Notes under the pieces: model-generated
Seen by the model: the letters and a program-made list of their open reading frames with translations, nothing else
What the model was told of the DNA's origin: nothing
Databases searched by the model: none
Program-made: the position numbers and the translations under genes
Source of the DNA: Anaspis maculata
Lineage: Eukaryota > Arthropoda > Insecta > Coleoptera > Scraptiidae
Direction: 5' to 3'
Assembly (NCBI GenBank): GCA_949128115.1
Contig: OX421964.1
Span: 33,472,177-33,536,176 of the forward strand
DNA length: 64,000 nucleotides
Part shown: piece by piece, positions 1-64,000 of the stretch
Position numbering within the stretch: position 1 is the stretch's first letter
Layout of the letters: each line of letters opens with the position of its first letter

Positions 1-326
1 CCTAACAACGCTTTATCAACAAAAACCGTGCACATCTATTCAAGCTTCGTGGTTATGCCTCAAAACCTCTTTTCAGTCTTTTTGAAGATGACGCTATCAC
101 TTGCCAGATGGCAACTTTTGACCATAGGTAAGTATACCCCTAACGCGTATTTTCCGCCAAACAGCAGCCTGTTATATTTTATTTCTCCTATTTTTCCTAT
201 AATGACTGTACTAATACAAATAGAAAAGACCATATGTCATCACAAATTTTTACGGTTGCGTAGGAACCAGGCGAGTTCATCATTCAAAAAAAGGTTGGCT
301 GATTTTTGATGCCCCAATATCCGTGA
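1..326. other. no gene recognised
   Basis: Short open frames occur here, but none resembles a known family. The stretch ends where the tandem-repeat tail of the downstream LINE begins. Confidence 0.5.
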
Positions 327-361
327 CTTTCAACTTTCAACTTTCAACTTTCAACTTTCAA
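327..361 (-). repeat. (TTGAAAG)5 3' tail of a LINE
   Basis: Five perfect 7-bp units (CTTTCAA on the + strand). On the minus strand they follow directly after an AATAAAG motif (362-368) at the end of the LINE fragment. They therefore read as the retrotransposon's 3' tail rather than an independent minisatellite. Confidence 0.75.
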
Positions 362-1203
362 CTTTATTCACTCTTTGGACTGATGTTTACAGCATATGAG
401 TAGGTACATAATAAAATTATAGTAAGCATTGACAAGCAATGAAAAAACAGGAAATAAACAACAAAATATCAGTAAATACACTATGGTAAATATCACAGAC
501 AGTTAGGTGCATTGTAGAAGGCTCATTCACCCAGTGTAACACAGTTCAGATATTCCTGAACACTATAAAACGTATGAGATAGTAGCAGATATTTTACATT
601 TCTCTTGAATAGACTATAACTATTTATCACTTTATACGAAGCAGGTAACTTATTAAATAATTTCACAGCCATAACAAAGGGACCCTTAGAGGAACTACTC
701 AACCTATGTACAGGAATGTCAACATTAAAGTTTTGTCTAAAATTATATACACTTTTGTCATTTCTGGAAGAGCTAAAATCAGGTTTATTCTTGTGAACGT
801 ACAAAACACAATTTAAGATATAAATGGACGGTACAGTTAAAATGTTGAGCCTCACAAAAAGAGGCCTGCAAGACTGGTTTTGCTTTTTGAAGCACATAGT
901 CCGTATAATTTTTTTTTGAGCCACAAACAAATCAGATACACGTGAACTATTGCCCCAACAAACAATCCCATAGCTTAAAATAGAATGGACATATGCATAA
1001 TAGTACATTTTCAAAATATCAACATTGACCCTATCACGAAGCTGCCACAAAACGAATTGGGAAACTTTAGATTTTCCAATTATTGCATCAACATGACTAG
1101 ACCAAGAAAGCCGGGAATCCAAAGTAAAGCCCAAAAACTTGACAGAATAATTCTGTTCCACAGACTTGCCATCCGAACGAATGACGACGGTGGTGATAAG
1201 ATA
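362..1203 (-). pseudogene. non-LTR retrotransposon reverse transcriptase, C-terminal fragment
   Basis: An open frame (stop at 523) encodes the region downstream of the reverse transcriptase palm in animal non-LTR elements. It has the 'KFLGFTLDSRLSW' block, then 'SYGIVCWGNSS', 'VAQKKIIRTM' and 'LNILTVPSIYILNCVLYVHKN'. In-frame coding without a methionine continues upstream to about 1203, so the listed ATG near 1161 is not a true start. The catalytic xADD palm and the endonuclease are missing; the 5' side abuts a palindromic MITE near 1205. The 3' end is marked by AATAAAG and a (TTGAAAG)5 tail. The family is certain as non-LTR; I do not assign a clade. This is a dead 5'-truncated copy. Confidence 0.85.
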
Positions 1204-1288
1204 TGGTCTTCTCTATTTGTATTGTCTATACGACGTAACGTTACTTCCAACGAAAATAATGACTTACTTCCAATGAAAATAGGGAGTT

Positions 1289-1512
1289 TGCGATTTCACG
1301 CCACGTACGACGTAACGCAACGTAGAACGTGAAAATTCCGGTGTAACTGAGAAATTCCAAATAACGAACTCGTCTACTTTCACGTTAGAAGTTACGTTAC
1401 GTCGTACGGAACTGTGCACGCAAACTCCCCAATAGACGAGTTTGTTATTTGCAATTCCTTAGTTACAAAGAAATTTTCACGTTCTACGTTGCGTTACGTC
1501 GACGTTCCGTGA
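1289..1512. mobile_element. palindromic MITE-like repeat
   Basis: Two inverted arms of about 68 bp (near 1310-1377 and 1433-1501) share a block containing GTTGCGTTACGT and a motif related to CAAATAAC. A second inverted pair (GGGAGTTTGCG with CGCAAACTCCC) lies around them, giving a complex foldback. It interrupts the upstream side of the LINE fragment. No coding capacity and no clear target duplication. Confidence 0.6.
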
Positions 1513-1765
1513 GATCACAAACTTCCTATCATTCGTTTCCATTACGTTTCACTTTTCCGGCCCACGGCCCAACCACTTTTGATAGTTTGTCTTTCTTGTG
1601 GTTTATAGGTCAGCAACGAGGTCAGCAAAAATTTGGATTGTCTTGCGGAAATGGTTTGGTCATCGTGGTTAAAACCATACATTTGTCACTTGAATTTTTC
1701 TATCACCGCGCAAGCCTCTTCTGAAAATGTTCCTGTGCCCAACGAGCCAAAAGCTTTTCGCAGGT

Positions 1766-2332
1766 TCACGTTTTTTCTCCAGGGAAATTAGGGCGTGATT
1801 TGCTCTTTCCACAGAATGCAGCCGTGTAATTGCAGCCGGTGTAAGCGTGGAAAGCTTGCAAAGTTTTTGATAGACAAAGACCTATTCCATCATAGATTCT
1901 TCTGATGTTAACGTACCTCAAGGTATTTTGTGACTGTATACCCATTTCAAGATATAAGCTGAGGTTTCCATTGAAGTTGTGCAAATTTGTCATCAAGATA
2001 ATAAGGACATCTGTGTCATTTGTTCTAATCACGACTGTGCCTTCTACTCTAAATTTCTTTAGGTGGTAAGCCATTCTGTAATCTGCGTCTTCTTGATTGC
2101 TTTCCAGTTCTTCCACTTCCGTCATATGCACAGGACCGCGCCTAGCGGATGGCAATTTCATGCCCCGAACGAAGGCGCCTGAATGCAAGGGGCGCCAAAA
2201 TTTTCTCATTTGTTTTTTCATCGATTTTTTTCGCAAAAGAAGAGCCATTTGAAACTCTGATGGAGCCCCTACTTTCCTCGTTTTGTAGCTCTCAAATATC
2301 TTTTTGTGTGCCTCTTGAGTTTGATTTTGCAA
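1766..2332 (-). pseudogene. fragment of a transposon-associated family with XPG/PIN-like DTDV motif
   Basis: The 188-residue frame contains the ordered blocks 'EDADYRMAYHLKKF', 'VVIRTNDTDVLIIL' and 'LQAFHAYTGCNYTAAFCGK'. This series is familiar from repetitive, often multi-copy proteins of invertebrates and fish. The 'DTDVLIIL' block resembles the acidic core of XPG/PIN-type nucleases. It looks truncated: a full member would extend on both sides, and the frame stops shortly after the last block. I recognise the family pattern but not its superfamily name, so no function is given beyond possible nuclease ancestry. Confidence 0.55.
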
Positions 2333-2401
2333 TTTGAGGCTGAAGCAGACTCATACCATACCATTTTTGTCGCCATCATATAACTGGACGATACAGTACC
2401 T

Positions 2402-2519
2402 GGTATAGTCTGTCTGATTTCTACATGATTCTAGTGGGCTGCGATTCTAGTCGCCATCGGCCGATGGCGGCCTGAATCGCAGCCCACTAGAATCATGTAG
2501 AAATCAGACAGCCTATACC
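2402..2519. repeat. 118-bp near-perfect palindrome without loop
   Basis: Two 59-bp arms meet exactly at 2460/2461 (…CCATCGG|CCGATGG…). By eye they differ at only about five positions. With no spacer the DNA can form a long cruciform or hairpin. Function unknown; it may be a tiny foldback element. Confidence 0.85.
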
Positions 2520-3846
2520 GAGGCCTATACCTTATGTAGCACTGGGTTATCATTCTCTTGTGATTCAGCATTGTTCCATATTTCCTGGAATTTTTCTTGC
2601 CAGTCTGTTAGAAGAATCTTTTTGTTACCCTTTCTTTTCAGATCAGTGGTGGCTTCTTCACTTGGGTTTCATGTTATTGATTTTTTCCATCACTTGCGAA
2701 CAAACTGAACATTAAGTACAAATTTTGAATGTTATTCAGATCATATCTATGTACAAGAAAAGAAAAGAAAATAACTGTTGGTTTTCACTTTACCCACCAT
2801 TTTGCATCAAAATTCTTATTCTTGGTGCTTCGACCATACATTTCTGCAATTTCAGCGGCTGACTTATCTTTTTTTGCTTGAATTGCTGGGGCCCTTTCTT
2901 CATCTAGCAAGATTCCTACCATAAAAGTCATCTGCAGGTCCTTACTTAACTTCCTTGTTTTCTGCCACATCGCTTTCCCTGTCACTTTCTTCATCGTCAC
3001 TCATAGATACTCATACTGGCCACAAAATTGATTCAAAATTTGAAAAATCAAAGTCAGGTCAGGTCAGATTGACTTTTTAAATAAAAGGTACACATTAGAA
3101 GGTGGTAGTTTTCTTCAGAAATGGAAGCTGTAAGCACAGTGTTCCGCTATATTATTTTGCTCTTCAGTACAGCATACCAGACGTGAATTTTTTGTAACAC
3201 TACCAAGAGAGTTGTATAGATTTTCAACAATATACCTCTGCAGCCAAAAGACATCAAACGATAGCCAAACCCTGCTGGTTTCTTTTCGCCTTTCGGCAAG
3301 CTCAATGGTCATTCATTCGTTCCGTCGTCAGTGGAAACATTTCCACACTTCTTTCATCTTGTTTACGTTTGAGTTTATCACTGTAGTAACAACTTTTAGG
3401 CGAAGTAATTACTTTTTATAAAAGTATTTACTCCATGTATAAGATTATATTTCACAAAATACTACGAAGTAAACACTTCTACTTGAAGCAAAAGTAAATG
3501 CTTCTTTTGATCATACCAATCTCTTCCAAACTGAGTGGCGATAGTTTGTTCTTCCTGAGCATGTAATGTTCCTCATGCTCCTCTAGGAGGAGCATCTTTT
3601 GAAATAGCAAAGACCAGGCGGATATAACTGAAAGAACGATAGTTGATTTCCAGGTTATTATCGTGACCGTGATAATGATTGATCAACTCAAAAAAACAAC
3701 TATTTTATATCGTTATTTCCCACACACATCGTCCACGCCAAGAACACCCTGAATGATTTATTTTCCATGGTTTTCCATATTGAACTGGGTGCGAAGGACG
3801 TCGAAATTTGATTGGAACTGAAAATAACTCAGATGCTGCCACTAAA
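2520..3846. other. no confident gene
   Basis: A small charged minus-strand frame at 2785-3000 (many K/E/A residues) is open but matches nothing I know. The rest is AT-rich anonymous sequence. Confidence 0.4.
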
Positions 3847-3964
3847 TATCGTGTGATCAAATTAATTGTTATTTTAGGTTGGTCTGGTCAAATTCAGGGG
3901 TACGTAGCTGCGTTCGGCTAGGGCACAGCCTGCCTAAAATGAGAACTCATTTGATCACACGATA
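3847..3964. repeat. short inverted-repeat element
   Basis: Perfect 16-bp terminal inverted repeats, TATCGTGTGATCAAAT at 3847-3862 and its complement at 3949-3964. An inner inverted pair (ATTTTAGG at 3871-3878, CCTAAAAT at 3933-3940) supports a foldback origin. Non-coding. Confidence 0.6.
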
Positions 3965-4140
3965 GAAATGAAACTCAAAGACTCCTGGAGGCCAAAGAGG
4001 GCTCCACACCTTACCAGACAGCACTAAGCTGAACATTTGATCACATACCCACACCTAACTCTGGTGCCCCCGCTGAAAAATGACACCTGAAGAATCAGGA
4101 TGGCTGAATAGGGCTCTACACCTCGCCACTGATGGCTGAT

Positions 4141-4560
4141 ACTTTGGAAAAGTTGAGAGACGTCAAGTGTCTATCGTCTCGATATAAAAAGCGCTTTCTG
4201 GCAAGTGCCAGTACAAGGAATTTTGACCATTGATGCGTTCACGCTGCTAAACTTGGGACTGGTCTAGTTCTGCCGAATGCCATTCGGGCTTCACAACTGG
4301 CCAGTGACATGGCAAAGACTCATTGACACGGTACTAGGCCCGTGCGTGTCTCGGAATGTGAGCAGTCTTTCCAGAAAATGGAAGAGCATTTGGTTGCATC
4401 AATGCGTTATCTGGTTTTTAAGCCGGTCTTCAACGAAGTAAGAGCTAAACTATTTGGTAACGGAGAAAGAACGCTTGGCTATGCTGTGGGCGGTACAGAC
4501 TAGTACAGAGCCTTTCCTTGCTACTTCTCGGGGAAGTTTCGGAATGACACAATCAAGGTC
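4141..4560 (+). pseudogene. Ty3/Gypsy reverse transcriptase-RNase H relic
   Basis: Conceptual translation gives 'TLEKLRDVKCLSS', then after a frame change 'DIKSAFWQVPVQG' (4181 on) and 'FCRMPFGLHNWPVTWQRLID'. These are the RT blocks of Ty3/Gypsy pol around the first catalytic Asp. From about 4422 a second block, 'ELNYLVTEKERLAMLWAVQ', matches the RNase H region. The piece between them, including the YxDD motif, is gone. In-frame stops and at least one frameshift make it an old, inactive copy, unrelated to the young Gypsy element further on. Confidence 0.75.
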
Positions 4561-5008
4561 TCCACTTTGGTGAAAATTGAATGATTAATTAAAAAGTCTT
4601 AGTAAAATGTTCGGCAATACTGAGTCACAAGTGACTAGTTAAGTAAGGAAGGTAAGTTACAGAAAGGCGGTGACAATTCTTTCGATACAAGAGCTGTTTG
4701 TACTCTTAATACTAAGATTTTCCACGACCCATACCAAAAACCAAAACGTTACAACAATTACAGGCAATATTATACCTACAATCATATTATTGGTAGTGTG
4801 GAAATCACCAAAGTGCTTCTCTTCACTCTATGGTTGACGCACTCTCAGCCCCAGTACTATACCTATTGAGTTTTCAACCTCCCGCTGAATTTCAAACCTT
4901 GGATGAGAGCAAATTTGAACGCTGTCATTGGCTTGGTTATCCATCAAGCTTCGGTTGAAATCCAGCCGTTGCGTCGTGGAAGTCAACCGGACTATATGTA
5001 TAATACTA

Positions 5009-5369
5009 CCGAGAGTTCATTAATTAAATGGGTCAAGGGTGCCTGTGAATTCAAAAACGTCTGTCGTAACTAGCGTAATCGTTTTGGATTTAATTTGTCA
5101 AACTTTGACAAGTTACGTCCCATTATTATTGATCTCTGATCTGCCGTGAGTTTACGAGAATACTTCAAGTTCGAAAATACTCCTCGATCATGTAGGTTTT
5201 GTGTCCTGCCGTAAAATCACATTTAAAATGTCCCGAAAACGAAAACTGCGACTGGTTTGACAAATTACGATAACCAAAAAATTACAGACATCAAATGAAC
5301 GATGCTAGTTCCGACAGATGTTTTCAAAGTCACAGGCACCCTTGACCCATTTAATTTATGAACGCTCGG
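5009..5369. mobile_element. TIR MITE with TA target duplication (mariner/Tc1-like)
   Basis: A 361-bp element with long imperfect terminal inverted repeats (about 67 bp) starting CCGAG and containing ATTAAATGGGTCAAGGGTGC. It is bounded on both sides by TA (5007-5008 and 5370-5371), as expected for Tc1/mariner-mobilised MITEs. No coding capacity. Confidence 0.8.
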
Positions 5370-5371
5370 TA

Positions 5372-6677
5372 CTAGACCTTAACAACTTCATCTTGCGTCT
5401 TCTTTTTTGGACCAGAACGCATTGAATCCACCTCTGCTTACAAATCCTTCGCCGAGGAGGGATCGTGGACCGTTCCGTTCCCATAAAAGTGCAAATGGAG
5501 TCCAAACACACGGCGTGTTTGCGGCTGTGGTGGAATATTAAACTTACATGATAATTAACGCAAAGCTGGGACACAAAGCATGTCCGCCGCATACATGTAT
5601 GCATAAGGGACCTGGGGACGCAAACATACCAAAAGCTGCCGCTTCGCCAGATAGGAGAGCTTCGTATACGAGGATGCACATTCCTTTTTGTGGCGGTGGT
5701 GTCTAGAGGGTAGGTATTATTGATCAGATGCACGCACATTGTCCCCCGGGACCATTAAGAGTGTTTGAACATATACGGGGTTGGTCCTCTCAGGAGTGGG
5801 CAGTGGCTCACTATATCTTTTACCATCATTCACCGGAATATGGGAGTAGCTGTTGCGACTCCTGCTGAGGGTAGAGAGATATTCCCCCGGCTGCGGTGCA
5901 TGTCAAATGCCCCACGCCGTTCCCTGCAACACTCCGGGTCGTTAATGTATGGGAATCTTGTCCGAAACTCCAGGCCAGAAGAACAAGTTTGGGGTGAACA
6001 CACAAAGAGATTTTCAATTATTGCGATCAATAGCTGATGGTATTCTGATAGCTCGGAGAGCCGAAGACCTTGGAACTAGTTGAAGTTCGGGTCAGAGGAT
6101 TTCGTTTAATCAGTCTCAACAAATAACGTTTATACTTCCAGGTTTTCTCGGCGTCGTTCATAGTGACATAGGTTCTAATTAATCATAATTGAATCTGTGT
6201 AGATGAGTGTGTATACGTATGTACTGCGCGAATCTAATTGATCTGAAAGCTGAAATGTGATCAGACGTGAGGCGCGGATTATACTAGAGGTGTTATCTCT
6301 GTCATTTACCTTTCATACACGCACACAGACACACGTAGAATGACTTTAATTAGTTAATTAACTAGTTGTTTGCACGAGTTTAAAGTTAATAACATGTTGC
6401 GGAGTTAATTAAGATAGTTTTATAGCGGCATGTCTGCATATTTCGCAGAATATTCGCGGCGCAGTAGAGAATATACCTACACCGTCAGGGGGTGATGATG
6501 GAAAATCTCATGCGGTTAATTATGACTATGGGAGTATTTAGAGTGTGGTACTATTCTGTTTAAAGTGTGCTAGTGCTATATTGCTGATCTAACGTGAGGC
6601 GGACGTTTTTATTCTTCTTACTTGATCTTGTGTTTGTGGCGGCTCTCATATGGGCATGGGGCGGAGGAACTGTTGTT
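5372..6677. other. no gene recognised
   Basis: Several overlapping open frames on both strands (for example 5356-5739 minus) lack any family resemblance and overlap one another. They are read as chance. Confidence 0.4.
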
Positions 6678-6749
6678 TCCCCGATAGCTTAGTGGTCAGA
6701 GTATCCATCCGGCAAATGGTTGACCCGGGTTCGAGTCCCGGTCAGGGCA
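6678..6749 (+). mobile_element. tRNA-like SINE head (or tRNA pseudogene)
   Basis: A 72-nt tRNA-like fold with box A (TAGCTTAGTGG) and a canonical box B (GGGTTCGAGTCCC). The T-stem is perfect, but the acceptor stem pairs at only 5 of 7 positions. The presumed anticodon loop is CCGGCAA, with C instead of U before the anticodon, and GGC is not a normal eukaryotic tRNA-Ala anticodon. A run of five T follows at about 6754. This fits a pol III-promoted SINE head better than a working tRNA. Confidence 0.6.
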
Positions 6750-6792
6750 GACACTTTTTCTCCGTCACATCGCGCCATATGTTTATAGTAAG

Positions 6793-7303
6793 GGAGAAGG
6801 ACGCGGTTTTAGCACCCCTATCGAGTTATGTGTGGAGACAATCATCTATGTATCGAGAAAATATGTGTAACCATGGAATGGCAATCCTGCCTGAGTAAAT
6901 CCTGCCGGATATACAATTAATGAAATAATTTAAGAATTGTAGTATACAAACTTCAAAATTCTTGCTAACAAATGTCAGTCACATTGTTGATGGCACACAA
7001 CAATCACCTCTTTGACGCGCCACCTTCAGAACTTACATGGTGCTGGTAAGCAACTATCGTTACGCATACGCAAAACTAGATGAGTTTCTGGAAGTGGACC
7101 GTGAAAAGGGTGATTGTTGTGTGCCATCAACAATGTGACTGACATTTGTTAACAAGAATGTTGAAGTTTGTATCCTACAATTTTAATTTATTTAACTAAT
7201 TGCATTTCCGGCAGGATTCACTTGGGCAGGATTGTCATTCCATGGTTACACATTTGTTCTCGATACATAGATAGGGATACTAAACATGCGTCCGTCTCCC
7301 GGA
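6793..7303. mobile_element. long-TIR foldback element
   Basis: Arms of about 195-220 bp face each other across a ~95-bp centre (7013-7107). Shared blocks include GGGAGA.GGACGC at the outer ends, TGTGTAACCATGGAATG in the middle and TGTTGATGGCACACAACAAT next to the centre. The left arm has about 24 extra bases near 6820-6843. Non-coding; probably non-autonomous. Confidence 0.8.
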
Positions 7304-9640
7304 CGTTGTTTCATTGCAGTTTGTGATTTTTTCTTTTACTCGAATCGAATATACTGTACCTTCCTAGCTTATGACTTTCCGAAAAAGACAACACCTTCTT
7401 TCTCCAAGACAGCGCTTATTCGTCTACTATCCTCAAGAGCTCCAAAACAAAAGCTGATCCGTCCCCGAAATGAATAAATCAATCGATTATTTTTGAGCTT
7501 GAGTGCTTAGTGGCTTCTGCATCCCACAAGTTTCCGGACTTCTTCCGAAAAACCCTCCAAGGTTCTCGTCGTCTCAATTTTGGCATTTCCACCTGTTTTC
7601 GCGAGAACTCTAGAGAAGTTTATTGCCTCGCAAATATTCCTGCAGGCTCTCGATGTGAGGCTCCTCCGCCAATAGTACAGGTGTGTGTGTGTCTTATTCG
7701 CGTGTTGTGGTCTCCACCCATCATCAATAGTTGGAACTTTGCTGCGAAAATTCGCTTTTTTGTGGATAATTTTATAATAACTGTGGCTTTATGAACGTAG
7801 GAAATACGTTCTCTCGGCAGCTTAGATCTGGACTTACCCTGGGTTTTCACGTAATTCAACTTACTTATTCACGGTTGGTAGGGAAGTTGCACTCGAAAAC
7901 TTCTTTCTCTTGCTTGACCTTATGTACAGAGCCTGCATGGTTGCCACAATGCCTGTATATTTGGATTAGAATGTCCCTTGGCCCAATTGTTATGTCAAGT
8001 GGCATTGTTCAATCATAGAATGCAGGGCATGCTTTCTCTTTGCGTCCGGGCAAAGAAGCATTGCCACTTCTTATAGCGCTTAATCTACCCCAGACATACG
8101 TCATCTACTTGAATTATAATCACGACTACTTTTATACGTTTCGCAAGATTTAATCATGTTCTATTGTGAAAACTCTCGTAAACCAACAGCTTGAACAATG
8201 TATCACTTTATGTATAAAATATCAACATTAAAACTTTACGCTTCATAAATCAACCAAATGACCGAATCTTGAACTCATTTAATTTTTTAATGTCTACGAT
8301 AAGCCACTTGAACCGTGTTATATGCTAATTCGTCGTCACAATATAACGTGGAGGTGCCCTCAGTGTGGGAAAGAACTCTTCACTCCTCATTCCGTCTGCT
8401 GGAAGCAGCGCATTCGCCGCCTTCCAGGAAATTATCCCGGATTTCTGGAGCTTGCCTCGCTGAGCCCTCTCGTCCAATTTGGAAGTCGCTTAAGCCCACG
8501 GGACCTCCTCGTTTAACACACAATAATGGGTAATATATCTAAAGGTGTTTGAATTTGACTAGGTAAAGCCATATCTAGCCGCAGGGTCAAGTTATTTAAC
8601 TCCGAATCCCTGCCGGGTCTGCGGCGCGCATTGTAAATACTTTAATCCGGGATCAAAGGACACCTGATATCGGGTTGGTGCCTTGTGACATTCGGGCCTC
8701 GTATTTAATTAGAATTTCAATTGAATTATCAGCACACAATAGCAGGTGGCACCGCTGCTGTACACGTTCGATCCCGGGAATTCTGAAATCCGATTTCCAC
8801 TGACCCTGTTTTCAACGAAAAAATCCTGTGCAAAATTCCGCAGGAGCGCGAGCTCTAAGAGTCGAATAGCCTGATTGATAAATTGCATCGCAAAAAAGAT
8901 GGGATTTGCGAATGCGAGAATGGAAAAAGTCGACATCAAACGATGTTTTTTTGTATGATTTTGGTGCGGTGCGAAATTTTAAAGCTGCTTAAAAGAATAT
9001 AGGTAGTGGGAAAGGTTCGATGATGGAATCTAATACTGGCAACTAATTAAAATCTAAGTCAACACGGGTTGCTTTGGAAAAATGTGAAAATATGCTGTAC
9101 CTAGTCTGACAACCAGCTGTAGTCAAGATTTAAACTACAGATGGAACTGAAAACGTCGTGATTTATAATTTAGTACCGATTCCATGTGTCCGGTAGTAAG
9201 ATTCTGATGCATGGAATAGTTTCGCTTGTCACATGACTTTTCCAAAGTTCTGTTAGCAATGCGGCTGCTCACCCTCATTCACCACCATACCTCACGCAAC
9301 GCTTCGTGGCGGTAGACACACGGCTGCCGCTTCCAATCAAACACCTCGAGTGCATTTGAGACAGGCAAAAATAAAAGAGATGGTAGATGCAGGTAAGTTT
9401 CACTCTTCGTAGACGGTGGCCTGACCATGATCACCTGTGGCGCTATGCTATAGATGAAGTATAACCACCCCAACAACCCCAGTAATCGCTTGGTGCGGGT
9501 CATACCACCGGGATACTCTCACTTCTTGTTTAAATAACAATAACAATTTTGACGTGGGTGACATAAATTTCACATCAATTAATATCGCTGTCAAAAAAAT
9601 ATCGCTCAGCCTAAACCGTACCAAATTCATTGCAATTATC
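7304..9640. other. no gene recognised
   Basis: Only short frames without family resemblance. A GT microsatellite lies near 7681. Confidence 0.4.
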
Positions 9641-9674
9641 GCTCCGCTCCGCTCAGCTCAGCTCAGCTCCGCCG
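9641..9674 (+). repeat. short GCTCMG-type tandem repeat
   Basis: Consecutive 5-bp units, GCTCC then GCTCA, about six to seven copies, directly before the next MITE. Confidence 0.7.
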
Positions 9675-9680
9675 AAAATC

Positions 9681-9851
9681 GCTCATCATGAACTAATAGT
9701 GCGATTCTGTAAAAAATAGCATTCCATAAAAGCTCTGTTATGTGAAAGATCCTGTCGGCCACTGGCTGTTGCCTAGGTAATAACAGCGTAACAGAGCCTT
9801 TATGGAATGTTATTTTTTTTAGAGAATCGCACCATTAGCTTTATGATGCGA
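9681..9851. mobile_element. 171-bp TIR MITE
   Basis: Inverted arms of about 44-48 bp contain GTGCGATTCT, a T/A-rich run, GCATTCCATAAA and CTCTGTTA, with mirror copies ending near 9850. Non-coding, short spacer. Confidence 0.75.
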
Positions 9852-10792
9852 GATTGTCTCTGAAACAGTAGCAGCCTGCCCTAATTCGTGATTCTAACGA
9901 ACAAACGGTATAACGCATTCGCCCGAAATTTCCCAGCAGTTACCCATCAAAACCCCACAGACACTTACTTACATACAAAACAGAACAATGGTTAGTAAAC
10001 AGTAATCACATACAATAAATAACAGTAAATACAAGAAAATCGACTCGAGCCAACCTGTGGCTCCAAATGAGAAAAGGTTAGTAGACTCAACAAAGGAGAT
10101 TCATACAAGTGGTGGACCCCCCCCCCAGGACACGGAGAAGCGGCAAGTCTCTCTTTTTTCCCTTTACTTTTATGTATAACCTGACAATTAACAATGAAAT
10201 GAAAATGAATCATAAAAAGTACTGTTCTCTACTTAGAGGCTGATTTTGGCGTAGCAGAGTTTCTTTTTGTCGTCTTACTGTTTGTGACGTAACTTGTGGA
10301 AAAGAAATAATTGATGAAACCTCGAAATACGCTCGACGGCGCAATTCTGAGGCCACGTCATGAGTGCGCCAATTGCACACCCACTAGATTACAGCCTTTG
10401 CCATCAACATTGAGATCATTTGGGGGTAGATAAATTACACAAAATTCGAAGCAGTGCAAAGCACCTTGATTTCAAGGGGAAAAACTGCGGGTCATGCAAG
10501 CCCGTCGAGAACAAAGAGAACAAAGAATTTCAGGTTATGTACAATAATTTTGCGGACAAAATAGGTATCGAAATGCATGATTTGGTGAGTGGGTGGAAGC
10601 CAAAATTACGATACAATAATCAAAGAAAGACCCACCTTGAAATTGTAAAACGTCGCACACTCGTTGCACTCTAAATCACGTGTTTCTCACACCACAGCTG
10701 ATTCTCTTCTCTGTCTGCCCGCGGCTGCCGCTCGCGCGCCAGCGCCATCTCCCTCTCCCATCGGCAAACGCTACGGACGTCAACGACCGTAC
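9852..10792. other. no gene recognised
   Basis: Contains a C9-10 homopolymer near 10118. An 84-residue basic frame (10420-10674, +) matches no family I know. Confidence 0.35.
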
Positions 10793-11237
10793 CTACTTCA
10801 GGTACCAACGTACAAACAAAACAAAGGGGGAATACCACAGTCTACCAGGTGAAAGTTGGTGAACCGATATTAACTTGTGGGGTCGAAGATTCAAATCTTT
10901 TTTGAAATCAATTGACATATTCCATATATGCTGAGCCATCGCACGAATCGAAGTTCTAGGCACATCCTCGAAAATCTCCCTGACGTTTTTTATCGCTTCC
11001 GCTGTCCGCTTCTCGGGCCTTCCGCTTCCCGTATTTCGTGTTACGCTGCCAGTTTCCTTCAATAATTCGACGCAGTGCTTCAAGTTCTTCCGATACAGGT
11101 CGTACTGGATTACAACGGCCGGAAATTTTTCCTGGAACTCCGCAAAGGAATCTTCGATGGGATAATGGCATTTTAAAGTTTTTTTTGACGCTCGCTGTTT
11201 GACGTTCAAAAAGTTGTTCATTGATAGCGTGTTCCAA
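10793..11237 (-). pseudogene. mariner-like transposase, N-terminal helix-turn-helix half
   Basis: The frame encodes the DNA-binding end of the DUF4817/mariner-like transposases common in insects. It carries an N-terminal helical segment, then 'LKETGSVTRNTGSGRPEKRT', then 'VREIFEDVPRTSIRAMAQH' and 'FKKDLNLRPHKL'. The spacing matches the paired HTH domains with the GRP linker. The first ~20 codons lie in a neighbouring frame (start near 11237), so one frameshift is present. The catalytic DDE/D domain does not follow; unrelated sequence takes its place. A separate copy of this kind of C-terminus appears at 26060-26275. Confidence 0.75.
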
Positions 11238-11335
11238 TTTTAAGTAAATTTCACAGAACTTACCGAAATGCGTTCCGAAATTGTGAATAATGTTTACAGT
11301 ATTGTAAAATTTACCGCTGTCAAATTATAATGATA
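11222..11335 (+). repeat. diverged inverted-repeat partner (left)
   Basis: Contains ATAGCGTGTTCC, then AAGTAAATTT and later GTAAAATTTACC. A reverse-complement relative occurs at about 13745-13848. Similarity by eye only; possibly a transposon terminus near the mariner-like start. Confidence 0.35.
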
Positions 11336-11639
11336 TGGAACGCGGTCACAGAAGTTTACTGTGTGTAGGAGCTCGGTGATTTTTGGTGAATGGGGCAGTA
11401 ATGAGAAAATGTGTCATCGAAAACGGTTCCCTATGCTCTACTGCTATATCTAGCCAAACAACTCCTTCCAGCACCTCAACCAAAAGAGCAATCGAACTAA
11501 CTAGAACCAGAAGACTTCTCCATCTGCCTTCAAAAAGCGCTGTCCGCTCCACTATGCTTCGGCCTCTGGATAACAAGAAGTTACATCTTCTTTGCCTTCC
11601 ATCGATACGACCATCATCTCGATATGGAGTTAGAATTTG

Positions 11640-13122
11640 GGGTAAGCACGGGTATCCCCAATTTAGGGTTACCCAGGTTATTCCTATTTTCAAGAAAGAT
11701 AATCCTAACCTATGTAGCAATTTCAGACCAGTTTCCATCTTACCAGCAAAAATTTGGGAACGCGCAATAAAGACAAGACTACTGAAATACTTTGATAAGA
11801 ATAACTATTGGAATGCCAGCCAGCACGGCTTTAGAAAGGGACGTTCCACTGTTACAGCTGTCAGTGCCCTTTTGGTCGAAATGGAAGCTTCATTGGACTG
11901 GAGGGATGAAGTAGTGATGGCGTATTGCGACATCTCAAAAGCATTCGATACTATCAGTCACAAAATTTTCCTGCAGAAGTTGGAGTGTTATGGAGTTAGA
12001 GGGATCGCAAATGATCTTGTTCGATCATACCTCTCAGATAGATCTCAGACTGTACAATAGATGAAAAAAGCATCGAATAAGAGGTTCGTCAAACATGGGG
12101 TCCCTCAGGGCAGCATACTGGGGCCGCTGCTCTTCCTAACTAATATAAATGACCTGCCGTTCAACTTCCCGAATGTTAGCACCTATCGGTTCGCTGATGA
12201 TACCAGTTTTGTGGTCTCCGGGTCAACAAGAGGCGAGGTAGAGGGAAAAATGATGGTGACTCTCCAGGATGCGAAAAATTGGATAAACAGCAACAAGTTG
12301 GCTCTCAATGAAAAAAAAACTCAAAGAATGTACTTTGGAAATGGTGGACAGGAGGTCGGCGCCATTCGTTTCCTGGGCATGCTGATGGATGATCGGCTGA
12401 AGTGGAGGGCACATGTGGATGAGCTGTGTACAAGACTGCCTTCACAGGTTTACTGCCTCAGAAAAATCAAGCAAATAAGTACTTACCAGGCCGCAAGATC
12501 ACTGTACTTTGCTAGAGTACCTACAGTCCGTCCTCTAGTATGGCATGCTCTTCTGGGGTACATCGGCGAAGGTCGGAAGAGTCTTCGGTTTACAAAAACA
12601 GGCGGTCAGAGCGTTGGTAGGAGTGAAGAGCAGAACAAGTTGTAGGGAGCTCTTCAAAGAGCACAGAATACTCACCCTGAGTAGTTTCTTCATTCTCAAT
12701 ACTCTCAGATACGTCCACCAAAACCGATTTCTTTTTGCAAAGAATGGCGACCGGCATGAATACGAGACCAGGGGAAGAGAAAACTTCGCTACACCATTCT
12801 GCCGCACAAATAATACGAGAGGACTGCGCTACTGGGGTCCCAGGCTGTACAATGAGTTGCCCGATGAGTTTCGCATGTTGCCTGAGAACCTCTCCATCAG
12901 AAAAATGAAACTACATCTCCTAAAAAAAAGCTTATACACTGTCGAGGAATTTTTTGATCATCTTGAGTTTTAATGTACAATTTTAATATGTTGTGTTATG
13001 TCATTTACATTAGTCTTTTACTCGGTCTTTTATTTATACATCGTTTATTTATACACCATATAAGTATCTTCGAAATGTTCAACGTTTCTCTGTAATTGTT
13101 ATTATAGGCAATAAAGCCAATC
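11640..13122 (+). pseudogene. non-LTR retrotransposon reverse transcriptase, 5'-truncated
   Basis: RT blocks in order: 'NFRPVSILPAK', 'QHGFRKGRSTVTAVSALL', 'VVMAYCDISKAFDTISHK', 'HGVPQGSILGPLLFLTNINDLP', 'YRFADDTSF', 'IRFLGMLMDDRLKWRAHVD', then after a frameshift near 12600 'VFGLQKQAVRALVGVKSRTSC' and the C-terminal tail to 12973. The catalytic centre is FADD. An in-frame TAG (12058-12060) sits just before the GVPQGS block. The endonuclease and ORF1 are absent; similarity starts near 11665. AATAAAG at 13110-13116 and an ATCT tail mark the 3' end. Inactive. The unrelated frame at 11346-11738 minus is a shadow. Confidence 0.9.
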
Positions 13123-13123
13123 A

Positions 13124-13143
13124 ATCTATCTATCTATCTATCA
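13124..13143 (+). repeat. (ATCT)n 3' tail of the LINE
   Basis: About five tetranucleotide units begin a few bases after the AATAAA signal. They match the pattern of the other two LINE tails in the window. Confidence 0.7.
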
Positions 13144-13174
13144 TCGATCAGATGGCAGTTGTTGGGGGAGTCAG

Positions 13175-13288
13175 TCAGGTTGCTGAGATTTTCCACAAAT
13201 CGCTTCGTCGTAAAATCTCAGCGTCATGCGTTGAACCAACTTCACCAGTAGTCGCAAATGTGATCGTTCTTCTACGACCGCAGACAAT
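13175..13288 (-). pseudogene. HARBI1-like nuclease exon fragment
   Basis: A frame following a plausible splice acceptor (TTTTTCAG at the 13289 side) reads 'IVCGRRRTITFATTGEVGSTHDAEILRRSDLWK'-type sequence (first residue at 13288, stop at 13175). The 'GEVGSTHDAEILRRSDL' block resembles the segment of DDE_Tnp_4/HARBI1 nucleases that follows the first catalytic Asp (GxPGSTHDxRVxxxS). No neighbouring exons were found, so this is an isolated relic. Confidence 0.45.
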
Positions 13289-13372
13289 CTGAAAAATATA
13301 AAACCGCCAAAAAGAAGGAATAAAGAGCGAAAAGTAATTGGACTTGGGCTTCAAACTGTAGTCGACGAACAT

Positions 13373-15100
13373 GAAATGATTCTCTTTGTAACTCTGGTGA
13401 AATTATTTGTTGAAGTCTCGGTTAAAGTACTTCAAATGTATTTCTGCTTAACCTAAAGTTAGCTCTAAATTTCTCATCTGAGAAGTTTTGAACCACTTTA
13501 TGAAATCCTGTACTCTGGGTCATAGCTGGGGCTGCAAAAAAATATCACTGGATTCGTTTTATTAGTGGTTACCTTGAGGACCTCTCAACCCTCTCATTGG
13601 ATGCTCATAGTCCTCGTAGTAAGAAGAACTGTCCAATAATAAGATTCTGAATGCATCTGCTCTCATTTCATTCATGATTTGCGGACTTTCACATTTCATA
13701 GCACGTCACTATGGTCCCTACATTTTTAATTTACCATCCTTGCTTATCGCTTGCGTTCTAAAATCCTAAGTGGTAAATTTTACAAACGTCAACGAACTGT
13801 CGAAATTACCCGGTAAAATTTACCTCAAATCGGAACACGCTATAACTAAATGGAGCTGTGACTCAACATTTTTTGTTTCTGTGAAATCATAGGCGATTTG
13901 AGGAGAAATTTATTCGATCACTCGTTACCTACCAATTGTCTCTTGTCCACTACCGCACAGGCAGCTAAACGATGCCTTAGTGTGGTGCAGTTACTGCAGT
14001 TCCATTCTGCTTTTACAGAAAAGAGCAAGCAGTAACCGGAAAGCACTACAGATCTGTTGAAGAAATTGCTGGTCGCAGTTCCACGATGCATAGTTCGATA
14101 GTTCCTTCGGGAGCTTGGCACCTTGCTTCGACAACGTTCTCTCTGCTCGACATGCGATACCAATATTTCATTTTGTTCGCAATTTTCAATTGGCTATACG
14201 TATTGCTTCACATGAATTTGTGCACTTGCTTTGTAATGAATCAGACGCAGTCAATATCATGACAAAAGACAGCATGCAGCAGGATCTAATGGCCTACACA
14301 ACGTTCAACCAATCACCCGTGATTGATCACGCAGGACGCCCCAGTTAGAAGCGTGCACAAAAACCCCATAAGTTTGTCCTGATAATTCCTCCGCACACAT
14401 TCCATTAAATTATCCCAGCAAAAAGTGGCGTTCGAGATAAATTGCCGTGCAAGACACACCTGTGCCAGAATTTTTATAAATAACTAGCCGCACACGATCA
14501 AAAACACAACCAAACCAAAACTAGAACAAGCTTTGTGGAATGGACTGCCTCTTCCCTCTGCTCCACAACAGTACAGATCTCTGCGTGTTGCGAAAATCGT
14601 AAATTTCCTAATAATTCCGCTGTATGTGACACTGCGAGAATTCCACGATTAAATTACGGAAATATGCCCGTCACGTAGTGTGGCGGCATACTTCCTCCCC
14701 TCACCGCCGTCGGTCTATGATTCCCTCACTTGCTTCCACCCTCCTCTTTCCGCACACACCCTCGTGGCATATTATTTCGGAAAAATGCCTGATATAAACT
14801 GATAGTGGCAATAACTCTGTCTATTGTGTCCTCCTATGGCGCTTCGCTGTCACCACCACATCCACGTGATTGATTCTCGACACGTGGTGAATCCCAGATC
14901 GTTCCCGTATTATACCCTCTCGTGCTATGTACAGGGTGACGGGGTGTCTGACGGCGTGGCAGGATTTTCTTCCACTGTTCTCGTTCCGTCTATTAGATCT
15001 ATCTAAGGTCTGGCCTCGGGTTTGGCACTTACTAAAAATAGGTAATCATTGTTAAAAATATGTTTTTACGTAAATTTTGTCATATTTCAAATGCACTTCT
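13373..15100. other. no confident gene
   Basis: Contains the right partner of the diverged inverted repeat (about 13745-13848). The remaining short frames show no family resemblance. Confidence 0.4.
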
Positions 15101-16097
15101 TTAAAGAGACTTGTTTGCACTCGTTATATTGGCAGAAGCAGCCACGGAAGTTGATGGGGCATTTTCGAATGTCTTCGCTCTTCGTACCATTTTCCCAATC
15201 CTCATTTTATCGGCGATGGATTCCTCCACATACCCCTCCGCGACACCAGAACTCTTCCACCCACCATGCCTTTTGAGAATCAATATGTCGCCTCCGTTTT
15301 CCGCAAGTATGTTCGCCAAAGATCGACGAAACATATGCCCAGTGTAGCTTTCGGGATTTGGCAGCCGCAAAAATGTCGCAATCGTTTTTGGAATTTCGCT
15401 GATCGTATTGTGTCCCATATTTTGCCGGGTTGGCTTTTCATCCCGGATTCCAATAAAAACTCTGGGCATATCTGGAGTTGGTCTTCTACCTAGGTACTAT
15501 TTCAGCACCTCGATCCAAAGTGATTCGAGGTCGACAAATTTTCTAGAAGATCCATTTTTGCTGGTAGGTATTTTTATTACAATCATATTGTCCTGGACGT
15601 CCACATCATTCATCTCCATGTTGCAGAGCTCGTCTGATCTGTGAGCCCCCGCAATTGCGATGACAAAAACTGCCTGTGGCAAAGTCAATTTTTTCATATA
15701 AATTTACCGTTGCAATAGGAAAAATCACCTTTATGGGCAAGAAGGCTGCGTCTGGTGGTTCTGTCAAGAACTTATTGACTTCATACCTGGAAATCACTGA
15801 CGAATTTTCGGAAACTTGCCAATATCTATCTTATCTTTTAATTTGATCGTTGATTTGAGCATCGAAACGATTGCCCACAGAGTCGAAGCCTTCTTATTTA
15901 AAGCTTCTCTTGAAAATAAACCAAAAGCACATTTTAAGACGTTTTTGTGACATCTTTGGTGATACACCAATCTTTGAAGCTTTGTAGGCTTCCATGTATA
16001 GAGCCTTTGACTTTTCGGACAGCAACTTATCATTTACAGTATTTGCCGTTTCCCGAATTATGGGGGGCGTATGTCGGCCACTCTCACTACTACACAT
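15101..16097 (-). pseudogene. Crypton-like tyrosine recombinase relic
   Basis: Frames together cover a tyrosine recombinase. The N-terminal core-binding part (16097-15794) has 'KSKALYMEAYKA' and 'KKASTLWAIVSMLKSTI'. A linker piece, 'EVNKFLTEPPDAAFLP', is at 15797-15606. Box I 'AGAHRSDELCNM' (catalytic Arg) lies at 15697-15497. The C-terminal catalytic part (15469-15101) has H45-x-x-R48 in 'GHMFRRSL', H68 in 'KRHGGW' and Tyr80 in 'VAEGYVEES'. So all four hallmark residues (R, HxxR, H, Y) survive, but several frameshifts separate the pieces. No reverse transcriptase lies nearby, which favours a Crypton-type DNA transposon over DIRS/Ngaro, though a truncated DIRS cannot be excluded. Confidence 0.75.
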
Positions 16098-16418
16098 TTT
16101 TAATTATTGGAAACAACGTAGAACAATGTGGAAAAAGCGAATGTCACACAAAAATCACCAAATTTGTTGATACAAGTGTCAATCGTAAAACAAAAGGATA
16201 AGTACCTACGTTCGTTTTGGAATCAAGCTTACTTAGTTTTTCAAAGATATAATTCTGCTTCATGTTCATTCAAAATGTTTTAAAAATAGGTTCAGAACAA
16301 AAGTAGTGGAAAAAAATACTATGTGAACCATGGTAGAGAAGTCCATTATAGCCTTCGTGACATTATGTCCCTCCGTATAGTATATTATACTATCACTTGT
16401 TAATAAAAATATTGCTTA
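16098..16418. other. no gene recognised
   Basis: AT-rich sequence between the recombinase relic and the 237-bp MITE. Confidence 0.4.
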
Positions 16419-16655
16419 CCGTGGGTTCCACAAAAAAGATAATACGAGATTAGTTGATTCGCGATTTTTCATTGTCAATTTGTAGCTGACTGATCAATGA
16501 AAATGCTGGTTTATCCCTCAATAATGAAAAGATGATGAGTTTAGTACAGATTTCAGGCATTTTTTGTGGTTAATCGCTTAGCATTCAGCAGAAAAAAGTT
16601 CAGTTAATCTGCAATCAGCCTTGATCGCTGATCATCTTTTTTGTGGAACTGACGG
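16419..16655. mobile_element. 237-bp Harbinger-type MITE, copy 1
   Basis: Terminal inverted repeats of about 20 bp (CCGTGGGTTCCACAAAA at the left, complement of CCGTCAGTTCCACAAAA at the right). A second copy of identical length is at 56593-56829. Flanking trinucleotides are TTA and TCA here (imperfect) and TGA/TGA at the other copy. A 3-bp TNA target is typical of PIF/Harbinger MITEs. Confidence 0.85.
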
Positions 16656-17256
16656 TCAGTATTACGAATCGATTTCATTAATTGTGGTTCATTTTTATCA
16701 ACGATTATTATCAAAGTGATCAAGTGATCGAAGTTTTTGGGTTATAACTAACTTAATGTTCTGTCAGAATTTGGTCAACTCTAGCACATTAAAATAATAA
16801 TTGTATACATGACCATTGACCACGTTTATTAAAATTATGTTTTGGAATTGAAGCAGTTCATATTGAAAATGAAATTTTTATAACTTATATGAACGTTTAC
16901 GTGTTTGTTGTGTTGATACATAAGATGTAATGAATTTTATATAAGTTGTATATGGATATTACAGTTTATGTATTCAAGTTGACACTTGTCAAAATAATCT
17001 CGAAAATTATAAAAAATTTACAATTTGCAATGAAACAAACACGTAAAATGTTGTACAACACTCGTGGCTTGTTACACAAGATGATTTCCGACACTCAGCC
17101 TCTTACAGAACTCGGCCTCGTTCTACAAATTTCGGCTTTGTGTCTGAAAACCATTTATGTAACAGCCAACTCGTATCGTAAACTACTATTACATTATTCA
17201 ATGGAAGGTATTTGATTAACTTCTAACAAACGCCCATACGTTATATTATATCTATT
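16656..17256. other. no gene recognised
   Basis: AT-rich. The frame 16946-17215 has no family resemblance. Confidence 0.4.
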
Positions 17257-17270
17257 AACATCAATGATGA

Positions 17271-17551
17271 CTACTTCAGAATGGCTTCTGTAGTCTGCCT
17301 TTTATTTGTATTATAAGTACTCATTTTATGTTCCGCGTGATTTATGTTTGTTAAGTCTGTTAAGGTGTTTGTGTCTTGACATTGATTTTATTCATATTAT
17401 TTGAAATTTTTTAACATGTCATGTACATAGTCAATGCATTGGGGGAGCAGACAGTGGTCTCTCCCCTTCCAGAGTGTTAAGTGTCGTATAAATTATTGAA
17501 TGTCACCCGTGACAGATTGTAATTAAATTTGGATGTTAATAAAAAAAAAAA
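17271..17551 (+). mobile_element. poly-A retroposed fragment with 14-bp target duplication
   Basis: Flanked by identical AACATCAATGATGA at 17257-17270 and 17552-17565. The insert ends in a run of about 13 A preceded by TTAATA. This is the footprint of LINE-machinery integration. The body shows no coding region and may be a 3' UTR piece of a LINE or a processed transcript. Confidence 0.8.
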
Positions 17552-17565
17552 AACATCAATGATGA

Positions 17566-18989
17566 ACCAATGAAAAAGTGTCGATTGTTTTTCGTTATAT
17601 CAAACAGACATTCATTGTATCAATCAAATGATACTCAATAAGTAATCGTTGTTAATTGATATCCTCGTTGATATCATTATCAACATTTCTTTCAGTGAGA
17701 TTTCGTTTCGAAATCAATCAAAAGGCTTGGGAGTGATGCCAAAAAAGGGTTTTAAAAACACAACTTTGAAAACCTAAAACTCCGTAAAATTATGTTTTGG
17801 AGGACATGAATTTTTCAATTCTCTACCTCCCTGTGAATTTTGTGGCACTAATTCCGGGACAACTGTATAGTCCCTTCCCTTCACCATCCATCCTAGAAGA
17901 TTTAAAAGTACTATGGGTACTTACTAAATGTGTTGACAAAAAATAGCTGTTTTCAAACACCTTTCATATCATGTCAAAGCCATATTCTATCATGGGGATT
18001 GGGGACACTGTCTCCAAAGCCGTCGGTAATATTTCAGCGCGCCACAGTATATGATTTGTGGACCCACATATGGGGGCCAGAGTGTCATTTCGAGCTCGCA
18101 CAAAGCGCCTCGTTTGACTTCATATATAGACCATTGTTCCTCCAGTTATGCGTATTTACCCACCCAGAATATTGTTGTCGAGTTTACCAAAATCAACACA
18201 ACGTTATGCACAGAGCTCTGGCCACTTCATTATCGAGCTATTAAACATGTATACCTATACCCCCTCAATTTCCCCTTTATTTATATCAGGGCTCCAAAAC
18301 TCCATCAAAAGAATACCTAACCACGGGAATAACGCAATTAAAATAAGTGGCACTTTTCAGAATACTTCCAAAATGTAAATTTGGTTCTTTATGCATGCGC
18401 CAGGCTCAAGATCAATTCCATTTGGTGGTTTATAGTTCTTCGTTGGGTTATATTGCTTTCGGTTGTAAATTTTATTTGGTTGGTGCTTAGGTGCAGTTTC
18501 ATTACCTCGCAGAGTCATAGTGCTTGTTTTTGTGGGGGGCTAGCCGGGTTGGGCGAGCGACGGACGATTTTTTAAATTGGATTTATATAGGACCGAGGAT
18601 TTGGTGTGTTTAGCCTGATAAACGTATCTCAGTAAAAGCACATTCTCTAATCGAATGATTTGGAAAGCTAATTTTTATAGGTTGTTCTCTTTCGAAAGAC
18701 ACCAGCTTCATCAACATTAGAACATTACGCTTTGTTGAAGCCCGTTCAAAGTATGAAAGTGTTACCTATCGGATTTTTTTTATGTAAAATTTATTCCCCT
18801 TATTATGCTCCATTGCATGTAGACGATCTTTGTGCGGAATTGAAAAGCGTTTCTAGTTTCCAGCCCAACTGCCAAGAGATGAGTCTCAATCAATCATAAA
18901 AATGAAGTAAGGATTGCCAGTATAAATTGAGCACAACGATATAGCAGAAAGACAACAAGCAGGCAGAATCAGAATCAGAACGACACACC
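17566..18989. other. no confident gene
   Basis: Open frames at 17930-18575 (+) overlap each other and lack recognisable domains. Confidence 0.4.
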
Positions 18990-19009
18990 CAAAAATCTAA
19001 GAGACAATC

Positions 19010-19175
19010 CAAAGAAGCCAGGACCTCAAGAAAGCAAAAAATGTTTAGACTTCCTCTTAAATAGGTATGGATACCTGATGAAGCTCTAATCCTTTCCGGT
19101 AACAAGTTGAACACTTCAGGCGCCAGATATTTACAGCTTTTTTGTCCTATCCTCGATCCTATCGTTATGTTCCCT
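19010..19175 (-). pseudogene. LINE reverse transcriptase extreme C-terminus fragment
   Basis: Reads 'GSRIGQKSCKYLAPEVFNLL', then 'PERIRASSGIHTYLRG'. This is the conserved C-terminal motif of many non-LTR ORF2 proteins (G-x-K-S/C-x-x-Y-x-A-P-x-x-F/W-N-x-L-P). The tandem tail of the neighbouring LINE abuts it directly, suggesting that the second LINE inserted into this older one. Confidence 0.55.
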
Positions 19176-19176
19176 T

Positions 19177-19211
19177 TTAATAAATAAATAAATAAATAAA
19201 TAAATAAATAT
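19177..19211 (-). repeat. (ATTT)n 3' tail of the LINE
   Basis: About eight TAAA/AATA units (+ strand view). They follow directly after AATAAAG on the minus strand (CTTTATT at 19213-19219). Confidence 0.75.
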
Positions 19212-19212
19212 A

Positions 19213-21067
19213 CTTTATTTCCACTGACGATACAAGAGACTGGGTGGGAAAATGTCATTTTTCGAGTTGTTTTAAACAAAAAAAGTACATTGAAAATACG
19301 TAGCTTAGTAGGTTTAAACAACAAACTAAATAGTAGTACACTGTAAAAGAGTGCATATCAAACATATTACTACAAATTGAGTGCACAATATCAACAAAAA
19401 TCAGTCATCTATTTTGTAGTAACAACCTTTGACCAGAAGCTCTTTCATGGCGCGTCAAAAAGCATAGATACTGTTAATCTCTTTAGCAGCCAAAGGCACA
19501 TGATTAAAAAGTCTAATTGACATTGGTGTTGGGCCATTCATGATTTGGGTGAACCTGTGAAAAGAGGCGAGCAGTCTGCCAGCGCTACAGGTCTGGTGAA
19601 AATTGACATTTGCATTCTTCCTGAAACGATCAATGTCCCTGTAAACACGCCAGACGCACTCCAGTATGTAGAGGGAAGAGACAGTGAGCAGTCTGTGCTC
19701 CACGAAACACGACCGACAGCTGGTCCGCGGCGACAACCCGAACATGTGACGTATTACACGCTTCTGGGCTATGAAAACATCCCTGGACCGGACTGTTCCC
19801 CCAGCAAAGAATGCCATAACTCAACAGCGACTGGACCGACGAAAAATGATAGGCAAGCATTGTCTCGAGATTCACCACACTTCTCAACTGAAGCAAAGCA
19901 GATGCTCTGGAGGCCATTGCTGGGGCGACCCTCTGAGTCTGGGCAGACCAGGTAAGATGGGAATCAAGCCGGACTCCCAGAACTCTGACATCGCTCACCT
20001 GCTCCAGGATTCTTTTATCGGGTGTTCTCAACAGCAAGTTTAAGTCTGCACGGTTCATGTTAGGGCTGAAAACAATAAAGCCCGTTTTCTCTGCGTTCAA
20101 CACGAGTCCATTTTCACCACACCAGGCCGAGACCTGATCCATACACGACTTCAGCAACACACTCAATCGTTCATAGTTTTGCGCCGACACTATGAATGCT
20201 ATGTCGTCGGCATGAAGAGTACAGAAAGCATCGGTTACTGTCAAGTCATTGATGGAGAGAAGGAAAAGCACAGGTCCCAGGATACTGCCCTGTGGAACTC
20301 CGCTTCTTACAGCAGCTCTAGCTGATGAGAACACCCTACCTCCACTCTTCACGGTCACGAACTGCTCCCTCCCCGAAAGGTACGATTCCAGCCAGTCCAA
20401 GGCTCTGCCCCGCACTCCATGTTTGCATAGTTTATCAAGTAGAGGTCTATGATTTATTGTATCGAATGCCTTACTTAAGTCGAAAAAAAGGCCTGCGCTT
20501 TTAATTCTACCCTCAAAATCTTCTAAAAGCTTATCGTACACAGAAAACATGGCGCCCCGCGTGGACCTCCCTTCCCGGAAACCGTATTGCCACTCTGACA
20601 GGATCGAGTGTTTTTCTATGAAACTTATCAACCTAGCACAAAAATTTTTCAATTACCTTTGATATCGCGGGCAAAATAGCTACCGGTCTGTAGTTAGATA
20701 TTTCTGACTTGCTCCCCTTTTTATGAATCGGTACTATTTTTGAGATTTTCAGATTTTGCGGAAAAACACCATGCTCAAAAGTCAAGTTTATCAAGTGTGT
20801 CAGGGGCTCGCTTATGATGTGTGCCACCGATTTCAGGACACTTGTTGGAAGTTCGTCTGTATCCACAGAATTTGTGTTCGACAGCCCCCGGATCGTGTCG
20901 AAAGTTCCAGTTACCGTCGCTGCAGACAAAAACATACTATTTACGTTGCTCTTTATAGAATTGAGAACTTTCGCACTGTTTCCCAAGGCACCTCCCGAAA
21001 ACAATCGATCCACACTGCCAATGAAATATGCCAATGACACTTTAAGAAAGTCTTGATCTGGAACCAT
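19213..21067 (-). pseudogene. non-LTR retrotransposon reverse transcriptase
   Basis: Three frames continue one another. 21067-20633 carries 'DELPTSVLKSVAHIISEPLT' and 'KIVPIHKKGSKSEISNYRPV'. 20652-19815 carries 'WQYGFREGRSTRGAMFSV', 'GLFFDLSKAFDTINHRPLL', 'SGVPQGSILGPVLFLLSINDL', 'LHADDIAF' and 'VRVLGVRLDSHLTWSAQ'. 19817-19455 carries 'IAQKRVIRHMFGLSPRTSC' and the C-terminal tail. Two frameshifts break it. The catalytic box reads HADD where F/YADD is expected, a further sign of inactivity. The 5' endonuclease is missing. It is related to, but clearly different from, the LINE at 11640-13122. Confidence 0.9.
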
Positions 21068-22022
21068 CCGATCCCCTCACTGGTTTGATACGAACGGCAC
21101 GATCACTTCTCCTGGACGTCTGTCGACCTGTAACTTCGGAATTTCACCACTAATCCTCACCTTGGACTAGACCATCCACGATTGTCCCAGTGTGGCGTTA
21201 TTTCAGCTCCAGCAATTCCAACTCCTTTTTTTTAAACAAACTAAGAAAAAAACTGAACAGAATTTATCAATCCGATCCCATGATTCCAACCGTAACAAAG
21301 CATAGTATGAGGAACATCGTAAACTATTTAAGTTTTAGCAGCCAATCGATTACCAAAATTTCCATTTACATCATTGAATTAGTTTCGTACCTTGGAACAT
21401 CTTCGGAACTTGGTTAATCTTCAATGTAAGGTAATAAGAAAATCACCGAAATACTACCTCTTACCCGGGATTTCTTGAAAAGACGACAGGACAGGAACTA
21501 ATTTTTGATAACTTCAGTTCCTCACACATTGCGACACTTGAAATGCTTTTTTTTCAATTTTACAGAAACACACCAACACAACCTCTAAGCCAAACGCACA
21601 CCAGGCAACTGGGCGTAAAGTCGACAATGCCAAACTGTAAAATTTGCCCGGCCGACTAGAATCACGGTAGGCTGAACTTACTATACTTGCGGCTGCAGCC
21701 TCCATGATTTTGTCTCACGGAAAAAATGTGAAAAGAGACGTTGCTTTATGTATTATGTGCCAGACAACAATTCAATGGAATTGATCCTCTAACTAATTCA
21801 AATGCTGACGATCTTGTTACATGCCAGCTGAAGCCAGCTTAAAAGGGCCTCCAAAAAGGAGGTAGCCAATCCCTTCAAACCCATAAGAAAATGGAGATCA
21901 CGAGACTTGGTTTGCGAATCAAAACACAGTACATTCGTTCAACTTGAGTGTATACTACTGTAATAAATAACAATATTCAAAGTGAGTCAAGGTGAAGATA
22001 CAATTTTTATAGTTCAACAGTA
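21068..22022. other. no gene recognised
   Basis: The first ~110 bases may be further 5' sequence of the LINE. The rest is anonymous. Confidence 0.35.
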
Positions 22023-22514
22023 TACAGGTTGAATCAGTTTAAACGATCAAACTTTGGGTGAGATTCTCCTTATTCTCCTGATTCGGAAAAATATAATATA
22101 GGTACGTGCCTCTCATTTGTTTCCTAAGAAAGATACAAAATGGTTGAATTCATTTTTTTTCGGTTTTTAAAATTTTTCAACTTGCGAACTATCTAATCAA
22201 ATCATCTTAAATTCAGCACAGGTTGGCTTGTCGAAATTATTAACCCACCTGCTAAATTTCAAAGGAATCCAATCAGTGGCGTAGGAGTTCTGGAGGGAAA
22301 ATTTATTTGAAAGCTTTCCCAGATGCTTCCAAATTGATATTTTGCATGTGACAGTTCGCAAGAAAATTTTTGAAAATCGAAAAAAGTGAACTTTGACACC
22401 CTGTATCTTTTTTAGGAAACAAGTAAGAGGCACGTATGTTATATTTTTCTGAATCAGGAGGATGAGGAGAATCTTATTCCAAAGTTTGATTGGTTGAAGC
22501 TGATTCACCCTGTA
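22023..22514. mobile_element. TACAGGG-type foldback element
   Basis: A 492-bp inverted repeat. Left end TACAGGTTGAATCAG, right end CTGATTCACCCTGTA. Shared arm blocks include CTCCTGATTC.GAAAAATA and TTTGTTTCCTAA. The centre contains AATCCAATCAGTGG, also present in the element at 61021-61607, so the two belong to one superfamily. Non-coding. Confidence 0.8.
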
Positions 22515-25220
22515 CATAAAGTCTCGACTCCGAGACACAACCTAAGAGTATTTACCGAATGGCGTGAGGGTGCGGGGGCTACGAATCTTCAATTTTTCCC
22601 TGTGCTTCAACGTCTGATCAAGCGACGGCACTGATAGCAACAAACCAGATCAGAAGAACACTTGACATAATGGCGCATGCTTAGATAAAATAATGTAATA
22701 ATATCGATACCAGCTGGGACGTAATAGGCATTAAGATAAGGGGAAAGGTAACTTGTGGAAGCCACCGCATGTCAAAGTTATATGTACATTTTGACAAGGC
22801 TTTGGTGACAGACATCAAGATAACAGAGCCACGCTTACTTTTTTTATACAAAAATTGAAAAAAAAAACAAAGTTATTGGGTTAGGTTTGGAGATGGATAA
22901 TTGATCGAATTGAAAGTGGAAAATCAATTTCATGCATTATACTTCCGTCCTAATCCACCACCGTATATTCAGAGTTGAACTGTGGAAAACCCTCTTCACA
23001 TACGAAAACAAAGTCAACTGAGAGAAAACTTCACGTCAAAATCATAACTTATGAATTTCATGAGTACATAATTAATAAGCCTAGGTACCTACCTCTACAT
23101 GCATATCTATCCAGACATGCAGAAACTTTGTTCGGGACTTGGATATTGGTATTCCCGTGCAATACGTTATCCGCGCGTCGTAAACGGAGACACAAGAGAT
23201 TAAAAAATGTATATTTCATTGAAATGCGGATCCGGAGAGTAGGTAAGTAATTGTGGTAGTGAGAGAAGGCGGCGCGGCGGCAGCACCGTCGACGCGGCAG
23301 TAGCAGTCATGTTGACAACGCAAGACTCAAATTAACAAAGTTTTCGAACTAATTAAGAAAGTACGGTAGTGACCTCCAGAGACCCAAGCAGACTGCTGCA
23401 GCTCGCTGCTGACACTCTGGATCTGATAGACTGAGGAGGAGCACAGCCAGTGGTTCACCAGGGATAGATGATATTGTTCTCTTGTACTTGGTTTCTGACG
23501 GATCAGATCTAGTTATTGTTAACTAGAAACTATAGAAACTAATCCATATCTTGTTTCATTGCATTATACATCCCACCTTACCCTCTCAGTCGGGTCACAT
23601 TATATTTGTAGAACTTATAGCTAGGTCTTATTTACCTCGCTCTTTTTATCCCGCATTGATTGACGTGATAGAGATGGTAATATAATTTATACTTATATTG
23701 TAACATCTCTTACATAATAAGTACCCAAGGTACAAGGGAAAACGCTGTATCATAACACGAAACGGTAAATAGGCATTAGGGTTAGGGAAGCTCGAAATCA
23801 ATTCAATAAGGAAAATTTAATCTTATGAAATGCACAAACTCTTTTTTTTTCTCGGATTGTCTGCCTACCTGCAGTCTTTACTCTTAAGATTACACCGGGT
23901 CGATCGTTTGAGTGCCGACCCCTTTCGGTTGAGACGGTACGTCACTATACCAGGGTTAACTTGAGAGGTGTCTCTCGCTATAGCACCCTTCCATCGGCCA
24001 TGGGGGTGTGTTTGGTTCTTTTGGGATATGATTTTGAGGCAAAAAATGCTGAGGGTTTTATTAGTCATCCTAAGTGTATAGTCTTCCGTCGTGGAAGTTG
24101 AAAAATAATACAAAATAATGTAACTCGCAAAAGGCAGGAAGGTAGGTCGCTTAGTGCAGACAAATTCCGTCACCCTGTTCCCTCGGGCCGCCGCGCCGTT
24201 TCTCGGCGTCTTCAAATTTAAACTTTTATTAAAAGTGTAAAAGGACGCGAACAGGACGGGTATTATGTAAGAACGCACTCGAGCGAAGAAATTGGGTCAC
24301 GTTTTCTACTCGAAGCGCCTAATGGGGCCTTTTAGCCCAGCTACAGGCAGCGACACCATCGCAACTTATTGTGTATTGTCATCGCTAAACTGCACCCCCA
24401 TCATAATACACAAGGAGCGTCATTATGGTGCTATATTCTTTGCGATTAGTGCTATTATTAGCATCTTTCCTGAGGTGTCTCGCGAGTGCGCCGCGAAAAA
24501 TGACAATGGTGTGTATACGAGCGCAAGAATAATACGGAAGAGATGGCGCTGCTGTTGCTTGTGCTTTCTCTCGAATTATTCCACTGTCTGTTCTTTTATT
24601 ATGATGCTTAGCACGAGGTGATTCACTTAAGCCTCATTAATGTTTATGAAACGTTTTCGTGACACTCGGCTGGGGAGGCCTATGAAAGCGCCTCATTTAA
24701 ATCCATAAGATGTATTGTGCTAGGACAAATCATCAGGGGGCTATCGAATCAAGAGCTGGTACATGTCGGTAAGTACATTTTCTGTTAAGAAGTTCTGATT
24801 TTTTTTTTGTAGCTATGATATCCAGAATAAGTGGTCTAGTGGTCAGATTGTGACTCCGAGGATTTGTTGCCAATGGTGATTTGTAAAAGTATCGAGGTAG
24901 GTTGTGGCGAAGGATGGAGAGAAAGTCCGATGGAAATTCGCAATATTGCACGTGGTGTTAGGTTGATGCTCAGGTCCAGAAAATTGGCTTTCCAATAGAC
25001 TATTTCAGCAGCATTTCGGTCGTGTGGCGCATGGGCAACACGCATGGTCAGTTGACCAAACACTTTCACTTTGGTAAGTAGGATAACGACATTTTGACGT
25101 TTTGGCAAAAATGAATTTTAAAATTGTGTAACCTGCTGTCCTTGTTTCTCGAGCTATTTCATGAGAAATATGCCAAAACAACGAAGTAGAGGTACCGGAG
25201 CCATTAAACATTGTGCATTT
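22515..25220. other. no confident gene
   Basis: Locally GC-rich patches (23260-23320 GGCGGC-type, near 24180-24220) but no convincing exon. The frames at 23865-24278 (-), 24292-24621 (+) and 24733-25211 (-) match no family I know. Confidence 0.35.
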
Positions 25221-26470
25221 CGATGGCGAAGAGCAGCAACCTTCTATGTCACCGTTTGCAGAAATTCAAGAAGCTCCAATGTCAAAAAGGGGTACTTTTC
25301 AGGAGGAACAAAATTGTACTTTAACGTGATATACGACTATACTTTCTTCCATTTTAGGTTAAAACGAGGGTTGAAATAATATTCACTATAAATTAAGGTG
25401 ACATAATGGGATATGAAATTTGATATTATTCACTAGATTTGCTATGAAACGTGACATAGACGGTTTTATCAGCACTATATTGATAATTTTTGAACCTAGA
25501 AGCTTATGGCAGCTTTTTTTGTCTGACATAGAAGACTTTTTTCCATCTTGCCGTTGAAATTTTGTGCAACAACCTTCCATCTTTGACATAGAAGGTTATT
25601 ATCTCCTGCCTTGTCATTGGATTTTCTGCGAAAATCTCCTTTGTCTGACATGAAAGGTTGCTATTTTGCACTTGACATACGTAATAAGTCTAAATGGGGC
25701 CATGCACTGTCACTTTTGTCCGCTGGAAGACGCCACCTCAGCTGGTAAATTGACGGCCGTCATTTGTCAGAAACGCCTGTCAGTCCTGTCAGTCAGTCGG
25801 AAAAGTTAAATCTAACCTCTCCTTTTTTGACTGCGGTCAATGTTCCGTCAATGAAGTTGTCAAACGTAGTGATGAAAGAACAAAAAATATTTGTCTGCAT
25901 TTGCTATTATTACTAACGGGTGATTTTTTAAGCGGTTGTTTTTTGACAATTGAAAAAAAAGGAAAATTTGCAATAGTGAACGAAATATTTATTCGGAGCG
26001 ATTCATCAATGCCTGCAATTTACTTTTTAAACATCATTCCATTTAAATGTTGACCGCAGCTACGCCTGAGGTGGTCCATCCGTAGGCTCCAATTTTGGCA
26101 TACATACTTCTTCCAGCATTTCGGCCGGTATCTCACCAATAACAGCTGTAATGTTGTCTTTCAGGGCTGCAATTGTAGCTGGCTTGTCCCTGTACACGAG
26201 AGACCTCACGTAGCCCCACAAAAAATAGTCTAGTGGGGTCAAATCGCATGATCTTGGCGGCCCTTACGTCAATCTACCAACAGTGGTGGCGACCTCTACG
26301 TTGTGTTTTACAAATGCATGGCCCCATTGGTATCGGAGGTTTTGTCAGTCGATTAAAGGCTGAAGTGTCGATTGTTTGATTCATTACTTTCAACTCTGTT
26401 TGGAATTGACATAGGAAGTTGTTCATTCACCGCAAATGGTGACATAGAAGGTTGCTGTTCTTCGCCATCG
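25221..26470. repeat. foldback region with repeated PSMS-coding motif
   Basis: The ends are inverted copies of a ~40-bp block, starting CGATGGCGAAGA at 25221 and ending TCTTCGCCATCG at 26470. Both read outward-in as the peptide 'DGEEQQPSMSPFA' (plus strand at left, minus at right). Further variants of TGACATAGAAGG occur at about 25450, 25525, 25577, 25647, 26407 and 26439, mostly encoding 'P-S-M-S' on the minus strand (e.g. 25589-25386). A second inverted pair (TGGGGCCATGCA near 25694, complement near 26312) supports foldback structure. It looks like a repeat-protein exon caught in an inverted duplication, then invaded by a mariner relic. I do not recognise the protein. Confidence 0.5.
26060..26275 (-). 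pseudogene. mariner-like transposase, C-terminal end
   Basis: Reads 'PPRSCDLTPLDYFLWGYVRS', then 'LVYRDKPATIAALKDNI' and 'VIGEIPAEMLEEV'. The 'SPDLTPLDYFLWGxxK' motif carries the last catalytic Asp region of mariner/DUF4817-type transposases. The Pro expected before that Asp is Cys here. The rest of the catalytic domain is missing upstream. Same broad family as the N-terminal relic at 10793-11237, but not its missing half. Confidence 0.75.
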
Positions 26471-26826
26471 ATTTGGCGTATGTAAGAGTGACAGTCGATC
26501 GAAAAATGGATCATCCTACACATTTCAATTGTTTCCCCAACCATGCTACAACTTGAGAAAGTTCGGCACTAAACCTGCTCCGAGACAGGTGTCTACTCGT
26601 AGTTGTCTATAGACCATTTCCACTGACGTCACGCAGCTCCGTCTTGAACAGCTGATTCGGGGCAACGTCAGTCAGATCTGCGTTATCTGTCACGGGGCAC
26701 GTGGGCTACACGTGCCCCGTGCAGAAATCACACGAATGAAAGTAATGGCGTTTTCGACTGGCTAGAACCGAGCCGCTTCCATTCCAACTGAGCATGCGCA
26801 GTTCATCAGAGCAACTTTTCGGCGTG

Positions 26827-26888
26827 TTCGACTGGAAGTGGCATTGCTCCCATGCTACTTTTTGCTGTGTTCGACTGGGGATATTCCT
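26827..26888 (+). promoter_or_regulatory. subterminal TTCGACTGG repeats
   Basis: The TTCGACTGG core of the TIR (26753-26761) recurs at 26827-26835 and 26880-26888 inside the left end. In Harbinger systems the Myb-like protein binds subterminal sites, so these are candidates; binding is inferred. Confidence 0.45.
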
Positions 26889-26986
26889 ACGTCATTTGCA
26901 CGGAACCAGCTCCGAATTTTGGAACTGTCTCGGTAGTCAGTTCTGCTGTCACCTTGATGTATCACTGTCAATTCTGGTGCTGAAGA

Positions 26987-28247
26987 TGAGTCAAAGAGAT
27001 AGATTTGTGGCCGCTCATTCTTTTCTACAATTCTCTCATGAATTTCTGTTCGACTCCAGCAGTGATGACGGTTCTTAAGATGAAGAAATTCTAAGTACAA
27101 GGAAACCTACTGCGAAAATAAAATCATTTATACATGATGTTGTAAATGAGTGGGATAATGAAACGGTAAGAAACATCGGGTGGCTGTTTTGGATAATATT
27201 TATAAATATTTCTTTTCACCTTGCAGTTTCGACAAAACTTTCGAATGAGGAGAAACTCTTTCGATAAATTGTTAGCTGAATTGGAGTCTTCTGGATTAGG
27301 CAAGAAACCACACAATCATGGAGGTACGGCTGAAACTCCTTCACGAGACAAACTAATGATTTTTATCTGGTTTTCTGGAAACAAGTGTACTATGAGGGAA
27401 ACATCTATCTTATTTGGTATCGCACTAAGTACCTTCCACAAAATTTATTTGGAAATCATGGACCTCTTGTTGACATTGGCCCCTACAGTCATAAAATTTC
27501 CGACATCACCAGAAGAGAAACAGCAAGTTTCAGAAGAATTCGCACCAGTAAGTATAGGTATCTCATACCTACCTACTAGTATCTAGATATTTGGTACTTA
27601 TTTTTTTTTAACTTTTGCAGATAAGTGGATTTCCTGGTGTGCTAGGATGCATTGATGGTAACTATATACCGATCAGAGCTCCTGCCCATAAAATAAAGAC
27701 AACATATGTAAATCGGCATGATATGACTTCGATAACGCTACAGGCTATATGTGATGCAAATAAGAGATTCCTGGATGTTTTCACTGGACCACCAAGTAAA
27801 ATCCATGATTCCCGGATCTTCACCTTGTCATTTATATCAAGACGAATTCCTGGAATTTGTGAAGAAGATTATCATTTGTTAGGCGACGCCGCCTACCCTT
27901 TGAGGTCCTACTTACTCACACCATACAGAGATTATGGAAATTTAACAGCCCAGCAAAAACAATACAACAAGAAATTTTGTCAAACCCGAGTGATAATAGA
28001 AAACGCTTTTGGCTTGTTGAAACAGAGGTTTAGACAACTTACCAGATTGGATTCAAAATATGTCGATACAATGACAAAATTCGTAATTTCTTGTTGTGTA
28101 CTGCATAATATTTGTTTGAACTTGGACGATATTTGGAATGACGATCATATGGAACCTGATGGTGGTACTACAGGTGGTAATGATAACAATCAAAGTGAAA
28201 GGCGAAAAGGTGAAAGAAAAAGAGACCAAATTGCAGCAATGTTTTGA
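26987..28247 (+). pseudogene. HARBI1-like transposase nuclease (3 exons, one premature stop)
   Basis: Catalytic nuclease of the Harbinger element. Exons: 26987-27165, 27227-27547 and 27621-28247. Introns of 61 and 73 bp have GTAAG donors and TTGCAG acceptors, and the phases fit. Exon 2 carries 'FRQNFRMRRNSFDKLL', the typical N-terminal HARBI1 motif. Exon 3 carries the DDE_Tnp_4 catalytic residues: D in 'GCIDGNYIPI', D in 'LLGDAAYPL' and E in 'IIENAFGLLK', followed by 'VISCCVLHNICL'. The ATG at 26987 opens 'MSQRDRFVAAHSFLQFSHEF'. An in-frame TAA (27076-27078) then interrupts exon 1, after which coding continues in frame. Translation could only restart at a later ATG inside exon 2. The lesion may be real or an assembly error; everything else looks intact. 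Confidence 0.88.
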
Positions 28248-28385
28248 TATTAATTTATTACAAAATTCAGTAGGTTGTCAGAATAAATGATGAGATAATA
28301 TTGTATTATATTTTTAAATAATGAACATGATTGCACAAACATTGGGTGAATACTTTTGAACTATCACTCCATTAACACATACTAT

Positions 28386-28557
28386 GGGTGGGTTTAGTCA
28401 GCTTACTTAGCCGTACGGTTTCAATTTTAGCCGCAAACGTGACATTTCCCATTGGCTCATGTGGCACAACGCATGGCATGAGAACCAATGAGTGATGCTG
28501 GGCTTACGGCTAAAATTAAAACCAGCGCGGCTGAATAAGCTGACTCAATCCACACCC
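28386..28557. mobile_element. small foldback MITE inside the Harbinger element
   Basis: A 172-bp inverted repeat with arms of about 48 bp, sharing AGTCAGCTTA.T.AGCCG and ending in AATTTTAGCCG. It lies between the convergent stop codons, where it disturbs neither gene. Confidence 0.7.
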
Positions 28558-28578
28558 TCACATCAACTACAATAATAA

Positions 28579-29412
28579 TTATTCTTTACTTGAGTTACTG
28601 TCTCTCAGTGCAGCAATTATCGTATTTCCTATTTCTTTGAAAATGTTCATTTTTTCTTGGTGCCTCCGTTGCTTATTTCCCTCCCTTTCTTTGTGCATTT
28701 CAAATGCAGTAATGGTGGGTTTACTTTTTTTCACAGCCACTGGGACAGTCTCAATATGTAGCCTTTTCTTCACCACCGAATTCCCACTCCTCATTATCTC
28801 TGGTTCCACACTGTCGTCTATTGCCCTAATGGCATCCAGTTCTTCTTCAAACGGCACTTCTTCTCTTCTGCTGCCTGATGTTTTATTGTTGTCTACGGAA
28901 GTCTTTTTCCGTTTTAAAATTGTTTTATACCTGTTTTCAACCTGCTGTGCAGATTTTTTCAAGTGGAATTCTTGAAGTAGAGTGTTGGCTATGTGGTCCC
29001 ATATTCGTTTTTTATTTTTGAAACGTTTCAATAGTCCTACTTCATCTAGGTACGTTTTGTACATATCTAACAGCATTCTTGTGGAAGCATCACTCCAGTC
29101 TGTGAGGTTACTACCAGATTCGCTTGAATCAAAATCCAAAAGTATTGCAGTAGACTGTGGATAATCAATGGGTAGTGGTGTTGTAGAGTGCAGGTTAGGT
29201 TGTGATGTCCCACTTCGTGCCATCAATTCCTCTACAGCTACTCGCTCTTGAGTCTTTGGAGGGACGTAGCCAGTATGCACCAGTTTACCTGAATTAATTC
29301 AAATACTTACATAATGCTAAAGAATATTAATTCATACACTTGATATGTACTCACCATCTATTACAGAGAACGTTTTCAATGCCCCGTTGGGCTTACTCGC
29401 GTTGGGATTCAT
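28579..29412 (-). CDS. Harbinger Myb/SANT-like DNA-binding protein
   Basis: The second protein of the transposon. Two exons: 29412-29355 (starting 'MNPNASKPNGALKTFSVID') and 29288-28579, joined across a 66-bp GT-AG intron (GTGAGT donor, TTCAG acceptor). The ATG at 29412 is chosen because it gives an in-frame splice; no ATG lies upstream in exon 2. A trihelix/Myb-SANT-like domain spans 'DWSDASTRMLLDMYKTYL', 'KRIWDHIANTL' and 'VENRYKTILKRKK'. A basic middle region ('KKRLHIETVPVAVKKSKP') and a helical, glutamine/lysine-rich C-terminus ('MHKEREGNKQRRHQEKMNIF') follow. In PIF/Harbinger systems this partner binds the ends and brings the nuclease to DNA. Open throughout, so it is probably functional. 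Confidence 0.88.
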
Positions 29413-29650
29413 AAACGAGGATCGCAGATGAGACGTTTTCAGTCTCACGTCAGTTCTGTCACTTCGAAATTATCTTGATTTGAAATTAATGAGAGGGGGA
29501 GGGAAAAGAAATGGAATGGAGCCGTCTATGATGGAGCCGAGCCGAGAGGGACAGAATGGAACGAATGCAATTCGGTTCAAGAGCAGCTCGGTATCGAGCA
29601 AATCCGGAACTGGAACGGTTTCAGAGCAGTCCCAGTCGAAAACGCCATAA

Positions 29651-30110
29651 GACACTTCACGGCGAGTTACGTACACTATTTTTCCTACGACCGGGAGAAA
29701 ATTACATTCAGATTAAGACGTCACTTTCGTGTTCTTCAGTAAACATAGAGTTCACAAAAACCAATGGATAAATGATAAACACATAAATAAGGGTAATTTT
29801 AAATGGGTTTATAACGGAAATGTGTATGTATTTCAGATTTTCAGAAATTGAAATTTGCAAAAATTCATATTTTTTTCACAATTGTCAATTTTTTCTCGAA
29901 AAACACCGTTTCTTTGACCACCCAGATTTATCGATACTAATATTTTTTCATAATACTTAAATTATTACTCGAGAAACACCGCTATTTTCTGACCAAGCCT
30001 GCCTGTGGCTGTTGTTATGCTTGAGCATCTTACAAGCGAGCGGTAGACCGAATTATCGCAAAAAAATAAAGAATCCCATCAAAAACCAGTCTTTCAAATT
30101 TCGATTACTA
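29651..30110. other. no gene recognised
   Basis: AT-rich spacer between the Harbinger element and the tandem-repeat foldback element. Confidence 0.4.
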
Positions 30111-30466
30111 CGGAAGCGTAGAAGGGCCATGTGCTTTTTTTTCGTATCAATGTCGTTATTTATTAAATGCCGACTTTCAATCTTAGCAAATAGTGAATGC
30201 CAGCTTTCAAACCCAGCATTTATTAAATGCCGACTTCCAAACTCAGCATTTATTGAATGCCGACTTCCTAAACTCAGCATTATTTATTAGATGCCGACTT
30301 CCTAAACTCAGCATTTATTAGATGTCGACTTCTAAACTCAGCATTTAATAAATGCCGATTTCTAAACTCAGTCGGAATTTAATAAATGCTGAGTTTAGGA
30401 AGTCGGCATTTAATAATTGCTGAGTTTAGAAGTCGGCATCTAATAAATGCTGGGTTTGAAAGTTGG

Positions 30467-30600
30467 TATAGCATATAGTCTTGCTATTATTAAAATATGG
30501 AATGATTCAACGTGTATATTTTTTATTAATTTTTATATTATTATATTTCTTAGGCAACTGCCAACAATCTCTACGTAATAACAATAACAATGTACCTACA
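30467..30600 (-). repeat. Gypsy 3' LTR
   Basis: 134 bp, identical by eye to the 5' LTR. It reads TGTAGGTACATTG… on the element's strand and ends …GCTATA, so the terminal dinucleotides are TG…TA rather than TG…CA. Confidence 0.9.
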
Positions 30601-31744
30601 AATACCCCCCTTCCCGAAAAGTTTCTATTTGAAATGTCACCGTTTTTTTTGGTTCTGTGACGGTGACGTCAGGTGCAGGGGACATTGCTGTATATGCCGG
30701 CTTTAATCTATCAATGGAAATTGCTACTTCGGCATCATTTTTTAATATAAAAAATGTTTTTTGCGTTCTTTTTATGACTTTGTAAGGCCCCTCGTATGGT
30801 TGCTGCAAACTGAAATTTTTCTTGGGAATACCAACGAAAACATAATCACAGGACTTCAGATCTTGGTGTACAAATACGTTGTTTTCGCTCCGTCCTCGAG
30901 GTGACACTGGCCGTATGATATTCATTGCTTCTTTTAATTTTGACAAATAATTTGCTGGGTCAGTGGCTGTTGTAGTGCAGGGGGTGAAAAATTCTCCAGG
31001 AACTCTTAGCTTTTGACCGTATAGTAATTCTGCCGATGAGCATTTTAGATCTTCTTTAAAAACTGTACGGAAACCTAATAAAATAACTGGAACCTCTGCA
31101 CTCCAATTGACAGTATTTTGTCTTGCCATAAGACTGGCTTTAAGTTGTCTGTGGAAACGTTCCACCATGCCGTTGCTTTGAGGGTGATATGTGTTGGTAT
31201 GAATTTTATGGCAGCCGAGTAATTTTGTAAGCTCTGTAAAAATTTTGCTTTCGAATTGTGTTCCTTGGTCTGTGGTTATAGTTGCAGGTATGCCGAAACG
31301 TGTTATGAAGTTAAAAAATAATGTTTTTGCGACTGTAGCAGCCGATATATCTTTTAAAAGGTACGCTTCGGGCCACCTCGTGAACCGGTCCACTACTGTT
31401 AGAATGTATTTGTATCCGTTTGATTGTGGAAATGGGCCTACCAGGTCTGTATGTATATGCTCAAATTTAGCTTTTGGTAGTTCAAATTTACCTAATTCTG
31501 ATTTAGTATGGCGATTAATTTTAGATTTTTGACAGCTAATACATGTCTTAGCCCACAATGTAATATCTTTATTTATACATGGCCAAAAGTAACGCGAACA
31601 CACGAGTTTTCTTGTAGCGCGAATTCCAGGGTGGGAAAGGTTATGCAGACAATTAAAAATCATGTGACGGTATTTTACAGATACAAAAGGTTTATTTTGA
31701 CCTGTAGAAGTTTCGCACCACAAAGGTATTTCTGAGAAAGGCAT
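30596..31744 (-). CDS. Gypsy integrase region of pol
   Basis: The zinc-binding HHCC module is seen at H34, H38, C68 and C71 ('HNLSH' and 'CISC'). The catalytic core has D100 ('HTDLVGPF'), D159 ('TTDQGTQF') and E195 ('GMVERFHR'), a standard DD35E spacing. A C-terminal domain with 'SCDYVFVGIPKKN' and 'YEGPYKVIKR' follows. The reading frame is +1 relative to the upstream RT-RNase H frame: that frame stops at 31782, in an A-rich run (CAAAAATAAAAAG), while the integrase frame is open across this point. In most Gypsy elements pol is one frame, so this is probably a one-base indel in the homopolymer. The first ATG (31744) need not be a natural start. The stop overlaps the LTR edge. Confidence 0.9.
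   Translation of the reverse strand: MPFSEIPLWCETSTGQNKPFVSVKYRHMIFNCLHNLSHPGIRATRKLVCSRYFWPCINKDITLWAKTCISCQKSKINRHTKSELGKFELPKAKFEHIHTDLVGPFPQSNGYKYILTVVDRFTRWPEAYLLKDISAATVAKTLFFNFITRFGIPATITTDQGTQFESKIFTELTKLLGCHKIHTNTYHPQSNGMVERFHRQLKASLMARQNTVNWSAEVPVILLGFRTVFKEDLKCSSAELLYGQKLRVPGEFFTPCTTTATDPANYLSKLKEAMNIIRPVSPRGRSENNVFVHQDLKSCDYVFVGIPKKNFSLQQPYEGPYKVIKRTQKTFFILKNDAEVAISIDRLKPAYTAMSPAPDVTVTEPKKTVTFQIETFREGGYL
30601..30616 (-). other. candidate polypurine tract
   Basis: Immediately inside the 3' LTR the element strand reads GGGAAGGGGGGTATT, the position and composition of a plus-strand primer. Confidence 0.65.
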
Positions 31745-31781
31745 TATTATCTTTTTAAATTGAATCTTGCTGCTTGGCTTT

Positions 31782-33731
31782 TTATTTTTGAGTAAGTTTT
31801 TTTAGCTCGTCATTTATTTCTTGTTCTTCACTTAGTGATTTTATGTCAATATCGGCTAAATTTAGGATTCCTATTTCTTGTTTATCTACTCTAGACAAGG
31901 TATCTGCGACGATATTCGATTTTCCTGTTATATGTCTGATATCTGATGTGAATTCTGAAATGTATGTTAAATGACGCGTTTGTCTTGGACTTCTCTCTGT
32001 TTTTGTGTACAAGGCTGTAGTCAATGGTTTGTGGTCGGTGAAAACGACGAATTCGTTCCCTTCTAGAATAAAACGGAAATGTTGTATGTTAAGGTAGATC
32101 GCGAGAAGTTCGCGGTCAAATGATGAATATTTTGTTTCGGTAACTGACAATTTTTTTGAAAAAAATGCTAGAGGTTCCCAGACACCTTGATTGAACTGCT
32201 CTAGTACTCCTCCAACGGAGGTACTAGAAGCGTCAACGGTCAAGCTATATTTTGTATGTTCTTTTGGATGAAATAATAAACAGGCCGAAGTTAATGATGA
32301 TTTTATGTTATTGAATGCTTTGTCACAATCTGTGTTCCACTGAAATTTCTTCTTCTCGACTTTATTTTGTAGCTCTTTGAGTAGTTCGTATAAAGGTCTC
32401 ATTGTAGCAGCTAATTTAGGAATGAATCGGTGATAATAATTTATCATACCAACAAAGCCTTGGAGTTTCTTTAACGAATCCGGTGTCGGAAAATCGAAAA
32501 TGATTTTAACACGGTCTTTGGAGGGTAAGATCCCGTTTGTATTGATGTCGTATCCAAGAAATGTTATCTGTCTAACTCCAAAAATACATTTTGAGGGCTT
32601 TAGATTCAAACCGTATTTTGACAACCTCTCAAATAATTGTTTCAGATGTTCTAAGTGTTCTGAGTCGGTTTTACTTGCTACTAGTATGTCGTCTAAATAA
32701 ACAAAAACGAAGTCTAGTCCTTGAGTTACCTCGTTGATGAATCTTTGGAATGTCTGGCCTGAATTTCGCATGCCAAAGGGCATTTTGACAAATTCAAATA
32801 AACCGAACTGTGTCGTTACTGCTGTTTTGAAAATATCTTCTGGTGCTACTGGTATTTGATGGTATGCTCTGAGTAAATCGATCTTTGAAAAAATGGTACA
32901 ACCTTGCAAATTTTGATTGAAACTCTGTATGTGAGGAAGTGGGTATCTGTCTGGTACAGTTATAGTGTTCAGTTTGCGATAGTCTCCACAAGGTCTCCAA
33001 TCGTTGGAATTTTTTTTAGGTACTAAATGTAAAGGTGAAGCTACACTGGAAGATGAAGGCCTGCAAATTCCAAGTTCTACCATATAGTCGAATTCTGCTT
33101 TGGCAATTTTGTATTTTTCAGAGTTAAGTCGACGTGGTGTACAGTATGGTAAAGGTCCGTTTGTTACTATATGATGTTGTGTATTATGTTTGACTGTCAC
33201 GGAAAAATCTGGTGGTGCTGTGAGTGATGGATATTCATGAAGTAGTTGTGTGTATATGTTTTCGATTGCGAATATTTTAGGTGAGGGTGTGTTTGTTCGA
33301 ATGATAGGTGTATTTATAGACAAAGAGGTGTGTGAATCAATTAACCTTCTGTTTTTTAAATCTACTAATAAGTTGAATTTTGCCAGGAAGTCTGCTCCTA
33401 AAATAGGGCGACTAACTTCTGCAAGAATGAAAGGATAAACAAAATCGCGGCGTAGATTCAAATTGACTTTCAGTAATTTGGTACCAAAAGTTTTAATATT
33501 TGAACCATTTACTGCCGAAAGGACAATATCGTTATTTGTTTTGTATGCATTGAAAAAGGAATTTGGTAAAACAGAGACATCAGCTCCTGAGTCTATCAAA
33601 AATTTTAAATTATTATTTCTATCAGTTATAAACAAGCGGTAAGATTTGAAACATCCATTGTTGTTGGTAGCCATTTCAACAATGGATTTTACTCGTTTTT
33701 TGAAGATGTATAGCTGCAAGGTTGGATGCAC
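31782..33731 (-). CDS. Gypsy pol: protease, reverse transcriptase, RNase H
   Basis: 649 codons. The aspartic protease motif is '[12 protein letters not shown]' (D47-S-G). The RT domain runs from about residue 195, with '[20 protein letters not shown]', '[12 protein letters not shown]', '[15 protein letters not shown]' and the catalytic 'YLDD' at 345-348. RNase H has '[16 protein letters not shown]', '[16 protein letters not shown]' and 'FTDHKPLT'. All catalytic residues seen are intact. The frame overlaps the end of gag by about 40 bp and lies at -1 relative to it, as in elements that use -1 ribosomal frameshifting. Translation ends 38 bp before the first ATG of the integrase frame. Confidence 0.93.
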
Positions 33732-34618
33732 TTATTTGCTTTTTCGTCAAAATTGAAGTGGTACCAACAACAAGGTTGATTATTTTTAAGGAAATTCCTG
33801 TTTTTGCTTGCATTACGCTGGGAGTGCCTTTCGTAACTCCCACTTCTGCTGCGACTGCGGCGTCGATGACATTCTGTACATGATGTTGATGGTAAAGTGT
33901 TACCTGCAATTGATGTTTTTAGTTCAGCCATTTCTGAATGAATTTCGTTGTACTGACAAGATAATTTAGAAATCAATTTCATAATGTCTAAAGATATATT
34001 GGGAGCTACAGTCGATTGATGAGATGACTGTTGATGTTGTGAATGATGGAAAGCATTGACATGATGAAGCGTTTGGGTTGATACGTCCCATATTTTGTCG
34101 GCTATGTCAGAGAGTTCTTGAATATCGGTTTTACTTGAAGCCATGAGAGCGATGTTGATAGCGGAAGGTAACTTTTTCAACCATAACTGTTTTAGGAGCT
34201 CTCTGCCTACCGTCGTGGAGGTACCAGTTAATATTTCCATTGACCTGTACAATTCTGAAGGCTTGCGATCGCCCAGGTTAGTATTAGACAAAAGTTCCTC
34301 GAGTTTTTTTTTTTCGCTTATTGAATGCCTTTGAATTAATGTGGCCTTTAGCTGATCGTAATTTTGATTTAAGGGATTTTTAATTTTATCCCATACGGTC
34401 AGTATCACCTCTTGAGGCAGAGAGGCAACAACGTATTCGTATTTTGTATTGTTCCTGTTTATACCTTTTAAATTGAACTGAACTTCAGCTTGCATAAACC
34501 ATGCTTCTGGGCATTGTGTCCAAAATGATGGTAATTTAATTGATGTTGCGGCTTGTTCTCGCAGGACATTATTGTGATTGTCGCCGGCACCTGCACCTGT
34601 TTCTTGTTGATCTGTCAT
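33689..34618 (-). CDS. Gypsy gag-like protein
   Basis: 309 codons. The capsid-like N-terminal part carries '[20 protein letters not shown]' (the W-F segment typical of insect Gypsy gag), 'VASLPQEVI' and '[19 protein letters not shown]'. A histidine/glutamine-rich linker follows, then an Arg/Ser-rich basic stretch ('[15 protein letters not shown]'), and it ends in a C/H-rich knuckle-like motif ('[19 protein letters not shown]'). It is presumably the particle structural protein; it starts 315 bp inside the 5' LTR. Intact. Confidence 0.88.
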
Positions 34619-34910
34619 GTTGACGTTGTGTGTGGACAGGATGACGTCGGGCAGGAATCACGTCGGAGTGGTTGCGTCGAGTAGTAATCTCGTTGCACTG
34701 GTTCACTTCGGGCAGAGATGGATCGTCTATCTGCCGGATTACATCGGTCGGACTTGATCGTGTTGGGGTGGATCTCGTTGCGCTGGATTACGTCGCGGCG
34801 GTCGAGATAGGTCGCACTGCGCCGTTGAATCACGTCGGGACGGACCGCACGTTTGGACGGTCGGGATGGATCGCACGTTGGGACGGTCGAGATGGGTCGC
34901 ACTGCGCCGT
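34619..34910 (-). other. Gypsy 5' untranslated leader with internal repeats
   Basis: GC-richer than the surroundings. Blocks such as GGTCGCACTGCGCCGTTGAA are repeated (near 34810 and 34897), together with variants of GGATCGCACG. The frames here are repeat artefacts. Confidence 0.6.
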
Positions 34911-34911
34911 T

Positions 34912-34931
34912 GAATCACGTCGGGGTCACCA
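34912..34931 (-). other. candidate primer binding site
   Basis: One base after the 5' LTR the element strand reads TGGTGACCCCGACGTGATTC. It begins with TGG, as expected for pairing with a tRNA 3' CCA end. The tRNA was not identified. Confidence 0.65.
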
Positions 34932-34932
34932 A

Positions 34933-35066
34933 TATAGCATATAGTCTTGCTATTATTAAAATATGGAATGATTCAACGTGTATATTTTTTATTAATTTTT
35001 ATATTATTATATTTCTTAGGCAACTGCCAACAATCTCTACGTAATAACAATAACAATGTACCTACA
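34933..35066 (-). repeat. Gypsy 5' LTR
   Basis: 134 bp, identical by eye to the 3' LTR at 30467-30600. Confidence 0.9.
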
Positions 35067-35165
35067 GTTGGCATTCACTATTTGCTGAGATTTAAAGTCG
35101 GCATTTAATAAATGACGACATTAATACGAAAAAAAACACATGGCCCTTCTACGCTTCCATAATTA

Positions 35166-35475
35166 CGGAAGCGTAGAAGGGCCATGTGTTTTTTTTTTCG
35201 TAATAATGTCATCGTTTATTAAATGCCGACTTTAAATCTCAGCAAATAGTGAATGCCAACTTTCAAACCCAGCATTTATTAAATGCCGACTTCTAAACTC
35301 AGCATTTATTAAATGCCGACTTCTAAACTCAGCATTCATTAGATGCCGACTTCTAAACTCAGCATTTATTAAATGCTGACTTCTAAACTCAGCATTTATT
35401 AAATGCCGACTTCTAAACTCAGCATTTATTAGATGCCGACTTTCAAACTCAGCATTTGATAAATGCCGACTTTTA
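35166..35475. mobile_element. tandem-repeat foldback element, copy B (one arm)
   Basis: Begins with the same CGGAAGCGTAGAAGGGCC end, only about seven bases from the end of copy A and facing it. About seven to eight 30-bp units follow in one orientation. There is no opposite arm, so this is a half element. Confidence 0.7.
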
Positions 35476-36071
35476 CATCATGTGCCATGGTGGTATGCTT
35501 ATAAGCTGCGATATTCAGGAGCACAGTCCATCAGTGAAGCACTATACGAAATAGAAGATATTAACTTTCGGTGGTCGTGGTCGTTACCTGTGGTATATCA
35601 TTCTATGCTGTAGTACCTCAACGAAGAGTTTCTCAGAGTAAGTACATATGTATAAGGCGGTAGGTACCTAATATTCTCAATGATAATAACATTGATAATA
35701 ATGAATACAGTGTGACCAAGCTAACAAAAACTCTGAAGAGCCTGCCGCCTTGGCAGTTGGGCTGACATTTCGTCAAATCGGCCAGATTTCGTGGTAGTCC
35801 ACATATTACATACAGGGTGGAAACTTAACCCTGTTTAAACTCAATAACCAAGAACATTTCACCAAAAACCTCGGATAGGTCGATTTGTAAATTTAAAATG
35901 CCACATTTTGGTACTAAACATGTGACCAGAAGCGGCGCAACGGGAAGAGGCCCAATTTTTTTTAATGCATAGGGGTCAAAAATAACGCCATTCCAATCTT
36001 CCTTATTTGATTTTGTATCCAACCTATAAAAACAATTGAAATCCTACCTCCCAAAAGAAAATGACGGCACG
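35476..36071. other. no gene recognised
   Basis: Anonymous. An isolated TACAGGGTGG lies near 35813, with AACCCTGT shortly after it. Confidence 0.35.
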
Positions 36072-36826
36072 TACAGGGTGTTCACGATAAAATTCACCCC
36101 CCCTCTAGGAGATTCCCCTTTGAGATATTTTGAAAAACTAGGAACTTTTTCTCAACGATTTTTCCCAGGGATCTTGAATCGATCGTCTAAAAGTTTCTAA
36201 TTGGTACCGTATACAGGGTGTGACATGTAACTTTTTTATTTTAAATACAACACCCTATATTTTATCACGTCATTTGATGTAGTTTTTCTTTCTGATTACA
36301 ACGATATATCATACTCATGGTTTATTTTGACAAGGAAGCTGTCGAAAAAATAATAAAATAGGTAGTCGAATGAATTGAAAATTGAAAATTACGCGACACC
36401 CTGTATCAGGAACAAATTAGATGATTTATCCATGCAGAGTTGAATCCTGCAGACAAAATGCTGCAAAAATAACTTTTTTTCAAGTGAAATATAGAAACCA
36501 AAGCCATCTTACCGCGAAACAAAATTAGTTGAATACCTATTTTATTATTTTTTTTGACATCTTACTTGTCAGAATAAATCATTAGTGTTATATATATTTG
36601 TAATCAGAAAAAAACGCTCCACCAAATTGCAAAATAAAATACAGGGTGTTGTATTTAAAATAAAAAAGTTACATATCACACCCTGTATACGGTACCAATT
36701 AGAAACTTTTAGAGAATCAATTCAAGGTCCCTGGGAAAAATCGTGTAGAAAAAGTTTTTAGTTCTCCAAAATATCTCGAAGGGGAATATTCCAGAGGAGG
36801 GTGAATTTTATCGTGAACACCCTGTA
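36072..36826. mobile_element. TACAGGGTG foldback element with nested modules
   Basis: Arms of about 190 bp begin TACAGGGTGTTCACGATAAA and end with its complement. Each arm contains a second TACAGGGTG terminus (near 36211 and 36641), so one foldback appears nested in, or fused to, another. Non-coding; directly upstream of the integrase gene. Confidence 0.85.
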
Positions 36827-37580
36827 CAAAAACCCGACAATTTTGTAAACTTAGTGTTGAAAATGTTCGCCAATAACTTATTACCAGGATGCCAACCTCT
36901 TATAAAAACTTTTGTGAACGTTCCTGAGGATCTCTGGACTGACGTTTCTTATTTCTTGCATGATTCTGGATTCTACATAGGTGAGATTGTGGGATTTTCG
37001 TATGTGCCGCCATTTTGTTTTTGAGGCAGGATTTTAATTGTTTTTAAAGGTTGGAGAGAGAATCAAACGATGATTAAAGTAGTGTTATGGGTAAATCAGA
37101 ATCCAGGGCCGGACTAGAAAAATCTGCCCCTTCCTCTTGTTATGGCAAAAAGTGTATTTTCTGACCGCTTTTTTGAAAAACTGTTTATGGATTCGAAAAG
37201 CAGATAAAAATGCTACAATAATCAATTCTCAAATCGGATGGCAAACCTCGACCGTCTTGGCAAAAAATTGTCAAAGTAGATTTTGTAAATAAGTTTTCAT
37301 TTTTGACCGGGCATAATCTACCCATTGCTCGATTGAATTCATTCAAATTGATTCTCATACTTGTATCAAGGCAAGACTTTGAGGAAAGGGCTTATAAAAA
37401 AGTTTCAGGGCCGAACTTTTCTTTCAAAGACAATCGAATGTACATAGAATGTACGAATGATTGGGGCTTCTGTGTGGGAAGCAGATATTTTTCGCTGGAT
37501 GTGGAGCGCTTTAATTGAATTGAACCGATGATGATAATAACACTTTAATATTTAGCAGGTGCTTCTTTCCAGGTATCGAT

Positions 37581-39581
37581 AATGGATGATTCGACAGGTT
37601 CTTTAGGGAAAAGATATTTTGCACTTGGATTACAACATAAAGAAATTTTGGGATTCTTAAATAACGTATGGTCCGAAAGTTTTGGGAATTTTTTTAATAG
37701 CTAATAACTTTTTTCTGATAGTTTCAATTTTGTAGCTTAATATTGCAAAAACTAGCGTCATTTTCAACAATTTCAAATTCGTATTCAACATATTGAAGAT
37801 GGGCCATTATCTTTGATGGCTCTCGGTTTTCTTCTGCCATGTTCGATCATTCTCTGGACAACAGCAGGATTAATTTATCAGAGCTCCTGCCTCCCAATGT
37901 ACCGCAAGCTCGACCAATATAAGATTTTTGGTGAGTATTGAGCAGGATAGTATACGACAAGGGATGGGAAGCTGCGAATGAAGACCAATTACGGCATCAC
38001 ATTTTTCAATAATATTCGAGAATTTCGCATTTGACAAATTGATACAAAAAATCATGGAACATGGCAGAAGATAATTGAGATCCATCGAAGATAATGGTCC
38101 AATTTCAATATGTTGAATATGAATTTGTTATTGTTATATATGATGTCAATTTTTGCAATATCAAATACGAAAATAAAGACTATTCAGAAAAAGTTATTAG
38201 CTTAGAACTATTTCCCAAAACTTTCGGACCATACGTTATTGCTCATGGAGTACAAATAAGTGAAAGAACTCTGAAAAGAACTCTTTCGAAATTAAATCTG
38301 TTCAGAAGAAAACGTTATTCGAATATTGAAGATGTCTCAAAATTCATACAAGAGCAGATCAATAGATCAGGACAGCTACATGGTTACCGCTGGCTACATT
38401 TAAAATGCATCCAAAATGGACTCGTTGTTACTCAAGAAATCGTTCGTGAATTACTAATTATAATGGATCCACAAGGCGTTGAAGGTCGAAGAAGAAAGCG
38501 ACTTCGACGAAGGTTATATCATAATAAAGGACCAAACTACGTCTGGCACATGGATTCATATGATAAGTTGAAGCGATACGGAATTTGTATCAATGGGTGT
38601 ATAGATGGTTATTCACGACATATTATGTGGTTGAAAGCAGGACGTTCATCAAGTGATCCCAAGATTGTAGCAGGTCACTACTTGGAAACTATTGAAACTC
38701 TAGGTGGTTTTCCAAAGACTATCAGAAGTGACATTGGGACGGAAAATGTAGTTGTTGAGAGAATTCAAAAAGCACTGTCTGGAGTTTTTGGAAACAACAC
38801 ATCTAGCAAGCCTGCATTTATATATGGAAAGTCACCTGCTAATCAACGTATAGAAAGCTGGTGGTGTATCCTAAGGAAACATCAATCACAGTATTGGATG
38901 AACTTTTTTCAAATATTGCGTGATGAAGCTATGTTCGATGGAACTTTCTTGGACAAAGCTCTAATCCAGTTTTGTTTTTTAGACATCATTCAAGTAAGTA
39001 CCTACCTATGATTAAGTTTATCTATCGAGTGATCCTTTCAATTCCTTTTTTTTCCTTTCCTTTCCTTTCAAGTTTGTCAGGGCATGCAGGCTGTACTAGC
39101 TTCTCTAAATTACGAGTTCAAATGACCACACTAAATAGATAGGTACAGATAACTACATGAATACACTTTGTATCAACAGTCATACCAGTCATATCTAACA
39201 GTAAGGCAAACCAGTTTAATATTAAGATCTCATTTCAATCTTCTTTTACAGCATGAGCTTGATGAAGTTGCCTTACAATGGAACGTCCACAAAATCAGAA
39301 AGACGAAGAATGCCATATCGCCCTCTGGTCGTCCCATTATACTGTACCAAATGCCAAATTTATATAACGCACAGAATTATATTAAGAACATTTCTGCTGA
39401 TCTGCTTGATATTTTGGAACATGAATGTTTAAGAGAAGAGTACGTGTGTGATGAAGACGTGTATAAACTATGCAATATCATAATTGCTGAAAATAATTAT
39501 GTTAAAAATGACGACCCCTATGATTTGGTTAATTTATACGTCAACTTAAGAAATAAAATAAGTGTATTGTTGGGACTATAA
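37581..39581 (+). pseudogene. DDE integrase-type transposase (eukaryotic IS3-like), split by a MITE
   Basis: Coding is in three parts: 37581-37663, then 38239-38993 after a MITE, then exon 39252-39581 after a GTAAGT/TTACAG intron. A helix-turn-helix front ('YFALGLQHKEILGFL', 'VQISERTLKRTLSKLNLFRR') precedes 'QLHGYRWLHLKCIQNGLVVT'. The integrase core has D in 'YVWHMDSYDKLK', D in 'TIRSDIGTENV' and E in 'NQRIESWW'. The C-terminal exon has 'LDEVALQWNVHKIRKTKNAI'. This is the animal integrase_core family I associate with IS3-like (IS3EU) transposons. A possible upstream exon (36863-36980, GTGAG donor) does not join in frame, so the first ATG is uncertain. The only clear lesion is the MITE. Convergent with the HECT-like gene. 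Confidence 0.82.
37664..38236. mobile_element. 573-bp foldback MITE inside the integrase coding region
   Basis: Terminal inverted repeats start ACGTATGGTCCGAAAGTTTT, with complement at the right. TA lies on both sides (37662-37663 and 38237-38238), the Tc1/mariner signature. Arms extend inward for well over 100 bp with mismatches. Removing the element and one TA would bring the two flanking coding segments into one frame. Confidence 0.88.
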
Positions 39582-40349
39582 GAAATGCGGGGCAATCTGC
39601 AATAAATGATAGATAGACTCAAGAAGTTAATACGAGAGGTATTATTACCTATAAGTAGGTATGTGATAGAGGTACTTGCTTAAGAATTATTTGTATTATA
39701 ATTTCCTACTATTCCAGTTGCCTATTTCATTATCACTTATTAATTATTTCATATTATTTGTTTCAATTACCTACCTGTCCCACGAGTCCTCGAAACTGGT
39801 TGTCATTGATGTGTTTTTTTTTGTTAAAAGTGTTAAATATTCACATTCGGTAAACATTAGCTTTTGAACGTACACCTTAAGCCTCAGCTTCTTGAAGAGC
39901 CCGAAGATGACAAAATACCGCATTCCATCCACAATGACTATTTATGATATAAGTGTTAAAAATGACAGATATTTTATTATGAGCGAGTGGAGCAACCCCG
40001 CGAACAAAATAAACAACGGTGCTAGAAATGTTTGCACTAAGCCATAAAATTTTGACAAATAAGATGGGAACGTCACCTTTAACACGTCCCCATGACGATG
40101 TGTTAAAAGTGTCGTTGATGACGAGTATTACTTCACGCTTGTTGATGAAGTAAGTTTTTGAAAAGCGTTCTATATGACGACAACAAAATGCAACTTTCAG
40201 TAAGTAGGTATGCCAATAGTTTTATTCGAAAAAAATAATGCTGAATAATATGCAAGAAAATATAAAAAGTTACAATATAAAATACATAATATTATTATAT
40301 GTAATTATGTATCATGCATAAAAAAAAACATTCACATAATATTCACCAG
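39582..40349. other. convergent intergenic spacer
   Basis: AT-rich, between the stop codons of the integrase and HECT-like genes. No further gene seen. Confidence 0.5.
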
Positions 40350-42946
40350 CTAAACTGCATCCATCACCCAGATATTGCTAGTTAGCACGTTTTTGAACTC
40401 CCATTTGAATTCTGAGTACGATTCATATGACACCGGCAATTCCAAAGTTGATGTGCAAGTGTGCCCTATGGGTGATCTAGCAATTCCCTCAGCCCTATTG
40501 AAGGTCAGGTTTATTACATTTCCGGTAATCATATCGGCCCCAGTGGTGAATCTGAGGAATTTCTCAAGCAACTGAGCGTCAGACTCTCTTATAAACCTTC
40601 TTAGAAAGCTTATCACTCTACTTGCATCTGCGCTGTCGGTCTCCGGGAAGTGTATTAGATTCAGTACATTTTTATTCGTGATGTCGTTCATTTCATAAAT
40701 TTTATTGAACGTTTCGTGACTTATTTGATTGTTCAAAATTGTCCTCCAATTGTCGATAATGAACTTGGGCTTTTGTATAATGTCTCTATGTGACACTTCC
40801 TTTATGATCTTTTGGAAATTTTGTTTCGTCAGACGCTGCGTGATATTCAAACTTTCCATAATATCCAGTATGTCTTCGTCTTCAACATCTTTGAATTTGT
40901 TCATCATTCTTCCGAGAATGACTCTATCGGCATCACATATAAAGGTGGAGTAACTACCTACCAAATCGCAACGTATTTCACCAAATACTACCTCTTCCAT
41001 AAAAGCTCTATTCAATTTTCGAGGGAAGTACTGAGTAGTCCGGTGACCTATCAGCAAAATTTTTGCAATGGCCTGCCACTCTTCATTCTGGAATTCGTGC
41101 TTAATTATAGGTACCTTGCAGCCCACGCCCTCGCAAAACTGACCAAATAATGTCTCCCAAAATTCGGTGAGGGCGTCTTTTAGTACGCCCCCGCCGTCGA
41201 ATGCGGCCTCCACATTTCCATTTGGAAGTATCATAGAATCGACTATCACAGTGAAGTTGTTTCCGCGAAGACGTTTTACCTCCTCAATCAGCTCGACAAA
41301 TACATTTCCTCTGTGAAGGTTTAAGTGCAACTCGATGTTCGGCGATAGGTCAAATTCAAAGTTCAAGAACTCATCCAATGATATTTCAGCTTCGGTTCGT
41401 GGAATGAAAAGCAATGATGACTGTGACATGGATTCTGAGGATGTCGGTGCTGCTGACGTTTCCTCCAACAAAGGCGATGCTGGAGATGCTGATGCCAAGG
41501 ATGGTGAAGCCTGATGTGGTGATACTCGTGGTGATACTCGTGATGTTCGTGCTCGTGTTCGTGGTTGCACTGGTGGTGTTTCATTTTGTCTTTCTGTTCG
41601 TTTTTGTCGTTTGGTGCCGTTTGTTACGAGGTAAAATCGTAAATGGGTCAATCCGGTTATATTGTAAATTTGTTCGACTGTTAACAATTCAGTAAAGGTT
41701 TTCTTCTTGAAATCTGTAATATCTCGGCTGGTTATCTGGTCTTCAATTTCTTTCAGGAACAGTCGACTAGCTTCTTCCTGGATTTGCTTCTTCTTAGCCG
41801 TCTTCGAAACGTGAATCTTTCTTGTTCCTCCGCCCTGCTTTGTACGAATTTGCTTTCCGTTATGAATCCACCCAAATTCCACCAATCGAGTCGACTTCTT
41901 TTTTCTGATTTCAGGAGTTTTTGAAGCTGTAATTTCTGTCTCATCATCACTCTTTGAATTTCTTTTGTTTCCCAACTTTTTTTGGAGATTGGCAATCAAC
42001 TGGCTTCGTTGAGTTGCTGACGAATTTTGCTTTTCACAAAAGCTGATAACAGCCTGCCGATCACCGTAGTGTTCCAAATACATTGAGAGGTTTTTTTCTG
42101 GCATCCCTGGAATGGCTTCCTCATCTACCTAAAATAAAACAGTATACGTTATGAATAAATATCAATTATTAATGATTAGATATACATAAGATATACTATC
42201 ATGTAAATTTTTGTTAAACACAGAAAAATGGATCAGTCAAATTCGCAATATAGGTGAACTCAATCTGATCCAGACGTAAGCTGGATGCATTTTTACAAAT
42301 CCCGCGCTATGGGCCTAGTTTCCCATCAGCAATTCAGCTCACCCAGAGATGGCTTTAAACTTATTAATAAGGTCTATTGTGTACGATAGTAAAATCTAAA
42401 ACAAAATCACCTTCTTCATTTTCCGACACATGTTTTGTAACACTCTGTATTTGCTCTTGATGTACTTTGTCCGAGCTCCAGAACCAGCAATCCATGCACT
42501 TGGAAGATTGATGTTCAAAAATTCAAGGCAAAATTTCTTTAGGTACATCGCAATTGCCAAATCGTGTCCGGAATATTAAGCATCAAGACAAAGAAACTAA
42601 CGATTGTCTTTATATGAAAATCTAACGGGAAGGGCTAAACCCTAACGAAACTATTTTGTCGCTTGAGACGTTTTATTTCCAGATAAAATTAGACAGGAAA
42701 TAAAAAAGAAATCGGTGCAAAGTGCCGTTCGTGACAACGACAAGCCGAGAAAACCCAGGAAGTTCGAGGGTGACGGTCGAGTAAGCCCGCGAAGCCTCGT
42801 AGGCTTGTTTGTCTATGCTGAAGAAGCTGAAGAAGGCTAGATTGTTAAGAAAGCTCTAGGTAGATACTCACTTTATCCCTCTTCATTTTTGAAATGGTCT
42901 CATCCGAAATTCCTCTGTTTACCAGGAACTCTTGTAGATTCATCAT
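40350..42946 (-). CDS. HECT-like (G2E3-type) protein paired with the integrase
   Basis: Two exons: 42946-42872 ('MMNLQEFLVNRGISDETISK') and 42128-40350, spliced in phase (GTGAGT donor, TTTTAG acceptor), giving about 617 residues. The N-terminus resembles a SAM-like bundle ('YLEHYGDRQAVISF'). The middle is basic, then Ser/Ala/Pro-rich and low-complexity. The C-terminal ~320 residues are HECT-like: 'DGGGVLKDALTEFWETLF', 'FLRFTTGADMI' and 'GHTCTSTLELP', placing a Cys about 34 residues from the end, where the HECT ubiquitin-accepting Cys lies. E3 activity is inferred. Intact and convergent with the integrase gene. HECT/G2E3-like genes are highly amplified in some animal genomes, compatible with carriage by a transposon. 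Alternative: an unrelated host gene next to a transposon. Confidence 0.75.
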
Positions 42947-43323
42947 TGCTATCAATTGCTGCAAATTTAAGAAGATTAAGGTTGGCGTTACCCACCCCCG
43001 GTTGCAAGAAACTAAAATTTGCTCCGTCGCAAATTAGCTTCGGTACCAAACTCGGTATCAAATGGTAGGCTATTTGTAGGCGTAAAAAAAGGAGTGTCTA
43101 GGGTGACGACTGACATAATATGTCAAACAAAAAATTGAATAAAATATGGGAATGGAAAGCTGAGCTGATATTGTGAGTGAGAAAAGCACTGGTGTGCCTA
43201 ATTCAAACCGAGTATACGTTTGGGTTTACATTTTGTGCTCATAAATAGAGAATTTTGGCTGATGGGTGCAGGCAATCAGTTATACAGGTTTGTTTGTATG
43301 AGGACATTTGAAACAGTTGAAGT
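42947..43323. other. no gene recognised
   Basis: Probable upstream region of the HECT-like gene. No convincing TIR matching the integrase side was found. Confidence 0.35.
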
Positions 43324-43599
43324 CTAGCTGTCAAGAGTCAAGCAAATTTGAAGAGTGGAAATGGTGCGCGGAAAGAAATACACCGAAGAAGATAGCTCTA
43401 GGTCTTTAACTCCGATGAGATCCACGATCCGCAACACATTGTCCTTCGTGAACCTATATCGCTCCTTAAATTCCTTGTTGTTGTAAAACTCGAAGAGGTT
43501 TTTCCGCTCAGCATTTACACGACGAACTGCACCTGCAACGTCTTGCTCTTCTTCAGAAGAGGAAAATTCGGAGACTTCAGAAAGCGCCGAGTCAGACAT
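43324..43599 (-). pseudogene. HARBI1-like nuclease, N-terminal fragment
   Basis: Starts 'MSDSALSEVSEFSSSEEEQD' (acidic/serine tract), then 'RKNLFEFYNNKEFKERYRFT' and 'DNVLRIVDLIG'. This corresponds to the first exon of Harbinger nucleases, where a short acidic lead precedes the F-x-x-x-x-R-x-T/S block. No catalytic exons follow, so it is truncated. Confidence 0.6.
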
Positions 43600-44451
43600 T
43601 TTAGATACGCATACAGCGTGACATATTGTGACGGCCCGGTCAACAACAAACCGTCCACCACACGTTTCGATCCGGTTAACTCTTTATTGCAGTTGCCGAG
43701 TCGTGTGTCGTGTGGGACCTGATGGGCAAGGGACCTAAACTACCTAAATGTGCACATCTAAGGGTTAGGGCAAGAGACAATAAGACAAGAGAAAAGAGGC
43801 AGCCATTTTCAGTGTGTGAGGTCTATTTTTGTACCAAAGAAAAACTTGACAAATCCAGAATTCAGTTTCAATCCTTTCTCTCAATTTCTTTGCTGTTGCT
43901 CATGCCAACGACTCCTGCAGTATTTCCTGTCGTCAAAAGCTGTTCTGGAGCTACTGAATCAGCACTGGATATCACCTTGACACATGCTTGATACAGTGTC
44001 ACTAGCGGCCCAAAATTGTTCAAGTTTCGTCACGGGATCACAGTCCCAGTACTCCTGTAACTCATCGTTGTCACCGAAGCACTCATACTTTGACTGAGCA
44101 ATACTTTGCAATAAAGAGCTCCGCGTTCTTGGTGTAAACAACAGCTTTGTTTCCGCCGTACAGGTACAGGGCTCGTGGAGGCACCCAGCAAGTGTTCGCA
44201 ATTTCAGTCGGTAACTCCCATCGCCTGAACCTGGAATTGTTGATCGACATACGATTGTTGTTGCATTTACGGAGGCAGTTTGTCATATTCACCTGATCGA
44301 CAGCCTGTGCATGGATTTATGCCTCAATTCGACGCAATGATTTGCATATTATTCTTCAAAACTCGAAGAAATAAATAATGCTGTTAACCTCTGAAATTCC
44401 TGACGCTTCTTTGACTTTGACAGCTTGCGACGCGAGGTAGGTAAATCTTAT
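43600..44451. other. no confident gene
   Basis: A minus-strand frame near 43959-44201 ('YECFGDNDELQEYWDCDPVT') could be an exon of an unknown gene; it shows no family resemblance. The plus frame at 43710-43991 is also unassigned. Confidence 0.3.
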
Positions 44452-44580
44452 CTATTTACGAGACGGTTTTTTTTGATCGGCAATGACACAACGAACTGCA
44501 TCTTCTACTTCTTGTTCTTCTTCAGAAGAATAAAAATCGGAGACGTTGGAAAATTCAAAATAAAGTGTCGAATCAGACCT
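44452..44580 (-). pseudogene. second HARBI1 N-terminal fragment (diverged paralogue)
   Basis: Reads 'FSNVSDFYSSEEEQEVEDAV', then 'RCVIADQKKPS', a diverged copy of the acidic lead at 43324-43599. DNA similarity extends upstream of the ATG region (both have CATACGCATA near their outer edge). Too short to be functional. Confidence 0.5.
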
Positions 44581-44599
44581 TTTAGCGCTTTTAGGTACG

Positions 44600-46030
44600 T
44601 GCATACGCATAAAAAGATGCAAGTAGTTCAAATGCGTGATAACCTTAGCCACAGCCTGTTTGCTACCTCGTTTGATACCCTGTTCCTGCAACCCGATCCA
44701 ATTTGCTACGTCGCAAAATTTGCTACCACGTTCCTGCAACCGGGCACTAGTGAGACAGACTTTCAGACTTATTTACAAAGCGGTGGAGTGGGTGAGACGG
44801 AAACGTATACTTTGGACCAGGTTGTGCGGTTCAAAAAATGTAACAAAAATTACAGAGAGACTTCAAACATGGATGGCTTGCGAGTGATACATATGTTTAG
44901 TTTAGAAACATTGGAAAAGTCGATTTTTAATTTCAAAGCCCTTTCGAAATTCAAAATTAAAAGGTATCACGCCCTTCTTAATCGTATTTCAGAGACCTAT
45001 GACCATTTTCATACTTTTCCCATTCATTGGTTTTATTGCAAAAAGATTCCGTTGGTTTACAGGTTAGGAAAACTACTTCGTTTTTGGGTTAGGAAATGAC
45101 ATCCTTAAAGTTTCGTATAAGCAATTTCTTGAACGTTATCAGTCAGTCGCTGTCACTATCGGCAAATTTCTATTTTTCTTGAAAACGCCATCAAACCATT
45201 AACCCTACAGCAAATTTGCCAGTCGCCCACATTTCCCAAAAACCGCTATAATAGGCTCTACCAGACATGATTTTTTTTTGAATTATTTTAACGGAATATT
45301 TATTCATAAATAAGTGCTATAGCGAGAAAAAATTTCCTTTTATGTTGCATTTTCTTAAAAAAAACTTGAACATCGCCTGTTTAGTTTCCCGCGAATTTCG
45401 TGATAGCTGTGGAGCCAATGGAAACTCCAGTCAGAACAAGGTGACTGTGCGCAGAGTACAACAATGTGGCTGTCACCTGTTTTAATATTTCAAGCTTCAA
45501 GTTAGTGTCAGATTGTGTCAGCACAAATCAACGATCTCTCCTTACTTGTGCATGTGAATGCCAACATTACCACGAAATTTGTTCTACGTTCACGTTTGCG
45601 ATGCCCAGTAGAGATCGCACCACGGACCCAGGTTCTAAGGAAGCCACAAACCATAAATTGCTATACTTATGAATTTCACAATGGTGTTCGAGTTTTATGA
45701 TAAAGCACCCCGATTTTGATCACTTCGAGGTGAAAAACATCAAAACCAGGAAGTCACAGTATGCACTTGGTAGCATGGTAGCTGGAGGTTGGTACTTCAC
45801 AGAGATGCAGTTTTTTATTGACACCTAATTAAAACAAGTGAGTATGCCTTCACGTGCGTGAGTCTCAGTAACGCATTTTCTCAAAGAGGCATATTGTGGA
45901 CATAAAGAAATTTGGTTGAAGGAGAAACACCATTCCTTGCCCACTTTCTTCATTCGAAACTTATTGTGATATTTTGTTATCAGAATGGGGTACTTGCCAA
46001 TGAAATAGATTTGAATGAAAATTCTTTCAC
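44600..46030. other. no confident gene
   Basis: A 224-residue plus frame (44425-45099) crosses the fragment above. It has no recognisable domain and is treated as chance. Confidence 0.35.
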
Positions 46031-46039
46031 TCATCAATA

Positions 46040-47230
46040 TTTTTTTGTTTGAGGGCGGGAGCTGGGAGCGGCGACTAATCAACAGTAGTCTATATATTCT
46101 TTCCCATTTTTAGTCGGCTATCCAAATAGCGGAAGAATTAGATCGCTGTCTTCGGGTTTATGTATTCCATTTATCTCTTACTTTGAGGGCAGCGTGTGGG
46201 GGTGGCAGCATTCGGCAAAGTAACTGTTGCACAGTTTGAGTTAGGAGTTTCTACATGTTCAAGGAAATATGACAATCAGTGAAAATTTTGAAAGTTGCAT
46301 TTTTTTGTTTGGGGGCGGGAGCTGGAGGCGGCGACTAATCAAGAGTGGCCTATCTCTTCCCATTTTTAGTCAGCTATCTATATAGCGGAACAATTAGATC
46401 GCTATGTGCTCAGAGTAATGTTTTTCATTCATCTCTCACTTTGGGGGCAGCGTGTGGGGGCGGCAGCATTCGGCAAAGTAACTGTTGCACAGTTTGAGTT
46501 AAGAGTTTCTAAATGTAAGGGAAATATGACAATCAGTGAAAATTGTGAAAGTTGCATTTTTTTTCTTTGGAGGCGGCAGCTGGGGGCGGCAGCTAATTAA
46601 AAGTGGCCCATCTTTTTCCAATTCCAGTCAGCTATCAATATAGTGAAAGAATTAGATCGCTATGTCTTCAGGTTCATGTTTTACATTCATCTCTCACTTT
46701 GGGGGCGGCGTTAGAGAGCGGCTGAGTTTGGCAAATAAATTCTTGCACAGTTTGAGTCAAGAGTTTCTAAATGTTCGAGGCAACATTATCAGCTAAATCA
46801 GTGAATATTGTTAAAAGTTGCACTTTTTTTTCTTTTGGGGGCAGAAGCTGGAGACGGCGCCATATCAAAAGTAACCTATCCTTGTCCATTTTTTGTTAGC
46901 TATCCATATAGCGAAAAACTTAGATCGCTATGTCTTCGGGTTCATGTTTTTCATTTATCTCTTACTTTGGGGGCGGCGTGTGGGAGCGGCAGCGTTCGGC
47001 TGAGCAAATGTTGCATAATTTGAATTGGCAGTTCCTAATGTTCAAGAGAACATCTCAATCAGTAACATTTGTGAAAGTTGCACTTTTTATCGTTTGGGGG
47101 CGGAATCTGGGGGCGGCGACTAACCAAAAGTAGCCTATCCTTTCCCATTTTTAGTCAGCTATTTATATACCGAAAGAATCAGATCGCTATGTCTTCGGGT
47201 TTATGTTTTTCATTTTAAAGTGATTGGGGG
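46040..47230 (+). repeat. ~255-bp G-rich tandem satellite, about five units
   Basis: Successive units begin near 46045, 46302, 46557, 46827 and 47087 (periods about 255-270 bp). Each contains a T-rich run followed by a G-rich block (TTTGGGGGCGGGAGCTGG type). It then has AATTAGATCGCTATGTCTTC, a second G-rich block (GGGGGCGGCGTGTGGGGG type) and GTTGCACAGTTTGAGTTA. The small open frames inside (46406-47133) are repeats of one another. Confidence 0.85.
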
Positions 47231-47524
47231 CGGTTTTTAGCAGTTTTTTTCATGTCGGCGGCGCATATTGAAGACGGAATGTTTCTTGGCTTACGTTTAT
47301 AAGTGGCAACTATGTATTAGTCAAAAAATGAGAACACCAGAGCATCAGGTCTGGTCGAAAGTGCAATATTATGTTATTTCAAGTTTATCGGGGGCGGTTT
47401 TCTCTATGTTGGCGGCGCAATATGGACATCCAATATAGCCTAGCCCTCCTTTGGGAGTGGCAGCTATGTAACAGCGAAAAAATTAGAAAGCTAGGTCGTC
47501 TAGTTTGGGAGGAGTTTGAGGAAC

Positions 47525-47552
47525 GGACGGACGGACGGACGGACGGACGGAC
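47525..47552 (+). repeat. (GGAC)7 microsatellite
   Basis: Seven perfect tetranucleotide units shortly after the satellite. Confidence 0.85.
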
Positions 47553-47889
47553 AAAGCGGTTGCGATAGCAATTTTCATCAAGATGGAAAATGCGCTAAAA
47601 AAACATAGCCCCGGTGCAATGAGCCAAAATCCGCGAGCTAGGTATTGTACTCCGTACTCCGCGCTGGTCCGAGCTACCCCTTAGAGCTACCCAGAGCGAG
47701 TTGCTTCCCGGTCCAGGTGCATGAAGCCCTCAATTCAAAAGCGATGGGCATCAATGTGGGAGAGGCTCAAAACTCTTGTTTAACTACGAGAAAACACTCT
47801 TCGCAACGACCGTGGTCCAAAAACGACTTCTATATATGATGACTTCCGTGTTGTTTGCACACAATCGGATATAGCGCACTTTTTTATGG

Positions 47890-49188
47890 TTTTTACCTAC
47901 GACCACTACCGTAAGTGCCGTATACCGCACAACTCGGAACCTAAGTAAGTGAGCCCTTACGCACATCGTGACGTATTCTGTAAAGTAAATCGCACAGCGT
48001 GCGGTAATGGTAAAGTAAATCGCACAGTTAGGGAATTTAAGTTTCTAATTTTGGGGGAATTTTTATCGAAAGACATTCTCAAATAATTCACATTCAAAAA
48101 TGGGAGCATTTCACGGGAATCTGATGCGTGCCCCGGTAGCACCTTTCACACCGAAAGCATAGGCGAGACTAGCTGTATATATTCGTAGCGAAGGCATAGC
48201 CATAGAAGTGAGATGTATCAACAACAAAATCGTCCAGATTTTTTTTCCAAGTGAGGGATTTGAGAATTTCTTGATTAAATTTTAGCTTGCATTTGTAGGG
48301 CTTAGTTTCTACCTGATCACAATAATTTTGCGAGATTTACTAAAAAAGATTCAAAATATCAATGCAAGGACTGCCCGCAGTCAACAACAACTTGGGATCA
48401 AGTAGGTGTAAAAATTAGACAGTTACAACAAGCACCAAATGTCTGATGACAGGTACGCTGCTGCCTGTCTACCTAAGTTCGATAATTTTCAAATAATACT
48501 ATTTATTGCTGTCCAGTATTCATGTCCCAGTGTTGTAATCAAACTATATTACCACGCCGAACGAATAATTGAATGGCTATAGGTAGGTACGCTTCTAAAT
48601 ACACCTCAGGCCTCGCTTCAGGCACAGTAAGTGAACACTCAATTTTCAAAAATCGATTTGTGGGTGCTTTTCTTTCAGGTCTCGACGAAAAGCGTTTTAC
48701 AACAGACAACCACCGAGCCAGCAGACACTAAAGTTTGAAAATGCTATCCGTCTTTGACGTTGGATTAATCTGATGGCCGTAAACACCAATCAAAGTACCT
48801 CCCCCTTCTCCGATTTACTGTAGTTTTAGTTTTCAAAAGTGTATAATATGCGATACATAATACTCTTATTCTTATTTAAATACAATAAAAGTAATCAACT
48901 CGCTCTAACTTGCTCTACTTGCTCTAAATTTAGCAAAACCTAGGATCCTATGAACACGGATATTAATATTATGAACACGGATGACGGCCGCTGACATTGC
49001 TATGAGGTGCGTGCTCCTCCTGTCAAGAGTGTCAAGGCACACTTCGCACCGACCAATCAACACAATCTGCATACGGCGGGATTTTATTTGAATTTTGAAT
49101 CAGGGGAGAACTTGAATTGTAGGTATTTCATGAAATACGTGGCTTTTTTACCTATAATCTTTGCCGTTTACAATACCACTGGCTACAT
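47890..49188 (+). repeat. 1.3-kb direct duplication, copy 1
   Basis: Collinear with 50632-51923 from TTTTACCTACGACCACTACC to ACAATACCACT. Small indels and scattered substitutions; more than 90% identical by eye. No coding region recognised. Could be a non-autonomous element or a segmental duplication. Confidence 0.85.
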
Positions 49189-49590
49189 TTCACGTTAATT
49201 ATAGCTTTTAAGTCAATATCTACTGTTATTGTTGATGTAGGACTGTTATATTACCTTGGATTTCTGAAAATTATTCTGGGCCCCTCACAAAGTTACAATA
49301 CCGCTTTGGATTGGGGTCGTAGGTAAAGTACTGTACATGACACGAGTAGTAAAGCAATTACGCACTCAGGGAGTACTGCACTCGCTCGCTACACTCGCTC
49401 GTGCGCCACTTTTCCCTGCGTGCGTAATATGCTACTTACTACTCTTGTTACGTAATGTACTATTACTCGAGTTTTCCAAATAACATCACAATGACAGATG
49501 TCAGTAATGGCATTTCGCTAGACAGAATAGAAATTAAAGCGAAACTCCTTCTCTTCCTTCTTTGAATATTCGATTTTATATGCTAACTTT

Positions 49591-50050
49591 GAAAGTCGGC
49601 ATTTAATAAATGCTGAGTTAAGAGGTCGACATTTAATAAATGCTGAGTTTAGAAGTCGGCATTTGATAAATGCTGAGTTAAGAAGTCGACATTTAATAAA
49701 TGCTGAGTTTAGAAGTCGGCATCTAATAAATGCTGAGTTTAGAAGTCGGCATCTAATAAATGCTGAGTTTAGAAGTCGGCATCTAATAAATGCTGAGTTT
49801 AAGAGTCGGCATTTAATAAATGCTGAGTTAAGAAGTCGACATTTAATAAATGCTGAGTTTAGAAGTCGGCATCTAATGAATGCTGAGTTTAAGAGTCGGC
49901 ATTTAATAAATGCTGAATTTAGAAGTCGGCATTTAATAAATGCTGGGTTTGAAAGTTGGCATTCACTATTTGCTGAGATTTAAAGTCGGCATTTAATAAA
50001 CGATGACATTATTACGAAAAAAAAAAACACATGGCCCTTCTACGCTTCCG
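49591..50050. mobile_element. tandem-repeat foldback element, copy C (one arm)
   Basis: About twelve 30-bp units (GCATTTAATAAATGC core), leading into GATGACATTATTACG and the terminus GGCCCTTCTACGCTTCCG at 50050. A single-orientation array, like copy B. The open frame 49663-49983 (repeating SRHLINAEFR) is a by-product of a repeat length divisible by three. Confidence 0.8.
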
Positions 50051-50103
50051 TACGTAATTGCTTTCAAAATATAAAAAATGATCTTTTCCATAAAAAAAAT
50101 TCC

Positions 50104-50215
50104 TGTCATCGCAGGAATCGAACTCAAGCCTGCTGGACACACGCCACGCGCCTGTGGCAGCGGGTAAGGTCGGAAGTGGCGTCCCTCGCCATCAAGCTAT
50201 CAGGGTATTTTCGTC
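50104..50215 (-). mobile_element. tRNA-like SINE head
   Basis: The minus strand has a box A-like TAGCTTGATGGCGAGGG and a box B-like GAGTTCGATTCCTGC. Spacing is longer than in a tRNA, and no complete cloverleaf could be drawn. Confidence 0.4.
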
Positions 50216-50631
50216 GGTCGGCCAAAATCGTCATTTAACGGACACGAACAATTTCTTTTATCCTTTGAAGAGCAATGGCGGCCTAAGGCCCCGGCTGCCA
50301 GCCGGGAAAGATACGTTTTGGTCATCAGCAGGTGTATGTGACTTCATTTATTAACAACGTCTCCTTGTGAGAAAATTGAAAATCCAATAACGAAATTAGT
50401 GACATTTCAACCGTCATTTTGACATTTTAGTATGTTAACTTGATTCAAAGTATTTAGGTGTATTGGATGAGGCTGGTGCAGCTCAAGATTTCTGAATAGA
50501 CTACCATTTAATCTTTTGTGGTCACATTTGCATTGCTACCAAAGAATTATTCTGCTTCATAAGTGTAGGTAAGAATTTCATTCATAACTCTACAATTACT
50601 GTTGTTGAAAATAAATTATGTAGGATTTTTA

Positions 50632-51923
50632 TTTTTACCTACGACCACTACCGTAAGTGCCGTATACCGCACAACTCGGAACCTTAGTAAGTGAAGCCCT
50701 TAACGTATTCTGTAAAGTAAATCGCACAGCGTGCGGTAATGGTAAAGTAAATCGCACAGTTAGGGAATTTATGTTTCTAATGTTGGGGGAATTTTTATCG
50801 AAAGACATTTCCGAATAATTCACATTCAAAAATGGGAGCATTTCACGGGAATCTGACGCGTGCCCCGGTAGCACCTTTCACACCGAAAGCATAGGCGAGA
50901 CTAGCTGTATATATTCGTAGCGAAGGCATGGCCATGGAAGTGAGATGTATCAACAACCAAATCGTCCAGATTTTTTTCCAAGTGAGGGATTTGAGAATTT
51001 CTTGATTAAATTTTAGCTTGCATTTGTAGGGCTTAGTTTTTACCTGATCACAATAATTTTGCGAGATTTATTGAAAAAGATTCAAAATATCAATGCAAGG
51101 ATTGCCCCCAGTCAACAACAACTTGGGATCAAGTAGGTGTAAAAATTAGACAGTTACAACAAGCATCAAATGTCTGATGACAGAGGTATATGGATGACAG
51201 GTACTCTGCTGCCTGCCTACCTGAGTTCGATAATTTTCAAATAATACTATTTATTGCTGTCCAGTATTCATGTCCCAGTGTTGTAATCCAATTATATCAC
51301 CACGCCGAACGAATAATTGAATGGCTATTGGTAGGTACGCTTCTAAATACACCTCAGGCCTCGCTTTAGGCACAGTAAGTGAACACTCAATTTTCAAGAA
51401 TCGATTTTTGGGTGCTTTTTTTTTCAGGTCTCGACGAAAAACGTCAACCACCGAGCCAGCAGACACCAGAGTTCGAAAATGCTATCCGTCTTTGACATTG
51501 CATTGGATTAATCTGATGGCCGTAAACACCAATCAAAGTACCTCCCCCTTCTCCGATTTACTAGTTTTCAAAAGTGTATAATATGCGATACATAATACTA
51601 TTATTCTTATTTAAATACAATAAAAGTAATCAACTCGCTCTAACTTGCTCTACTTGCTCTAAATTTAGCAAAACCTAGTATCCTATGAACACGGATATTA
51701 ATATTATGAACACGGATGACGGCCGCTGACACTGCTATGCGGTGCGTGCTTCTCCTGTCAAGAGTGTCAAGGCACACTTCGCACCGACCAATCAACACAA
51801 TCTGCATACGGCGGGATTTTATTTGAATTTTGAATCAGGGGAGAACTTAAATCGTAGGTATTTCATAAAATACGTGGCTTTTTTACCTATAATTTTTGCC
51901 GTTTACAATACCACTGCCTACAT
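50632..51923 (+). repeat. 1.3-kb direct duplication, copy 2
   Basis: Partner of 47890-49188, same orientation; 1.4 kb lies between them, including the tandem-repeat foldback copy C. It lacks about 20 bp near its start and some shorter pieces. Confidence 0.85.
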
Positions 51924-52303
51924 GTTAGCGCGGTACACATAAAGACGGCAGCCTTCCGATGAAGGCTGCATTAAAACAATAACTCTTGGATTAGGAAAGC
52001 AGCAAGCGACAGTCAGAAATAAAATTCACAACAACAATCAAAAACTTTAATGCAAAACAAAAAAACACAAACAGACAGAATTACAAAACAATAAAAAAAA
52101 AACAATGTGAATTGAATGAAATGAAAAATCCGAGTGGTTCTGATCGGGGGCAGGTTCGCTGGCGCCGAGTGGCGTCCTGAAAACGAGACGAACTGCACTG
52201 AAGGTATACACCCCGGCAAACGGGAATAAACGGTAAATGGTAAAAACAATGGAAAATATGGAACTTACGGGATCTTATTCGGTGGCGGCGTCGTCCTGGC
52301 GGA
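51924..52303. other. no gene recognised
   Basis: A-rich stretch near 52080. The frame starting at 52237 runs into the palindrome and has no known domain. Confidence 0.35.
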
Positions 52304-53452
52304 CAAACGATTTTTGTACCATGGCAAGCTTACAGTCCATTCTTCAACATATCAAAAGTCCTCAACTTTGGGACTGCTACAAATCAGTATACAGGGTGAA
52401 AGTTCATTATTTTTCTTTACTTTCTTTTTTTCTTGAAAAACTGATGACCGAAAAAAAAGGTTTTCAGGCTAGTTTAATAGGCCATAGTCTTCCAATGAAC
52501 ATAAAAAATTTACCACCCAGCAACTGCTGCGTATCAAATTACAGGGTGAAAACTATTTTTCAACTTCAATTTTTTTTCTTGGTGGAACTGATCTAGATGG
52601 AAGCCGGTTCCAGTTCTTTTGCAAGCTGATAATGTCATAATGAACATAATGAAAAGGACACATCTCCGCATCTGCTGATTTTCAATTTACAGGGTGAAAA
52701 GTCATTTTCACGTTTCAATTTTTTTCTTGATGAAATCGGCTCACACAACAATTGTGTCTGGTTTTTCTGTAAATTTGAGGTTTCTAGTCAAACATATCAA
52801 AATAATACATTTCTGCTACAGTCACGTTTTTATTACAAATTTAAATGTTTGGTTGCGTTCCAAGATTTTTTGAATTTTTGATGCAATATACCCGAATATA
52901 CCCAAACATTTAAATTTGTAAAAAAAAACGTAGCTGTAGCAGAAATGTATTATTTTGATATGTTTGACTAGAAACTTCAAGTTTACAGAAGAATCAGTCG
53001 AAATTGATGTGTGAGCCAATTTCACCAAGAAAAAAATTGAAACGTGAAAATGACTTTTCACCCTGTAAAATGAAAAGCAGCAGTTGCAGAAATGTATCCT
53101 TTTTATATGTTCAGTAGACATTATAAGCTTGCAAAAGAACTGGACCCGGCTCCAATCTAGATCAGTTCCGCTAAGGAAAAAAAATTGAGATGAAAACTAG
53201 TTTTCACCCTGTAACTTGATACACAGCAGTTGCTGAGTGGTATATTTTTCATATGTTTATTGGAAGACTATGGCCTATCAAACTAGCCTAAAACTGTTTT
53301 TTTCAGTCATCAGTTTTTTGAGAAAGAGAGGAAATAAGGAAAAATAATAAACTTTCACCCTGTATACTAATTTGTAGCAGTCCCAGAGTTGAGGACTTTT
53401 GATATGTTGAAGAGGGAACTGAAAACTAGCCATGGTAAAAAAATCGTTTTTG
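52304..53452. repeat. 1.15-kb palindrome of TACAGGGTGAAA modules
   Basis: Mirror-symmetric about ~52878 with a ~45-bp centre. Each arm holds three to four diverged ~150-bp modules with the order AACATA…, a TGCTGC-like block, TACAGGGTGAAA, then a T-rich run and CTTG.TG.AA.T. The TACAGGGTGAAA starts lie near 52392, 52541 and 52690, with complements near 53062, 53212 and 53366. The outer ends share ACCATGGC and CAACATATCAAAAGTCC. Confidence 0.85.
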
Positions 53453-53468
53453 TTTGAATTAATTCCAG

Positions 53469-54293
53469 CAGATATTCTATTTCCAATATACTACTGGAGC
53501 AAATAAAGAATGGAAGAAGTGGAGAGAGGTGAGTGAATTTTAACTTCAGGGTGAAATGGATAATTTTTCAAGTGAATTTATAGACATGGCAAGATATGAA
53601 GTGCTCTGCGAAAGGAAAGAATTCAAGTATTCGAGCACATCAAAGGGGTACGGGGGGTGGTCCTCAGTCCGACGTTAAACTGAATGAAGATGATGAGGCC
53701 ATTCTTGATATGATAGGAAAAGTGGCTGTCGAAGGCGATCCAAAAGTTGCGGAGTCGCAAGTGATGTTTGATGTGACCCCAGATGAAGCATCATTCATCA
53801 CAACAACACAGGTCGACTTTGACCACCCCTACTTCATGGAAGGAGTACCAGTTCCGATTCAATCTCAAACTACACCCGGCATCGACATGGACCAACAGTC
53901 AAACTCAGAGATGAAAGGTAGGTAGTATTCAGTGGGATCTGCACTTTGCACACTTGTTATGTACATATATCTTGATACGCTATTTTTTATTTTATAGATA
54001 ACACATCACTACTTTCAATAGAAATACCGAAAGATAATTCCCAACATGCTCACCTCGAGACCAGAAAGCCCAAAGCTCAGGCCAACAAAAAACGTGGAAG
54101 TATCCGAAGACTTGACCACACCATTAATGCCACTGAGCGCTTGGCACTTACCTCGGAAAAAGACTTCAGATTAAAACGGATGTATTACAAAAAAAAGCTG
54201 GAGATTATGAGCAAAGATGTTCAAGCCAAAACCAGAATTGCCAATGCTCTAGAAGACATTTCCAATAAGCTTGATATAATTGTTAATCAGTAG
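53469..54293 (+). pseudogene. zeste/Myb-like partner of a second Harbinger element, 5'-incomplete
   Basis: Exons 53469-53528 ('EWKKWRE'), 53584-53917 and 53998-54293 join in phase across GT-AG introns. The sequence 'TWQDMKCSAKGKNSSI', then 'RGTGGGPQSDVKLNEDDEAI', then 'DMIGKVAVEGDPKV' is the end of the regulatory-protein-zeste/Myb-SANT domain plus the TGGG linker seen in Harbinger-associated proteins. The last exon is lysine-rich and helical ('DFRLKRMYYKKKLEIMSKD'). The first helices of the DNA-binding domain are missing; the 1.15-kb palindrome sits immediately upstream and may have displaced them. Convergent with the HARBI1-like relic at 54876-56315. Confidence 0.65.
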
Positions 54294-54875
54294 AATAATA
54301 TTAATGAAGTATTTGACTTATCTCATGCAGTCGTCAATTATTTGCGCTTGGGTAAATCGCTTCAACTTCGCCTTTTTATCCGCTCGTTGTCGCTTTGGAT
54401 TTAAAATTCGTATGTTGGCCGATCTATCGTCGCTTATATACCTACGACCGTTGTTCTGGAAGTGTCCACCGATTATCTAGCAAATTTCACATTGACCGTG
54501 GAATATGGCTTCGAGGTGACTCTCGAACAATCGAACGCCTTTCGTGTGCATTGCCAGCGTGTTCTGGAGCGGCGCCTCCGCCAATTGGACAGATGTATCT
54601 TACCCGCCTGTTGATATCTCCTAGTTAATCAAATGGTCAATCCTGCGCTATGTTCTCGAGTGCACCAGCTAGCTTCGCAATTAGTAACACTGTGTTTGAA
54701 GATTCTACAAGAACCGCGTGTACTCTCGAATACACGCGAGGCTCGCCCCTCATAACAATACAATATTGAGTAAAAATAGAAAGTCTAAGTCTAAAATAGA
54801 AAGTTTAATTGGAACAAAAGTCGTAAAATATATGTGAATTCAGAAGCTTACATTCTACAAGAGTGCGAAAAGTCT
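54294..54875. other. spacer between convergent Harbinger genes
   Basis: No coding region recognised. Contains GCGCCTCCGCCAATTGGAC, resembling a short stretch near 7660. Confidence 0.4.
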
Positions 54876-56315
54876 TTAAAAAAGGCTGCGAACTATTCGG
54901 TCTCGTATCCGTCTTCCTGCCAATAAGTCTGGATTCACTCTGTTCCCGGCATTCTGGTTTTCCTGTGCTGCACCAACATTGTACATGCCAAAGTCGAATT
55001 GGTCTTCTAATTCATCGTCATTGGCTGGTTCTGGGAGATTACTTTCTATGCACATATTATGAAGCATACAGCATGTATTTATAATCTTTGCTGACTTTTC
55101 AGGTGAGTAATGACGAACTCGGTGTTTTAGAAGGCAGCGGCACCTCATCTAGAGTACACCATTACACCTTTCAATGAATGCTCGTGTACTCATTTGCCGC
55201 TCATTATAACGTTCTTCTGGTGAATTTGGTCCAGCATCTCCAATGGGAGTCATGAGCCATGGCCTCAACCCATATCCGGAATCTCCTACGAACAGTAATA
55301 CCTAATCATTGTACAGTTGTAACCTATGATACTTCTAGCTATAGGTCAAGAAATGAGCATAATTATTACCTAGTAGAAAATACGAAGTATGTCCTGTCCG
55401 ATGCAAATCCTGCATGTAAGTTGACACATTACTGTTGTTCCATATGTAGCTGTCGTGAGTGCTGCCTGGGAATCTAGCACATACATTGATTATTCTTAGA
55501 TCTGCATCGCAAATCTGAAAAAATGTGATGTTACAAAATATTGACGAGATTATTTGGTTTCTTTCACCAGTTGGGTGTTAATTGAATGATACCCTTTACG
55601 GTTAACATAAATTGCCTCAGGATACATTCCATCGTTTACTTTTGGAGGGTAGATTGCAACGTGGGTGCAATCTACACAGCCTATTACTCTGGAAGACTGG
55701 TCTTCTCATGAAATCTGTGAAAGAAATGCATTCCAGTAAGTTCCTACCTACCTTAACTGTAACTAACTGTGACACTGTAGTATTACAAAAAAATTATGTA
55801 CCAACCTGGCACGTATTCTTCGGAGGCTGTTTAGGTCTGGTGGCATTTTAACATACGTATTGAAAATTCCAGGAGAATTCAAAGCATTGCTTAATTCCTC
55901 GATGCTTCGGCTTACAGAGGTTTGGCTTATGGCATGATTGACCATTTTACCAACATCCAGTTGAAAACTGCCAGAGGCAAAAAATCGTAGAGCAGTTAAT
56001 ACCTATAGAACAAAGAATAGTTAGTATCCTAACTATCCATAATAAAGTTATAACATTGTAAGTACTTACTTTTCTTTCGATGGTCAAAGCAGATAATCGA
56101 CTTGGAGAGACTATGTGAGGCGTTACCAGATCTACTAAATCATAAGCCACCTCCTTATTTAATCTATACAATCTGATAAATTCATTGTCGCTTGCTTCAA
56201 ATGGGTCTTCATTTGCCCGAAATCTTCTTCCAGGTTGCTGTGCACTAATTTCAGCCTCCTTCAAGGCTTCAATACACAATATTGCGCGGAAGTGGCGCTC
56301 CGACACGGATGTCAT
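54876..56315 (-). pseudogene. HARBI1-like nuclease (multi-exon, broken)
   Basis: Exons near 56315-56070, 56002-55806, 55714-55568, 55514-55380 and from about 55290 to 54876 carry the family in order. The blocks are 'DNEFIRLYRLNKEVAYDLVD', 'ALRFFASGSFQLDVGKMV', '[15 protein letters not shown]' (first Asp), 'RFPGSTHDSYIWNNS', 'VGDSGYGLRPWLMTPIGDAG' (second Asp), 'AFIERCNGVL' (Glu) and 'AKIINTCCMLHNMCI'. Breaks: a one-base frameshift just before the first Asp block, and a TAG directly after 'CNGVL', before 'MRCRCLLKHR'. The exon 4/5 junction also did not fit cleanly. It belongs to a different Harbinger lineage from the element at 26.7-29.6 kb. Confidence 0.82.
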
Positions 56316-56358
56316 GCGAACTAAGAAAACGGTGACAAGTTGTCATCGCGCATGTTCA

Positions 56359-56539
56359 GGGCCGCTATTCTTGAATCGTGTGAGCAAAGTCCCTGAGAGT
56401 TTTATATAATCCGTACTACACTTCTGTAGCGAAAGTTGTCTAAAAACCACGATTTTAGGCAACATTCTCTACATCAGTGTACTGCGGAATGTATTTTACT
56501 CCCAGGAACTTTTCTCACACGATTCAAGAATAGCGGCCC
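56359..56539. mobile_element. 181-bp TIR MITE
   Basis: Inverted repeats of about 50 bp start GGGCCGCTATTCTTGAATCG and end with the complement. No target duplication was identified. The GGGCC terminus is common in Harbinger-type elements; it lies next to the HARBI1 relic and may be its derivative. Confidence 0.75.
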
Positions 56540-56592
56540 AGAACTTGAACTTTGGGAAAGCGCCCGCTGTCGTCAATACCATACAGCACTGA

Positions 56593-56829
56593 CCGTGGGT
56601 TCCACAAAACAGATAATACGAGATTAGTTGATTTGCGATTTTTGTTTGTCAATTTGTAGCTGACTGATCAATGGAAATGCTGGTTTATCTCTCAATAATG
56701 GAAAGATGATGGGTCTAGTACAGATTTCAGGCATTTTTTGTGAGTAATCACCTAGCATTCAGCAGAAAAAAGTTCAGTTAATCTGCAATCAGCCTTGATC
56801 GCTGATCATCTTTTTTGTGGAACTGACGG
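56593..56829. mobile_element. 237-bp Harbinger-type MITE, copy 2
   Basis: Second copy of 16419-16655, same orientation and length, about 90% or more identical by eye. Perfect TGA target duplication (56590-56592 and 56830-56832). Confidence 0.88.
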
Positions 56830-56832
56830 TGA

Positions 56833-59800
56833 TTGAATGAAATATCTCGAGACAATTTCGCGGTAAATTTGAATGTTATGGTTGAAGTGTTCCTTGTTTT
56901 TTATTTCGTAATTTGGGGCATTTGGGAATGATCCTTAACATATGTGCTTTCATGAATAGGTTGCGAGGGTTACTCCGATTTTTCTGTGTAACCACTTCTA
57001 CTTGAAAACGACGCCTAATCCATTGAGCTTAGTTTGAGAATCACCTATTTTACAGCGTAACATATGGAAGACTTAGAACGAATCACCTCGTTTTTTAGCG
57101 CATGCGCTAAGCGGTCACGCAATATTGTGTATTGCAGCGAGTTGGTGGAGAAGTGCCATGACGTCTTCTCTCCACGTGAACGAAAATGAAGTAAACAATC
57201 TCGAAAAGCGACTCCATCATATGCGAAATGCTATTTCGAACGGTGCGAGGCCATTCGATGTCAATTTGAACACTCAAATCCGTATACGACACAATCCACA
57301 CGTTCGAGAATACACGAGCAGTTGAACCATTCGGAAACCAAGGAGATTCGTATACGAAAAGGCATTCGAATAACTCGAGAATCGCGCCCCAGGCAAGATT
57401 TTTCGACACCGAATGTTGGTTCACTATATAAACCCGGATTGTTCTCAACAACCGCTATCAACTGATAGATGAAGTTCGTCACTCCAATGAGCCATTTTCG
57501 TGGGGACCGAAACACAATTCACAAATGAGCCTTGAGGACCACAAGCTCTTCTATGGCTCTTCTCTAGGTGATGCCACAAGGAATAAAAGCATTCAAGAGG
57601 AAACAGAGAACCATAGAGAAAAACAAAACCTTGTTGGCGCGGAAGCAAATCCTGTTTCGTCCTATTAAATCCCAAGATCGCAGCAAGCACGCGCAGGAAA
57701 GTTGGTCAACTTTTACGATGGTGTTCCTTGCGTGTTGCGTTCCCGCTGCGATTGCCTAACATTCTGCGTTTAACGACCATTTGAGACAAGCCATTATGTT
57801 GCACTTCGCGATATACACGCCTTTGCGATTATTTTTTTTCCATTTGAAACTTGATGCTGCGCTCAAAAATGAAGCTCCCAGAACATTCCTCCAAATCAAA
57901 CCTGTAAAATTCTATATAGAGCATCAAGTCGAATATCTATCACCCGGAAGTTCGCACTCCGTCTTCGTAAATTACGTTCCATTGTACAATGACTCAAGTT
58001 TCTAGTTTATAACTGGACATCGGATCCCGTTCCAGATGCATCCCTGGAATTCCACCCGGACTGGACAGAGCACACCCCATCACAGTATTGTATGGCAGTT
58101 TAGTGGACCACGTCCTCCGGCGGGCCGGTCTTCTCGTGGCGGTGACGGTCGGCGGTGGTATCGATTCCGGTCGGAGGACTTCGCCGGCGGCGGCGGCGGC
58201 GGTACATGCACACACACTCGCACCGAGGGCGGCAGCGCAAGCGTCGCCGCCAAAGGAGTGTGTGCATGCACCACATCCAGAAACCGGCGATCGCCGACTT
58301 AGTGTTCCAGTCGCTCACAAGGGGTTCGCAACCTCGCCGATCTGGTCCCTCCCGACATAGTTCGTCGTCGCTTCACGTTTCAACAGCCTCTGACATTTTT
58401 GGGAAAGCCACAACACGAAATGATGTCGGATCTTTAATGCTTATCGCCCCTCATCACCACCAACCCATATCAAAAGTTGGTGTTGTTTTTGTTGTCGTTG
58501 TTGATGTTGACAAACTGCCCCTAAAGAAAACTTGACTTTCGAGCACGTGGCACCGCCACCGGCCGAACTTTAACCGCAGAGTGACCATTTGAGGGGCACG
58601 TCCTCGTTTGGGACGGCACTGTGGTGCGGGAGTGCACTCAGAACTGACTACATAAACTCTTCCTTTGAAAGTTTGTACCCCTCGCTTGCTGCTGAAGATT
58701 GCTTTTTACGTAAGTAAGTAGCAAGTGTTCAGTTATAACTCGAAAGTTTCTGAGCGGGCGTTTTTTTTTGCGGGGCAACTCTATTCTTGGGTACATTGTA
58801 GCGTTACGGAATAAGAAACGAAGTTTACTTTCTTGTGTCTTATATTCAAATTGCTTACGCATTTATGCTGGATCAAATCTCAAACCTTTATTATAGTGTT
58901 TAGACCAATACTTTCGCACAGTACACATAAAACACGTGCTCACTCCTGGAGCCTGTAGACCCATTTTTGAAACGGCGAAAAAAGTTCACATGTGAAATTC
59001 CTATGATATAGACCAGGGCGAATCATAGATATGCTTTCCTAGCAACTTCACATGTGAACTCTGTTTCCCGTTCCAAGAATAAGGCCCCAGTCGAGGATTC
59101 ATTCCTCTGCGCTGATGCATGATGACTCAAAGCTATATATTCCGACATCTAAGGTTGTGCGTAAGAACTTTTTTTTATATTTCCGTTCTTGTCGCTTTCA
59201 AAATTGAATTTTCTATTCACGAGCGCCTTAGACTGTTTAGTTTTACAAAATGAACCTGAAGTTTCTTCAAATTTGCTCAATATTTCAACATGAATATAAA
59301 TGTGTAACTGGGTGCTCTCATGATTTTACGTAGCGCACTTGATAATTAACGTTGAAATGTTGATGAAATCTGATGAAAGTTTAGGTTCATACTGTGTAAA
59401 ACTAATTAGTCTAGGGCACTCACGTGATAAAATTTTGGCTTTGGAATAAATACGAAAATCTAAAAAAAAGACTCCAACTGCGCACGGCACTGGATACCTT
59501 GGAACGTACAGCCTTAGCGCCTCTAGTCTAGCGGTTTGAAGCCATATTTCTGATGAATTGTGCACTTTGTACAAAAGCGGGATGATTCTGTCTTTGTTTT
59601 TTAAGGTCCTAACGAAAAATTTTTATAGGCCGAGCCTCTTTCGATTCTGCTTCTGGCAGAAAAGAATTTTTGTGAGAGAAAGCCAAATAAATTTTATTTT
59701 GTATTCGATGATTTTTTTTCTGAATTTTTGGGAGGTTGAAGCTCCTTATCTCGATTCTACTATAGTAGGGACTCTGGGGTATTATTTAGGGTTGTTTGCA

Positions 59801-60182
59801 TGATTCTTGTTTTCTGATGCTAATATAGCATCAGTTATATTGAAGTGTTTGGTATTATTTCTTACTAAATACTATCTTCAGAATCAAGATGCACTGTCAC
59901 AATTTCGATATGAACACGTTTAAACTAGTTGTACTGAAAAGAAACATGTTGGTTTTTTTTTGGCCCCTGTTTTTGGCATCCTTCAATTTAGCCGCGTTCA
60001 AAATCATTTAAGGGTCATTATTTTGAATCCTCACTCTAGAAAAGAGATGTCCACTTCAAGGCCATGGACGCGATTGCGCTGTTCAAGTATGTTTGGTTGT
60101 CTACATCTGAGTCTGGTTGTGTTGTACAACAGCGAAGGTTACTGTTGTATGTTGTGTTGCCTATTATTATGCTCCAAGCTTG
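56833..60182. other. no confident gene
   Basis: Includes a GC-rich patch (58060-58320) with GGC runs and many overlapping frames on both strands, which is composition rather than coding. A promoter-associated CpG-rich patch is possible. A palindromic TTCACATGTGAA lies near 58985. Confidence 0.35.
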
Positions 60183-60491
60183 AGGACGGTGTTGAATTGG
60201 TAAAATAAGCGTTGCGAAATCAATCTGCCTGTGTTTATTCCTTGACGGATTTTTACCATTTTGGTCTCTTTCGAAAGCTACAAGGATGTAATTTGGTTTG
60301 AGCCCATTGGCATTTCCAAAATCCATTTTTTTTTATTTTTAGATTTTGCAAATGCTAATAGTCTCATACACATCAAGTACAAGTACATCCTTGTAGCTTT
60401 CGAAAGATACCAAAATGGTAAAAATCCGTCAAGGAATAAACCCACACGGACTGATTTCGCAACGCTTATTTTACCAATTCAATTTCGTCCT
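60183..60491. mobile_element. 309-bp foldback MITE
   Basis: Arms of about 105 bp share TTGAATTGGTAAAATAAGCG, TTCCTTGACGGATTTTTACC and CTTTCGAAAG.TAC at 90% or more by eye. The spacer is about 95 bp. Non-coding. Confidence 0.85.
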
Positions 60492-61020
60492 TAATGGAAG
60501 TAAAATGAGTCGGTACCTAGGTGCAACTCATCAGATTACGTTGTTATCGAGTGTTATAACTGTCAATTAGAACACCAAAATTGCAATAGTGACTTTGTGA
60601 ATATCTGGAATAGCTTTTGACTGATCTAAACAGAAATTTTTGAAAATATTCCTGGAACATTTCAGTTACCTATTTTTTTTTCTTCGAATCAGACAAAGTG
60701 TGCAAAACAATTAAAGAATCGCATTTTATAGCATGTTTCATGGTGGCCTCCGAATCTTATACATATCACATTTTGGAAAGAAGAAATTTCAAGCTATGAA
60801 ATGTTAATGATCTCAAAAATTGATTTCTTTTTCATTGTGTGTTCTACAATAACGGATGAAAAAGTAATTCTCCACGGGAATTCTACCATCTGTATTGTGT
60901 TTTCTAATTAATATGTAGTTATCTTCTGTCTACACTACTTCATAAAGGCGTTGTCTATTTGACCAATATATATTTCGAGCTAGCGCTCATCATCCGGGTT
61001 TTTTTTGCTACAAATAAATA
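60492..61020. other. no gene recognised
   Basis: AT-rich spacer. Confidence 0.4.
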
Positions 61021-61607
61021 TACAGGGTGTTTCAGGGATGATAGCAAAAAATTCAACTGTGGGTAGATCTCGTCAAAATATGACAAAAACCTATATACCA
61101 TTTTGTGATGTTTGGCTTAGTGACGGAAGATACAGCCCTCAAAAGTTCACTTTTTTCGGATTTCAAAAATTTGTAACTCAGGAACGTTTTGACAAATTCA
61201 GCTTCAATTTAGCATAAGCTGGTTTGTCATAATTATCTATCAACCTGCCAAATTTGGAAAGAATCCAATCAGTGGTGTAGAAGTTATGAGGGGTCACCTT
61301 AAGTCAACTTTTCTTCGAATGCTTCCAAATTATTGACCCTCATAACTCCTACACCACTGGTTGGATTCTCTCCAATTTTGGCAGGTTGATGGATAATTAT
61401 GACAAATCAGCTTTTGCTTGATTAAAGCTAAATTTGCCAAAACGTTCCTGAATTACAAATTTTTGAAATACGAAAAAAGTGAACTTTGGAGGGCTGTATC
61501 TTCGTCATTAGGCCGAACTTTGCAAAATGGTATATAGGTTTTCGTCATATTTTGACGAGATCTACCCACAGTTAAATTTTTTGCTATCATCCCTGAAACA
61601 CCCTGTA
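61021..61607. mobile_element. TACAGGGTG foldback element
   Basis: A 587-bp palindrome with ends TACAGGGTGTTTCAGGGATG and complement. The arms extend almost to the centre near 61315. The central AATCCAATCAGTGG block is shared with 22023-22514. Confidence 0.88.
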
Positions 61608-62247
61608 TAAATGGTATGAACATACAGGAACCAAAATTCAAATAACTCAGTTTTTCGATTTTTGAAGATAAAAAAAAAGTTAGGAAAATTGTCAGTTTGA
61701 ATTTTGGGTCAAAATAGACAATAATGCCCAGTCGCAAAGCCCCAATCCAAAACTTGTAGTCCAAATTCGGCTTTGAGTTGCGCTTCTGGCAAATTGTTTG
61801 GTTCAATAAAATTTTCTTCTGCTGAATCTTCCTCCGTATCGCACTCATCGTTTGTATTTTCGGGAAAAAAATTGTTATTTCTCCTGGAATATCTTCAATA
61901 CATCCTTCTCGATTTCTTCCAGTAACTGTGCTTTGATAAGGGGTCTTTTTCAATGATTGAAATAAAAACGACATCATTGTAGTTGATAGTAGTGGATAAA
62001 CCTACCTTCCTTTATAATGGACACGGTTTTTTTGCACAGGACGGACGGTTTGGGAAAAAATTCAAGTTTTGGTAGCAGGCATGTTACTTGATCTTTGAAG
62101 TACCTAAATATAAAAAAAACAATCATAAACTGCTATTAACAACAAAACATACCTACCTCTGCTTATTCATTGTAAAAGCCAACAACAAGCAAAAGGGCAT
62201 CACACAAGCAAATTCAGTAATTATGACGAACTAGTGATATAAATGGG
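61608..62247. other. no confident gene
   Basis: The minus frame 61453-61977 overlaps the foldback for half its length and has no known domain. Confidence 0.35.
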
Positions 62248-62259
62248 CTCTCAATACTT

Positions 62260-62574
62260 TTTTTTTGCGGTGGGCGGGTATCCGTGTAGTCACTGCTAGT
62301 ACCTCCTTAGCGCCGCCTTAGTACTCTAAGCGCGACGCCGGGTGATTTACACACCACCCACCATTTTATGGATGCATCAACAGCGGGGTTATTAGCACCC
62401 TTTTTTTCGGTGTCCTTCTCGTTTCACAATTTTTCCCTTGACGTGACTGCACGGTGGTACACGCCAAGGTACTAAAGAGAGCATGAAAATTTTCACCTGG
62501 CCCGAGCCGAATTCGAACCCACGATCCCTGGAATTACTTCCAAAGACGGAGTCCGCCGCGCTACCGGCCGGGTT
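62260..62574 (-). mobile_element. tRNA-derived SINE with 12-bp target duplication
   Basis: Flanked by identical CTCTCAATACTT (62248-62259 and 62575-62586). The minus strand starts with a tRNA-like head containing box B GGGTTCGAATTC (62509-62520). An unrelated body follows, ending in an A run (62260-62266 as T). About 315 bp long. Confidence 0.9.
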
Positions 62575-62617
62575 CTCTCAATACTTGAAGTTTGGTATGT
62601 AGTGACTTTATCTGTTT

Positions 62618-63766
62618 ATACTAAACTGCTGGACAACGAAGTTGTCGGTATCGGAAAAATGGTCCGACTTTGGAGGTCAATTACTCTCGATTGCCGATTG
62701 CGATCTTTATTTTGTTTGTTGCGTTAACCAGCTTAATCTTTCCGTGACCCATCCTGTAATAGTGAATGTTGAGAAACGTCATGTAAATTCTCTGAAGGGT
62801 GATACGTAAAATGGTGCAAAATTGCAACAGCTTTATCGTACCCCCATTTGTCAAAAAAAAAATTTCATGTATTCTGATGCGAAAATTATGAAGTGTGGTG
62901 TCTCATCTCGAAACGGTTTTAGAATTTCCCGGATTGGAAGTCTAACATTAAGGATATAAATTTGTATGTTGAATGCTGCAGATTTTCGAAACTCAGGCGT
63001 AGCACAAGCACAAAAAGTATAACGTCCAGGGGGGCTTTACTTCACTCGGACACTGAAGTTTCACATCGTTACCATGTTCAGAGGCTTTAATCTGCAAATA
63101 GAACATGTTCCATATTTAAAGTTCTGATGAAATTCTGACGAAATCCAACGTACGAAAAACAGGCAGGGACAACAACTTGAAAAAGTGCCCCCTGCTTGGC
63201 CCCACACCAAATATTCGGGTTGTGTTGAGAGTTAAACTGTTCTGGACTGTTTTACGAACAATCTGTCTCAATGTCAACATCCATTCATTAGAAGTGACTT
63301 AATCTCGCGTGCCAACAAGGCAAATCTGTAACATTCAGAATAAAAATTTATATCTTCGATGTTAGACTTCCAATCTGGATAATTCCAAAACCGTTTCGAG
63401 GTAAGACACCACACTTCATGATTTTTGTATTGGAATACATAAAAAAAATCGACAAATGGGGGTACGATGAAGTCGGTACAATTTTCGAGGTAAGACACCA
63501 CACTTCATGATTTTTGTATTAGAATACATAAAAAAAATCGAGAAATGGGGGTACGATGAAGTCGGTACAATTCTGCAGCATTTTACGTATCACCCTGTAG
63601 AAATTTTACTAAAGTTTCTCAACAATTACTTTCATAGGATAGGTCACGAAAGCATTAGGCTAATTAACACAATAAACAAGACGGAAATCGCATCCGGCAA
63701 TCGGAAGTTATGATGGGTCTTCAAAGTCGTTGTCCCATCAAACTTCGTTGTCAAGCAGATTAGTAA
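62618..63766. repeat. 1.15-kb palindromic repeat with an 89-bp duplication in one arm
   Basis: The arms pair from about 62618/63766 inward to about 63000/63330. Blocks include GACAACGAAGTT, GATTGCCG.ATGCGAT, TATCGTACCCCCATTTGTC and GGAAGTCTAACAT. In the right arm an 89-bp segment is tandemly duplicated (about 63394-63482 and 63483-63571, near-identical), but it is single in the left arm. Confidence 0.85.
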
Positions 63767-63796
63767 TAGCAGTTGATTATTGTAAAAAAAACTTTT

Positions 63797-63818
63797 ACCG
63801 TCCTTTGAAAAGGACGGT
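63797..63818. repeat. perfect short hairpin
   Basis: ACCGTCCTT, four-base loop TGAA, AAGGACGGT. No T-run or coding context gives it a role. Confidence 0.5.
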
Positions 63819-63903
63819 CGGGCTATATGGGTTAATGAAAAAGTATAATGTTGAGGAGAAATTACAATTCGAATAATTTCAAGGGTGGGTATTCATTCTT
63901 AGA

Positions 63904-63988
63904 GATTATTCAATTTTCAAGATTATTCAGTTCTTGAGATTATTCAATTTTCGAGATTATTTAATCTCCAAGTTTGTTCAATGTTCAG
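63904..63988 (+). repeat. 17-bp tandem repeat, five units
   Basis: Diverged units of GATTATTCAATTTTCAA, the last two more degenerate, close to the window end. Confidence 0.75.
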
Positions 63989-64000
63989 GACCACCTGACT

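Follow-up and report, generated by a model that had tools for sequence, protein, structure and literature searches.

Does an integrase-type transposase gene that faces a gene for a HECT-like protein belong with it to one mobile element, or are the two genes neighbors by chance? The question arises in a 64,000-nucleotide stretch of the genome of the beetle Anaspis maculata (contig OX421964.1, positions 33,472,177 to 33,536,176), which we call the window. An earlier note on this DNA had read the pair as an element carrying its own ubiquitin ligase-like gene. Our analysis leads us to conclude, with high confidence, that the locus is an IS3EU-type cut-and-paste DNA transposon whose second, convergent gene encodes a HECT E3 ubiquitin ligase with SAM-like, ubiquitin-like, and HECT parts, its activity being predicted. 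Such a mobile element would travel with its own putative protein-tagging enzyme.

The two convergent genes

The HECT gene occupies the reverse strand, convergent with the transposase gene. Exon 1 (42946-42872) supplies the SAM-like start in 25 codons, and exon 2 (42128-40350) encodes the ubiquitin-like part and the HECT N- and C-lobes in 592 open codons plus the stop. No inner stop interrupts the 25 + 592 codons, and the intron has GT...AG borders. The protein matches the Pfam HECT family with an E-value of 9.2e-6 (25.9 bits; cut-off 23.9). Pfam HECT scores are low in this group, with some N-lobes falling below the cut-off. The exons, the intron, and the Pfam match bear out the two-exon convergent gene with a HECT-like C-terminus that had been described earlier.

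Structure prediction, which the earlier note had proposed as a check, supports a HECT fold with both lobes between residues 255 and 590. Foldseek matches to HECT structures share 10-16% identity among the 50 rows listed. The catalytic cysteine, Cys558, lies 34 residues before the C-terminus, just where the cysteine of an HTC motif had been pointed out. It is present in all eight aligned rows (the window protein and seven relatives), one of which replaces HTC with RTC, and in five of five other C-lobes read from the same genome. The N-terminal half of the protein is barely tested by the VIA-align rows. Within it, residues 81-170 are predicted to adopt the β-β-α-β-α-β order of a ubiquitin-like (β-grasp) fold, with pLDDT values of 76-93 (10-residue means). 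The top Foldseek rows for this part are mostly ubiquitin-like folds, the best at 3.3e-3 and none at E ≤ 0.001. The SAM-like N-terminus survives as a sequence pattern, but Pfam, at E ≤ 1, assigned no SAM domain to either window exon or to any of six relatives; the SAM-like segment is split over two exons.

Pairwise comparisons of HECT genes show differences at codon positions 1/2/3 of 51/37/69, 49/40/62, 50/32/67, and 44/33/67%. Position 2 has changed least and position 3 most in four of four pairs, a sign of constraint at the protein level. The corresponding figures for integrase pairs are 39/30/60, 32/22/57, and 34/26/62. Judged from sequence comparison and modeling, the HECT protein retains its predicted fold, its catalytic cysteine, and protein-level constraint. 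These features bear on the idea that it is a degenerate passenger, hitchhiking without ligase activity. The low Pfam score, the existence of an integrase copy that lacks a HECT gene (see below), and relatives no more than 31-41% identical are what such a passenger might be expected to show. A cysteine kept in every row and C-lobe compared, open frames of up to 701 amino acids, and the codon-position pattern argue against it, and we consider a passenger improbable.

The transposase gene lies on the forward strand. Its start (37582..37661) was placed by translation and by-eye comparison with the N-termini of relatives. The exon with the DDE core, a Pfam rva_4 domain, spans 38241..38993, its left border being approximate, and the last exon (39252..39581) was placed by matches to copies in the same genome and by splice sites; the intron between 38993 and 39252 has GT...AG borders. 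The match to rva_4 (E = 5.6e-27) agrees with the integrase assignment made by eye from the visible D, D, and E residues. The codons for these residues start at 38553, 38730, and 38853. In an 18-row alignment, both aspartates are invariant and the glutamate falls in the class conserved in 90% or more. Across the window exons, two full-length relatives, and two frames from the same genome, Pfam rva_4 and rve were matched, and Integrase_H2C2 was absent at E ≤ 1.

After codon 27, the transposase gene is interrupted by a 579-bp MITE (approximately 37662..38240) with 29-bp perfect inverted repeats and in-frame stops. A second copy of this MITE, 90.6% identical, sits in another locus (L017). The HECT-like gene, described earlier as intact, does have an open frame; the facing transposase gene does not. 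Because the MITE places stops in frame, a normal transposase could not be made, and the window copy is probably non-autonomous at present.

Ends and mobility of the element

The whole transposon extends over 14,889 bp on the forward strand (35164..50052), with TA...TA termini and an end motif at both ends. We located these ends through the shared boundary of two near-identical copies elsewhere in the genome (C2:5.13 Mb and C4:75.17 Mb), which are 99.7% identical across 14.5 kb and both stop at a TA-ending motif. The left (35164..35198, forward) and right (50018..50052, reverse) terminal inverted repeats match at 35 of 35 bp. No such repeats had been reported earlier because they lie outside the interval then considered (36863..42946). 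A scan of the sequence flanking the two genes (33.0-38.0 kb versus 42.9-48.0 kb) for inverted repeats accompanied by matching duplications likewise gave nothing convincing, the right end at 50052 being beyond the scanned range. Inside the termini lie subterminal arrays of a 30-bp unit, at 35215..35472 on the left and, with the same kind of unit in opposite orientation, at 49593..50000 on the right. The flanks, CATAAT and CGTAAT, read as a target duplication matching at five of six positions. Between 43.3 and 45.1 kb, four reading frames gave no Pfam match.

The end motif occurs in the window at 30109 (+), 35142-35161 (-), 35164 (+), and 50033-50052 (-), and in none of 100 shuffles. The first two sites delimit a shorter element (30109..35161) with the same end motif, carrying one mismatch at its right end. 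A 4.6-kb LTR retrotransposon, its 134-bp repeats identical to each other, divides this element. The short and large elements meet at their ends in a near-palindrome, 2 bp apart. One reading of the short element gives it an exact 5-bp duplication (ATTAC), which overlaps the large element at its first bases.

Across the 758-Mb genome, the 20-bp end motif has 545 occurrences at up to two mismatches (267 + 278), and a reversed control has none; the positions listed are the first among these. We checked 12 convergent motif pairs lying 0.2-2.8 kb apart. Eight are flanked by exact 6-bp duplications, two by duplications matching at five of six positions, one by a 5-bp duplication, and one by none. We read four of these short copies whole (237, 510, 540, and 2,727 bp), and they have ends and arrays in common with the window element; the other eight were read at their ends alone. 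All 12 are taken as non-autonomous derivatives because they are too short for both genes. A 17-kb copy on contig C2 has matching ends and flanks that do not match. TA...TA termini are found in the window element and in three other families of ends.

In three further elements, inverted repeats enclose both genes and are flanked by exact 6-bp duplications. Common inverted repeats and target duplications outside both genes, which the earlier note had proposed to look for, are therefore present. One element (C1:119.48 Mb) is 8,575 bp long, with an inverted repeat matching at 59 of 62 bp and the duplication CCATTG. Its integrase has one stop in the last exon and its HECT gene is in at least three pieces, with a C-lobe above the Pfam cut-off and an N-lobe below it (E 0.0035). 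The other two, on different contigs (C1:47803704-47815541 and C5:10309649-10321486), are twins of 11,838 bp whose exact duplications differ (GAAATC versus GTTCTC). Compared outside their 5.7-kb middles, the twins show no difference in the first 0.8 kb on the integrase side and, on the HECT side, are 99.95% identical over 4 kb and 100% over the last 1.3 kb. Judged by coordinates, an open integrase frame of 299 amino acids and an open HECT frame of 701 fall within each twin.

Association of the integrase and HECT genes

Merging the search matches yielded 37 loci for the integrase and 51 for HECT in the genome, both counts being lower bounds; a further rva_4 profile search, kept outside these counts, returned 33 matches. 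Following the earlier suggestion to look for recurring pairs, we examined the 27 integrase loci with at least 40% identity. A convergent HECT gene lies within 20 kb in 15 of them and within 10 kb in 12. One further locus has a non-convergent HECT neighbor and belongs to an inverted pair of integrases whose other member is convergent. Of the 10 remoter integrase loci, 3 show this convergent arrangement within 20 kb. When the 37 and 51 loci were placed at random in 2,000 trials, the mean number of integrase loci with a HECT neighbor in any orientation was 0.0955 and the maximum 2, compared with 19 observed. Some loci are near-identical copies, and the loci are therefore not all independent.

These counts bear on the possibility that chance alone placed an ordinary host HECT gene, or one that moves separately, beside the integrase. 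With 51 HECT loci and 19 integrase loci that have a HECT neighbor, many HECT loci do stand alone, ordinary host genes included. Yet the same convergent layout recurs in 15 of 27 integrase loci, and chance proximity is refuted for the three elements in which inverted repeats with exact duplications enclose the pair. We regard it as very improbable for the window; the recurring layout and the three bounded elements instead support an element carrying its own HECT-like gene.

Integrase copies without the HECT gene had been named as an observation that would refute this reading, and here the picture is mixed. Fifteen of the 27 loci have the convergent gene within 20 kb; in the other 12, several of them fragments, none was detected over that distance. 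At C9:15.117 Mb, an open integrase is followed about 2 kb downstream by a terminal repeat, with no HECT match before the repeat. In the other of the two loci without a HECT hit that we looked at closely, the terminal repeat lies further out and a weak HECT-like remnant is present (E 6e-4). The ligase may therefore be dispensable or helped in trans.

The HECT parts themselves differ between elements. In the element at C1:119.48 Mb, the N-terminal part is 36% identical to the ubiquitin-like part of the window protein, and the HECT N-lobe shares 48% identity with its counterpart in a remoter integrase lineage (L022-L024, about 30% identity). Between this N-lobe and that of the window, BLASTP gave no match at 1e-3. 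The remoter lineage has convergent HECT genes too, and its left end begins TATGAGGCGCCG. Locus L011 has the same kind of N-terminal part (36%), joined to a HECT domain that is closest, among those compared, to L017 (44%, versus 21% for the window). At least three HECT types thus accompany related N-terminal parts and integrases.

Known systems and the possible role of the ligase

By its TA...TA ends, 6-bp duplications, and type of transposase, the window element appears to fit the IS3EU superfamily. IS3EU/GingerRoot elements are described as having TA...TA ends, 6-bp target duplications, and an integrase-like DDE transposase that lacks an HHCC/H2C2 zinc finger (PMC10045372, PMC12730594); in the former account, the ends, duplication length, and zinc-finger-less transposase are those of our element. 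In the TET+ IS3EU families of fungi, a gene for an alpha-kinase lies opposite the transposase, with the TET gene between them (PMC12730594). These families offer a precedent for an opposed accessory gene, although the enzyme is an alpha-kinase in place of the HECT protein. Ginger1 transposases carry OTU or Ulp1 domains (PMC2836005) and, as in the window, join an integrase-type transposon to an enzyme of the ubiquitin/SUMO pathway. The Ginger1 domains are deconjugating proteases within the transposase, and its duplications are 4 bp, whereas the window element has a ligase-like protein in a separate convergent gene; the predicted ligase would be the opposite arm of the pathway.

The word "hect" is absent from the main texts of PMC12730594, PMC2836005, and PMC4255032. 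Within the literature searched, no paper combined HECT, IS3EU, and transposon, and among the titles listed for HECT with transposons, none was on topic. Transposons with deubiquitinating or SUMO-removing enzymes have been described, as in Ginger1 (PMC2836005), and no ubiquitin-ligase case was found in the literature searched. The window protein shares the predicted fold and catalytic cysteine of HECT E3 ligases such as UBR5, HUWE1, NEDD4, and E6AP. It differs in its SAM-like and ubiquitin-like N-terminal part, in being encoded by a transposon, and in its 10-16% identity among the 50 Foldseek rows listed.

How might such an element work? The DDE transposase would bind the ends and the 30-bp subterminal arrays, cut, and insert at staggered 6-bp sites. 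The ligase, with its SAM-like and ubiquitin-like part as binding module, would ubiquitinate a host protein that limits transposition, such as a silencing or repair factor. We tentatively consider a host protein the most likely target, at slightly less than even odds, since the transposase remains recognizable from element to element and the catalytic domain does not stay the same.

A less likely target is the transposase itself or its complexes with the ends, on which the product of an element-borne HECT gene could act in turnover or in disassembly after strand transfer. The two genes do travel together, facing each other, and in other systems proteolytic factors are known to take transposition complexes apart. 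However, the presence of HECT domains of at least three sequence types alongside related N-terminal parts and integrases fits changing host targets better, as indirect evidence. Returning to the host-target reading, a broader and rather doubtful extension is that IS3EU elements have a slot for an accessory gene, either convergent with the transposase or opposite it, and that this slot takes different protein-modifying enzymes, an alpha-kinase in fungi and a HECT ligase in animals. The animal ligase would then serve in counter-defense, one catalytic domain being swapped for another as its host targets change.

With the ligase kept beside the transposase at many loci, and relatives in beetles and fish, a link between ubiquitin and transposition would become directly testable. 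BLASTP recovered seven relatives of the HECT protein, with 31-41% identity over 54-100% of the query, five of them with a named source (Phaedon, Ceutorhynchus, Garra, Gymnodraco, and Huso), and an alignment-based search added nothing new. Both searches scored just the 7,997 candidates sharing most words, so these relatives are undercounted. The viral contigs searched held relatives of neither protein. The integrase gave 634 matches; the best 120 of these 634 include beetles, fish, frogs, and echinoderms, and the nearest named relatives, among the matches listed, are beetles. Some animal gene models annotated as "HECT domain-containing protein" or "Integrase core domain-containing protein", names that occur among the matches to the two proteins, may be transposon genes. 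Phaedon and Gymnodraco appear both among the HECT relatives and among the integrase matches listed.

Elements on the transposase side

The short element (30109-35161), which neighbours the large transposon (probably IS3EU-type) and carries the same end motif, contains an inserted LTR retrotransposon at 30467-35066. The two 134-bp repeats of this retrotransposon are identical to each other. Three domains are encoded on its minus strand (reverse transcriptase, RNase H, integrase), and a DUF7041 frame is additionally present. Within the large element, the stretch that separates the transposase gene from the left terminal repeat contains a 757-bp element with inverted repeats (36071-36827). Its inverted repeats, which begin GTACAGGGTGTTCACGAT..., span 32 bp at 97% identity, and its internal arms are long.

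Repeats on the HECT side

Upstream of the HECT gene, we observed an 85-bp direct repeat (43499-43583 and 44468-44552; 79%). Both copies fall in minus-strand frames for which a Pfam search returned no match. The HECT-side arm of the large element also holds a tandem array (46040-47214) in which a 258-bp unit is repeated 4.5 times.

Other integrase loci in the genome

The remoter integrase lineage comprises near-identical copies spread over three contigs (L022, L023 and L024). There too, a HECT gene is convergent with the integrase, and this HECT is of another type. Elsewhere, at G000:C1:38580570-38586445 in the source genome, two integrase copies lie 4.4 kb apart in inverted orientation, and a single HECT-like match adjoins the pair.
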